A DNA stretch of 40,186 bases from Litorilinea aerophila. GTDB lineage: Bacteria > Chloroflexota > Anaerolineae > Caldilineales > Caldilineaceae. Below are positions 1-40,186 of this stretch, in pieces. The stretch spans positions 1-40,186 of the forward strand of contig CAMDQF010000015.1 of the NCBI GenBank assembly GCA_945905745.1, written 5' to 3'. The notes beneath the pieces were generated by a model that saw only the letters and a program-made list of their open reading frames with translations, was not told where the DNA came from and made no database searches. Both the position numbers and the translations under genes were made by a program. Each line of letters begins with the position of its first letter. Position 1 is the stretch's first letter.

Positions 1-311
1 AATAGCTCCCGGTTACCTTCAGAACCTGCGGGCATCTGGCCCTTCGGTACAATGGTGCCACCAGACCGAGTGCGAACGAAGCCAAGGCTGTCGCCCAACT
101 CAACCTCGAGAATTTCGAATTCAACATTGAAATCGAGCTTGGACAGGAAGTCCGCATAGAGTGACACAATTTCGTCTACGCCGGTTGCGATGGGAAATGG
201 TTGACCGATGAAGATCGCATCATCGGCGTATACGCTTTTGACCAGATCCACATTGGCTTCGTTCAGACTGCGCTGATAGGTCTGAAATAGGGTTTGGATT
301 TCTTCGTTCAT
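1..311 (-). CDS. SnoaL-like / NTF2-fold (SgcJ/EcaC-type) protein, truncated by window edge
   Basis: Manual reverse-strand translation from ATG at 311: MNEEIQTLFQTYQRSLNEANVDLVKSVYADDAIFIGQPFPIATGVDEIVSLYADFL...; NTF2-like N-terminus. Confidence 0.7.
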   Translation of the reverse strand, partial: MNEEIQTLFQTYQRSLNEANVDLVKSVYADDAIFIGQPFPIATGVDEIVSLYADFLSKLDFNVEFEILEVELGDSLGFVRTRSGGTIVPKGQMPAGSEGNREL

Positions 312-436
312 TCGATTGCTCCGTTCTTCTGTTCTGATGAAAGCGAATTAGATTGCTGTCTTAGTGACAAGCAGAATATAGAACAAAAGCGGGTGAGCAG
401 CCAATAAGACAGTTTAAGAAAAAACCTTAATCTATC

Positions 437-1018
437 TTAAGCCTTGGACAGTTTCTTGCGAATGGTGCTGAGGTATTCGGGGGTTATGCCAAGGAACGAG
501 GCTATTTGTATGTTGGATATACGATTAAAAAAATCGGGATAACGATTTGTAAAGTCAATATACCTTTCTTCCGCAGTTGAACTGATATTCTGAATGACTC
601 TTCTTTGATAGCTAACCAATTCATTTTCCGTAAAGATTCTGAATATCCTGTTAAACTTAGGGTAGTCAACAAACAAACGTAGTTGGTCTTCTTTTTTGAT
701 TTGAAGTATGACTGAGTTTTCAATCGCTTCAATATAGAATCTGCTAGGTTCTTCACTATGAAAACTGGCAATATCTCCAATCCACCAGTTCTCAATCGCA
801 AACTGAAGGTTATGTTCCTTTCCATCATAATCTAACATATACATTCGAAAACATCCTTCAACCACAAATGTGTTTAGTTTGCATACATCTCCCTCTTGCA
901 AAATAAATCGCCCACGCTTTACCCGTTTTTCGGAAAAGCTCATTCGCACTGCTTGCTTTTCTTCGGCAGATAGAGTGAGGTAATTATCAAAATATGCTAT
1001 GAGTGATTCTATAGGCAT
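437..1018 (-). CDS. Crp/Fnr-family transcriptional regulator (cNMP-binding domain + HTH)
   Basis: 193 aa; cyclic-nucleotide-binding-like N-terminus and C-terminal HTH 'ISNIQIASFLGITPEYLSTIRKKL'. Confidence 0.85.
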   Translation of the reverse strand: MPIESLIAYFDNYLTLSAEEKQAVRMSFSEKRVKRGRFILQEGDVCKLNTFVVEGCFRMYMLDYDGKEHNLQFAIENWWIGDIASFHSEEPSRFYIEAIENSVILQIKKEDQLRLFVDYPKFNRIFRIFTENELVSYQRRVIQNISSTAEERYIDFTNRYPDFFNRISNIQIASFLGITPEYLSTIRKKLSKA

Positions 1019-1033
1019 TGGCGTAGAGTCCCT

Positions 1034-2104
1034 TCACCCCCCACCCAGCGCCACCGGGTGGACCGGCAGCCCCGTGCGGGCGGATTCCAGCACGGCCAGG
1101 GCCACGGCCAGGGAACGGGTGGCGTCTTCCGCATCCACAACCGGCGCTTCCTCCCCCCGGATCACCCGGCAGAAGTGGGCCAGTTGCAGGGGCAGGGGGT
1201 CCACCCCGGCTACTTCCACAATCGAGCGGGCCATCGGCTCGGTCCAGCCCGGGCGGGTCGCGTCGGCATAGCGCCACAGCTCCATGCGGGGGAAGGCCAG
1301 GGAAGCGGCCGTGCCTAGAAAGTGGACGCAATTTTCCTCGGTGCGAAAGTAGACCGGATTCTCCCCGGTGTTCGCCTCGTAGGACCAGGCGGCAGGGGTG
1401 GCGTCCGAGGCCAGGATTGTGCCCAGCGCACCGTTGGCAAAAGCCAGGGAGATGCTGACCGAATCCTCCACGGCCAGCCCCCGCACAGCCGAACTGCTGC
1501 GGGCATAGACTTCCTCAATTTCGCCGCAGATAAAGCGTAGGCTGTCCAGTTCGTGGATCAGATTGATCAGCACTGGGCCACCACCGGGCCGCTCCCGCCG
1601 CCAGCCCACGTCAAAGTAGGCGTCCGGCTTGAGCAGCGCCCACAGGAGAGAGACGCCGGTCAAACGTCCCAGCCCACCGCCGCGCACGAGTTCACGCGTC
1701 TTCTGCACAAGCGGGTTGTGGCGGCGGTGATGGCCCACCAGCACCCGGATTCCGCCTGCTTGGGCGGCTTCCCCAATGCGCCGGGCCTCTTCCAGCGTGC
1801 TGGCGATGGGTTTTTCGATGAGCAGATGGACCGAGCGCTGGGCGCAAATCTCCGCCACCGCCGCGTGGGTGGCGTTCGATGTGGCGATGACGACGCCCGC
1901 TGGCCGTTCCCGTTCCAGCAGTTCCGCGACGGATGTGTAGAAAGGCACGCCGAAACGGTCGGCCACCGCCCGGCGGCTGGGGTCTACATCGCAGAGGCCG
2001 ACGAGGGAAGCCATCGGGTGGGCGCGGATCAGTTCTGCGTGGCGGACGCCGATCAGCCCTATGCCGATGACGGCCAGTTTTTCCAGGTTCATCTGATCCA
2101 TCAA
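1034..2104 (-). CDS. Gfo/Idh/MocA family oxidoreductase
   Basis: Rossmann N-terminus 'LAVIGIGLIGVRHAELIRAHP', 'LLIEKPIASTLEEA' motif. Confidence 0.9.
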   Translation of the reverse strand: MMDQMNLEKLAVIGIGLIGVRHAELIRAHPMASLVGLCDVDPSRRAVADRFGVPFYTSVAELLERERPAGVVIATSNATHAAVAEICAQRSVHLLIEKPIASTLEEARRIGEAAQAGGIRVLVGHHRRHNPLVQKTRELVRGGGLGRLTGVSLLWALLKPDAYFDVGWRRERPGGGPVLINLIHELDSLRFICGEIEEVYARSSSAVRGLAVEDSVSISLAFANGALGTILASDATPAAWSYEANTGENPVYFRTEENCVHFLGTAASLAFPRMELWRYADATRPGWTEPMARSIVEVAGVDPLPLQLAHFCRVIRGEEAPVVDAEDATRSLAVALAVLESARTGLPVHPVALGGG

Positions 2105-2838
2105 ACTCCAATCGCTCCCATAATCACATCCGGCACGTCAGAGATAATCACATCCACGCCCAGCGCCGCCAACCGTCGGGCCTCGTCCGGGTCGTTGACT
2201 GTCCAGGTGTTGACGTAGTGGCCCTGGCTGCGTGCCCAGGCCATGTAGGCTGCGTCGATTTGGGTGTAGTGGGGGTGCAGGGCTTCCGGCGCGATCAGCG
2301 GCCCCAGCCAGGCCCGGCGCAGAAAGAGGGGCAGATCGTGGGAATAGAGCAGCCCCAGGGCGATGGAAGGGTCGGCCCAGCGCACTTTCATCAGGGCGAT
2401 AGGGTTGAAGCTGGAGACGATCACCTGTTCGTGGAGCTTGCGCCGCTGCATCATCTCCACCAACGGTTCCACCTCTGGCCCGCCGTCCCAATCCATATTC
2501 TTGATCTCCACATTGACCCGACAGCGGTCACCCACCGTATCGAAGAGCTGCTCCAAGGTGGGGATAGGCGTCCCGGCGAAGGATTCGTGGAAGCGGATGC
2601 CGGCATCCACACCCTGCAATTGGGCCAGGGTCTGCTCGCGCAGCAGGCCGCTGCCGGTGGTGGTGCGCTCCAGGCGGAAGTCGTGGAGGACGATCAGGTG
2701 GCCGTCGGCGGTGGCCTGGGTGTCCAGTTCAATGCCCGCCGCGCCCATTTCAATGGCTTTCGCAAAGGCGGGCAGGGTGTTTTCCGGCGCGACTGCTTTG
2801 GCCCCCCGATGGCCGTAGACCTGCGTGCGGTGTGGCAT
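2101..2838 (-). CDS. Glycerophosphodiester phosphodiesterase
   Basis: 'YGHRGAKAVAPENTLPAFAKAIEMGAAGIELDTQATADGHLIVLHD' GDPD signature; 4-bp overlap with downstream Gfo gene. Confidence 0.93.
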   Translation of the reverse strand: MPHRTQVYGHRGAKAVAPENTLPAFAKAIEMGAAGIELDTQATADGHLIVLHDFRLERTTTGSGLLREQTLAQLQGVDAGIRFHESFAGTPIPTLEQLFDTVGDRCRVNVEIKNMDWDGGPEVEPLVEMMQRRKLHEQVIVSSFNPIALMKVRWADPSIALGLLYSHDLPLFLRRAWLGPLIAPEALHPHYTQIDAAYMAWARSQGHYVNTWTVNDPDEARRLAALGVDVIISDVPDVIMGAIGV

Positions 2839-2951
2839 GGGATGTTATGTGCAACCTCCGTAAGTGGGTGACAAGATGACACGATGAAGGGGTGGCAAGG
2901 CGAGAATACCAGCGACCCGCGGTCTGCCGTCAGTGGCCTGCGGTCAGTAGT

Positions 2952-3344
2952 CTACCCGCCAAAGATGCGGGACAACAGCCCCTTTTTCTTTTTGACCGGC
3001 GGGGGCGGCAGTTCGATCTTCAGTTCCGGCTCCTTTTCGTCGATGCCCAGTTGGGCTTTCAGCGCCGGTGTCATCATCTCCGGTGTCCACATGGGTTCCC
3101 AGACGATATTCACATCCGCAGACGCCGCGCCCTCGGCCATAATGACTTTCTGCACGTTTTCAATAATCTCCGGCCCCATGGGGCAATGGGGCGTGGTCAG
3201 TGTCATCGTCACCCGAACCTGTTCTTCGGCCAGTACCTCCACGCCATAGACCAGCCCCAGATCGACGATATTCTCAAAAATCTCCGGGTCGATCACCTGT
3301 TTCAACGCCTCCATCAGGCGGTCCGGCTGCAATGCTTCGCTCAT
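2952..3344 (-). CDS. MIP18/DUF59 family metal-sulfur cluster assembly protein
   Basis: 'VIDPEIFENIVDLGLVYGVEV...MTLTTPHCPMGPEI' is typical of the PaaD/SufT-like DUF59 fold. Confidence 0.88.
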   Translation of the reverse strand: MSEALQPDRLMEALKQVIDPEIFENIVDLGLVYGVEVLAEEQVRVTMTLTTPHCPMGPEIIENVQKVIMAEGAASADVNIVWEPMWTPEMMTPALKAQLGIDEKEPELKIELPPPPVKKKKGLLSRIFGG

Positions 3345-3782
3345 TTTCACTTCTTTCGTCCAATTTGTTCGCGGCACAGTCTGTCCATTCTACCCCAGAA
3401 AATGGGGGCCGGAAAACCGCCGGGGTGGAACAATTGTGTGGGCTGCACCGGACAGATGGAGAAAGCGAGATGACGCTCACGCACCACCTGCATCTTTGCA
3501 TACAGCGGGGTCAATCTAATTGGAGAGAGAAGACATTTTTTCTCAAAAACCCGTCAGGTGTCCGGTTGACTTCCCTCCCAGACCGGTCTATCATAGGTCT
3601 AGTGCAGTACAACAGAAGTTTCCAGCCGCTTCTCGTTGTACGTAGTGCGTAGTTCATCTGCCAGTTCACGCACCACGCACCAGAAGAACCATAGGCCGAT
3701 TCACGCCCCAGTATACGAATATCTGCGTCCCCTGACTCGGATCGTAAAATCTGCATTTCTCTGCTTTTGGAGCCAGTCGTCA

Positions 3783-4577
3783 ATGCCCCCCTTTCCCATC
3801 CGCACCGTCCAGGCCGAGCGCTACGTCACCCCCCTGCGTCAGGGCGGCTCTTTGCCTGCCGTAGTCGAAGCCGACGACGGCCAACAATATGTGATGAAGT
3901 TCGCCGGTGCGGGCCAGGGGCGCAAGGCGCTGATTGCCGAACTGCTCTCCGGCGAGATCGGGCGCGCCCTGGGGCTGACCGTCCCGGAGATCGTCCTGAT
4001 CCGGATGGACGAGCACTTTGGCCGCTCCGAGCCGGACCCGGAGATTCAGGATTTGCTGCGGGGCAGTGTGGGGCTGAATCTGGGACTGGCCTATCTCTCC
4101 GGCGCGCTGGAATATAGCCCGATGCTCAAATTCCCTGTGAGCCGGGAAGACGCGGCCCGCATCGTCTGGTTCGACGCTCTGGTGACAAATGTGGACCGCA
4201 CGGCCCGCAATGTGAATATGCTCATCTGGCAAGAGCAGCTCTGGCTCATCGATCACGGCGCATCCCTCTACTTCCATCACAGTTGGCCGGGCTACGCCGA
4301 GCGTGCCGCCAGTGCCTTCCCCATGAGCCGCCAGCACGTGCTGCTGGCCCGTTCTGGCAAATTAGCCGCAGCAGACAGCCAGGCCAAAGAGCGGCTGGTC
4401 GGGATGGATTGGGCCGGATTGGTGGCGGCTATCCCCGATGAATGGCTGGGCGGTGAGGAGATTTTCCCGGATGTGGCGGCCCAGCGCCAGGGCTATGTGG
4501 ACTATCTGACCGCCCGGCTGGCTGCGTCGGCTGGCTTTGTGGCGGAGGCGGAGAAGGGCCGGACCGGCAATGGCTGA
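3783..4577 (+). CDS. HipA-like kinase domain protein
   Basis: Starts MPPFPIRTVQAERYVTPLRQGGSLPAVVEADDGQQYVMKF; 'WFDALVTNVDRTARNVNMLIWQEQLWLIDHGASLYFHH' HipA-like catalytic region. Overlaps the DUF3037 start. Confidence 0.85.
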   Translation: MPPFPIRTVQAERYVTPLRQGGSLPAVVEADDGQQYVMKFAGAGQGRKALIAELLSGEIGRALGLTVPEIVLIRMDEHFGRSEPDPEIQDLLRGSVGLNLGLAYLSGALEYSPMLKFPVSREDAARIVWFDALVTNVDRTARNVNMLIWQEQLWLIDHGASLYFHHSWPGYAERAASAFPMSRQHVLLARSGKLAAADSQAKERLVGMDWAGLVAAIPDEWLGGEEIFPDVAAQRQGYVDYLTARLAASAGFVAEAEKGRTGNG

Positions 4578-4953
4578 CAGCATTGCCACCTACGATTACG
4601 CGGTGCTGCGGGTTGTGCCCCGGGTGGAACGGGGGGAGTTTCTCAACGCCGGGGTCATTCTCTTCTGCCGCACAAAACGTTTTCTGGCCGCGGCCGTCGA
4701 ACTGGACCGGGCACGGCTGGCGGCACTCGCTCCCATCAGCTTTGACAGCGACGCCGCCGAAGAAGCCTTGGCAACCATTCCTGCCCTCTGCGCCGGGGAA
4801 GGACCTATCGGCGCCTTGGCCCAGGCCGAGCGCTTCCACTGGGTTGTTGCGCCCCACAGCACAATCATCCAGGCTTCGCCGGTCCACTGTGGACGCTGCT
4901 CCGACCCCGCAGCCGCGCTGGAACATCTGTTGGACAGGCTGGTGCGAAGATAG
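4570..4953 (+). CDS. DUF3037 family protein
   Basis: MADSIATYDYAVLRVVPRVERGEFLNAGVILFCRTKRFL; translationally coupled to the HipA-like gene (8-nt overlap). Confidence 0.85.
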   Translation: MADSIATYDYAVLRVVPRVERGEFLNAGVILFCRTKRFLAAAVELDRARLAALAPISFDSDAAEEALATIPALCAGEGPIGALAQAERFHWVVAPHSTIIQASPVHCGRCSDPAAALEHLLDRLVRR

Positions 4954-4995
4954 CGGGACAATAATTCACTCTCTCACCCCTTGGGAGGCAAATCT

Positions 4996-5979
4996 ATGCA
5001 GCCACGCCAACGCTTTATCGCCGCCCTCGAACGTCGTCCACTGACCGGGCGCGTTCCCCACTTCGAGCTGGTCTTCTTTCTCACAATGGAAGCCTTTGGC
5101 AAAGTCCATCCCAGCCACCGCAACTACGGCCAGTGGATGCGGATGGAGGAGAAGGAGCGCAACCTGCACCGGGATGAGATGGCCGACATCTTCGTCCGCA
5201 CGGCAGAGCGCTTCGAACAGAGCGCGATTTTCATGCACCCCAACCCCAATACAGTCGAGGAGGACATTCAGATCATCGACCGCATACGGGAGCAGAGTGG
5301 AGATCGCTACTTTCTCATGCGCCACGGGGACGCCACCTTCAGCATCCCCGATGGGACGCAGATGACCGATTTTGTCTACCGGCTCTACGACGAACCGGAG
5401 AAGGTGAAGGCCGAGGCCCAACTGCGGGTCGATCTGGCCCTGGAACGGGCAGAGCTTCTGGCCCGCCACGGGGGGTTGGACGGCTTCGCGCTCTGCGCCG
5501 ACTACTGCTTCAACAGCGGCCCCTTTCTCAGCCCCGCCCAGTTTTCCGAGTTCATCACCCCCTATCTGGTCCAACTGATCGCTGGTTATCGTGCCCTGGG
5601 CTTTTATGTGATCAAACACACCGACGGCAATATTATGCCCATCCTGGACCAACTGTTGGAGGCCAACCCTCACGCCCTCCACTCCCTGGACCCCCAGGGC
5701 GGCGTGGATATCGCCGAGGTCAAACGTCTTTGTGGCGACCGGGTCTGTCTGATCGGCAATGTGAACTGCGGTCTGCTCGACACAGGCACGGATGCCCAGG
5801 TGGTCGAGTCCGTCCGCTACGCCCTGACCCACGGCATGCCCGGCGGCGGCTATATCTTTTCCACAAGCAACTGCATTTACACCGGTATGCGTCTGGCCCG
5901 TTACGAGTTGATGCTGGACGTCTGGCGGCGTGAAGGCAACTATCCTCAACTCACCCCAATCAGCGAGGCAAAGCCATGA
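4996..5979 (+). CDS. Uroporphyrinogen decarboxylase (UroD/MtaA-like) superfamily protein, probably methyltransferase type
   Basis: UroD-like TIM barrel sequence; followed by a corrinoid protein with 4-nt overlap. Confidence 0.85.
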   Translation: MQPRQRFIAALERRPLTGRVPHFELVFFLTMEAFGKVHPSHRNYGQWMRMEEKERNLHRDEMADIFVRTAERFEQSAIFMHPNPNTVEEDIQIIDRIREQSGDRYFLMRHGDATFSIPDGTQMTDFVYRLYDEPEKVKAEAQLRVDLALERAELLARHGGLDGFALCADYCFNSGPFLSPAQFSEFITPYLVQLIAGYRALGFYVIKHTDGNIMPILDQLLEANPHALHSLDPQGGVDIAEVKRLCGDRVCLIGNVNCGLLDTGTDAQVVESVRYALTHGMPGGGYIFSTSNCIYTGMRLARYELMLDVWRREGNYPQLTPISEAKP

Positions 5980-6617
5980 CAACGGAAGAAATCTTGGACG
6001 GGATTTATGACGGCGTATTGCGCGGTGACACAAAGGCAGTGATTGCCGGTGTCAAGGCGGGTCTAGCGGCTGGCATCAATCCCCAGGAACTGCTGGACGA
6101 CGCAATGGTGGAAGCGATGGAAGAGATCGGCCATCGCTTTGAGAAGAACGAATGCTTTGTTCCGGAGATGCTGATTGCGGCCCGGGCGATGAAGGAAGGC
6201 GTGGCCGTACTCTCGCCCCATCTGATCGAAGCCGGCGTCAAATCTCTGGGCAAAGTTATCATCGGGACTGTGCGGGGCGATGTCCACGACATCGGCAAAA
6301 ATCTGGTGCGGATTATGATGGAAAGCTCCGGCTGGGAAGTGATCGATCTGGGCGTGGATGTCTCCCCAGAGCGCTACGTGGCCGCGGTGAAGGAGCATCA
6401 GCCCCGGATTGTGGGCATGAGCGCGCTGCTCACCACCACAATGCCCAATATGAAGTTGATCGTCGACGCCCTGGTGGCCGCGGGCGTGCGGGATCAGGTG
6501 AAGGTGATGGTGGGCGGCGCGCCGGTCACCCAGGCCTATTCCCAGCAGATCGGGGCCGATCTCTACGCCCTCGACGCGGCCGCCGCTACAGAAGTCGCAA
6601 AGGCACTGGCCGCCTGA
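5976..6617 (+). CDS. Corrinoid (B12-binding) methyltransferase protein, MtbC/MtaC-like
   Basis: 'GTVRGDVHDIGKNLVRIMMESSGWEVIDLGVDV' contains the DxHxxG cobalamin-binding motif. Confidence 0.95.
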   Translation: MTTEEILDGIYDGVLRGDTKAVIAGVKAGLAAGINPQELLDDAMVEAMEEIGHRFEKNECFVPEMLIAARAMKEGVAVLSPHLIEAGVKSLGKVIIGTVRGDVHDIGKNLVRIMMESSGWEVIDLGVDVSPERYVAAVKEHQPRIVGMSALLTTTMPNMKLIVDALVAAGVRDQVKVMVGGAPVTQAYSQQIGADLYALDAAAATEVAKALAA

Positions 6618-6766
6618 TTTTTAGTAAGTGGTTCTGTGAAGAAAGCCTTTGCCGCCGCGGAGAGCGCGAGGAAAACGGATTCCTTTCCTGTGTTTCTCCG
6701 CGGCCCCGCGGTGAGATATTCTTTGCGTAGAGGTGTATCTTCCAATAAAACGGGGTCAGCCATACC

Positions 6767-6800
6767 AGAAGTTCGAATTTTCGGAAAAAGTCAAACTTCT
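6767..6800. repeat. Imperfect inverted repeat (15-bp arms, 13/15 matched, 4-nt loop)
   Basis: agaagttcgaatttt / aaaagtcaaacttct. Confidence 0.7.
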
Positions 6801-6820
6801 TCGCCCCGGATTATTGACTG

Positions 6821-7003
6821 GAAACCATCCCGGCCATCTGCGCCGGGGAAGTAGCTATCGGCGCATTGCCGCAGGCCGACCGCTTCCACTGGATTTGCGC
6901 GCCGCACAGCACAATTATCCAGACATCCCCGGTCCACTGCGGGCGCTGCATCAACCCCGCCGCCGCGCTGGAACATTTGTTGGCTGTAATGGTGAGGAGG
7001 TAG
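6821..7003 (+). pseudogene. DUF3037 C-terminal fragment (truncated duplicate of the gene at 4570-4953)
   Basis: In-frame ETIPAICAGEVAIGALPQADRFHWICAPHSTIIQTSPVHCGRCINPAAALEHLLAVMVRR* aligns without gaps to the C-terminus of the upstream DUF3037 protein. Confidence 0.9.
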
Positions 7004-7071
7004 CAGGTGGCGAGTGGTTTGGTGGTTCGCAGCGATACAGCACCCCAACAATCATTCTACGGAGGATACAA

Positions 7072-7527
7072 ATGAATCGAACGGCGCAGAGTCCGAGTGG
7101 CGGCGAAGACGAAGAAGCGATCAGAAAAATGATCGTGGAAATGACGGAAGGCTTCAATAAGCACGATGGCAAAGCGGCGGCGCGCATGTATACCCCGGAT
7201 GCCGATTTTGTCACTGTGCGAGGGGACGCATTCAAGGGAAGGGATGCAATCGAAAAAGGTCTGGTAGCCATCTTTGCGAGCAGAGCAAGAGACGCAACAC
7301 TAAAGACATTGGAAGTAAGCATCAGATTTATCCAACCGGATGTTGTGGTCGCTCATGTGACTAACGAGCTCAGTGGGCTGGTGAATCCTGACGGGGAGAA
7401 GTTGCCGGCGCACAGAGAACTCAGCATTCGGGTTTTCGTGAAAGAGCAAGGCACATGGCGCGTTGCCGCCTTTCACAACACGATAGTGAGGCCGTTTGGC
7501 GCTCCTGCGCCGCAACGGACTTTCTAA
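7072..7527 (+). CDS. SgcJ/EcaC-type NTF2-like protein
   Basis: 'IRKMIVEMTEGFNKHDGKAAARMYTPDADFVTVRGDAFKGRDAIEKG' NTF2-like signature; 152 codons including stop. Confidence 0.82.
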   Translation: MNRTAQSPSGGEDEEAIRKMIVEMTEGFNKHDGKAAARMYTPDADFVTVRGDAFKGRDAIEKGLVAIFASRARDATLKTLEVSIRFIQPDVVVAHVTNELSGLVNPDGEKLPAHRELSIRVFVKEQGTWRVAAFHNTIVRPFGAPAPQRTF

Positions 7528-7566
7528 ACCATAAACTCCCCTTCTCCCCATTCAGGAGGTACTCCA

Positions 7567-8721
7567 ATGAATGACCGTCAACGTTTTTTCGCCACAATGC
7601 ACTACCAGCCCCGGGACCGCTCCCCACTCTTGGATTTTGGCTTTTGGGACGAAACCCTGCCTATCTGGCACGCACAGGGGCTGCCCACATCGGTCAACCG
7701 GCTGACCAGCGACGACTTTTTTGGAATGGATTCGGGTATTGAAGCAGGCGGGCGGGCTGTCGGGGTGGTCAGCGATTTGGCCCCCGCCTTTGAGGAAAAG
7801 GTATTAGAAGATCGGGGCGAGTATGAGATACGCCAACAGGCCGACGGCGTACAGGTCCTGCGCCGCAAGTTTCTCAGCTCCATTCCCCTGCCTGTCAGCC
7901 ACCAACTCACCGACCGAGCCAGTTGGCAGGAACATTTCGCGCCCCGGCTCGACCCGAACAATCCGGCCCGCTACCCCACGGACTGGGACGAACGGGTGAA
8001 GGTGTGGACCGATCCCAACCGGGAGACATTGGCTGTGCTGCCCGGCGGCAGTCTCTATGGCAAACTGCGCAATTGGATGGGGGTGGAGAATCTCTCTCTG
8101 GTGGTCTACGACGACCCGGCCTGGTTCGAGGAGATGATCGAGACCGTCGCCGACTGTATCGTCGGCACACTGACCCGCATTCTGGAGACCGGCGGCCACT
8201 TCGACGCCTGTGGCATGTGGGAGGATATGGCCTACAACGCCGGTCCCCTGCTCAGCCCCCAGCACTTCAAGCAGTATATGGTCCCCCATTACCGGCGCAT
8301 CACCGATCTGCTCCACCGCCACGGGGTGGATATTGTCTGGGTGGACTGCGACGGCAAAATCGATCTCCTCGTCCCCCACTGGCTGGATGCGGGGGTGAAC
8401 TGCATGTTTCCTCTGGAAGTGGGCACGTGGGGCACAGACCCCATCGCCTACCGGGCCAAATTCGGCAAGGAGTTGCTGATAATGGGCGGCTTCGACAAAC
8501 ACATTCTGGCCCAGTCAAAAGAGGTAATCGAGCGGGAGGTCTACCGGCTGCTGCCTCTGGTGGAAGAAGGGGGCTACGTCGGCTTCTGCGATCACCGGGT
8601 TCCCCCGGATGTGCCGTTGGACAACTATCTCTTCTATCTGGAGACAGTACGGGAAGTCTGGGGGCAGGGGATCGATCTGAAGCCAATGGGCCGGTTGGAG
8701 AAAGTCATCAGTGAACAGTGA
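7567..8721 (+). CDS. UroD-like superfamily protein (second copy)
   Basis: UroD/methyltransferase-like; '...GFCDHRVPPDVPLDNYLFYLETVREVWG' is the typical C-terminal region. Confidence 0.85.
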   Translation: MNDRQRFFATMHYQPRDRSPLLDFGFWDETLPIWHAQGLPTSVNRLTSDDFFGMDSGIEAGGRAVGVVSDLAPAFEEKVLEDRGEYEIRQQADGVQVLRRKFLSSIPLPVSHQLTDRASWQEHFAPRLDPNNPARYPTDWDERVKVWTDPNRETLAVLPGGSLYGKLRNWMGVENLSLVVYDDPAWFEEMIETVADCIVGTLTRILETGGHFDACGMWEDMAYNAGPLLSPQHFKQYMVPHYRRITDLLHRHGVDIVWVDCDGKIDLLVPHWLDAGVNCMFPLEVGTWGTDPIAYRAKFGKELLIMGGFDKHILAQSKEVIEREVYRLLPLVEEGGYVGFCDHRVPPDVPLDNYLFYLETVREVWGQGIDLKPMGRLEKVISEQ

Positions 8722-8759
8722 TCAGTGGATGAGCGCTCGTCTACTGATTACTGTTCACT
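8710..8759. repeat. 7-nt-periodic palindromic repeat (CAGTGAA family), 17-bp arms
   Basis: agtgaacagtgatcagt (8710-8726) / actgattactgttcact (8743-8759), 16/17 complementary. Confidence 0.9.
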
Positions 8760-9811
8760 CCGTGTACCCGCCGAGCCGCGGCAATCAGATCAGCTACCTC
8801 GACCTCCCGCCCGGGCGCGGGGCCAAAGGGATCGCTGACGCCTGCCGGGTCTGCACTGAGGGTGCGCAGGGTGGTCAGGACACAGTGGGGCAGCACATTC
8901 AGATTGTAGCCTCCTTCCAGCGTGGCTACCAGCCGCCCGCCGCAGAGTTCGTCGGCCAGGGCCATCAATTCCCCAACCAGCGCCGCGTAGCCCGTCACAC
9001 TCAACCGCTCCTGGGCCAGCGGGTCCATCCAGTGGGCGTCGTAGCCCGCCGAGAGCAGAATCATCTCCGGATGGAAGCGGCGGGCGATGGGTGCAAGCAC
9101 CTGGCGAAAGGCGGCCAGATAGCCAGCATCCCCCACGCCAGGAGGGAAGGGAAGGTTGACGGTGTAGCCCTCGCCCAGCCCTGCCCCCGTCTCGTCCAAA
9201 CTGCCGCTGCCCGGATAGTAGGGGAATTGGTGGGTGTTGAAGACCAGAACCGACGGATCATCCCAGAACATCTCTTGGGTTCCATTGCCGTGATGAACGT
9301 CGAAATCGACAATCAGCACCCGTTCCAGCCCGTGGGCTTTTTGGGCGTGACGGGCAGCAATCGCCACATTGCCAAAGAGACAGAAACCCATCCCCGTGTG
9401 GGGTCGGGCGTGGTGGCCCGGCGGGCGCACCAGGGCAAAACCGTTGTCAGCCTGCCCACTCAGCACAGCATCGGTCACGGCCAGCAGCCCGCCTGCCGCC
9501 AACAGGCTGGCCTGCCAGGTCGCCCCCAGCACATAGGTGTCCGGGTCCACCCGTCCGCCACCCCGGGCCGCCATCTGCTCTAACCCTTCCACATATTTTG
9601 CCGTGTGTACGGCGGTGATGGCCTCAATCGGCGCGGGTCGGCTCTCCACCCGCAGCAGCCGGGTCAGAATGCCGTCACCGTTGCGGTCACGGTCAGCTTC
9701 CAACAGATTCCACGTGCCCGCCAGCCGCGCCGAATTTTCCGGGTGGCCGTAATAGGTGTGTTGCAGGTTGAAGGGGTCGTAGACGAGGGCGGTGGTCATT
9801 GGGTCACTCAC
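8741..9811 (-). CDS. Histone deacetylase / acetoin utilization (AcuC-like) family protein
   Basis: 'FALVRPPGHHARPHTGMGFCLFGNVAIAARHA...VLIVDFDVHHGNGTQEMFWDDPSVLVFNTHQFPYYPGSG'. Confidence 0.95.
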   Translation of the reverse strand: MSDPMTTALVYDPFNLQHTYYGHPENSARLAGTWNLLEADRDRNGDGILTRLLRVESRPAPIEAITAVHTAKYVEGLEQMAARGGGRVDPDTYVLGATWQASLLAAGGLLAVTDAVLSGQADNGFALVRPPGHHARPHTGMGFCLFGNVAIAARHAQKAHGLERVLIVDFDVHHGNGTQEMFWDDPSVLVFNTHQFPYYPGSGSLDETGAGLGEGYTVNLPFPPGVGDAGYLAAFRQVLAPIARRFHPEMILLSAGYDAHWMDPLAQERLSVTGYAALVGELMALADELCGGRLVATLEGGYNLNVLPHCVLTTLRTLSADPAGVSDPFGPAPGREVEVADLIAAARRVHGVNSNQ

Positions 9812-10259
9812 TCTCCGGCGTGGATAACTGCACAGACAGCCAGGCCAGGCAATCGCCGGGCGTGCCGATGGGGAAGGGGACAGCCGCTTTTAACGGCTCG
9901 TTGTCCAGGAAATGCTGCCGATCTAAAGTGACAAAATAATCGACTTCTGCTTGCCAGGCAGCCGCGATCACTTTCGCGTCATTGGTGTAGCTGAGTAACG
10001 CAAGAGATTGCTCCTCGCGTGCCTGTTCCGCCGCCGGGACGATCTCCAAACGGGTGTCGTCCAATAGCATCACCAATTCCCCGACCCGCCCTCCGGCCTT
10101 GCGCCGTACTACGCTATCGGTCTCCGCCAGGACGTGACTGCTCACCGTTGCGCGGATGGCATTTGCCTCGGACAATTTCAGAAGTTCTCGCCCGCCGCCC
10201 GTTGCAGACCAGAGCGCAGAAAAGATGGCGCTGGTGTCCAGGAAAATTCTAGGCGGCAT
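9804..10259 (-). CDS. PIN-domain protein (VapC-like putative toxin)
   Basis: 'RIFLDTSAIFSALWSATGG' start, 'YTNDAKVIAAAWQAEVDYFVTLDRQHF' PIN acidic residues. Confidence 0.85.
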   Translation of the reverse strand: MPPRIFLDTSAIFSALWSATGGGRELLKLSEANAIRATVSSHVLAETDSVVRRKAGGRVGELVMLLDDTRLEIVPAAEQAREEQSLALLSYTNDAKVIAAAWQAEVDYFVTLDRQHFLDNEPLKAAVPFPIGTPGDCLAWLSVQLSTPESE

Positions 10260-10515
10260 AGCTCTCTTCGCGCTCCTCCCGCAAAGCGAGCAGCATACTT
10301 TCTAATGTCTCTCCCCTGGCCCGGAGTTCGTCCGCAATTTTCTCGGCCAGATCGTCGATCCGGGAAGCGCGCGGGCTGAGAACGAAGACGCCGCCCAAAT
10401 CAATAATCGTAAATTCAGTCCCGGTGGTCAATGCGTATTTTTCTCGGAACGGTTTGGGAAATGTGAGTTGCCCCCGCTGGGCCATTTGTAATGAGTCTGT
10501 CCTGATTACAGGCAT
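10249..10515 (-). CDS. AbrB/SpoVT/MazE-type antitoxin
   Basis: 'MPVIRTDSLQMAQRGQLTFPKPFREKYALTTGTEFTIIDLGGVFVLSP' SpoVT-AbrB fold; overlaps the PIN gene. Confidence 0.85.
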   Translation of the reverse strand: MPVIRTDSLQMAQRGQLTFPKPFREKYALTTGTEFTIIDLGGVFVLSPRASRIDDLAEKIADELRARGETLESMLLALREEREESYAA

Positions 10516-10629
10516 ACCACTTCTCCTTTTCGTTCGCACATCTGATTATCTGATTATCAGTATATGGCGGAGGCGGGTTTCTGTCAAGCGTATCTGCGAT
10601 ATGCCATCGAGCAGTCACACGTATTGTGC

Positions 10630-10795
10630 AATTCCTTCCTGGAACTGTAATGGTCAACGACATCATAAAAAGAGATTTGGACGCTGATTCACGCGGATAG
10701 ACGCTGATCCAGAGGAAAAAATCTGCGTTTATCTGCGTTCATCCGCGTCCAAAATTTCACCATCTCGTTGACCACTACAAATTCCTTCCTGGAAC
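10630..10795. mobile_element. TGTA...TACA element E1 (134 bp) with 16-bp target-site-like duplication
   Basis: Direct repeats AATTCCTTCCTGGAAC at 10630-10645 and 10780-10795. Insert 10646-10779 has terminal inverted repeats TGTAATGGTCAACGA / TCGTTGACCACTACA (14/15). Confidence 0.9.
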
Positions 10796-11643
10796 GCTTC
10801 GTTATCGTTGTGTTCCAGGCCAAAGATCGCTTCTTCCAGCGCGAAAATGCCCCGGTAGAAATGGACTCTTTCCAATGCGGTTTCCATCGCCGGGTAGACG
10901 TCGTAGCAGCGACGATAGAAATCTTCGCCGTAGGAGACATACAGCCCGGCGAAATCCGCGGCGGGGTCGCCCAGGCCGGTGAAGCTGAAATCGAGAATGC
11001 CGGTGATGGAGAGCGTTTCTGGGTCGTGCAGCAGATTGCCCGTGCCAAAGTCGCCGTGGCGGAGAGTAGGGGTGTAGGGGTGGCGATCCGCGTTGACAAA
11101 ATAGCGCTCGAAATGGGCGGTCACCCCGGCCTGGGCGTCGGGCCGCATATAGCCGTATAGATTGGCCTGGATGCGTGTGTAGAGGTCGGCCATATCCGCC
11201 GGACTGTCGGCCACAGGCTGGCCGCTGGGGACAATCTGATCGGGTGGGGTGTGGTGGAGTTCCCGCAGAAAGCCCGCCAACTGACCCGCCATCCGCGCCA
11301 GACCGTCGGAATCGTTGATAGCCTGGAACGCTTCCCGCCAGAGGGGTTGGCCGGGGACCAGCGGGTAGCCCATAAAGACTTCGCCCAGGACAGCGCTTTC
11401 TGTGTGGACAAAGGCGGGTTGCGGAATCGGCAATGAAATGTGGGGTTGGAACCGGTGCAGCAGTTCGACTTCCCGGCGCATGGTCTCGATGGCCGGGGCG
11501 ACTTTGGCAAAGCGAAAGATGAAGGCGTCGTTGACGACGAGAACGTCGTTGTACTGGCCGTCGCGGTTAAGGACGGCGGATTCGATGGAGAAATCTGGGT
11601 AGCAGTGATGAATTTGCTGGGTGTAGGAAGTGATTTTGTCCAT
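10729..11643 (-). CDS. Aminoglycoside phosphotransferase (APH)-family kinase
   Basis: 'LRHGDFGTGNLLHDPETLSITGILDFSFTGLGDPAADFAGL' APH catalytic and DFG-like motif. The 3' end lies inside element E1. Confidence 0.88.
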   Translation of the reverse strand: MDKITSYTQQIHHCYPDFSIESAVLNRDGQYNDVLVVNDAFIFRFAKVAPAIETMRREVELLHRFQPHISLPIPQPAFVHTESAVLGEVFMGYPLVPGQPLWREAFQAINDSDGLARMAGQLAGFLRELHHTPPDQIVPSGQPVADSPADMADLYTRIQANLYGYMRPDAQAGVTAHFERYFVNADRHPYTPTLRHGDFGTGNLLHDPETLSITGILDFSFTGLGDPAADFAGLYVSYGEDFYRRCYDVYPAMETALERVHFYRGIFALEEAIFGLEHNDNEAFQEGICSGQRDGEILDADERR

Positions 11644-13319
11644 CAGAAATCCAAAAACTGTGGCCGAAAAACCCACCCCCCATCCCCCCGGAAGCGCAGG
11701 TCGAAGTCATCTTCCCCCGCGCCCAGCACCAGTAAACGGCTGTGACGCTGCACTGGACCGGCGAATTCCACAGCCAGCGGCGCAGTCGTCTCCGCCTTCC
11801 CACTGGGACCGGAGGTGCGGGCCACGTGCAGGGTTTCCCCATCCCAGACCAGTGTGACGCCCCCTTCCCCCACGGGCAAATCCACCAGCGCCCACCAGCC
11901 CCAGTCGTCGGACCAGGCGCGGGCGAGGCGGAGAGACTGGTCGGTCCACTGGGGACTGGGAAGCGGGGACTGGAGACTGGGCAAACGTTCTTCCCAATCC
12001 CCAGTCCCCGCTTCCCAATCTCCAATCACAAACTCCGCCTCCCCTTCCCAGCGGGCTTCGTTTACGCCGTCGTCGCTGTGACGGGCAAGCTGGGCCGCGG
12101 CTTGCAGCGCGGCGGCAAAATCGGCCAGGGCTGCGGGCTGTTCGTCCAACTCCCGGCGGGCGCGGATGAGCACTTCGGCGCAGAGGCGCACAGCCGGGTA
12201 GTGTTCGGCCAGAGAAAAGCCGTGGGGCTGGCGACGCAGATGAGCGGCCAGACTGGTCAGATAGGCCCGGCTGCTGCGAGCCAGGGCGGGGGCGGTATCG
12301 GAACGGCTCTCCACATAAAAGGGCGCAAAGGCCGGGGGCAATTGTCCGTTGCCCTTTTCAGCCAGACGGCGCAGGTGTTCCAGCAGAGAGCGGCTGCGGG
12401 CTGGCTCATACAGGTCGAAGGCTTCCACTAGAGCGGGAACCGATGCCAGCAGCCCATCCGCGGGCGCATCGCCCCCGCGCAGACGGATAAGCTGGCGGGC
12501 CGCGGTCTGTTTGGCCTGATCCGCAGCCCGGTTGAACGCGGGATCCGGCGTCCATAGGCGGCCCCGTTGGGTGATGCGCTGCCAGACGTTCTGGGTCAGG
12601 TTGAAGGCCCGATCGATGTCCCGCTGGGCCAAAAAGCCGTTCCAGGCCATCTGCTCGCCCACTTCGCTGACCGTCAGAATCAGCGGCAGATCCACCTGAC
12701 CCGCCACCAGCACGTGATAGAGCAGGTGGGCACGGGATTCGTCGGGGAAGGAGACCCGATCGGGCTGCCCGTCCGCCGCGCCAAAGACCCGGGTACTCTC
12801 GGCGTTCTGCTGTTCGTGGACGCCCCGGGCTTGGCCGGGCAGGCTCTGGGCCACCAACAGGCCGTCCACCATCCGCTGCTCCAACGGCTCGCCCCAGTCG
12901 ATCTCCACGGCGATTTGCAGCAGCCGGTCCCCTTCGGCCTGACATTCCAACTGCCAGAGGACCGAGCGGTCTTCGTTGCTGCCCATCGGCGCATAGGTGC
13001 GTTTGCTGATAATCACCCCTTCCGCGCCGTAGATTGTCTCCTGATAGCCGGGATAAAAACGCGCGGCCAGGGGCAGCACATCCTCCATCGATTCGGCGCT
13101 GATGCCCTGGCTGGTGTAGATGGGCGCGGCAATGGAGAGGGTGATGGAGCGGGCGTAGGGCCGGTTCTGGCGGGAAAAGTCCAGGTCGTGGAGGTCGCTG
13201 TTGCGGTCGCTGAAGTAACGGACATCCGGGTTGGCGCGCAAAAAGCGGGCATCGGGGGCGATGTCGTCGTAGTCGAAGGTCTCTGGACGGTCAAGGATGG
13301 GGCTGGTGCGTTCAGGCAT
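11643..13319 (-). CDS. Uncharacterised protein; glycosidase-like in parts, function not assigned
   Basis: Long continuous ORF starting MPERTSPILDRPETFDYDDIAPDARFLRANPDVRYFSDRNSDLHDLD, 1-nt overlap with the downstream APH gene; no motif I can name confidently. Confidence 0.7.
   Translation of the reverse strand: MPERTSPILDRPETFDYDDIAPDARFLRANPDVRYFSDRNSDLHDLDFSRQNRPYARSITLSIAAPIYTSQGISAESMEDVLPLAARFYPGYQETIYGAEGVIISKRTYAPMGSNEDRSVLWQLECQAEGDRLLQIAVEIDWGEPLEQRMVDGLLVAQSLPGQARGVHEQQNAESTRVFGAADGQPDRVSFPDESRAHLLYHVLVAGQVDLPLILTVSEVGEQMAWNGFLAQRDIDRAFNLTQNVWQRITQRGRLWTPDPAFNRAADQAKQTAARQLIRLRGGDAPADGLLASVPALVEAFDLYEPARSRSLLEHLRRLAEKGNGQLPPAFAPFYVESRSDTAPALARSSRAYLTSLAAHLRRQPHGFSLAEHYPAVRLCAEVLIRARRELDEQPAALADFAAALQAAAQLARHSDDGVNEARWEGEAEFVIGDWEAGTGDWEERLPSLQSPLPSPQWTDQSLRLARAWSDDWGWWALVDLPVGEGGVTLVWDGETLHVARTSGPSGKAETTAPLAVEFAGPVQRHSRLLVLGAGEDDFDLRFRGDGGWVFRPQFLDF
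11954..12020. repeat. GGGGACTGG-type palindromic repeat inside a CDS (28-bp arms, 25/28 paired, 11-nt loop)
   Basis: GACTGGGAAGCGGGGACTGGAGACTGGG (11954-11981) / CCCAATCCCCAGTCCCCGCTTCCCAATC (11993-12020). Confidence 0.93.
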
Positions 13320-13345
13320 TGGGCAAGAACTCCGGGGTTTGTATT

Positions 13346-13486
13346 GCGTATTGCGTATTTCGTAAACGGATGGCGTTGGTTCTACTTTCCAGAATGGCCT
13401 GTAGTGACGAACTTTTGCTGGCATTGCCCAACCCGGTTTTCCCAGTCGCGCCTCAATCGTCACTACCTACGAAATACGCAATACGC
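13346..13486. repeat. Nested palindromes: outer 19-bp GCGTATTGCGTATTTCGTA inverted repeat, inner 10-bp GTAGTGACGA inverted repeat
   Basis: Outer 13346-13364 / 13468-13486 perfect; inner 13401-13410 / 13457-13466 perfect. Confidence 0.93.
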
Positions 13487-13487
13487 A

Positions 13488-15029
13488 TTACGCCTCTTTC
13501 ACCCCCGCCATCAACAGCCCCAGCCCCTCCCGGGTAGCGTCGTCCCGGTCCACAATGTCGATGATTTCGCCTTTGTACATCACCGCGATGCGGTCGGAGA
13601 GGGCGAGGATTTCATCCAGCTCCGAGCTGACCAGCACAACTGCCACCCCCTCATCCCGCTTGGCGACGATCTGCTGGTGGATGAATTCGATGGAGCCGAC
13701 GTCGATGCCCCGGGTAGGCTGGGCTGCGATGAGCAGTTGAATCGGGCGGCTGAATTCACGAGCGACGACCATTTTTTGCTGGTTGCCGCCGGAAAGACTC
13801 CCCCCGCTCAGATGAACGGAAGGGGTACGCACGTCGAATTTTTCCACCAGCGCTTTGGCATTGGCTTCGATAGCCGCGCGGTTGATAGTAACCCCTCTGG
13901 CAAAGGGGGGCTGGTAATAGGTGTTCAGCACCAGATTGTCGGCGATGGGGTAGCCATCCACCATTCCGTGGGCGTGGCGGTCTTCAGGGATGTGGCAGCT
14001 CTGCCCCTCTTCGGTGATGCGCCGCGGGCTGGCGTTGGTCATATCTTTGCCGCCGATGCGGATTGTGCCCCCTTTGGCTGCGCGCAGACCAGTGAGGACT
14101 TCCACCAGTTCGGTCTGCCCGTTGCCCTGGACACCGGCCACCCCCACAATCTCCCCGGCGTGGACAGAGAGAGAGACGCCCGCCAGAGCCGGTTCGCCCA
14201 AATCGGTGGAAGCAAAAACATCGGTCATCTCCAGAATCGCCTTGCCTGGATGGGCGTCTGATTTCGCCACTTCCAGAATCACATCCCGCCCCACCATCAG
14301 GCTGGCGAGGGTAGCCTGAGTGGCGGTCTTGGGGTCGGCTTCGCCCACGACTTCGCCCCGACGCAGGACGCCGATGCGATCCGCTACCCGCAGCACTTCT
14401 TTGAGTTTGTGGGTGATGAAAATAATCGACTTGCCCTGCTTGCGCAAGAGGTCCATCACCGCAAAAAGTCCTTCGATCTCCTGGGGGGTGAGGACGGCGG
14501 TCGGCTCGTCCAGAATCAGAATGTCGGCCTGGCGGTAGAGGGCTTTGATGATCTCCACCCGCTGGCGCACGCCCACAGGCAGATCCTCCACCAGCGCGTA
14601 GGGGTCCATCGCCATATTGTAGCGTTCGGATAATTCTGTGATACGGGCGGCCGCGGCTTCCCGGTTGAGAAAAGCGCCGCGCACGCTCTCGCTGCCCAGC
14701 ATCACATTGTCCACCACACTCATCACCGGCACTAGCTGGAAGTGCTGATGCACCATCCCGATGCCCAGGGCAATGGCGTCTTTGGGCGAACGCATCTGTA
14801 CCGGCTTGCCGTTGACCAGAATTTCGCCCTCCGTGGGTTGATAGAGGCCGTAGATGATATTCATCAGCGTGGATTTGCCCGCGCCATTTTCGCCCAGCAG
14901 AGCCAGAATTTCTCCCCGGTGCAGGGTCAGGTTGACGTTCTGGTTGGCGACGACGCCGGGAAAGCGTTTGGTGATGTTGCGGGCTTCGAGTACGGGTGTT
15001 TGTTCCACGGCAGGGTTTGCTCCTGGCAT
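13488..15029 (-). CDS. ABC transporter ATP-binding protein, sugar/nucleoside (NupA/RbsA-like) with two ATPase domains
   Basis: Walker A 'LLGENGAGKSTLMNIIYGLYQPTEGEI', 'ILDEPTAVLTPQE', second degenerate domain 'LSGGNQQKMVVAREFSRPIQLLIAAQPTRGIDVGSIEFIH'. Confidence 0.95.
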   Translation of the reverse strand: MPGANPAVEQTPVLEARNITKRFPGVVANQNVNLTLHRGEILALLGENGAGKSTLMNIIYGLYQPTEGEILVNGKPVQMRSPKDAIALGIGMVHQHFQLVPVMSVVDNVMLGSESVRGAFLNREAAAARITELSERYNMAMDPYALVEDLPVGVRQRVEIIKALYRQADILILDEPTAVLTPQEIEGLFAVMDLLRKQGKSIIFITHKLKEVLRVADRIGVLRRGEVVGEADPKTATQATLASLMVGRDVILEVAKSDAHPGKAILEMTDVFASTDLGEPALAGVSLSVHAGEIVGVAGVQGNGQTELVEVLTGLRAAKGGTIRIGGKDMTNASPRRITEEGQSCHIPEDRHAHGMVDGYPIADNLVLNTYYQPPFARGVTINRAAIEANAKALVEKFDVRTPSVHLSGGSLSGGNQQKMVVAREFSRPIQLLIAAQPTRGIDVGSIEFIHQQIVAKRDEGVAVVLVSSELDEILALSDRIAVMYKGEIIDIVDRDDATREGLGLLMAGVKEA

Positions 15030-15056
15030 TGACAACGGCGAGTTTTGTGCTATACT
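15029..15056 (+). promoter_or_regulatory. Putative sigma70-type promoter (TTGACA-16-TATACT), antisense to the resident operon
   Basis: TTGACA 15029-15034, 16-nt spacer, TATACT 15051-15056 on + strand. Confidence 0.45.
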
Positions 15057-15174
15057 ACAGGCAGAGAGATCGGGTGGTCTATTGACGTCAGCGGTATCCA
15101 TTCCGTGGCTGTAGGTAGACATTAGCTCCCAGAACGAAAGGGACCCCCCGATCTTTTTTGTTGGGTGCTTCTAT

Positions 15175-15363
15175 CTACTTTAGCGGCGGAATCCCGAGAT
15201 CGGCGCAGATTTTCTTGGCAAGAATGTCACCGATTTCTGTATGTCTTGGGACAGCAGAGCGTCGGTTCAGCGCTGGGTTGTGCCACCAGGAATGACGCCC
15301 TCCTTCACGCAGTAACTCGCATCCCTGAGAACGAAGATGTTTTTCGAGTTCCCTGCGTTTCAT
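15175..15363 (-). CDS. hicA: HicA-family mRNA interferase toxin
   Basis: MKRRELEKHLRSQGCELLREGGRHSWWHNPALNRRSAVPRHTEIGDILAKKICADLGIPP: HicA dsRBD-like fold with catalytic GxHxxW-type region. Confidence 0.93.
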   Translation of the reverse strand: MKRRELEKHLRSQGCELLREGGRHSWWHNPALNRRSAVPRHTEIGDILAKKICADLGIPPLK

Positions 15364-15572
15364 ACGGTAATCCGTTCCTCCTGATAGTCTTGGCCCGCGG
15401 CCAACAACGCATCCTCGCGATTCATTTCCAGCGCTTCCTGCAAAGTGACACGCAGGCTATCTATCAGTTCCTCGCGGGTAGCTTCCTGGCAATTCACCCC
15501 AGGCACTTCTTCAATCCACCCAATCCACCACTTCCCGTCCCGCTTTACAATTGCTTTATATTCGTTGCGCAT
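15360..15572 (-). CDS. hicB: HicB-family antitoxin
   Basis: 'YKAIVKRDGKWWIGWIEEVPGVNCQEATREELIDSLRVTLQEALE' HicB signature; overlaps hicA by 4 nt. Confidence 0.92.
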   Translation of the reverse strand: MRNEYKAIVKRDGKWWIGWIEEVPGVNCQEATREELIDSLRVTLQEALEMNREDALLAAGQDYQEERITV

Positions 15573-15674
15573 AGGTGTTTTCTCTCCTCGCAGCCAAAAT
15601 CACCGGCTTTTACCCCACCTTCAACACTCATCAGCCCCATCACATCCCCACCCAATTCCCAATACTCCAATCCC

Positions 15675-16724
15675 CTACTCTGTCCCCCCCTCCGTCTCAT
15701 AGACCTTCCCCTCAGCCGCGGGGGGACGCACACGCCCCACAAAGCCGGAGACGGCCACAATCGTCACAATATAGGGCAGCATCGAAATGAACTGACGGGG
15801 AACATTCGTCACCCCGGCCAGGAGCAGCTCGTTCTGTAACGCCTGGGTATAGCCGAAAAGGGTGGCCGCGCCCAGCGCGCCAAAGGGATTCCAGTTGCCG
15901 AAGATCATCGCGGCCAAGGAGATGAAGCCCCGGCCTGCGGTCATCCCCTCCTGAAACTGGCCCACGGCTTCCAGCACCAGATAGCCCCCGGCCAGCCCGG
16001 CCAGCATCCCGCCGATGGTTGTGTTGACGTAGCGGTAGCGGTTGACGTTGATGCCCACCGTGTCGGCGGCCCGGGGATGCTCGCCCACAGCCCGGGTGCG
16101 CAGACCCCAGCGAGTGTAGAAAAGGGCCACGTGGACGACCACCACCAGCAGCAGCGCCAGATAGGTGAGAGGTGGGTTATCGAACAACACCGGTCCGACA
16201 ACGGGAATTTCCGAGAGACCCGGAATAGCGACCGATGAGAACTTGCCCTGGGCGATGGCATCACGGTCGTAGAGGTAAGCAGAAATACCGGCTGCCAAAA
16301 TGATAATGACCGTGCCGGAGATGATCTGATCCATGCGGAAGCGAATGGAGAGGGTGGCGTGGAGCAGCCCCATCAGCCCGCCTACAGCAAGCGCAATCAA
16401 TACACTGAAGAGCAGGCTGTTCATCAGCGGCCAGTCATTGGTGTTGGTCTTGGCCACAAAACCCGCAAAGGCCCCGGCCAACATCATCCCTTCAATACCG
16501 ATATTGATGATGCCGGAGCGCTCACAGAGGATACCGCTCAGCGCACCCAGAATCAGGGGAATCGAGGCGCGCAGGGTAAAGTTGAGCGCGCTCACGCCAA
16601 AAAGTACCCGCAGCCAGGTGTATTGGTTGAGGGAAGTCAGGTTGACGAGGACGGCCATCACCACCAGAAAGAGGGCCAACCCCATTGCAATCAGCGAGGA
16701 ACGTTTCCAGAATGTGCTGCCCAT
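15675..16724 (-). CDS. ABC transporter permease, BMP/nucleoside type
   Basis: 'TLRASIPLILGALSGILCERSGIINIGIEGMMLAGAFAGFV' typical of BPD_transp_2 permeases. Confidence 0.93.
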   Translation of the reverse strand: MGSTFWKRSSLIAMGLALFLVVMAVLVNLTSLNQYTWLRVLFGVSALNFTLRASIPLILGALSGILCERSGIINIGIEGMMLAGAFAGFVAKTNTNDWPLMNSLLFSVLIALAVGGLMGLLHATLSIRFRMDQIISGTVIIILAAGISAYLYDRDAIAQGKFSSVAIPGLSEIPVVGPVLFDNPPLTYLALLLVVVVHVALFYTRWGLRTRAVGEHPRAADTVGINVNRYRYVNTTIGGMLAGLAGGYLVLEAVGQFQEGMTAGRGFISLAAMIFGNWNPFGALGAATLFGYTQALQNELLLAGVTNVPRQFISMLPYIVTIVAVSGFVGRVRPPAAEGKVYETEGGTE

Positions 16725-16728
16725 AGGA

Positions 16729-17877
16729 TTAGGAGCCTCCCCAACTGGTGCCCAACGAAGTGGACTCGGCCTCATTGGGTCGACGTTTGATGCGGTAAAG
16801 GGCACGAATGATCATCGGCGCAGCCACAAAGGCCAGGACCAGGGCCTGGATGATCTGGATGATGTCGGCGGCTACGCCCGAATCGAACTGCATTTTGGCC
16901 GCGCCCGCGTCCAGCGCACCAAAGAGCAGCGACGACAGTACTACCCCAACAGGATGGGTCTGGCCTAGCAGGGCGATGGTAATCCCGTCAAAACCGACCT
17001 GGCCGCCAAATTCCGGCGCGAATTTGTGGTTCAGCCCCAGAGTCTCCACCGCGCCAGCCAGCCCGGCCAGCCCGCCCGCAATTCCCATTGTCAGGATGAC
17101 CGTCCAGTTGACCCGAATCCCCGCATAGCGGGCCGCCTTCATATTCTGGCCGACCGTGCGAATCTCGAAGCCGATGGTCGTTTTGTAGATCAGCCACCAG
17201 ATGAAGACGACCGCAGCCAGGGCAATGAAGACGCCGTAGTGGACGCGGTAGGTGGGGTCAAAGAGATAGGGCAGCCGAGCCGAGGCCAGCACATCTGCGG
17301 TCTCGGAGATGGGGCCAGCCGTGCGATCCCAGAGGGGGCCGGGGGTCTGTCCCTGGCTGCCGCCTGCGTAGACCGTCCACCCGGCAAAGAGCGCGGCCAC
17401 ATAATTGAGCATAATCGTGACGATGACTTCGTGCGCGCCGGTGTAGACCTTCAGAATGCCAGGGATGGCACCCCACAGCATCCCGCCGATGATGCCAAAA
17501 ATAATGGCCAGGGGCAGATGAATCGCCATGGGCAGCCCCTCGAAATTAATACCAATAAAGACAGAAAAGATGGTGCCCATCACAAACTGGCCCGACGCGC
17601 CGATATTGAAAAGGCCGGCTTTGAAAGCCACGGCTACGGAGAGTCCGGTGAGGATAAAAGGAATCATCTTGCGGATGGTGATGGCCCAGGCTTTGGCGCT
17701 GCCAAAGGCACCCTCAAAGAGACCGGTGTAGGCGGCCCACGCGTTATCACCAGAAAGGTACATCACCAGCGCACCGGCCAGCAGGGCAGTGACGAGGGCC
17801 AGGAAAGGGATGAGCAGACCGCGCAAGACGCGCCCCAGGGGATGGGAGGCCGGCAGAGCAGGAGAAGCAGTCGCCAT
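16729..17877 (-). CDS. ABC transporter permease, BMP/nucleoside type
   Basis: 'PFILTGLSVAVAFKAGLFNIGASGQFVMG' BPD_transp_2 signature. Confidence 0.93.
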   Translation of the reverse strand: MATASPALPASHPLGRVLRGLLIPFLALVTALLAGALVMYLSGDNAWAAYTGLFEGAFGSAKAWAITIRKMIPFILTGLSVAVAFKAGLFNIGASGQFVMGTIFSVFIGINFEGLPMAIHLPLAIIFGIIGGMLWGAIPGILKVYTGAHEVIVTIMLNYVAALFAGWTVYAGGSQGQTPGPLWDRTAGPISETADVLASARLPYLFDPTYRVHYGVFIALAAVVFIWWLIYKTTIGFEIRTVGQNMKAARYAGIRVNWTVILTMGIAGGLAGLAGAVETLGLNHKFAPEFGGQVGFDGITIALLGQTHPVGVVLSSLLFGALDAGAAKMQFDSGVAADIIQIIQALVLAFVAAPMIIRALYRIKRRPNEAESTSLGTSWGGS

Positions 17878-17904
17878 AGAGGGAGTCCTGTTCTGGAACG
17901 ATTG

Positions 17905-17948
17905 GACAAAGCGGGAGGTTCAGCAGTGCTGATTCCTCCCGCTTTGTC
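17905..17948 (-). terminator. Intercistronic stem-loop between the BMP and permease genes
   Basis: GACAAAGCGGGAGG / CCTCCCGCTTTGTC perfect 14-bp stem with inner TCAGCA/TGCTGA; no obvious T-tract on the operon strand. Confidence 0.7.
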
Positions 17949-18024
17949 GAGCAGACGAAAGATTAGTAACCAGTAATCAGTGGTTATAGTCGAATTCTAC
18001 TGATAACTGGCAACTGCTTACTGA

Positions 18025-19137
<1,113 letters not shown>

Positions 19138-19244
19138 GTACTCCACTCCTTTGGGATTGTTGGATTTCTCACTACTGGGAAACGAAAATATAGACACAAT
19201 TGACGACGGGAATCGTCAAGCCATCTATCGGGGAAGCGTCTTCT

Positions 19245-19273
19245 ATTATACCCGTGGGCATACTCCCTAGCAA
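19245..19273 (-). promoter_or_regulatory. Putative sigma70 promoter for the BMP-ABC operon
   Basis: Minus strand TTGCTA (19273-19268), 17-nt spacer, TATAAT (19250-19245), about 110 nt upstream of the BMP start. Confidence 0.5.
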
Positions 19274-19507
19274 ACCCTGCCCAAAGTGAAATGGCTATGT
19301 CTATTTTGAGTTAGGCTACTTCACGAAAATAGGTATCCAGAAGTCCTCGGCACTTCACGAATACCAACGGCGTGATGATGGCGTACCGACTCGCTTGGGC
19401 AGAAAGTGCCGGGGACTTTAGCGGCCAACCAACTCATTTTGAGCACACCCAAGTGAAATGATAGCGATTGTGAGCCGGGTGGTATAATCGAAAAAGGAGG
19501 ACGAGGC

Positions 19508-20368
19508 GTGCAGACAGAAATTGAAGCGTTTCTGGAACATCTGACAACCGAAGGGCGATCACCCAACACAAAAGCCGCCTACCGAGCAGATTTGCGTGGA
19601 TTCTGCCGCTTCTTGCAGGCGGCAAACCCGCCCGTGGTGAGTTGGCATTCGGTGTCAGAGCGACATCTGGCCGCATATGTGGCCCATTTGCAGGAGCAGG
19701 GAAGCCACCCGGCTACGCTCCGCCGCAAAACCGTAGCCCTGGGCCGTTTCTTCGACTTTCTGGGCAAAGCGAGACCGCTGCTGGCAAGCCTGCCCCACTC
19801 CTTCTTAAAGCCGCCGCTTCTTCTCCTGGCGTCCAGAGAGATAGACGCGCTGCTGGCGCAGATGGCCGCTTCGACAGCCAGTACAGCCCGCCGGGATCGG
19901 GCGATCCTGGCCTTGCTATGGGAGACCAGGGCACAGGTGTCGGAAGTGGTGGGGTTGAACCGGGGTGATTTTGACGAAACCACCGGCGAGATTCTCCTGG
20001 GCCGGGGCGGATCCCGACAACGCAGGCTGACTCTTTCCCCAGCCGCCGCCGAAGCTGTGCAGGGCTGTTTGTCCAACAGCGTCTCTGGGTCCGGTTCGCT
20101 TTCTGGGCAAGAGCCGCTCTTTCGTAACCAGCGGGGTGAACGGCTGACCCGCCAGGGCGTCTGGTTTATCCTCCGAGGCTGGGCCACCGCGGCGGGCATC
20201 CGCGAGTTGTTGACGCCTCGGCTATTGCGGCAGGGCGCTGCAGCGCGTCTTTTGCCTGCCGGGATAGACCAGCAACCGCTTGACAACCGGGCTGGCCAGG
20301 TCCATCCTCTCCTGCTGGACGGTCTGCCCCCTGTCCCGCCCACTACCCATCCACCCACCAACCGATAA
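19508..20368 (+). CDS. Tyrosine recombinase (XerC/D-like) homologue with degenerate catalytic residues
   Basis: SAM-like N-terminus 'IEAFLEHLTTEGRSPNTKAAYRADLRGFCRFL', C-terminal region alignable to XerD but lacking key residues; GTG start after aaaggagg. Confidence 0.85.
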   Translation: MQTEIEAFLEHLTTEGRSPNTKAAYRADLRGFCRFLQAANPPVVSWHSVSERHLAAYVAHLQEQGSHPATLRRKTVALGRFFDFLGKARPLLASLPHSFLKPPLLLLASREIDALLAQMAASTASTARRDRAILALLWETRAQVSEVVGLNRGDFDETTGEILLGRGGSRQRRLTLSPAAAEAVQGCLSNSVSGSGSLSGQEPLFRNQRGERLTRQGVWFILRGWATAAGIRELLTPRLLRQGAAARLLPAGIDQQPLDNRAGQVHPLLLDGLPPVPPTTHPPTNR

Positions 20369-20372
20369 GCTG

Positions 20373-21215
20373 ATGTATACCCAATTTTCCCCGAACGACT
20401 ACGACGAAGCCGCAGCCTATATTCAGGCGCGCATCTCCCAAAAGCCTGCCGTGGGTCTGATCCTGGGCAGCGGGCTTAGCCCCCTGGCCGAATCCATCGC
20501 CGACGGGGTGCGGATTCCCTATGGAGAGATTCCCCACTTCCCGGTCAGCACAGTGGAGGGCCACGCCGGGCAACTGGTCATCGGTCAACTGGCCGGTGTG
20601 CCGGTCTGCGCCATGCAGGGGCGTTTCCACTTCTACGAAGGCTACACGCCGCAACAGATTACCTTCCCGGTGCGGGTGATGCGGCGGCTGGGTGCGCAGA
20701 CGCTGATCGTCACCAACGCCGCGGGTGGTCTGAACCCGATTTTCCGTTCCGGGGATCTGATGCTGATCGAGGATCATCTGAATTTTGTGGGGATGGCGGG
20801 CCATCACCCGCTGTACGGGCCGAATCTGCCGGAGTTCGGCCCGCGTTTTCCGTCCATGACCAAAGCCTATGCGCCCGAGCTGCGCGCTCTGCTTTTGGAG
20901 GCGGCGAACGAACTGCAAATTCCTGTCCACCGGGGCGTCTATGCGATGGTGGCTGGGCCGAGCTTTGAGACCCCGGCCGAGGTGCGTTTTCTGCGCAATG
21001 CCGGGGCCGACGCGGTGGGGATGAGCACCGCGCCGGAAGTCATTGTCGCCCACCATGCGGGGATGGCCGTGCTGGGCATCAGCAGCATCACCAATGTGGC
21101 GGTGGATGTGACCGATTCCGACGCGGACACGACTCACGCAGAAGTATTGGAGACCGGGGCATTGATCGTGCCCCGGCTGACCCGGTTGCTGATGGGGGTG
21201 TTGGGGAAGATGTGA
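20373..21215 (+). CDS. Purine nucleoside phosphorylase
   Basis: 'VGLILGSGLSPLAESI', 'GRFHFYEGYTPQQITFPVRVMRRLGAQTLIVTNAAGGLN', 'YAMVAGPSFETPAEVRFLRNAGADAVGMSTAPEVIVA'. Confidence 0.96.
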   Translation: MYTQFSPNDYDEAAAYIQARISQKPAVGLILGSGLSPLAESIADGVRIPYGEIPHFPVSTVEGHAGQLVIGQLAGVPVCAMQGRFHFYEGYTPQQITFPVRVMRRLGAQTLIVTNAAGGLNPIFRSGDLMLIEDHLNFVGMAGHHPLYGPNLPEFGPRFPSMTKAYAPELRALLLEAANELQIPVHRGVYAMVAGPSFETPAEVRFLRNAGADAVGMSTAPEVIVAHHAGMAVLGISSITNVAVDVTDSDADTTHAEVLETGALIVPRLTRLLMGVLGKM

Positions 21216-21465
21216 GGAAGCAAGGAAAGCCGATTCAGCCGATTGCTTTTTCCCCTTTGCGGCCAGACAATCCGAGTCGTCGTTTAGGACTTTGCCCCAG
21301 TGTCGGTACGGAAGACATCATCCATCTTATCGGCACTTAAAACTGGCGACTGCTCATAGAGAAAACAGGCCGCTGCTCGACGCGGCTCGGTTTGATAGAG
21401 TTGTGGAGTCTGCTTCAGAGCCTGTTTGAATATTACTGGCTCTTATAAAATTTCAATTTCAGAAA

Positions 21466-21497
21466 CGGTAATCGTAGGGGCGTCCCTACGATTACCG
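21466..21497. repeat. Perfect 14-bp inverted repeat, intergenic
   Basis: CGGTAATCGTAGGG (21466-21479) / CCCTACGATTACCG (21484-21497). Confidence 0.9.
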
Positions 21498-21575
21498 GAT
21501 TTGGTCGTGAAAATTCATTAGAATACCGGGCAGAGAATTTGCGAAATAATCCAGTATAAATCTGTGTTTTCTGCG

Positions 21576-23354
<1,779 letters not shown>

Positions 23355-23482
23355 AAGAGTGTACTCCGTAAAGAATCGCCCGTTTGGGCGTGGAAGGTTA
23401 AGTTACAGTGTCGGCTCGCCTTGGCCCCGTATTTCGTATTGCGTATTCCGTTTTTCGGTACTCTACCTAATACAGATACGCA

Positions 23483-23917
23483 CTACGCACTACGCAATAG
23501 TCTGTCCACCCGCTCGCTCAGGCCGTCGATGGTCAACACCCCGGTGTGGCGGTCTACCACTTCCCCATTCTGAAAAAAGATGACGGTGGGGATGCCCAGG
23601 ATATGGTAGCGAGCGGGGATGGTAGGGTTCTCGTCCACGTCCAGTTTGGCGACGACGATCCGGCCCGCGTACTCCTCGGCCAGAAAGCCGATGTGGGGCG
23701 ACATCTGGTGACACGGGCCACACCAGTCCGCCCAGAAATCAATGACAGCCAGTTGCTCGCTGCCCAGAATGCGCTCGTCAAAGTCAGCGTCGGTCACGTG
23801 GATGGGGCGCGCTGCGGCAACCGAGGGCTGGGCCGTAGCTGGGCGGGCTATTTTCTTGGCTTTCAGGCCAGTCCATTGGAGGAGTTGATTAAGCATTATA
23901 AGTCCTGCTGGGAGCAA
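23483..23917 (-). CDS. trxA: Thioredoxin
   Basis: 'AVIDFWADWCGPCHQMSPHIGFLAEEYAGRIVVAKLDVDENPTIPARYHILGIPTVIFF' with WCGPC. Confidence 0.96.
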   Translation of the reverse strand: MLPAGLIMLNQLLQWTGLKAKKIARPATAQPSVAAARPIHVTDADFDERILGSEQLAVIDFWADWCGPCHQMSPHIGFLAEEYAGRIVVAKLDVDENPTIPARYHILGIPTVIFFQNGEVVDRHTGVLTIDGLSERVDRLLRSA

Positions 23918-23985
23918 AAAGTTATCAGTGAACAGTAATCAGTTTTCACCCAAAATCGGGCATAGCGGAATCCACTGGTGACTGG

Positions 23986-24393
23986 TCACTGATTCTGCCG
24001 CACCTCAAAATCGTGGGTAATCGTCGCCACGCCGGAAAGCGTGGCGTATGCGCCGCAATATTTCTCCACACTCAGGGCGATGGCCCGCTCGACTTTGGCC
24101 GGGTCTACCCCCGCGCCGGTGACGATAAAGTGCATGTGAATATCCTTCCAGGGACGCTGGGCTTCCTCGGCCCGCACGCCGTCCATCTCCACCTCCACTC
24201 CGGCGAAGGGCTGGCGCTGTTTCTGCAGAATAATCACGACATCCACCAGCGAACAGCCGCCCAGCCCCAGCAGAAGCATCTGCATGGGGCTGACACCCGG
24301 CCCATCGGTGCTGCTCATCACCACCGACTTGCCGTTGGCATCAATGCCAAGAAATGTCTTGTCTTCAATCCACTTCACGCGTGTTTTAGACAT
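23986..24393 (-). CDS. OsmC family protein
   Basis: 'SPMQMLLLGLGGCSLVDVVIILQKQRQPFAGVEVEMDGVRAEEAQRPWKDIHMHFIVTG'. Confidence 0.93.
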   Translation of the reverse strand: MSKTRVKWIEDKTFLGIDANGKSVVMSSTDGPGVSPMQMLLLGLGGCSLVDVVIILQKQRQPFAGVEVEMDGVRAEEAQRPWKDIHMHFIVTGAGVDPAKVERAIALSVEKYCGAYATLSGVATITHDFEVRQNQ

Positions 24394-24455
24394 GGGAAAC
24401 CTCCATTGGTTGATTCGTTGATTGGTTGATTGGGTGGCGAGACGATTTCACCTTG

Positions 24456-24869
24456 TCATCCATTCACCTTGTCATCCCCTTTTGGATTCTGCACGTGCTG
24501 GACGAGAATACAATCCTCCACCACATCCAGCCCGTTGGCTTTGGCCCAGCGAATGGCTTCGGTGTCTTCGGCGCCAGGCTGAAACCAGATGGCTTTGGCC
24601 CCAGCCTCTTTGGCCTGTTGCACCACTTCCAGGGCCAGGTAGGGTGGAATAACCATATCCACAACCGTCGGCGGCTGGGGCAGATCCAGCAGCGAAGCGT
24701 AGGCGGTGTCGCCTTCCACCTCACTCTCCCGGCTGTTGATGGCGTAGACCGTGTAGCCCGCGGTGCGCAGGGTTTTGTAGATACGGTTGCCGAACTTGCG
24801 GGGATTGTTGCTGGCCCCCACCACAGCCCACACCGGTTCGTTGGCATATTTCTGAATCAGATTTGGCAT
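24456..24869 (-). CDS. CoA-binding domain protein (YccU-like)
   Basis: 'VWAVVGASNNPRKFGNRIYKTLRTAGYTVYAINSRE...GAKAIWFQPGAEDTEAIRWAKANGLDVVEDCILVQH'. Confidence 0.92.
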   Translation of the reverse strand: MPNLIQKYANEPVWAVVGASNNPRKFGNRIYKTLRTAGYTVYAINSRESEVEGDTAYASLLDLPQPPTVVDMVIPPYLALEVVQQAKEAGAKAIWFQPGAEDTEAIRWAKANGLDVVEDCILVQHVQNPKGDDKVNG

Positions 24870-25096
24870 TGTTATTCTGTCTCGGTATGGAAATTGGAAG
24901 CACGCAGGCACAAAGGCACAGAAAGACGAAAAGAAAAGCCTTGAAAGTATACTTTCCCCGGATCGAAGATGTCAAAGATCGTTGCTTTCCCGTGGGAACT
25001 CTGCCACAACAGCCACTGACTATTGTAAAGTCAACCTCCCAATCTTTTGACGCGCCGCGGCTTCTGCCCTGACTTTTCAAACCTGTGGCCCTGCGC

Positions 25097-25102
25097 TATA
25101 CT
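25097..25102 (+). promoter_or_regulatory. Possible -10 box (TATACT) with weak -35 TTTTCA 17 nt upstream
   Basis: Sits 122 nt upstream of the acyl-CoA ligase ATG; a hairpin ACAGCCGT/ACGGCTGT follows at 25119-25142. Confidence 0.35.
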
Positions 25103-25223
25103 TCCCAATAATCCCACGACAGCCGTTTGTTGCTACGGCTGTACTGCCTGACTGAACAACTGAATCTGACCTGCTGGGCGACCCGGCCCGCCATCCCCTT
25201 TAATTGTCAAGGAGAAAAGATTG

Positions 25224-26951
25224 ATGTACGACGCAAAGCTGTGGACAAAGAATTACGAGAAAGGTGTTCCTGAGAATGTCAACTACCAGGGACAATTGAT
25301 TCAGCAGACATTGGACGCGGCCGCGGCCAAATATCCCAACAAAGTCGCGGTGCGGATGTTGCTCAAATACCTGCCTCTGGGTCTCGCCATCCAATCCAAA
25401 ATGAGCTATAGCGAATTGGCCGAGGCGACCGATCGCTTTGCCGCGGCCCTGCACAATTTGGGCGTAAAACAGGGCGATCGGGTATCGGTGATGCTGCCCA
25501 ACATCCCCCAGCAGGTCGTCGCCTTCTACGGCATTTTGAAGGCGGGCTGTGTGGTAGTAAACACCAACCCCACCTACACCCCGCGGGAGATCGAACACCA
25601 GTTGGCCGACAGCGGCGCTGAGACGATTGTGATGCTCAGCAGCCTCTATAGCAGGTTGGAGCAGGTCAAGGCCAAGACGCCGATCAAAAGGGTGATCATC
25701 ACCGATGTGCCCGATCCCCTGGGCTTCCCTTTCAACCGGCTGGTAGAAAAGTAGGTGCGAGCTGGCGGGCTGATGGTGGATGTGGCCGACGGGCCAGGCA
25801 TCTTCCGCTTCAACAATCTGTTGGCTACCAGCCCGGCCAAAGCCCCCAAGATTAGCGTCGCACCGGAGGATGTGGTGCTGCTCCAATACACGGGTGGCAC
25901 AACCGGCGTGCCCAAAGCCGCCATGCTCACCCACGCCAATCTGGTCAGTAATGTGCTGCAACTGGAAGCCTGGCTGCCCAGCCTGCAATGGGGCGGCGAG
26001 AAGACCCTGGGCGCGATCCCCTTCTTCCACGTCTACGGGATGACTGTGGCCATGCTCTTCACCCTCTATTCGGGCAGCGAACTGATTGTGACGCCAGACC
26101 CCCGCAAGACAGACCTGGTGTTGGAAATTATTCACAAGGAGAAGGTCTCCCTCTACCCCGGCATTCCCACAATGTACAACGCCATCATCAACCATCCGAA
26201 GGTCAAGGAATTCGACCTGCGCTCGGTGAAGGCGTGTATGTCCGGTGGGATGGCCCTACCAGTCGAAGTACAGCGCCGCTTTGAGGAGATCACCGGCGGC
26301 AAGCTGATTGAGGGGTACGGTCTGACCGAGACCTCCCCCGTAGCCTGCACCAACCCCCTGGATGGCATTCGCAAGCCAGGTTCGATTGGGATGCCCGTGT
26401 CTTCGACACAGGTGGCGATTGTCTCGCTGGATCAGCGGGAAGACGGCGGCTACGATCTGGTGCCGCCGGGCGACGAAGGCGAATTGGTGATCAAAGGCCC
26501 CCAGGTGATGAAAGGCTACTGGCAGCGCCAGGACGAGACCGACAAAGTGATCGACAAAGAGGGTTGGTTCCACACGGGCGACATTGCCAAAATGGACGCC
26601 GACGGCTGCTTCTATATTGTGGACCGCAAGAAGGATTTGATCATCGCCAGCGGTTTCAATATCGTGCCGCGCGAGGTGGAAGAGGTACTCTATATGCACC
26701 CGAAGGTGCAAGAGGCGGTGGTGGCTGGCATCCCTGACCCGAAACGGGGCGAAACGGTGAAAGCCTACGTAGTGCTGAAGGCGGGCGAAAGCGCCACCGT
26801 GGAGGAGATTCGGGACTTCTGCAAAGAGAACCTGGCCCCCTACAAAGTGCCCGTTTTTGTGGATTTCCGCGACGACCTGCCCAAAAGCCAGGTAGGCAAG
26901 ATCCTGCGCCGGGTGCTGGTGGAAGAAGAGAAGGCGAAACAGGCGGCGTAG
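25224..26951 (+). pseudogene. Long-chain fatty acid-CoA ligase (FadD-like), interrupted by an in-frame TAG at 25752-25754
   Basis: Both halves in one frame: '...FPFNRLVEK*VRAGGLMVDVADG...LLQYTGGTTGVPKAAMLTHANL...'; ANL-superfamily motifs in both parts. Confidence 0.85.
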
Positions 26952-26969
26952 CCACGCAAGAAATATGGG

Positions 26970-27070
26970 GTAGACCGCAGCGTGTTGGGTTCTCCTGGCA
27001 CTCGTTGGCGTGTAGATGCCGATCTCTTGCCAGGAGAACCCAACCTACGATTGGGCAGTCTGCGGTCTAC
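26970..27070 (+). repeat. 101-bp palindromic element, copy A
   Basis: Outer GTAGACCGCAG/CTGCGGTCTAC and inner GTTGGGTTCTCCTGGCA/TGCCAGGAGAACCCAAC inverted repeats; reverse complement of copy B with 5 differences in 101 nt. Confidence 0.95.
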
Positions 27071-27082
27071 AGATATGGGGTA

Positions 27083-27340
27083 ACAGAAAAGGGCCGGGCG
27101 ACTGTCGCCCGGCCCTTTTCTGTGTGGGGTGCATTTCACTTTTAGGGAAAACTGACGGTTGTGACGACCGCTCCGGGCTAAAGACCAATGGGCTGTAAGC
27201 CCACAGCTAACAAACAACGCCGGATAAATCCGGCTGGTCATCGGACGATTTTCGGCGATTCAAGCCCCCTTCAGGGGGCGTAGCTCATTAGCCCGGCGTC
27301 TTTAGCGCCGGGCGACAATCGCCCGGCCCTTTTCTGTGTG
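27083..27340. repeat. Multi-hairpin cassette (at least five successive stem-loops) bounded by a 22-bp direct repeat
   Basis: Perfect 19-bp stem ACAGAAAAGGGCCGGGCGA/TCGCCCGGCCCTTTTCTGT at 27083-27123, then further hairpins; TCGCCCGGCCCTTTTCTGTGTG at 27105-27126 and 27319-27340. Confidence 0.85.
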
Positions 27341-27436
27341 AAGGCGTTTGTGACAATTGGCGGAATCCGCTATTATCCATAGAGCCGTATGCAGCTTTCA
27401 GCTACGTAACGAATAACGGCGAATGATAAGAGGCGA

Positions 27437-30298
27437 ATGATGACCCTCCAGGCAGATATCCTCATCGTCACGGCGACCCAAGTGGAAAGCCGGGCCGTAC
27501 TCCAGACTTTTCCCAGGGCGCTGGGAAACAAAGCCACACCCCATTCCATGGATGGGCGTGTCTATTTTGACCTGGGCGCGGTACACAAGGCGCGGCTGTT
27601 TCTGACCCAATCGGAGATGGGCAGCGGTGGGCTGGACGCTTCGCACCAGACCGTGCGCAAAGGCATCGAGACCCTTCAACCGGCGGCTGTGGTGATGGTG
27701 GGCATCGCCTTTGGGGTCAACGAAGAGAAGCAGACCATCGGCGACGTGCTGGTGACGGAACAGCTCCGGCTATACGACCTCCAACGCGTCGGCACCAGCC
27801 AAGGCCAGCCCCAGTTGATTTTGCGGGGCGACAAACCCCATGCCTCGCCCTGGCTGATCAACCATTTCAAGAGTTCCGTCTTGCTGTGGGAGGGCGCGCC
27901 CGTTCGTTTTGGGGTTGTCCTGAGCGGCGAGAAGCTGGTGGACAACCTTGACTTCCGCGACCAGCTGCGCAGCCTGGAAGCAGAAGCCATTGGCGGCGAG
28001 ATGGAAGGCGCTGGCATGTATGTGGCTTGCCAGGACAAAAAAGTGGACTGGATTTTGATGAAGGCCATTTGTGATTGGGCGGATGGGAATAAAGCCCAGG
28101 ACAAAGAGGCCCGCCAACAGACCGCCGCACAGAATGCCGCGGCTTTCCTGCTCCACGGGCTGCAATTTGTGCCGGTGGACTGGGAGGGAAAACGGCGCGA
28201 GGCCGGGGCAGCCGTTCCCACGCTTACAAATACCGGCCCCGGCGCAATGGCAACGACGAGTGGCGTTGCTTCCGGTCAGGGCGGCGTTTCGATTGGGGGC
28301 AACCTCCACGGCAATGTCATCTTCCAGCCGCCCCCTCTGCCCGACCCCAAGCAGCCCACCCACTCCACACTGCCCAATCAATCCATCTTCTTTGGGCGTG
28401 CCCAAGAACTTGAAATTATCAGAACCGCCCTCTCCCCCGATTCCCGCACCTGGGGCGCGCTGATCGACGGTCCTGGCGGCATCGGCAAAACCGCGCTGGC
28501 GATTTGTGCCGGTCACAGAGCAGAAGGCTTCAATTTCAAAATTTTCATCACCGCCAAAGTGCGCGAACTGACCGCCGAAGGCGAAGCCAGACTGACCGAC
28601 TTCACCCGCCCCACCTATCTGGCCATGCTGGACGAACTGGGCAAGGAAGTGGGGGCAGACGGACTGGAAAAACTCCCGCCCGACGAGCGGCCCAACCAAC
28701 TGCGCCTGGCCCTGGCGGGCAAACAGGCGCTGGTCATCTTCGACAATCTGGAAACCCTGCCCGAAGCAGAGCGCACCCGCCTCTTCCAATTCCTCTCCCG
28801 CCTGCCCGAAGGCAACAAAGCCATCGTCACCTCCCGCCGCCGCAGCGACGTGGACGCCCGCATCGTGCGCCTGGATCGCCTGGCCCGGGACGAAGCCCTG
28901 CAACTCATCGCCGAACTGGCCCACAAATACCCGCGCTTGCAGCGCGCTTCCGAAAAAGAGCGCGCTGACCTCTACGCCATTACCCAGGGCAACCCGCTCT
29001 TCATCCGCTGGATCGCCGGGCAATTGGGGCGCGCCGGCTCCCAGTGCCGCACCATCGCCGAGGCCTGTGACTTCATTGACAGAGCGCCCAAAGGCAACGA
29101 CCCCCTCGAATACATCTTCGGCGACCTGCTGGAGAGCTTCAGCCTCGACGAGACCAAAGTCCTCGCCGCGCTGACCTATTTCAGCCTGCCCGCCAAACTC
29201 AAGTGGCTTGCGGAGATGACCGACCTGCCCGCCCGGGCCGCCGAGACCGCGCTGGAAGACCTGACCGACCGCTCCATCCTGACCGCCGACCTCTCTGCCC
29301 AGAGCTATTTTTTGCCCCCCCTGGCCGCAAAATTCATCCGCAGCCGCCGCCCCGAAGCCGTGACCGAGACCGGCGACGCCCTTACCCAGCGCGCCTACGC
29401 CCTCGCCCTGCAATACGGCGGTGGAAGCAAAAACTACGAAAAATTTCCCACGCTGGACGCCGAATGGGACTTCCTCTCCGCCGCCCTGCCCCGCTTCTTG
29501 ACCGGCGACAATGACCGCCTGCAAAGGGTGTGCGACCAACTTTATCAATTTCTCAACTTCACAGGAAGATGGGATGAGTGGCTTTGGCTCTCTGAACAGG
29601 CCGAAGCCCGCGCCCTGACCGCCGCCGACAACGAGAAGGCGGGTTGGCGGGCCTATCAAGCAGGATACATCTACCAACTCCGCAACCAGCCCGCCGAAGT
29701 GCTGGCGTGCGCCGCCCGCGCCGCCGAGCACTGGCAGGGCAGCACACCCTACAACAAAGCCACTGCCATTCTCCTGCGCGGGATCGGTCACCGACTGAAC
29801 AAAGAGTACCCCGCCGCCATCGCCGCCTACCGCGAAGCCCTGGAAATTATCCGCTCCATCTCCCCCGAAAGCGACGCTGTGGCCAGCGTGCTGAACTCTC
29901 TGGCCGCAGCAGAACGCGCCAACAAAGAGTACGCCGCCGCCGAGCGCGACTACCGCGAAGCGCTACGCATTGCAAAGATAATCAAAGACGATGAAGGCAT
30001 TGCCATCTACACAAGCAACCTGGCGGAACTCGCCCTCGACCGCGAGCAGTGGGCAGAGGCCGAGTCCCTGGCCCGCGAAGCCCTGGCGCTGGCAGAAAAA
30101 GTCGGGCGACTGGAGTTGATTGCCGACGATTGTTACCGCCTCGCCAGAGCATTGCTCAAACAGCAGCAGCGTTTAGAGGAGGCCCTGCCTTTGGCCCACC
30201 GCGCCGTCGAGATTCACACGCGGCTGCGTATGCAAGACAATTTGCAGGAAGCGCAGGAGACGCTGGCGGAGATTGAGCAGGCGCTCGGCGGGGGGTGA
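27437..30298 (+). CDS. Nucleoside phosphorylase-like domain + NB-ARC/STAND NTPase + TPR repeats (NLR-like protein)
   Basis: N-terminal PNP_UDP-like 'ILIVTATQVESRAVLQTF...VVMVGIAFGVNEEKQTIGDVLV...GGEMEGAGMYVAC'; 'FFGRAQELEIIRTAL', Walker A GPGGIGKT (28469-28492), Walker B 'ALVIFDNLE', 'AIVTSRRR'; C-terminal TPR-like units. Confidence 0.93.
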   Translation: MMTLQADILIVTATQVESRAVLQTFPRALGNKATPHSMDGRVYFDLGAVHKARLFLTQSEMGSGGLDASHQTVRKGIETLQPAAVVMVGIAFGVNEEKQTIGDVLVTEQLRLYDLQRVGTSQGQPQLILRGDKPHASPWLINHFKSSVLLWEGAPVRFGVVLSGEKLVDNLDFRDQLRSLEAEAIGGEMEGAGMYVACQDKKVDWILMKAICDWADGNKAQDKEARQQTAAQNAAAFLLHGLQFVPVDWEGKRREAGAAVPTLTNTGPGAMATTSGVASGQGGVSIGGNLHGNVIFQPPPLPDPKQPTHSTLPNQSIFFGRAQELEIIRTALSPDSRTWGALIDGPGGIGKTALAICAGHRAEGFNFKIFITAKVRELTAEGEARLTDFTRPTYLAMLDELGKEVGADGLEKLPPDERPNQLRLALAGKQALVIFDNLETLPEAERTRLFQFLSRLPEGNKAIVTSRRRSDVDARIVRLDRLARDEALQLIAELAHKYPRLQRASEKERADLYAITQGNPLFIRWIAGQLGRAGSQCRTIAEACDFIDRAPKGNDPLEYIFGDLLESFSLDETKVLAALTYFSLPAKLKWLAEMTDLPARAAETALEDLTDRSILTADLSAQSYFLPPLAAKFIRSRRPEAVTETGDALTQRAYALALQYGGGSKNYEKFPTLDAEWDFLSAALPRFLTGDNDRLQRVCDQLYQFLNFTGRWDEWLWLSEQAEARALTAADNEKAGWRAYQAGYIYQLRNQPAEVLACAARAAEHWQGSTPYNKATAILLRGIGHRLNKEYPAAIAAYREALEIIRSISPESDAVASVLNSLAAAERANKEYAAAERDYREALRIAKIIKDDEGIAIYTSNLAELALDREQWAEAESLAREALALAEKVGRLELIADDCYRLARALLKQQQRLEEALPLAHRAVEIHTRLRMQDNLQEAQETLAEIEQALGGG

Positions 30299-30330
30299 GG
30301 GTTTTCCGACGAGGGCTGCTTCAATACTCT

Positions 30331-30431
30331 GTAGACCGCAGACTGCCTAATTGTAGGTTGGGTTCTCCTGGCAAGAGATCGGCATCTACACTCCAACGAG
30401 TGCCAGGAGAACCCAACCCACTGCGGTCTAC
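30331..30431 (-). repeat. 101-bp palindromic element, copy B (inverted relative to copy A)
   Basis: Reverse complement matches 26970-27070 at 96/101 positions. Confidence 0.95.
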
Positions 30432-30500
30432 TGATTCTTCTTTGCCCAACACTATTTTGTCGGTGGAATTCAGATATCCGGCCTGGTCGGGAGCTAAAAA

Positions 30501-31571
30501 ATGATTGTTGACGCAGACATCCACCCCACTATCGAGGGGGCAGCGGTATTGGCCCGCCTGCCCGAACCCTGGCGTACCCGTTACGCCAGCGGCAACCGCT
30601 CGTCCGGATCCCTGGGCTGGTGGAACCCCAACGGCGTGAACCGACCCGACGCCGTGGTGGACGGCAAACGCATCGAGGCGGATCCCCACCTGCTGGCCCG
30701 CCACTTTTTCGATCTCTACGGCATCGACTACGGCGTGCTCATCGCCGGCGGCACACTGCATCTGGGTCTTTCGCCCGAAGCCGACTACGCGGCTGCGGTC
30801 ATCTCGGCTGTGAATGCGGTGATGATCGAGGAGTGGCTGCCCGCTGATCCCCGCTTCCGGGTCGCCCTGACCGTCTATCCCAACGACCCGCAACTAGCGG
30901 TAGCCGAAATTCAGCGCTGGGGTGGACATCCGGGTGTGGTGCAGGTGCAGATGCCCAGCGGCGCACGCATCCCCTACGGCCAGCGCTTCTTCCACCCCAT
31001 CTATGCCGCGGCCGCGGACTTTGGCCTGCCCGTCGCCATCCACCCGGGCACAGAAGGGGTGGGCATCTCCGGCCCGCCCGGCGCGGCCGGCTATCCCACC
31101 AGCTATTTCGAATGGCATACGGGCCTGGTGGAATCGTACATTGCCCATCTGGTCAGTCTGGTCAGCGAAGGGGTCTTTGCCAAATTCCCTACGCTGAAAT
31201 TTGTGATGGTAGAGGGGGGCATCTCCTGGCTGCCGCCGATTCTGTGGCGGCTGGACAAGAACTGGAAGGCCCTGCGTATGACGATCCCCTGGGTGGATCG
31301 TCTGCCCAGCCAGATTGTCCAGGAGCATATCCTCCTCACCACCCAGCCGTTAGAAGAGCCGGAGAACCCCAAGCAGTTCCACGCCATTTTGGAGATGTTC
31401 GACGCAGCCAAAATGCTGATCTTCTCCAGCGACTATCCCCACTGGGACGGGGACACGCCCGACTTCGCCGCCCGCCAGTTTCCCGCCCATCTGCGCCAGC
31501 GGGTGATGAGCCAGACCGCGGCGGAACTCTACAAACTGCCCATACCCGAAGCCCAATTTGCTGAAGAATAG
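30501..31571 (+). CDS. Amidohydrolase-2 family metal-dependent hydrolase
   Basis: 'MIVDADIHPTIEG', 'LPVAIHPGTEGVG', 'FPTLKFVMVEGGISWLPPILWRLDKNWKALR', 'LIFSSDYPHWDGDTP'. Confidence 0.92.
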   Translation: MIVDADIHPTIEGAAVLARLPEPWRTRYASGNRSSGSLGWWNPNGVNRPDAVVDGKRIEADPHLLARHFFDLYGIDYGVLIAGGTLHLGLSPEADYAAAVISAVNAVMIEEWLPADPRFRVALTVYPNDPQLAVAEIQRWGGHPGVVQVQMPSGARIPYGQRFFHPIYAAAADFGLPVAIHPGTEGVGISGPPGAAGYPTSYFEWHTGLVESYIAHLVSLVSEGVFAKFPTLKFVMVEGGISWLPPILWRLDKNWKALRMTIPWVDRLPSQIVQEHILLTTQPLEEPENPKQFHAILEMFDAAKMLIFSSDYPHWDGDTPDFAARQFPAHLRQRVMSQTAAELYKLPIPEAQFAEE

Positions 31572-31609
31572 AACGCGGACGACGCGGATTGGGCTGAACC
31601 ACGCGGATA

Positions 31610-31768
31610 GAATCTGCGAAAATCTGTACTGGTCAACGGGATAATCGAATGATTATTTTCAACGCAAAGATGCAAAGCTGCAAAGCTGTTCTCTGCGCCC
31701 TTTACGTCCCTGCGCCTTTGGGTTGAATATCCACCATCTCTCTGAGCAGTACAGAATCTGCGAAAATC
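31610..31768. mobile_element. TGTA...TACA element E2 (129 bp) with 15-bp duplication
   Basis: GAATCTGCGAAAATC at 31610-31624 and 31754-31768; insert 31625-31753 starts TGTACTGGTCAACGGGAT and ends ATCTCTCTGAGCAGTACA. Confidence 0.87.
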
Positions 31769-32049
31769 TCCGTTTTTGTACTAGGCAAGATGATGATGAA
31801 ATGAAAAAAGCACATTTTCGACAAATTTACTCTAGCAGCCTGTCGGAGAGATCGGTTTTTGTCGTCGACTTGTCCCACTGAGGGCGTTATCTCGGCCAAA
31901 TATACCACTTGACGACCCACTTCATCTCCGAAAATAGGCCAAAATAGGGATGGCGGACCTTACTCCAACAGGCTGCTAGACGGCGATACAAAAAATCGTT
32001 ATTTTTTCATTTCATCATCACGCTGATCAATACAGAAAATCTCCGTTTT
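31762..32049. mobile_element. TGTA...TACA element E3 (258 bp including a nested MITE) with 15-bp duplication
   Basis: GAAAATCTCCGTTTT at 31762-31776 and 32035-32049; insert 31777-32034; internal perfect 19-bp IR TGATGATGAAATGAAAAAA (31791-31809 / 32002-32020). Confidence 0.9.
31832..31979. mobile_element. 148-bp MITE-like element nested in E3
   Basis: Terminal inverted repeats CTAGCAGCCTGTCGGAG / CTCCAACAGGCTGCTAG (16/17). Confidence 0.82.
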
Positions 32050-32085
32050 CTGAAATCTGCGTTCTCCAACGGATGAAAGCCCCCT

Positions 32086-33024
32086 ATGCCCGAACGAATT
32101 CTGATCGACACCGACCCCGGCATTGACGACGCCATGGCGATCCTCCTGGCCCTGGCTTCGCCAGAGGTGCAGGTGGAGGGGCTGACGGTTGTCTTTGGCA
32201 ACAGCGGCGATGTAAACCTGCTGGCCCGCAACGCGCTGGCCATTCTGGAACTGGTCGGGCGTGGCGACATTCCCGTGGCAGTTGGCTCGTCGCATCCATT
32301 GGTGCGGGCCTATCACGGACGAGGCAGTATCGTCCACGGCGACAACGGCCTGGGCAATGTCGAGCTACCCCCGCCGACTACTCTGCCCGTCGCCCAGAAT
32401 GCGGCCCACTTTATCATCGACACCTGTCTTGCCAACCCCGGCGAGATCACCCTCGTCACCCTTGGCCCACTGACAAATATCGCCCTGGCCCTGCGCATCC
32501 GCCCGGACCTGCCCCGCTTTGTGCGCCGCCTGGTGATGATGGGCGGGGCGATCAGTGCGCCGGGCAACGTCAGCCCGGTGGCCGAGGCCAACGTCCACAA
32601 CGACCCGGAAGCGGCTCGCCTCGTCTTCAACGCGGGCTGGGAGATCACAATGGCCGGATTGGATGTGACAATGCAGGTGCATATGGACGATGAATATCTG
32701 GGCGGGCTGCGGGATATAGGCAACCAGACCGGTCGCCTTGTCTGGGAGATCACCCGTTTCTATGTCGCCGCTTACCACAGCTTTGGCTATGCGAATATGG
32801 TTGTCCACGACTCCTGCGCGCTGATGGCGATCATCCGCCCGGAATTCTTCACCTCCAAATTCGTCTATGTGGACGTGGAAACCAGCGGCGAACTGACCCG
32901 GGGCCAGACGATTGGGGACTGGCGACGCCAATACAGGCACGAACCCCAAACCCACGTACTGACCGGCGTTGACGACATCGCCTTCAAACAGCTATACTAC
33001 GAGCGCATTGCGACACTGCCATAG
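32086..33024 (+). CDS. Inosine/uridine-preferring nucleoside hydrolase
   Basis: 'ILIDTDPGIDDAMAILLALASPEVQVEGLTVVFGN' N-terminal metal-binding DxDxxxDD signature. Confidence 0.95.
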   Translation: MPERILIDTDPGIDDAMAILLALASPEVQVEGLTVVFGNSGDVNLLARNALAILELVGRGDIPVAVGSSHPLVRAYHGRGSIVHGDNGLGNVELPPPTTLPVAQNAAHFIIDTCLANPGEITLVTLGPLTNIALALRIRPDLPRFVRRLVMMGGAISAPGNVSPVAEANVHNDPEAARLVFNAGWEITMAGLDVTMQVHMDDEYLGGLRDIGNQTGRLVWEITRFYVAAYHSFGYANMVVHDSCALMAIIRPEFFTSKFVYVDVETSGELTRGQTIGDWRRQYRHEPQTHVLTGVDDIAFKQLYYERIATLP

Positions 33025-33026
33025 GC

Positions 33027-33099
33027 AGGGGACTGGGGATTGGATGACTGGGGATTGGGATATCTCCAGTCTCCAATCCCTACTCCCCAGTCCCCAATC
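33027..33099. repeat. GGGGACTGGGGATTGG-type palindromic repeat between the nucleoside hydrolase genes
   Basis: aggggactggggattggatgactggggattggg ... ccagtctccaatccctactccccagtccccaatccct; same sequence type as 11954-12020. Confidence 0.88.
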
Positions 33100-33109
33100 C
33101 CTAATACCC

Positions 33110-34060
33110 ATGCCCCCACTTCCCGTACTCATCGACTGCGACACCGGCGTAGATGACGCGCTGGCCCTGTTACTGGCCGCCCGTTCGCCCAGCTTAGACA
33201 TTCTCGGCGTCACCTGTGTGGCCGGGAATATTGGGCTGGTTGCGGTTGTGTCCAACACACTGACTGTGTTGGATGCGGCCCAGCGGCCCGAAATCCCCGT
33301 AGCCCCGGGCTATGACCGCCCCCTGCTGGCTGGCTTTGCAAATTCAGAATTTGAGAATGCCAGCCACGTCCACGGCGAAGACGGCCTGGGCCTGCCCGAC
33401 TGGCCCCGCTCTAGCCGTCCGCCCGACCCCCGCCACGCCATCGATCTGATAGCCGAGATTCTCGCCGTAGCACCCGAACCGGTGACGCTCATCGCCCTGG
33501 CCCCGCTGACCAATCTGGCTGGTTTTGTCCAGCGCCATCCGGCACTGCTGCCCTGCATCGCCCGCATCGTCTCCATGGGCGGCTCGGCCTTCAGCGGCGG
33601 CAACATGACCGCGGCTGCCGAGTTCAATATCGGCTGTGACCCGGAAGCCGCCGCGGTCGTCTACAACAGCGGCGTGCCCATTACCCTCTACGGGTTGGAC
33701 GTTTTCCGCCAGGTGACGCTGACCCCAGCCGAGGTGGATCTATTGGAAGGCGCGGGCCAGCCCTGGTCGCCCCTGCTGGGTGGGCTCCTGCGCTACGTCC
33801 AGCGCCGGTTTGGACAGGCCAAGCCGGGTCTGGGCGACGCGGGCACCGTCGCCGCCACGATTCTGCCCGAAACGCTGACGATCCATCCCCACCGGGTAGA
33901 CATCGAACTGGCCGGGACCCACACCCGGGGCATGACTGTGGTCGATCGGCGGGTTGCCAGCAAAGACGCCCACCACGCCGCGCCGCCCAATGCGGATGTG
34001 GCCTATGCCATCGACGCCCGGCGTGCGGCCCGGTTGTTCGTAGAGACACTTGTCGAATAG
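33110..34060 (+). CDS. Inosine/uridine-preferring nucleoside hydrolase (second copy)
   Basis: 'VLIDCDTGVDDALALLLAARSPSLDILGVTCVAGN'. Confidence 0.95.
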   Translation: MPPLPVLIDCDTGVDDALALLLAARSPSLDILGVTCVAGNIGLVAVVSNTLTVLDAAQRPEIPVAPGYDRPLLAGFANSEFENASHVHGEDGLGLPDWPRSSRPPDPRHAIDLIAEILAVAPEPVTLIALAPLTNLAGFVQRHPALLPCIARIVSMGGSAFSGGNMTAAAEFNIGCDPEAAAVVYNSGVPITLYGLDVFRQVTLTPAEVDLLEGAGQPWSPLLGGLLRYVQRRFGQAKPGLGDAGTVAATILPETLTIHPHRVDIELAGTHTRGMTVVDRRVASKDAHHAAPPNADVAYAIDARRAARLFVETLVE

Positions 34061-34109
34061 CAGGTATTGCATAAGGTGGCGAAGCCACAAGCCAAAGATG
34101 CGCATATCT

Positions 34110-34165
34110 CGTAGTGCGTAGTGCGTGAACTGGTAGTGAAGTTGGTTCACGCACCACGCACTACG
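34110..34165. repeat. CGTAGTG-periodic palindrome, 21-bp arms (20/21)
   Basis: CGTAGTGCGTAGTGCGTGAAC (34110-34130) / GTTCACGCACCACGCACTACG (34145-34165). Confidence 0.92.
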
Positions 34166-34218
34166 GTCATCGGCGAGCGACTAACCCATAAGACGTCGAT
34201 CTTGCGATGGTACGGAGT

Positions 34219-34268
34219 ATTGGATATTTCGTCTGGCACGCGACCACATACCAGACGAAATATCCAAT
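34219..34268. repeat. Perfect 18-bp inverted repeat followed by ATATCCA heptads
   Basis: ATTGGATATTTCGTCTGG (34219-34236) / CCAGACGAAATATCCAAT (34251-34268). Confidence 0.92.
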
Positions 34269-34303
34269 ATCCAATACCCAATCCCCACCCCCAGGAGTTC
34301 CCA

Positions 34304-35443
34304 ATGTCTGAAAAGCTGCGCTACGAAGATATGCTGGCCGAAACTCAGGCCCAGCCGGAAAACTTGTCCGCGATCTTTGAAGGGACAGACAATACCATTC
34401 GCGAGGCGCTCTCGCCCAAACAGATTCTCTCTCTGCATCGGGTTTTTCTGTGCGGTTGCGGCGACAGCCACCACGCGCCCCTCTGCGCCGAGATGGCCTT
34501 CGAAAGCATCGCCAGTCTGCCCTGCGAGCCGATGACGGCCATGCAGATGGCCCGCTATGCCGCCGACCAGATCCCCGTCCCCTTCCCGGACGATCCGCTG
34601 GTGGTGGGCATCAGCGTCAGCGGCTCGGTGGCCCGCACGGCGGAGGCCATCGCCCAGGCCCGCAAACGGGGTGCGCTTGTCCTGGGACTGACCGGCAATC
34701 CCGACGGCGCGCTGGCCAAGGCAGCCCACAGCCAGATCGCCCGGATGCGCATTCCCGCCCTGCCCAAAGCGCCGGGGACCACCAGCTATGCGGCCAATCT
34801 GAGCGCCCTTTACCTGCTCGCCATCCGCCTGGGCGAAGTGCGCAACGTCTATCACCAGACCGTCGCCAACGACCTGCGGGCTGAGTTGCGGGGTGTTTAC
34901 GAAGTGATGGCGGCGACGATTGAGGCCACAGATAGGCTGGCCTCCCAACTGGCCGACGAATACGCGTCTGTGCCCGAATTTGTCTTCACCGGCCACGGCC
35001 CCAACTACGGCAGCTCGCTCTTCAGCGCGGCCAAAATCATCGAAGCCAGCGGCGCGTCGGCCTGGGGTCAGGACACGGAAGAGTGGGCGCATCTCCAATA
35101 CTTCTGCAAGCACAGCCCCACCCCCACTTTTGTCATAGCCCCCCCCGGCTCCGGCTACAGCCGATCCCTGGAACTGGTGCATATTATGAAGCGCATCGGT
35201 CGCCGGATCATCGCCGTGGTGGACAGCCAGGATACGGAGATTGCCCGTCTGGCCGATGTAGTGCTGCCTGTGGTGGGCAAAGTGCGGGAAGCCTTCAGCC
35301 CGCTGCCCTATACGTTGGCCGGGGAACTCTTCGCCGCCCATCACAGCCGGGCCACCGGCGAACCACCCTTCCGTAACTTTGCCGGGGTCTACGGGGCAGA
35401 GACAACCAGCGGGAATTTTATCTATACCGAGACGGTTGAATAA
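34304..35443 (+). CDS. SIS-domain sugar isomerase/aminotransferase-like protein
   Basis: 'VFLCGCGDSHHAPLCAEMAFE', 'VVGISVSGSVARTAEAIAQARKRGALVLGLTGNPDGAL' SIS signature. Confidence 0.88.
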   Translation: MSEKLRYEDMLAETQAQPENLSAIFEGTDNTIREALSPKQILSLHRVFLCGCGDSHHAPLCAEMAFESIASLPCEPMTAMQMARYAADQIPVPFPDDPLVVGISVSGSVARTAEAIAQARKRGALVLGLTGNPDGALAKAAHSQIARMRIPALPKAPGTTSYAANLSALYLLAIRLGEVRNVYHQTVANDLRAELRGVYEVMAATIEATDRLASQLADEYASVPEFVFTGHGPNYGSSLFSAAKIIEASGASAWGQDTEEWAHLQYFCKHSPTPTFVIAPPGSGYSRSLELVHIMKRIGRRIIAVVDSQDTEIARLADVVLPVVGKVREAFSPLPYTLAGELFAAHHSRATGEPPFRNFAGVYGAETTSGNFIYTETVE

Positions 35444-35509
35444 TCGCGCGGATAGGTGATAAGATGGGGATGTAATTTGATCTCTGCACCAATAGACAGG
35501 AGCAATTCT

Positions 35510-38317
35510 ATGACAAAGATGCATGAATTGGCAGTGACCGGACAATCGATCTGGCTGGATTACATCCGCCGGGCTTTTTTGGATGCGGGCAAACTGAACG
35601 ATCTGGTCAACAAAGGGCTGCGGGGTGTCACGTCGAACCCCTCCATCTTCCAGCAAGCCATCACCAGCAGCACAGATTACAATGCGGCCATCGAACGGCT
35701 GGTGAGCGAAGGGCTGACCGTCAACGACATCTACGAAACTCTGGCCATCCAGGACATCCGCCGGGCCGCCGACATCCTGCGCCCGGTCTACGAACGCACA
35801 GACGCCCTGGACGGCTATGTGAGTTTGGAGGTGAATCCCAAACTGGCCTACGACACCGAAGGCACTGTGATGGAGGCCCGCCGTCTCTTTTCTATGGTGG
35901 ATCGGCCCAATGTGATGATCAAAGTGCCGGCCACGCCCCAGGGCATCCCCGCCATCGAGACACTGATCGGCGAGGGCATCAATGTCAATGTGACGCTGAT
36001 GTTCTCGATGAAGCACTACGACGAGACCGCCAACGCCTACATCAGCGGGCTGGAACGGCTGGCTTCCAGTAATGTGGACTACAGCCGAGTGGCATCGGTG
36101 GCCTCCTTCTTTGTCAGCCGGGTGGACGCGGTGACGGACAAGAAAGTGGTTGCCTTGGGCCACCCGGAACTGGAAGGCAAAATTGCCATCGCCAACGCCC
36201 GTATGGCCTACGACCGTTTCAAAGCCACCTTCAGCGGTCCCCGTTGGCAGAAGCTGGCGGCCAAAGGCGCACGGGTCCAGCGCCCGCTCTGGGGCAGCAC
36301 CAGCACCAAAAACCCCGCCTTCCCGGACACCCTCTACGTAGATGAATTGATCGGCCCCCACACCGTCAATACTTTGCCGTTGAATACGCTGGACGCTTTT
36401 CTGGATCACGGCACAGTAGCCCGCACAGTGGACGCAGACCCGGCTGCCGACCGCAGCTCTCTGGCAGCGCTGGCCGAGCTGGGCATCGATCTGGACGCCA
36501 TCACTGAACAGTTGCAGCGGGACGGGGTGAAATCCTTTGCCGACGCCTTCGACGTGCTGATGCAGAGCATCGCCGACAAGGCCGCCAGCTTTTCCGGCAG
36601 CAGCAGCCACAGCCTGGGCCAGCGGGTGCGCCTGCATCTGGGCGACCAGCAGGCTGGGGTGGACGCGGCCCTGGCCCAGATGGACAAGAGCCAGCTTGTG
36701 GCCCGCATTTGGGCCAACAGCTACACCGTCTGGAAGCCGCAGCCAGAGGAGATCAGCAACCGGCTGGGCTGGCTGCGCATTGCCGAAGCGATGAAACGGG
36801 AGAGCGAGTGCATCGACGGGCTGGTGCAAGACTTTCAGAACGAGGGCTACAAACAGGCGATTGTGCTGGGGATGGGGGGGAGCAGCCTGGCCCCGGAGGT
36901 CTTTGGCCGCTCCTTCCGGGGCACCGAGATCGGTCTGACCATTCTGGACAGCACCCATCCCGACGAAGTGGCGGCCGTGGCCCAGGGCCTGGACCCGGCA
37001 GCCACCCTCTTTATCGTCTCCACCAAATCGGGGACGACCGCCGAGACCGACTCCTTCTTCAAATATTTCTACAATTTGACTGTGGAAGCCGTGGGAGCGG
37101 AGCAGGCGGGCCAGCACTTCGTCGCCATCACCGACCCCGGCTCCAAACTGGTGGCTCTGGCTGAAGCCTACAGTTTTCGGGCTATTTACATCAACGACCC
37201 TGGCATCGGCGGGCGCTACTCGGCCCTCTCCCACTTCGGGCTGGTTCCCGCCAGTCTGGTGGGGGTGGACCTGACCCGGCTCCTGCGCCGGGCCACCGAG
37301 GCAATGAATAGCTGCGGCAGCCACGTCAACGCCAGCCAGAATCCCGCGGCCATCATCGGCGCGGTGCTGGGCGAACTGGCCAAGGCAGGCCGGGACAAAT
37401 TGACAATCATCGCCTCGCCTCAGATTGCCAGCTTTGGGGATTGGCTGGAACAGTTGGTGGCCGAGAGTCTGGGCAAAGAGGGCAAAGGCATCCTGCCGGT
37501 GGTGGGCGAAGCCGTGGGCGGGCCGGAAGTCTACGGCAATGATCGCCTCTTTGTCTATCTCCAGTGCAGCGATGACGAGAGCCAGAACGGCGCAGTCCAT
37601 GCCCTGCGCGAGGCGGGCCAGCCGGTAATTCAGCTCCACTTCCGGGACATCTACGACCTGGCCGAGCAGTTCTTCGTCTGGGAGTTCGCCGTAGCCGTGG
37701 CGGGCGAACGGCTGGGGGTCAACCCCTTCGACCAGCCTAATGTGGAGTCGGCCAAAGTCCAGGCCCGCAAGATGCTGGATGCCTACACCCGCACAGGCAA
37801 ATTGCCCGAACTGATTGCCGCGTTGGTGGATGGCAACGCCACCCTCTACGGAGGCATCTACGGCGATGTCACTGCAACCGACCTGCCCGCTGCCCTCCGG
37901 GACTTTCTCGACAGTGCCCGGCCCGGTGATTATGTGGCGATCCAGGCCTACATCCAGCCCAGCCCGGCGATGGCGAAGGCGTTGGCGGGCTTGCAGACAG
38001 CCATCCGCAACCGCACCAAAGCCGCGGTGACACTGGGTTTCGGCCCCCGCTTTCTGCATTCCACCGGCCAGCTCCACAAAGGCGACGGGGGCAACGGCCT
38101 CTTCTTGCAGCTGGTGGACGAGCCAACGGACGATCTGCCCATCCCCGACACTGCGGGCAAGCCGGAGAGCAGCGTCACCTTTGGCGTGCTGGTAGCTTCC
38201 CAATCCCTGGGCGACCGCCAGGCTCTGCTCGACGCCGGTCGCCGGCTCTTGCGCATCGATCTGGGCAGCAGCCCGGCTGGAGAAGTGGGGCGGATGGCGG
38301 AAGCGATACGGGGATAG
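35510..38317 (+). CDS. Bifunctional transaldolase / glucose-6-phosphate isomerase fusion
   Basis: N-terminal transaldolase 'GLRGVTSNPSIFQQAI', 'VMIKVPATPQGIPAIETLIGEGINVNVTLMFS'; C-terminal Pgi-like 'VLGMGGSSLAPEVFGRSF', 'FIVSTKSGTTAETDSFFKYF'. Confidence 0.95.
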   Translation: MTKMHELAVTGQSIWLDYIRRAFLDAGKLNDLVNKGLRGVTSNPSIFQQAITSSTDYNAAIERLVSEGLTVNDIYETLAIQDIRRAADILRPVYERTDALDGYVSLEVNPKLAYDTEGTVMEARRLFSMVDRPNVMIKVPATPQGIPAIETLIGEGINVNVTLMFSMKHYDETANAYISGLERLASSNVDYSRVASVASFFVSRVDAVTDKKVVALGHPELEGKIAIANARMAYDRFKATFSGPRWQKLAAKGARVQRPLWGSTSTKNPAFPDTLYVDELIGPHTVNTLPLNTLDAFLDHGTVARTVDADPAADRSSLAALAELGIDLDAITEQLQRDGVKSFADAFDVLMQSIADKAASFSGSSSHSLGQRVRLHLGDQQAGVDAALAQMDKSQLVARIWANSYTVWKPQPEEISNRLGWLRIAEAMKRESECIDGLVQDFQNEGYKQAIVLGMGGSSLAPEVFGRSFRGTEIGLTILDSTHPDEVAAVAQGLDPAATLFIVSTKSGTTAETDSFFKYFYNLTVEAVGAEQAGQHFVAITDPGSKLVALAEAYSFRAIYINDPGIGGRYSALSHFGLVPASLVGVDLTRLLRRATEAMNSCGSHVNASQNPAAIIGAVLGELAKAGRDKLTIIASPQIASFGDWLEQLVAESLGKEGKGILPVVGEAVGGPEVYGNDRLFVYLQCSDDESQNGAVHALREAGQPVIQLHFRDIYDLAEQFFVWEFAVAVAGERLGVNPFDQPNVESAKVQARKMLDAYTRTGKLPELIAALVDGNATLYGGIYGDVTATDLPAALRDFLDSARPGDYVAIQAYIQPSPAMAKALAGLQTAIRNRTKAAVTLGFGPRFLHSTGQLHKGDGGNGLFLQLVDEPTDDLPIPDTAGKPESSVTFGVLVASQSLGDRQALLDAGRRLLRIDLGSSPAGEVGRMAEAIRG

Positions 38318-38410
38318 GACAAGAGGAAGGGAGGAGAAGAGGAAGGGAGGAAGTCGTCTTATCCTCCTGTCCTCCTGTCCTCCTGTCCCCCTGTCCCCCT
38401 GTCCCCCCTT
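38317..38410. repeat. 8-nt-periodic CCTCCTGT / CCCCCTGT repeat with purine-rich partial complement
   Basis: cctcctgtcctcctgtcctcctgtccccctgtccccctgtcccccc preceded by gaggaagggaggagaagaggaagggagg. Confidence 0.85.
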
Positions 38411-38428
38411 CATCTTTACGGAGATTGT

Positions 38429-39148
38429 ATGACGACTTCTATTGACCAACTGAAACGTCTAGCCGCCGAAGCCGCTGTGGATCTGATCCAACCGGGGATG
38501 GTGGTGGGGCTGGGCGCGGGGAGCACCGCGCTGAAGGCCATCGAGTGCATCGGCGAGCGGCTGGCCGATGGCCGCCTCTCCGGGATTGTGGGCGTGCCCT
38601 GTTCGGCCCAGGTGGCCGCGGACGCCCAACGGCTGGGCGTGCCGCTCACGACGCTGGACGAACATCCGGTCATCGATCTGACGATTGACGGCGCGGATGA
38701 GGTGGACCCCCAACTGCGGGTGATCAAAGGGGGCGGCGGCGCGCTTTTGCGCGAAAAAATTGTGGCCCAGGCCAGCCGCCGGGAGATTATTATCGTGGAC
38801 GAGGGCAAACTCTCCGCGCGGCTGGGGACGAAGTGGGCGCTGCCCGTGGAGGTGATCCCCTTTGGCTGGCGCACCCATCTGGACTTTTTCGCCGCATTGG
38901 GCGTCACAGTGACCGTGCGCAGCGGGGAGCGCAATGTCTGGTTCCGCACAGACAGCGGCAACCTGATTCTGGACTGCAATTTCGGGCCAATGGCGGACCC
39001 GGTCGCCCTGGCCGCGGCCCTGGACGCCCGCGCCGGGATTGTGGAGCACGGCCTCTTTATCGGCCTGGTCTCGGCGGTGGTGGTGGCCGGGAAGGACGGC
39101 GTCTGGTGGATGGGGGGGAGAGGACAGGATGACAGGGTGAGGGGGTGA
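38429..39148 (+). CDS. rpiA: Ribose-5-phosphate isomerase A
   Basis: '[23 protein letters not shown]', '[34 protein letters not shown]'. Confidence 0.96.
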
Positions 39149-39238
39149 AACTCGCGCCTTCCGCTCGTGCCCATGCTCCGGTGTGGGCGCGCAGGCCGGA
39201 CGCTCTGGGTCGGCAGCAGGCCCGTCGAATCAACGGCC

Positions 39239-39545
39239 GGACGCGGAGCGTCTCAGAGCCGTTCCCACGCGGAGCGATGGGAACGAGGAAACCACCCCCA
39301 CCCAACCTCCCCCGCGGCGGGGGAGGAGTTGATGCTTCGTCAGTCATCCGGTTGTACGTCCGACGGCACCCGCCCCGCCAACAGTCCCTCCCCCGCCGCG
39401 GGGGAGGTTAGGTGGGGGTTCAGCCCGGACGCCGAGCGTCCCCCAGCCGTTCCCACGCGGAGCGATGGGAACGAGAGGAACGCCAAACACCACCCGCCCC
39501 GCCAACAGTCCCTCCCCTGCGGCGGGGGAGGTTAGGTGGGGGTTC
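39239..39545. repeat. Array of hairpin-bearing direct repeats between rpiA and the TPR gene
   Basis: CCGTTCCCACGCGGAGCGATGGGAACGAG at 39259-39287 and 39447-39475 (offset 188); CCGCCCCGCCAACAGTCCCTCCCC...GGTGGGGGTTC unit at 39368-39421 and 39492-39545. Confidence 0.9.
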
Positions 39546-39547
39546 GG

Positions 39548-40186
39548 TTACTGCAACTGCCCACGAGCAGCATCCAACTTTGGCTGGATAATCTGCGCGG
39601 CCAAGTCCGGCAGTCCGATTGCTTCCCACAAACCAATGGCCGATTCAAACAGACGGATTGAATCGGCAAAGTTTTCCTGGGCTACTTGCCAATCCCCCAT
39701 TCGATAGAGAACCCGCGCAATGCTGTAGCGGTCTCCAATTGCGTTATACAGATGGAATACAGCTTCGTATCGTTGCCAGGCCTCGCTATATTCCTTCTCA
39801 GCACGTAAAATATCTCCCATTGCCAATAGCACATTCGCCTCGCCCAGCCGAGCCCCCACGGCCTGGAAGAGGGCCAGCGCCCTCTCATACTTCCCCAACG
39901 CCTCGTCCCGCTTATCCTGAAACGAGAGCACGTCCCCCTGGGCCTGAAGCACATTCGCCTCGCCCAGCCGATCCCCCACGGCCTGGAAGAGGGCCAGCGC
40001 CCTCTCATACTTCCCCAACGCCTCGTCCGTCTTTTTCAGAAAATAGAGCACGTCCCCCTGGGCCTTCAGCACATTCGCCTCGCCCAGCCGAGCCCCCACG
40101 GCCTGGAAGAGGGCCAGCGCCCTCTCATACTTCCCCAACGCCTCGTCCCGCTTATCCTGAAACGAGAGCACGTCCCCCTGGGCCTG
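39548..40186 (-). CDS. TPR-repeat protein, N-terminus beyond window edge
   Basis: 40-aa units 'FQAVGARLGEANVLKAQGDVLYFLKKTDEALGKYERALAL'; 120-bp tandem DNA period from about 39829 to the window end. Confidence 0.85.
   Translation of the reverse strand, partial: QAQGDVLSFQDKRDEALGKYERALALFQAVGARLGEANVLKAQGDVLYFLKKTDEALGKYERALALFQAVGDRLGEANVLQAQGDVLSFQDKRDEALGKYERALALFQAVGARLGEANVLLAMGDILRAEKEYSEAWQRYEAVFHLYNAIGDRYSIARVLYRMGDWQVAQENFADSIRLFESAIGLWEAIGLPDLAAQIIQPKLDAARGQLQ

Follow-up and report, generated by a model that had tools for sequence, protein, structure and literature searches.

An in-frame palindromic heptamer array in a Caldilineaceae gene and the turnover of related arrays in protein loops

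The palindrome and its host gene

The window analysed here, 40,186 nucleotides in length, is contig C15 of G000, a 6.4-Mb metagenome-assembled genome of the Caldilineaceae (Chloroflexota); among named GenBank entries it is closest to metagenome-assembled genomes of the Caldilineaceae/Anaerolineae. A minus-strand ORF of 558 aa (11643–13319) contains, in frame, a 75-bp palindromic element at positions 11950–12024. Its two 32-nt arms are made of GGGGAYT-type units. Arm 1 (11950–11981, plus strand) reads TGGGGAC TGGGAAG CGGGGAC TGGAGAC TGGG, with the G-rich strand running inward, and arm 2 (11993–12024, minus strand) carries the units inverted, with the minus-strand G-rich reading likewise inward. 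Between them lies an 11-nt spacer, CAAACGTTCTT, at 11982–11992. The arms are 88% complementary, with 28 of 32 positions forming Watson-Crick pairs. The peptide encoded across the element is ...EFV-IGDWEAGTGDWEERLPSLQSPLPSPQ-WTDQ..., and the ORF reads through it with no stop codon. Thus, the palindrome that an earlier note placed in frame in this ORF is indeed there, although its limits, given as 11954–12020 with 28-bp arms, have to be moved outward.

The host protein is without a Pfam family. Its relatives align on both sides of the element, down to ~45% identity, so the ORF is a real gene, and the idea that a repeat of intergenic type keeps the frame of a genuine gene is borne out. The element lies after the last predicted helix. 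Mean pLDDT of the predicted structure is 54, and the insert has values of ~30, as do all residues past 433. This low-confidence model is laid out as a beta domain, a helical domain and a C-terminal beta domain. Its Foldseek matches are GH94/GH65/GH63 proteins with TM-scores around 0.25, and the resemblance to proteins of those types that the model suggests is only a lead.

Within the genus we compared G000 with six other genomes, G001–G006. The segment had been expected to be absent from orthologues, and this is not so: the nearest ones, in G006 and G001 (85–86% identical), carry a segment of the same length in the same place, made of different heptamer arrays. The element at this site is therefore not recent: it was already in place before G000, G001 and G006 diverged, and since then its sequence has been altered. 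In a comparison for covariation of the arms, confined to three sequences, 28, 20 and 17 of 32 positions pair in the window's register; the G001 segment retains a hairpin, with its best register shifted by one heptamer. The G002 orthologue (66% identical) has a linker 5 aa longer, with a weak period-7 signal and no clear palindrome. Orthologues in other genera have unrelated linkers of differing lengths, and some relatives have linkers of similar length. Since linker lengths vary in this family, an older linker may have been replaced, and from the sequences at hand such a replacement appears as likely as an insertion. These variable linkers in distant relatives leave simple insertion less clear here than it is in two other proteins, at site 2 of CarB and at site B of the helicase.

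A second element adjoins the gene. Between the 558-aa ORF and an ABC transporter gene lies a 178-bp insertion (13310–13487) whose inverted ends are arrays of the heptamer TATTGCG (arms at 13341–13364 and 13468–13491) and an inner TAGTGACGA/TCGTCACTA pair; it alters the N-terminus of the 558-aa ORF. G006 and G001 lack the insertion at the orthologous site, where their genes are a few bases apart. Inspection of the insertion by eye found no clear target duplication, and no pair of genomes was close enough to give an exact empty site.

A class of inward-facing heptamer arrays

The palindrome is one of many. A blastn search with the element plus flanking sequence finds 84 places in its own genome. 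A survey of fetched stretches, in which 600 kb of this genome was sampled, gave 190 inverted repeats, whereas 180 kb of shuffled sequence gave 4, and a 19-mer of the GGGGAYT family, GGGGAYTGGGGAYTGGGGA, has 232 exact copies in G000 and none for a control read backwards. These three counts place the palindrome class far beyond chance. Strong tandem arrays in the same 600 kb have period 7 in 75 cases, period 8 in 15 and other periods from 5 to 12 in 15; shuffled sequence has none at periods 5 to 12. Repeats detected with the 19-mer are strong in G002 and G005 and weaker in G001, G006, G017 and G020, all members of the family, and it occurs at most six times per genome in 399 other sampled Chloroflexota outside the family.

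An element of this class is built of two degenerate tandem arrays of 7-mers (some of 8-mers), inverted relative to each other and separated by a short spacer (median 13 nt). The arm units of the class to which 11950–12024 belongs are GGGGACT, GGGGATT, GGAGATT and variants of these. Unit families in the genome are GGGGAYT, CAGTNAN, GGAGATT, GAGATTGG, GTATTGG, GTAGTGC, AAACGTG, GGTGGCA, GAATTGC and others, and the two arms of one element can differ in family or in period. Across copies the spacers have no common motif apart from a modest enrichment of GTAC and AATT. What the elements do share is polarity: the G-rich strand runs inward in 32 of the 34 neighbouring-array pairs with a clear sign (32 vs 2, p = 7e-8), and mixed-family pairs behave in the same way (10 of 10 signed pairs).

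Several further members lie in the window. The intergenic hairpin at 33027–33099, which had been named as being of the same type as the in-gene palindrome, is real and belongs to the GGGGAYT family. Two more intergenic inverted pairs are found at 34110–34165 (GTAGTGC heptamers) and 34209–34278 (GTATTGG-type, GGTACGGAGTATTGGATATTTCG...). CAGTNAN heptamers, to which MacGregor's (2015) TAACTGA type belongs, form an inverted pair at a gene edge (8710–8759), and 8-mers of the GGAGGAAG type form another inverted pair at 38317–38396.

Copies inside genes and their change between species

Sixteen of 41 GGGGAYT hairpins lie inside called genes, but this 39% is not an unbiased rate, since the loci were taken by blastn rank, that is by similarity to an in-gene copy, or as in-gene candidates; in the 600-kb sample 1 of 10 is inside a called gene. 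In-gene copies were moreover recovered as parts of ORFs, which favours those that are in frame. By Pfam, the hosts of GGGGAYT copies include CarB, which has two, RACo, two subunits of xanthine-dehydrogenase type, an HRQ1-like helicase (two copies and a third loop with other arrays), a UDP-glucose/GDP-mannose dehydrogenase, an aminotransferase and a glycosyltransferase. An enzyme of the LeuC/aconitase family hosts a GTATTGG hairpin. CarB aligns over its full length with E. coli CarB and has two extra in-frame stretches, which are at the elements, and the alignment of RACo with the solved RACo structure 3zyy falls into two parts, interrupted at the element. We also note a xanthine-dehydrogenase-type ORF in G005 (locus L143, G005:C263:3500-8500) in which a single gene holds three paired-array elements of different families.

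The units most used in genes have a simple property in common. Computed arrays of GGGGAYT, GGAGATT, GTATTGG, GGTGGCA, GCGAGGG, GAATTGC and GACGGCA are free of stop codons in all six frames. Any copy with a net length divisible by three would therefore contribute a Gly/Pro/Ser-rich peptide (e.g., GDWGLGTG...SPQSPIP). The 7-nt period passes through all frames, and thus an arm yields a single peptide cycle in any frame. Arrays of CAGTNAN have stop codons on both strands and those of AAACGTG on one; among hairpins of these two families in the 600-kb sample, 0 of 15 and 0 of 6, respectively, lie inside called genes.

Nine loops in six proteins were compared among species, the sites having been picked because G000 has an element there. 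All 51 segments from the genus are in frame and stop-free, at lengths from 54 to 216 nt, and their best period is 7 in 49 and 8 in 2. Species not used in the choice of sites contributed 42 of the 51, and a few segments are weak (e.g., that of G002 at the window's site). Segments from other genera and families have a period of 7 or 8 in 19 of 45 cases, about half of them weak. The strong ones outside the genus are real arrays, in LeuC of G009, G010 and G017 and in CarB of G009, G010 and G015. Median identity between species is 0.62 for the segments, compared with 0.85 for their flanks and 0.55 for unrelated sites.

In one and the same loop, sister species whose proteins are roughly 85–94% identical often differ in their repeat units. 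The XDH loop has GTATTGG units in G001 and GGGGAYT units in G000, G002, G005 and G006, in proteins that are 91–92% identical. CarB loop 1 is more varied still, with GGGGAYT in G000 and G002, GCGAGGG with GAATTGC in G001, GAGATTGG in G005 and G006, and GTGGCAA with GTATTGC in G004. These loops suggest that proteins have been rewritten by a repeat process acting at the DNA level. At CarB loop 2, three array-free genera have 24 nt where G000 has 81 nt, so insertion or expansion is clear there. The long synteny between G006:C34 and G001:C49 proved too rearranged to give many empty sites. Two other states of CarB loop 2 deserve mention: that of G005 (locus L221) has three array types consecutively, and that of G009 (L222) has an outer GCGAGGG pair nested around an inner GTCAATG/GTGAATT pair.

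Origin of the arrays and comparison with known repeats

The palindrome at 11950–12024 is best explained as a single member of a class of convergent 7/8-mer array hairpins that extends through the genus. Judging from the comparisons above, stop-free hairpin arrays are probably tolerated in proteins as linkers, with selection keeping site and frame while array processes rewrite the content. In-gene arrays would be translated and borne as flexible surface linkers, and what selection retains would be the frame and the neighbouring domains rather than the linker sequence. The arrays may be rewritten in place by slippage, by template switching between the arms, or by breakage of the hairpin and repair from other arrays. 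A benefit to the host need not be assumed.

A rather less likely account invokes repeated insertion into the same permissive loops: the palindromes would be mobile elements of REP/MITE type that a Y1 (RAYT-like) transposase moves, and the unit families would be element families. Y1_Tnp genes are present in most of the element-bearing genomes (six in G000, seven each in G001 and G005, five in G006 and four in G002), and the nested hairpin in CarB loop 2 of G009 also speaks for this account. Intragenic REPs are known, and Di Nocera (2013, PMC3733652) describes them as short palindromes that encode 20–30 aa within genes, including repair genes. REPs are, however, defined there by GTAG or CGTC tags and not by heptamer arrays, and direct reading of the ends of 11950–12024 finds neither tag. 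Copies of the present class share the heptamer unit only, their spacers are without a common motif, and the arms of one element may belong to different families or periods. Many relatives in which the repeat search gave no match likewise have Y1 genes, and G009 has elements and zero Y1 genes (at 85% completeness). The only Y1 gene in the surveyed stretches, G000:C8:8896-9159, has no array beside it, the nearest elements being at least 3 kb off. Transposition of REP/MITE type may apply, chiefly to the 178-bp element at 13310–13487, with its empty site in two relatives.

Less likely still, the hairpin would be maintained because it acts as nucleic acid (mRNA pausing or stability, or G-quadruplex signalling), with the peptide as a by-product. 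The median hairpin score is 25.6 for the genus segments and 9.6 for the others, and Rehm (2015, PMC4692102) reports G-quadruplexes formed in vitro by consensus oligonucleotides of GGGGA(C/T)T and of the Xanthomonas repeats. Many in-gene copies nevertheless pair poorly or have arms that do not match, and yet arrays and frame persist; at CarB loop 2, at helicase loop C and in LeuC, several species have scores of only 6 to 14.

Translated linkers rewritten in place thus remain our preferred reading, and a more specific mechanism of rewriting, which we regard as improbable, may be mentioned beside it. Fragile hairpins would break, a bacterial repeat-adding activity would lengthen each 3′ end independently by repeats of 7 or 8 nt, and joining of the two ends would leave the convergent arrays as scars, much like telomeres fused head to head. 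Such end-healing would explain the inward G-rich strand, arms of mixed family, unconserved spacers, the strict 7/8 period and the repeated rewriting of loops. A reverse transcriptase as the source of arrays finds no support in its presence and absence: RVT_1 has no match in G001, which is 100% complete and has elements. RVT_1 reverse transcriptases, in frames of mostly about 350–370 aa, were seen in G000 (C14, C40 and C216), G002, G005, G006 and G009.

It is very doubtful that the segment is spliced out of the RNA or bypassed by ribosomes. Hairpins of such size could permit either, but removal would not require that the genus segments always be in frame and stop-free, as they are despite lengths of 54–216 nt, although this test is weakened by the recovery of segments via ORFs. 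Membership in the Rickettsia palindromic element (RPE) family is least credible of all. The earlier note's comparison with RPEs is apt as an analogy, both being palindromes in frame in unrelated metabolic genes, and fails as an identity: RPEs are families of elements with a conserved peptide and a length of about 150 bp (Ogata 2000, 2002, cited in PMC10969869), and here the element is 75 bp (54–216 nt at other in-gene sites), has arms of tandem heptamers, shares with other copies a short unit and no common element sequence, arms and spacers vary, and the content is replaced between species.

Among the closest known repeats are those of other bacteria with heptamer arrays. In Nostoc PCC 7120, according to Rehm (2015, PMC4692102), GGGGA(C/T)T repeats are tandem and dispersed, about a third of them intragenic and few in inverted pairs, and Xanthomonas genomes have 70–75 inverted pairs of GGGAATC repeats each. 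The Nostoc unit is identical to GGGGAYT of G000, which also has it as tandem, dispersed units (232 19-mers, period 7). In-frame conservation in orthologues, turnover of families in loops and arms of mixed family are not among the features reported in the consulted parts of that paper. In the trnL intron of Nostoc, P6b is a stem-loop whose stem consists of heptamers of either the TDNGATT or the NNTGAGT class (Kaasalainen 2015, PMC4476775). As in the loops described above, one class has repeatedly been swapped for another at a fixed site; unlike them, P6b is in a group I intron, is not protein-coding and uses two classes only. The TAACTGA repeats, known from Beggiatoaceae and cyanobacteria, are mostly direct and upstream of starts, with some copies in Beggiatoaceae ORFs (MacGregor 2015, PMC4679880). 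The CAGTNAN family of G000 includes this heptamer but, unlike those repeats, forms inverted pairs and in our sample has none inside called genes. Locus L092 (19768–19880) is another instance in the Chloroflexota of a TAACTGA heptamer array arranged as an inverted pair.

Thus, heptamer hairpins and in-frame palindromes are each known separately, and it is their combination that appears to be new; in the open-access literature, as far as its accessible portions go, we found no description of in-frame heptamer hairpins in conserved protein loops with turnover of families. Descriptions of the heptamer repeats of filamentous bacteria have so far come with no mechanism, and it is chiefly in Rickettsia that in-frame palindromes are known; the conserved metabolic and repair enzymes described here bring the two together. 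Two questions thereby become directly testable: by what route the repeats change in place, and to what extent a protein can bear linkers that come from a process at the DNA level and not from selection on the peptide.

The window also contains repeats of other kinds. A 104-nt inverted repeat (26970–27073 and 30328–30431, 3.3 kb apart) is 95% complementary and contains a GTTGGGTTCTCCTGGC hairpin, which belongs to a separate, REP-like family and recurs elsewhere, e.g., at L135 2128–2188. At the far end of the window (39813–40186), three tandem copies of a 120-bp repeat run off the end of the contig.

What the first reader, a model, noticed from the sequence alone, without database searches (positions are those of the whole stretch)
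27437..30298. Nucleoside phosphorylase-NB-ARC-TPR protein: candidate single-gene anti-phage/abortive-infection NLR
Seen: a phosphorylase-superfamily N-terminus, a complete P-loop NTPase module (GPGGIGKT, ALVIFDNLE, AIVTSRRR) and C-terminal TPR-like repeats. Established: bacterial STAND/NLR-like proteins (Avs, bNACHT and similar) act in phage defence, and PNP/MTN-type domains occur as effector domains in NLR-like proteins of fungi and bacteria. Inference: TPRs sense a trigger and the N-terminal domain attacks nucleosides or nucleotides (for example purine N-glycosidic bonds). The host also has ordinary salvage enzymes nearby (PNP, two nucleoside hydrolases).
Basis: partly seen in the sequence, partly recalled or inferred. 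Interest (0 to 1): 0.8.

Follow-up and report, generated by a model that had tools for sequence, protein, structure and literature searches.

The report
Bacterial immune receptor with nucleotide-cutting head
This gene encodes a bacterial relative of animal and plant NLR immune receptors whose front end is an enzyme that probably destroys adenine nucleotides in infected cells; its receptor half is nearly the same in distant bacteria but carries different killer domains there, so it looks like a swappable-warhead defence protein.

Summary
In detail: 27437-30298 (+) is one 953-aa ORF with a nucleosidase-fold N-terminus (1-245), a Gly-rich linker (~262-298), an NB-ARC NTPase (313-640) and TPRs (641-953). 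Catalytic E17, E190 and D213 are intact and the fold matches MTA/SAH nucleosidases. The gene is accessory: no match in six same-genus genomes, at a synteny breakpoint between inverted 104-bp repeats. Its NB-ARC/TPR half is 76-80% identical in other families of the class, and about half identical in many phyla, but carries TIR, DUF4062 (TIR-like NADase), SEFIR, 2TM, Bell-like, EAD7 or another nucleosidase there; receptor and effector histories disagree. In one relative the same nucleosidase is a separate bDLD1 (death-like) protein beside bDLD1-NB-ARC. Best reading: an abortive-infection STAND/NLR with a nucleotide-destroying effector, a known kind (PNP effectors in NLR-like systems are published). 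New here: the chassis with swapped heads, and an internal motif that elsewhere links separate effectors and receptors, as amyloid signalling motifs do. In passing: nine actinobacterial relatives seem to need +1 recoding to join nucleosidase and NB-ARC. Phage defence and substrate are inferred, not shown.

The parts
27437..30298 (+). PNP/MTAN-NB-ARC-TPR protein, 953 aa
   Evidence: single ORF; Pfam; AF2 of the whole chain
27458..28153 (+). nucleosidase (PNP_UDP_1 / MTAN-like) effector domain, residues 8-239
   Evidence: Pfam E 1.3e-15; PADLOC 'Effector, PN-superfamily' E 5e-16; AF2 pTM 0.88; Foldseek to MTAN E 1e-20
27485..27487 (+). E17, aligns with MTAN catalytic Glu12 by hand; conserved in nearly all relatives covering it
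   Evidence: Glu12Gln MTAN mutant named in PDB title 1z5n
27824..27826 (+). R130, conserved in the conflict-associated relatives and not conserved in MTANs; possible 5'-phosphate contact (inference)
   Evidence: loop column; MTAN rows
27998..28006 (+). E188-M189-E190, ribose-binding ExE of the family
   Evidence: invariant in A4
28073..28075 (+). D213, aligns with MTAN catalytic Asp197
   Evidence: invariant in A4; Asp197Asn MTAN mutant named in PDB title 1z5o
28220..28333 (+). Gly-rich linker motif TLTNTGPGAMATTSGVASGQGGVSIGGNLHGNVIFQPP
   Evidence: shared with two caspase-like and three NACHT-FGE genes of the same genome and with Bell-like and NLR gene pairs in other genomes; AF2 disordered
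28373..29356 (+). NB-ARC NTPase with winged-helix region, residues 313-640
   Evidence: Foldseek to 6mfv (STAND-TPR), Avs3, Apaf-1, CED-4
28469..28492 (+). Walker A GPGGIGKT (345-352)
   Evidence: G345, G347, G348, G350, K351, T352 at least 90% conserved in A3
28727..28753 (+). Walker B ALVIFDNLE (431-439)
   Evidence: L432 and E439 invariant, D436 at least 90% in A3
28820..28843 (+). AIVTSRRR (462-469), sensor-like motif of AP-ATPases
   Evidence: S466 invariant, T465, R467, R469 at least 90% in A3
29357..30295 (+). TPR superhelix, residues 641-953, presumed sensor
   Evidence: Pfam; mostly pLDDT above 90
26970..27073 (+). left copy of a dispersed 104-bp palindromic repeat (about 40 matches in the genome)
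30328..30431 (-). right, inverted copy of the same repeat, 95% complementary
   Evidence: homology to congeners starts at 30435

Best explanation
A single-chain STAND/NLR immune receptor. Resting state: the TPR superhelix and winged-helix region hold the NB-ARC module closed. A trigger (most likely a phage protein) binds the TPRs; nucleotide exchange lets the chains oligomerise; the N-terminal nucleosidase domains are brought together and become active, cutting the N-glycosidic bond of an abundant adenine nucleotide (ATP/dATP most likely, NAD or a nucleoside as alternatives). The infected cell stops or dies before phage release. Shown here: architecture, intact catalytic residues, nucleosidase fold, accessory distribution, effector swapping on a conserved receptor, and a split version joined by a death-like domain. 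Inferred: phage as trigger, TPR as sensor, oligomerisation, substrate, cell death.
For: Domain architecture. Catalytic residues invariant in seven PNPs of this kind and in nearly all further ones; fold matches MTAN. No match in six same-genus genomes. Receptor half 76-80% identical across families of the class but with other N-termini: DUF4062, TIR, SEFIR, 2TM, EAD7, Bell-like. Receptor tree: 19 N-terminal changes over 46 rows; the four PNP receptors are rejected as one clade. Window PNP is nearest L136/L138 (65% overall to L136, 76% over the last third to both) while its NB-ARC is nearest DUF4062/2TM receptors (86-88%) against 61-62% to L136/L138. L141 joined a different PNP (about 31%) to the same chassis. 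G221 has bDLD1-PNP beside bDLD1-NB-ARC-WD40. Published: PNP effectors in NLR-like systems, (d)ATP degradation (PMC10952713); Detocs PNP cuts ATP to adenine and ribose-5'-triphosphate (PMC11249213); DUF4062 is an antiphage NADase (PMC13174449).
Against: No member of this chassis is known here to have been tested against phage; PADLOC does not recognise the NB-ARC. The gene does not lie in a recognisable defence island (neighbours are metabolic). No homologue in phage or viral contigs, so mobility by phage is not shown. The nearest named enzymes by sequence are MTA/SAH nucleosidases, so a small-nucleoside substrate is not excluded.
Confidence: 0.68

Rival explanations
1. Same NLR-like switch, but the trigger is not phage: a programmed-death or self/non-self system of filamentous bacteria (plasmid entry, stress, neighbour recognition), as NLRs with PNP_UDP domains may do in fungi.
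For: Members and relatives lie in Chloroflexota, Cyanobacteria, Actinobacteria and Planctomycetes, many with multicellular life (PMC7159879, PMC8195603); the host carries other STAND/caspase/FGE loci and DGRs.
Against: The swapped effectors (TIR, DUF4062, PNP) are of kinds shown elsewhere to stop phage; the receptor is also found in groups not known for multicellularity, e.g. Methylomonas, Desulfobulbaceae.
Confidence: 0.17
2. The PNP domain makes or removes a second messenger or nucleotide signal rather than depleting the pool; a further effector acts downstream.
For: Proposed for PNPase domains of ternary conflict systems (PMC7159879); the linker motif could recruit caspase-like effectors encoded elsewhere in this genome.
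Against: No partner gene next to the window gene; TIR, DUF4062, 2TM and Bell-like domains occupy the same position on the same receptor, which suggests interchangeable end effectors.
Confidence: 0.09
3. An ordinary regulator or metabolic enzyme: NB-ARC-TPR regulator of AfsR/SARP type with a salvage nucleosidase attached.
For: Nearest PDB and NCBIfam matches of the N-domain are MTAN/futalosine hydrolases; salvage genes lie nearby.
Against: No DNA-binding domain found; NCBIfam MTAN score 66 against a cut-off of 169; no match in congeners; receptor shared with NADase and membrane domains.
Confidence: 0.03
4. The PNP domain is a dead, ligand-binding domain.
For: A related PNP fused to HsdS (L125) has lost E188, E190 and D213.
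Against: All catalytic residues are intact in the window protein and in nearly all STAND-linked relatives.
Confidence: 0.03

Closest known systems
PNP (Cap17-type) effectors of CBASS, Detocs, pAgo, DRT8 and NLR-like systems (Rousset et al. 2023, as summarised in PMC10952713 and PMC11249213)
   Same: PNP_UDP_1 domain as effector, including in NLR-like proteins; catalytic residues intact
   Different: Substrate not tested here; the window PNP is nearest to MTAN by sequence and has no TPALS/SLOG partner domain
Swarozyc / DUF4062 TIR-like NADase (PMC13174449)
   Same: The closest relatives of the window receptor carry DUF4062 at the same place (L078-L080, L084)
   Different: Window protein has a nucleosidase instead; the paper's named system was not compared in full
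STAND/AP-ATPase with TPR, PDB 6mfv; Avs3 (8dgc); Apaf-1
   Same: NB-ARC plus superhelical sensor; among the best Foldseek matches
   Different: Low TM-scores over the whole chain; no PADLOC match of the NB-ARC to named Avs models
Bacterial amyloid signalling sequences (BASS 1-10) and fungal PUASM (PMC7889193, PMC9815663)
   Same: Short Gly/Ala/Asn-rich motif shared by effector C-termini (Bell-like, caspase-like) and NLR N-termini in neighbouring genes; in fungi one such motif is specific to PNP_UDP effectors
   Different: In the window it lies between a fused effector and NB-ARC in one chain; not compared with the BASS profiles; amyloid formation untested
bDLD/EAD conflict systems (PMC7159879, PMC8195603)
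   Same: G221 relative has bDLD1-PNP and bDLD1-NB-ARC-WD40 side by side
   Different: Window protein has no EAD; effector and receptor are directly fused

Membership tests
STAND / AP-ATPase (NB-ARC) NTPase | Walker A, Walker B, sensor motif and winged-helix region | tested here: met
   GPGGIGKT, ALVIFDNLE, AIVTSRRR conserved in 27-row alignment; AF2 and Foldseek
STAND / AP-ATPase (NB-ARC) NTPase | C-terminal superstructure-forming repeats | tested here: met
   TPR_12/TPR_10, helices 641-953
NLR-like antiphage system | variable N-terminal effector on a conserved switch | tested here: met
   ten N-terminal types on one chassis, 19 changes
NLR-like antiphage system | protects against phage | not testable with these tools
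   needs expression and phage challenge
PNP/Cap17 ATP-nucleosidase effector | PNP_UDP_1 fold with intact catalytic Glu/Asp | tested here: met
PNP/Cap17 ATP-nucleosidase effector | cuts (d)ATP to adenine and ribose-5'-triphosphate | not testable with these tools
   R130 near the 5' pocket is suggestive only
PNP/Cap17 ATP-nucleosidase effector | sequence relation to the Detocs PNP | not tested
   no reference sequence held; PADLOC PN-superfamily effector model matches
Avs1-5 / named PADLOC systems | match of the NTPase to a system model | tested here: not met
   only PNP and TPR models match
MTA/SAH nucleosidase (housekeeping) | NCBIfam equivalog cut-off | tested here: not met
   66.1 bits against 169
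Amyloid signalling motif (BASS-like) | motif shared by effector C-terminus and NLR N-terminus of neighbouring genes | tested here: inconclusive
   met for the motif family in L112 and L108 and for the caspase/NACHT pair in C64; in the window protein itself the motif is internal and no partner gene is adjacent
Amyloid signalling motif (BASS-like) | belongs to one of BASS 1-10 or forms cross-beta fibres | not testable with these tools
   no BASS profiles held; fibre assay needed

The most novel reading that the evidence does not exclude
The linker is a homotypic (amyloid-like) signalling motif, a bacterial counterpart of fungal PUASM. The fused nucleosidase-NLR would then seed free effectors bearing the same motif (caspase-like proteins elsewhere in this genome), so one receptor could fire its own nucleosidase and recruit others in trans. 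In actinobacterial relatives the balance of free effector and fused receptor would be set by +1 recoding at a UAG/UAA stop between nucleosidase and NB-ARC.
Probability: 0.25. Interest if true: 0.85.

Novelty: new variant of a known kind. Interest (0 to 1): 0.56.

Why it matters
One nearly constant receptor found with TIR, DUF4062, SEFIR, nucleosidase, membrane and death-adaptor heads is a natural domain-swap experiment: it makes testable whether a bacterial NLR's trigger is independent of its effector, and whether depletion of ATP, depletion of NAD and membrane damage are interchangeable outcomes of one sensor. The internal motif gives a concrete case for asking whether bacterial NLRs signal by templated assembly with enzymatic effectors, as fungal PNP_UDP effectors appear to do. 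The recoding candidate in relatives, if real, would be a new way to set the effector-to-receptor ratio.

Tried and rejected
Core gene: rejected, no match in six same-genus genomes. Phage- or plasmid-borne copy: no viral-contig or phage match; plasmid matches are partial, best 45% to a Rhizobium PNP. Simple empty site: not found; left flank matches G006:C70:7355-12351 and G001:C49, right flank G006:C70:141403 and G001:C57, so this is a rearrangement breakpoint rather than a clean insertion. A pan-PNP clade of receptors: rejected. Linker as a known Pfam domain: no match in the window; one Bell-like protein with the motif gave a sub-threshold YadA_head match (E 0.03), so a beta-roll rather than an amyloid is not excluded. 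Base composition: GC of the gene (about 0.59-0.63) does not differ clearly from its neighbours. A wider Streptomyces survey failed at the server and then at the cap.

Full report
WHAT IS THERE. The ORF 27437-30298 (+) exists as described: 953 aa from an ATG. Pfam finds PNP_UDP_1 at 8-239 (E 1.3e-15), weak NB-ARC/AAA_16 at 318-530 and TPRs at 777-937. PADLOC recognises the first domain as its 'Effector, PN-superfamily' (E 5e-16) but not the NTPase. AlphaFold2 of residues 1-245 with a seven-row alignment gives pTM 0.88, and Foldseek returns MTA/SAH nucleosidases (E about 1e-20, TM about 0.8). The full-length model (pLDDT 77; NB-ARC and TPR good, linker 252-306 disordered; the PNP domain is poorly modelled there, probably because few rows cover it) matches the STAND-TPR structure 6mfv, Avs3, Apaf-1 and CED-4.

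ACTIVE SITE. Profile alignment to MTAN structures, plus a hand alignment of the N-terminal strand, puts E17, E190 and D213 on MTAN Glu12, Glu174 and Asp197; PDB titles 1z5n (Glu12Gln) and 1z5o (Asp197Asn) name two of them as mutated residues. E188, M189, E190 and D213 are invariant in seven conflict-type PNPs, and the Glu/Asp set is kept in nearly all further ones. A PNP fused to a type I HsdS subunit (L125) has lost them, which shows that loss can occur elsewhere. The phosphate-binding N-terminal motif that I recall for true phosphorylases (GDPxR) is absent, so hydrolysis rather than phosphorolysis is likely (inference from general knowledge). R130 is conserved in the conflict PNPs and not in the MTANs aligned, near the 5'-substituent pocket; this hints at a 5'-phosphorylated substrate but is not proof, since two other non-STAND nucleosidase-like proteins (L022, L025) also carry an Arg there.

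ACCESSORY, AT A BREAKPOINT. In 61 genomes searched, none of the six same-genus genomes has a match to the first 298 residues at E <= 0.001. The gene lies between inverted copies (26970-27073 and 30328-30431, 95%) of a 104-bp repeat with about 40 matches in the genome. Homology to congeners resumes at 30435 on the right and ends at 26952 on the left; the two flanks are about 130 kb apart in G006 and on different contigs in G001. So the gene sits at a synteny breakpoint. A repeat-mediated assembly misjoin cannot be wholly excluded in this draft genome.

ONE RECEPTOR, MANY HEADS. In 396 genomes of the class, residues 304-950 match at 76-80% in G383, G260, G150, G239, G285 and G248, all in other families, yet their N-termini differ (the N-terminus of G285 is cut off). 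A scan of 84,980 species genomes extends the chassis at 44-81% to Chlorobiota, Thermodesulfobacteriota, Ignavibacteriota, Cyanobacteria (Nodosilinea), Acidobacteriota, Planctomycetota, Verrucomicrobiota, Armatimonadota, Nitrospira and Pseudomonadota (mostly MAGs, so single labels may be wrong). N-termini: DUF4062, TIR_2, SEFIR, EAD7, two-TM by inspection, a Bell-like helical domain in L085 (E 6e-13 to small motif-bearing proteins), coiled coils, short Gly motifs, and PNP. On a receptor tree of 46 rows the ten types need 19 changes, and the four PNP receptors are rejected as one clade (quick tree). The window's NB-ARC is 86-88% identical to DUF4062/2TM receptors but 61-62% to the other PNP receptors, while its PNP is 59-65% identical to theirs over the domain and 71-76% over the last third. 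This is a head swap. L141 shows a second, distant PNP (about 31%) put independently on the same chassis. In G221 the same PNP (55%) is a separate bDLD1-PNP protein next to a bDLD1-like-NB-ARC-WD40 protein (bDLD1 scored by Pfam in the first, seen by eye in the second).

THE LINKER. Residues 262-298 recur in the same genome in two caspase-like genes and three NACHT-FGE genes; three of these five were not used to build the model (E 2e-8 to 1e-11 or better). In other genomes of the class the motif lies at the C-terminus of small Bell-like helical proteins and at the N-terminus of neighbouring NLRs (L112, L108). That is the arrangement by which bacterial amyloid signalling sequences were defined (PMC7889193), and fungi have such motifs specific to PNP_UDP effectors (PUASM, PMC9815663). 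The PNP-NLR L138 keeps the same linker; L136 lacks it and L083 has a different one, so it is not needed for the fusion. Amyloid formation is untested and a beta-roll is possible.

MECHANISM. Shown by sequence: nucleosidase, NTPase switch, TPRs, head swapping, accessory spread. Inferred: TPR sensing, oligomer activation, adenine-nucleotide destruction, abortive infection. Published anchors: PNP effectors in NLR-like and other systems degrade (d)ATP (PMC10952713), Detocs PNP cuts ATP (PMC11249213), DUF4062 is an antiphage NADase (PMC13174449). That heads with such activities share one receptor is the strongest argument for an immune role.

A LEAD OUTSIDE THE WINDOW. In nine actinobacterial loci a PNP ORF ending in '..YGGDHIDFRGGTFHGPVIGKQ..' stops at TAG (8) or TAA (1), and the NB-ARC-TPR continues in the +1 frame; the stop lies 148-187 nt before the P-loop. 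Four of the nine have no ATG/GTG/TTG in that frame before the P-loop; most other actinobacterial NB-ARC ORFs in the set have five or more. A CTG start is unlikely, because L177 has CTC at the otherwise conserved CTG. L171, L172, L173 and L200 have both parts in one ORF. The same motif begins a neighbouring opposite-strand ORF with an NB-ARC-like start in L172, L185 and L200. Long ORFs in these nine loci, the nine PNP ORFs included where they pass the filter, end 35 TGA, 15 TAG, 5 TAA, so the absence of TGA at the site is notable, though the loci are related and not independent. +1 recoding is the simplest reading; it needs a reporter test.

VERDICT. Not a new kind of system, but a clear head-swapping NLR chassis with an unusual internal motif.

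Noticed in passing
L176, L177, L181, L185, L186, L195, L201, L209, L210 (Streptomyces), PNP/NB-ARC junctions: Nine relatives have PNP and NB-ARC-TPR in overlapping frames: the PNP ORF ends at TAG (8) or TAA (1), NB-ARC continues at +1, and four have no usual start codon before the P-loop. Candidate conserved +1 recoding between effector and receptor.
   Followed up: partly
L172, L185, L200, opposite strand near the PNP-NB-ARC gene: A neighbouring ORF with an NB-ARC-like N-terminus begins with the same motif (YGGDHVDFRGGEFRGPVVAK) that ends the PNP ORFs: an effector/receptor motif pair like an amyloid signalling motif.
   Followed up: no
L225 5221-5337 / 3321-3437 and L226 5086-5207 / 3234-3355 (own genome, contigs C14 and C40): Two likely diversity-generating retroelements: repeat pairs next to reverse transcriptase genes where all 12 of 12 mismatches fall on one template letter (A on the coding strand); the variable copy is the C-terminus of FGE-type STAND-like proteins.
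   Followed up: partly
G000:C64 (L009, L076, L077) and C123 (L075): Caspase-like genes next to NACHT-FGE genes, sharing the window's linker motif; a tyrosine recombinase lies nearby in C64.
   Followed up: partly
L125 3397-5757 (-): HsdS specificity subunit fused to a PNP domain with lost catalytic residues, in a type I R-M operon beside ATPase and HNH-like genes resembling PtuA/PtuB (by inspection).
   Followed up: no
L088, L089, L090, L092 N-termini: Versions of the receptor chassis with no effector, only a short motif NRSGGADxNxxxxxIGGDVVGRDK; likely receptor-side motifs for a separate effector.
   Followed up: no
window 26955-27436: The upstream intergenic stretch is built of several dispersed repeat families, also abundant in congeners G001 and G005.
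   Followed up: partly

What the first reader, a model, noticed from the sequence alone, without database searches (positions are those of the whole stretch)
31610..32049. Elements E2 and E3: two more TGTA...TACA elements inserted in overlapping sites
Seen directly. E2 (31625-31753) is flanked by GAATCTGCGAAAATC twice; E3 (31777-32034) is flanked by GAAAATCTCCGTTTT twice. The right E2 duplicate and the left E3 duplicate overlap by 7 bp (GAAAATC). Ends of E1, E2 and E3 align to a consensus near TGTANTGGTCAACGAGATGATGAAAT, with different cores. Excision of both leaves a continuous GAATCTGCGAAAATCTCCGTTTTCTGAAATCTGCG sequence, so the insertion order can be reconstructed. Three copies in 40 kb suggest an abundant non-autonomous family.
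Basis: seen in the sequence. Interest (0 to 1): 0.88.

Follow-up and report, generated by a model that had tools for sequence, protein, structure and literature searches.

The report
Small hitchhiking transposons beside each other
Two short DNA parasites without genes of their own sit side by side in a Chloroflexota bacterium's genome, each flanked by a duplicated 15-base target; they belong to a genus-wide family whose likely motor is an unusual IS481-like transposase, so this is a well-supported new variant of a known kind of mobile element.

Summary
E2 (31625-31753) and E3 (31777-32034) are real, at the stated coordinates, each with an exact 15-bp flanking duplication. A same-genus genome (G001) holds the orthologous intergenic region without either element and with one copy of the target, so two separate insertions are shown. 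They belong to a large set of MITE-like elements: about 129 end matches in the window's own genome (0 in the reversed control), 51 paired copies in 0.92 Mb examined, at least 14 core types sharing only about 26 bp of TGTAnTGRTCA... ends. TSD length, not used in selection, is 15 bp in 34, 16 in 2, 13 in 1, undetectable in 14. The likely autonomous partner lies in assembly gaps of the same genome: at least 8 contigs stop inside it, its ends match E3's (up to 23/26), and two contig pairs share a 15-bp duplication. Intact relatives (1.49-1.64 kb, 15-16 bp TSD) encode a DDE transposase nearest IS481 but below that family's cut-off, usually split over two frames at a poly-A run, with a roughly 150-aa helical insert after the first catalytic Asp.

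The parts
31610..31624 (.). left target duplication of E2, GAATCTGCGAAAATC
31625..31753. E2: 129-bp MITE, TGTACTGGTCAACGGGAT...CAGTACA; core made of GCAAAG/GCAGAG-type inverted repeat (cluster 1)
31754..31768 (.). right target duplication of E2; last 7 bases overlap the left duplication of E3
31762..31776 (.). left target duplication of E3, GAAAATCTCCGTTTT
31777..32034 (.). E3: 258-bp MITE (113 bp in the sister copy on C182) interrupted by a nested element; ends up to 23 of 26 identical to the ends of the own-genome IS
31832..31979 (.). nested element inside E3: CTAG + 140 bp (31836-31975) with its own terminal inverted repeat CAGCCTGTCGGAG + CTAG; a different family, other copies on C103 and in G005
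32035..32049 (.). right target duplication of E3
10646..10779 (.). E1: 134-bp MITE of the same set, core of ACGC[AGT]GAT-type inverted repeat; flanked by AATTCCTTCCTGGAAC twice (16 bp)
30501..31571 (+). upstream open reading frame (356 aa, amidohydrolase-like by inspection); E2 begins 53 bp after its stop
   Evidence: flank conserved in G001
32086..33024 (+). downstream open reading frame (312 aa, nucleoside-hydrolase-like by inspection); E3 ends 51 bp before its start
   Evidence: flank conserved in G001
27217..27281 (.). uninterrupted paralogue of the site that a related MITE occupies on contig C183 (L176, 9561-9695): single TCATCGGACGATTTT in the same flanks

Best explanation
[quoted passage not shown] The transposase recognises about 26 bp of TGTAnTGRTCA... 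at each end and joins both ends to the two target strands 15 bp apart; gap repair leaves a 15-bp duplication (staggered joining is inferred from TSD length and established DDE chemistry). Because only the terminal 26 bp are recognised, very different palindromic cores can be carried. Targets are AT-rich, near-palindromic (GAAWT...AWTTC) stretches, here an intergenic repeat between two genes. Shown: boundaries, duplications, empty site, copy number, shared ends, partner IS fragments with the same TSD length in the same genome. Inferred: that this IS mobilised E2 and E3, and translational or transcriptional slippage to make the full transposase.
For: Exact boundaries and 15-bp TSDs; empty orthologous site in G001 with one target copy; same-genome uninterrupted paralogue for a related insertion; 129 ends in G000, 134 in G001, 182 in G002, 93 in G006, none for the reversed pattern; 51 pairs, TSD 15 bp in 34, 16 in 2, measured without using TSD for selection; symmetric AT-rich target preference in 45 TSDs, 33% GC; own-genome IS ends at contig ends coding transposase N- and C-termini, with shared 15-bp duplications across gaps C209|C199 GAAAACCGTAGATTT and C268|C417 AAATGGCAGAAATTC; E3 right end 23/26 and left end 20-21/26 identical to IS ends; intact IS relatives with TGTA...TACA and 15-16 bp TSDs encoding rve/rve_3 plus HTH proteins.
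Against: No full-length IS is assembled in the own genome; its middle is missing. G001, G002 and G006 carry many MITE ends without any detectable partner. E1 and E2 ends match the present IS less well (15-20/26) than E3 does, so they may have been moved by other, lost IS lineages. 14 of 51 pairs show no duplication, as expected for old or rearranged copies but not proof.
Confidence: 0.9

Rival explanations
1. E2 and E3 are cassettes inserted by a site-specific (tyrosine or serine) recombinase, and the flanking repeats are attachment-site halves.
For: Exact 15-bp direct repeats flank each element.
Against: Each copy has a different flanking repeat; the empty site carries one copy of that local sequence; terminal inverted repeats match a DDE-type IS.
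Confidence: 0.02
2. The elements are moved by a Cas1-type casposase, which also makes 14-15 bp duplications (from general knowledge).
For: TSD length only.
Against: The elements with such ends and the same TSD length encode an rve/DDE protein, not Cas1. No search for Cas1 in the genome was made.
Confidence: 0.02
3. The MITEs are moved by a different, now lost, DDE family (for instance of the IS1202 long-TSD group), and the IS481-like IS only shares convergent TGTA ends.
For: IS1202 members also have TGT...ACA, 24-26 bp TIRs and long TSDs (PMC10132070, PMC10045372); sister genomes have MITEs but no recognisable partner; E1/E2 ends are less like the IS.
Against: Up to 23/26 end identity to E3 plus identical TSD length for an IS present in at least 8 copies in the same genome; TGTA sites on the + strand of the window outside the elements reach no more than 16/26.
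Confidence: 0.12
4. They are REP/hairpin repeats of structural or terminator function, not mobile.
For: Strongly palindromic RNAs (E1 -59/-67, E3 -81/-98 kcal/mol) between genes; one core motif also occurs outside MITEs.
Against: Clean empty site and perfect target duplications show insertion. A secondary regulatory effect is not excluded.
Confidence: 0.03

Closest known systems
IS481 family (NCBIfam NF033577), especially archaeal members with 15-bp TSD (ISMac4, ISA0963-1; PMC10045372)
   Same: HTH plus rve-type DDE transposase, TG...CA ends, best profile match of all families (139.6 bits, 152.6 after the helical insert is left out); 15-bp TSD known in some members
   Different: Score below the curated cut-off of 224; two overlapping reading frames at a poly-A run in most copies; a roughly 150-aa insert after the first Asp; most IS481 make 6-bp TSDs
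IS1202 family, long-TSD group (PMC10132070)
   Same: TGT...ACA, TIR of about 24-26 bp, 16-28 bp TSD, about 1.4-1.7 kb
   Different: Transposase relation not testable here beyond weak ISNCY hits of the N-terminal frame (22-26 bits); members described have one transposase frame
IS481EU / Banshee and their non-autonomous families in parabasalids (PMC10045372)
   Same: IS481-like transposase, TGT...ACA, 15-16 bp TSDs, non-autonomous relatives
   Different: Eukaryotic hosts; discrete mixture of 4, 15 and 25 bp TSDs, whereas here 15-16 only
IS3 family
   Same: OrfA/OrfB arrangement with an A-rich frameshift, related rve domain
   Different: TSD of 3-5 bp; profile score 101.5 below cut-off 160
Prokaryotic MITEs (review PMC10969869)
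   Same: Short, non-coding, palindromic, TIR plus TSD, AT-rich targets
   Different: No Chloroflexota or IS481-derived set with 15-bp TSD found in the papers searched

Membership tests
MITE | short (<500 bp), no transposase gene | tested here: met
   111-258 bp for 50 of 51 copies, one of 434; no plausible gene in E2/E3
MITE | terminal inverted repeats and target duplications in many copies | tested here: met
MITE | ends shared with an autonomous element in the same genome | tested here: met
   E3 up to 23/26 to IS ends; IS seen only as fragments at contig ends
MITE | mobilised in trans by that transposase | not testable with these tools
   needs an assay
IS481 family (for the partner IS) | transposase reaches NF033577 cut-off (224 bits) | tested here: not met
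   139.6 bits (L070), 135.2 (L071); 152.6 with the insert left out
IS481 family (for the partner IS) | rve-type DDE domain with D, D, E in order and N-terminal HTH | tested here: met
   PF00665, PF13683, PF13518/PF13565; NVDLC...ISDRG...NGIAERF
IS481 family (for the partner IS) | single transposase reading frame | tested here: inconclusive
   two frames at A6-A9 runs in L068, L069, L078, L084, L086; single frame in L070 and L071
IS1202 family, long-TSD group | TGT...ACA ends, about 24-26 bp TIR, TSD 15-28 bp | tested here: met
IS1202 family, long-TSD group | transposase clusters with IS1202 transposases | not tested
IS3 family | TSD of 3-5 bp | tested here: not met
   15-16 bp
Casposon | encodes Cas1-family integrase | tested here: not met
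   full-length relatives with such ends encode a DDE transposase

The most novel reading that the evidence does not exclude
The partner IS represents an undescribed IS family in which a long helical hairpin (about 100 residues with high model confidence, inside a roughly 150-residue insert) between the first catalytic Asp strand and the next strand of the RNase H fold sets the distance of 15 bp between the two joining sites, and which has spread modular hairpin repeats through a whole genus of Chloroflexota by recognising only 26-bp ends.
Probability: 0.2. Interest if true: 0.72.

Novelty: new variant of a known kind. Interest (0 to 1): 0.5.

Why it matters
Why some relatives of IS481 and IS1202 duplicate 15 bp (about one helical turn more than the usual 4-6 bp) is an open question raised in PMC10045372. 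Here is a bacterial lineage with dozens of clean 15-bp insertions, a sister genome with an empty site, and a transposase with an insert at an unusual place: removing or swapping that insert would test the link directly. It also shows that part of the dispersed hairpin repeats of these genomes (GCAAAG-type almost wholly, ACGCGGAT-type in part) travels as MITE cores.

Tried and rejected
Search of the own genome with PF00665 gave nothing, explained by the missing middle of the IS. Rfam: no match in the window. PDB sequence search: only weak retroviral integrase matches. Two AlphaFold2 models have poor catalytic domains (pTM 0.31, 0.35), so no fold search was made; only the helical hairpin is confident, and charged helices are easily predicted with high confidence. 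Of the distant matches in Proteobacteria (L108-L147), those looked at are IS3/IS2-type proteins without the insert and were set aside. Window repeats at 27090-27340 that also passed the TGT...ACA filter are duplicated terminator-like hairpins, not MITEs. Preference of MITEs for ACGCGGAT repeat sites: 4 of 51 against 0.8% of random points, suggestive but small. Insertion order of E2 and E3 rejected as undecidable.

Full report
Observation. E2 and E3 are present exactly as described. E2 is 129 bp with 15-bp duplications GAATCTGCGAAAATC; E3 is 258 bp with GAAAATCTCCGTTTT; the inner duplications share GAAAATC. In the 40-kb window only E1, E2 and E3 combine TGT...ACA ends with a perfect 15-16 bp flanking repeat.

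Empty site. The same-genus genome G001 carries the same two flanking genes (84-88% identical) with an intergenic region that aligns to the sequence predicted by taking out both elements and one copy of each duplication, with no gap larger than 2 bp in the target stretch. This shows insertion, not loss, unless G001 excised both elements precisely. A second case lies in the window itself: 27217-27281 is an uninterrupted paralogue of the site occupied by a related element on contig C183.

Family in the genome. Searches with end patterns give 39, 105 and 129 matches in the own genome according to pattern, with 0 for the reversed pattern. In 0.92 Mb of fetched sequence (chosen around matches, so not a random sample), 159 ends score above threshold against 2 in reversed sequence; 51 convergent pairs result, most of 111-150 bp. 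Their flanking repeats were measured afterwards: 15 bp in 34, 16 in 2, 13 in 1, none in 14. Some of the end sequences behind the scoring matrix came from copies first found with their duplication, so the measure is not wholly independent, but most of the 51 were not among them. Sequence clustering gives at least 14 core types under one end consensus TGTAnTGRTCARnnnGATGnTGrAA. Most cores are imperfect palindromes built from ACGC[AGT]GAT units or GCAAAG/GCAGAG units. The second motif is almost confined to the elements; the first also occurs in many intergenic places outside them and surrounds the E2/E3 target. Target sites are AT-rich (33% GC over 45 TSDs) with a symmetric preference for G-A-A/T-T at the left and A-A/T-T-C/T at the right edge.

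Partner. At least eight contigs begin or end inside the right end of one longer element, coding ...RPQSNGIAERFVRTLKEWLKDKPWPDD...NDRPHQGLPIPGLSPNEFANRLWLF, and three contigs end in its left end, two of which run far enough to code MDKKRTYFPPTTAQQRRLLFEVWEETGDR. Left-end and right-end contigs share duplications across the gap: C209 and C199 GAAAACCGTAGATTT, C268 and C417 AAATGGCAGAAATTC. Its ends match E3 at up to 23 of 26 positions. Intact relatives were found: L068 (1492 bp, TSD 16), L086 (1515 bp, TSD 16, Anaerolineales MAG), L070 (1636 bp, TSD 15). Related loci are mainly in Chloroflexota MAGs.

Transposase. The proteins carry HTH and rve/rve_3 domains. NCBIfam places them nearest IS481, then IS3, both below the curated cut-offs. 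In L068, L078 and L086 the second frame is -1 relative to the first, in L069 and L084 +1, always with an A6-A9 run at the overlap; slippage there is an inference, and homopolymer errors in some MAGs cannot be ruled out. L070 and L071 have one continuous frame. Between the first Asp (NVDLC/NIDLC) and the next strand (AILVI.DN.TR) lies an insert of about 150-180 residues with a conserved PGxVFxDxxLxYxEAM stretch and a charged helical hairpin; leaving the insert out turns two separate IS481 profile matches into one covering positions 2-282 of 284. AlphaFold2 gives the hairpin with high confidence (L070 240-316 and 326-372; L086 frame 104-152 and 157-201), the catalytic core poorly. In transposases with known helical insertion domains, as in ISCth4, the insert sits later in the fold, between a late strand and the next helix of the catalytic domain (PMC7780238); the position here is different by motif order.

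Distribution. G000, G001, G002 and G006 have 93-182 ends, other genus members 10-17, and outside the genus nearly none except G017 and G083. A profile of the transposase finds it in G000, G019 and G083 but not in G001-G006 or G017, so the other genus members hold MITEs without a visible motor in their assemblies.

Nested element. E3 equals the 113-bp sister copy on C182 plus an insert of 140 bp (31836-31975) and a second CTAG; its ends CAGCCTGTCGGAG/CTCCAACAGGCTG are inverted and it is bounded by CTAG on both sides, where C182 has a single CTGG. Copies of the same kind are on C103 and in G005, also bounded by CTAG. It is a separate family.

Verdict. A well-supported set of MITEs with 15-bp target duplications and an IS481-like partner with unusual features. 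15-bp duplications are already known for some IS481 and IS1202 members (PMC10045372, PMC10132070), so this is a new variant of a known kind, not a new category. The papers searched held no description of such elements in Chloroflexota; ISfinder itself could not be searched.

Noticed in passing
window 10646-10779 with ORF 10729-11676 (-): E1 supplies the last 16 codons and the stop of a phosphotransferase-like reading frame, so the insertion probably changed that protein's C-terminus.
   Followed up: partly
window 31832-31979: A 140-bp element with its own inverted ends and CTAG on both sides is nested in E3; similar copies on contig C103 and in G005.
   Followed up: partly
window 31572-31624 and 32050-32065; many places in the genus: Abundant intergenic ACGC[AGT]GAT hairpin-like repeat, more than tenfold above a reversed control, of unknown nature; the same motif forms the cores of E1-type MITEs.
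   Followed up: partly
L201 4433-4866 (contig C11): A MITE of 434 bp that looks like a 135-bp copy interrupted by another insert of about 300 bp.
   Followed up: no
window 27090-27126 and 27304-27340: Two nearly identical strong hairpins followed by TTTT (duplicated terminator-like sequence) enclose a repeat unit of about 200 bp.
   Followed up: no
L177 3011-3288 (contig C187): Two MITEs of different core types lie only 7 bp apart, another side-by-side pair like E2 and E3.
   Followed up: no
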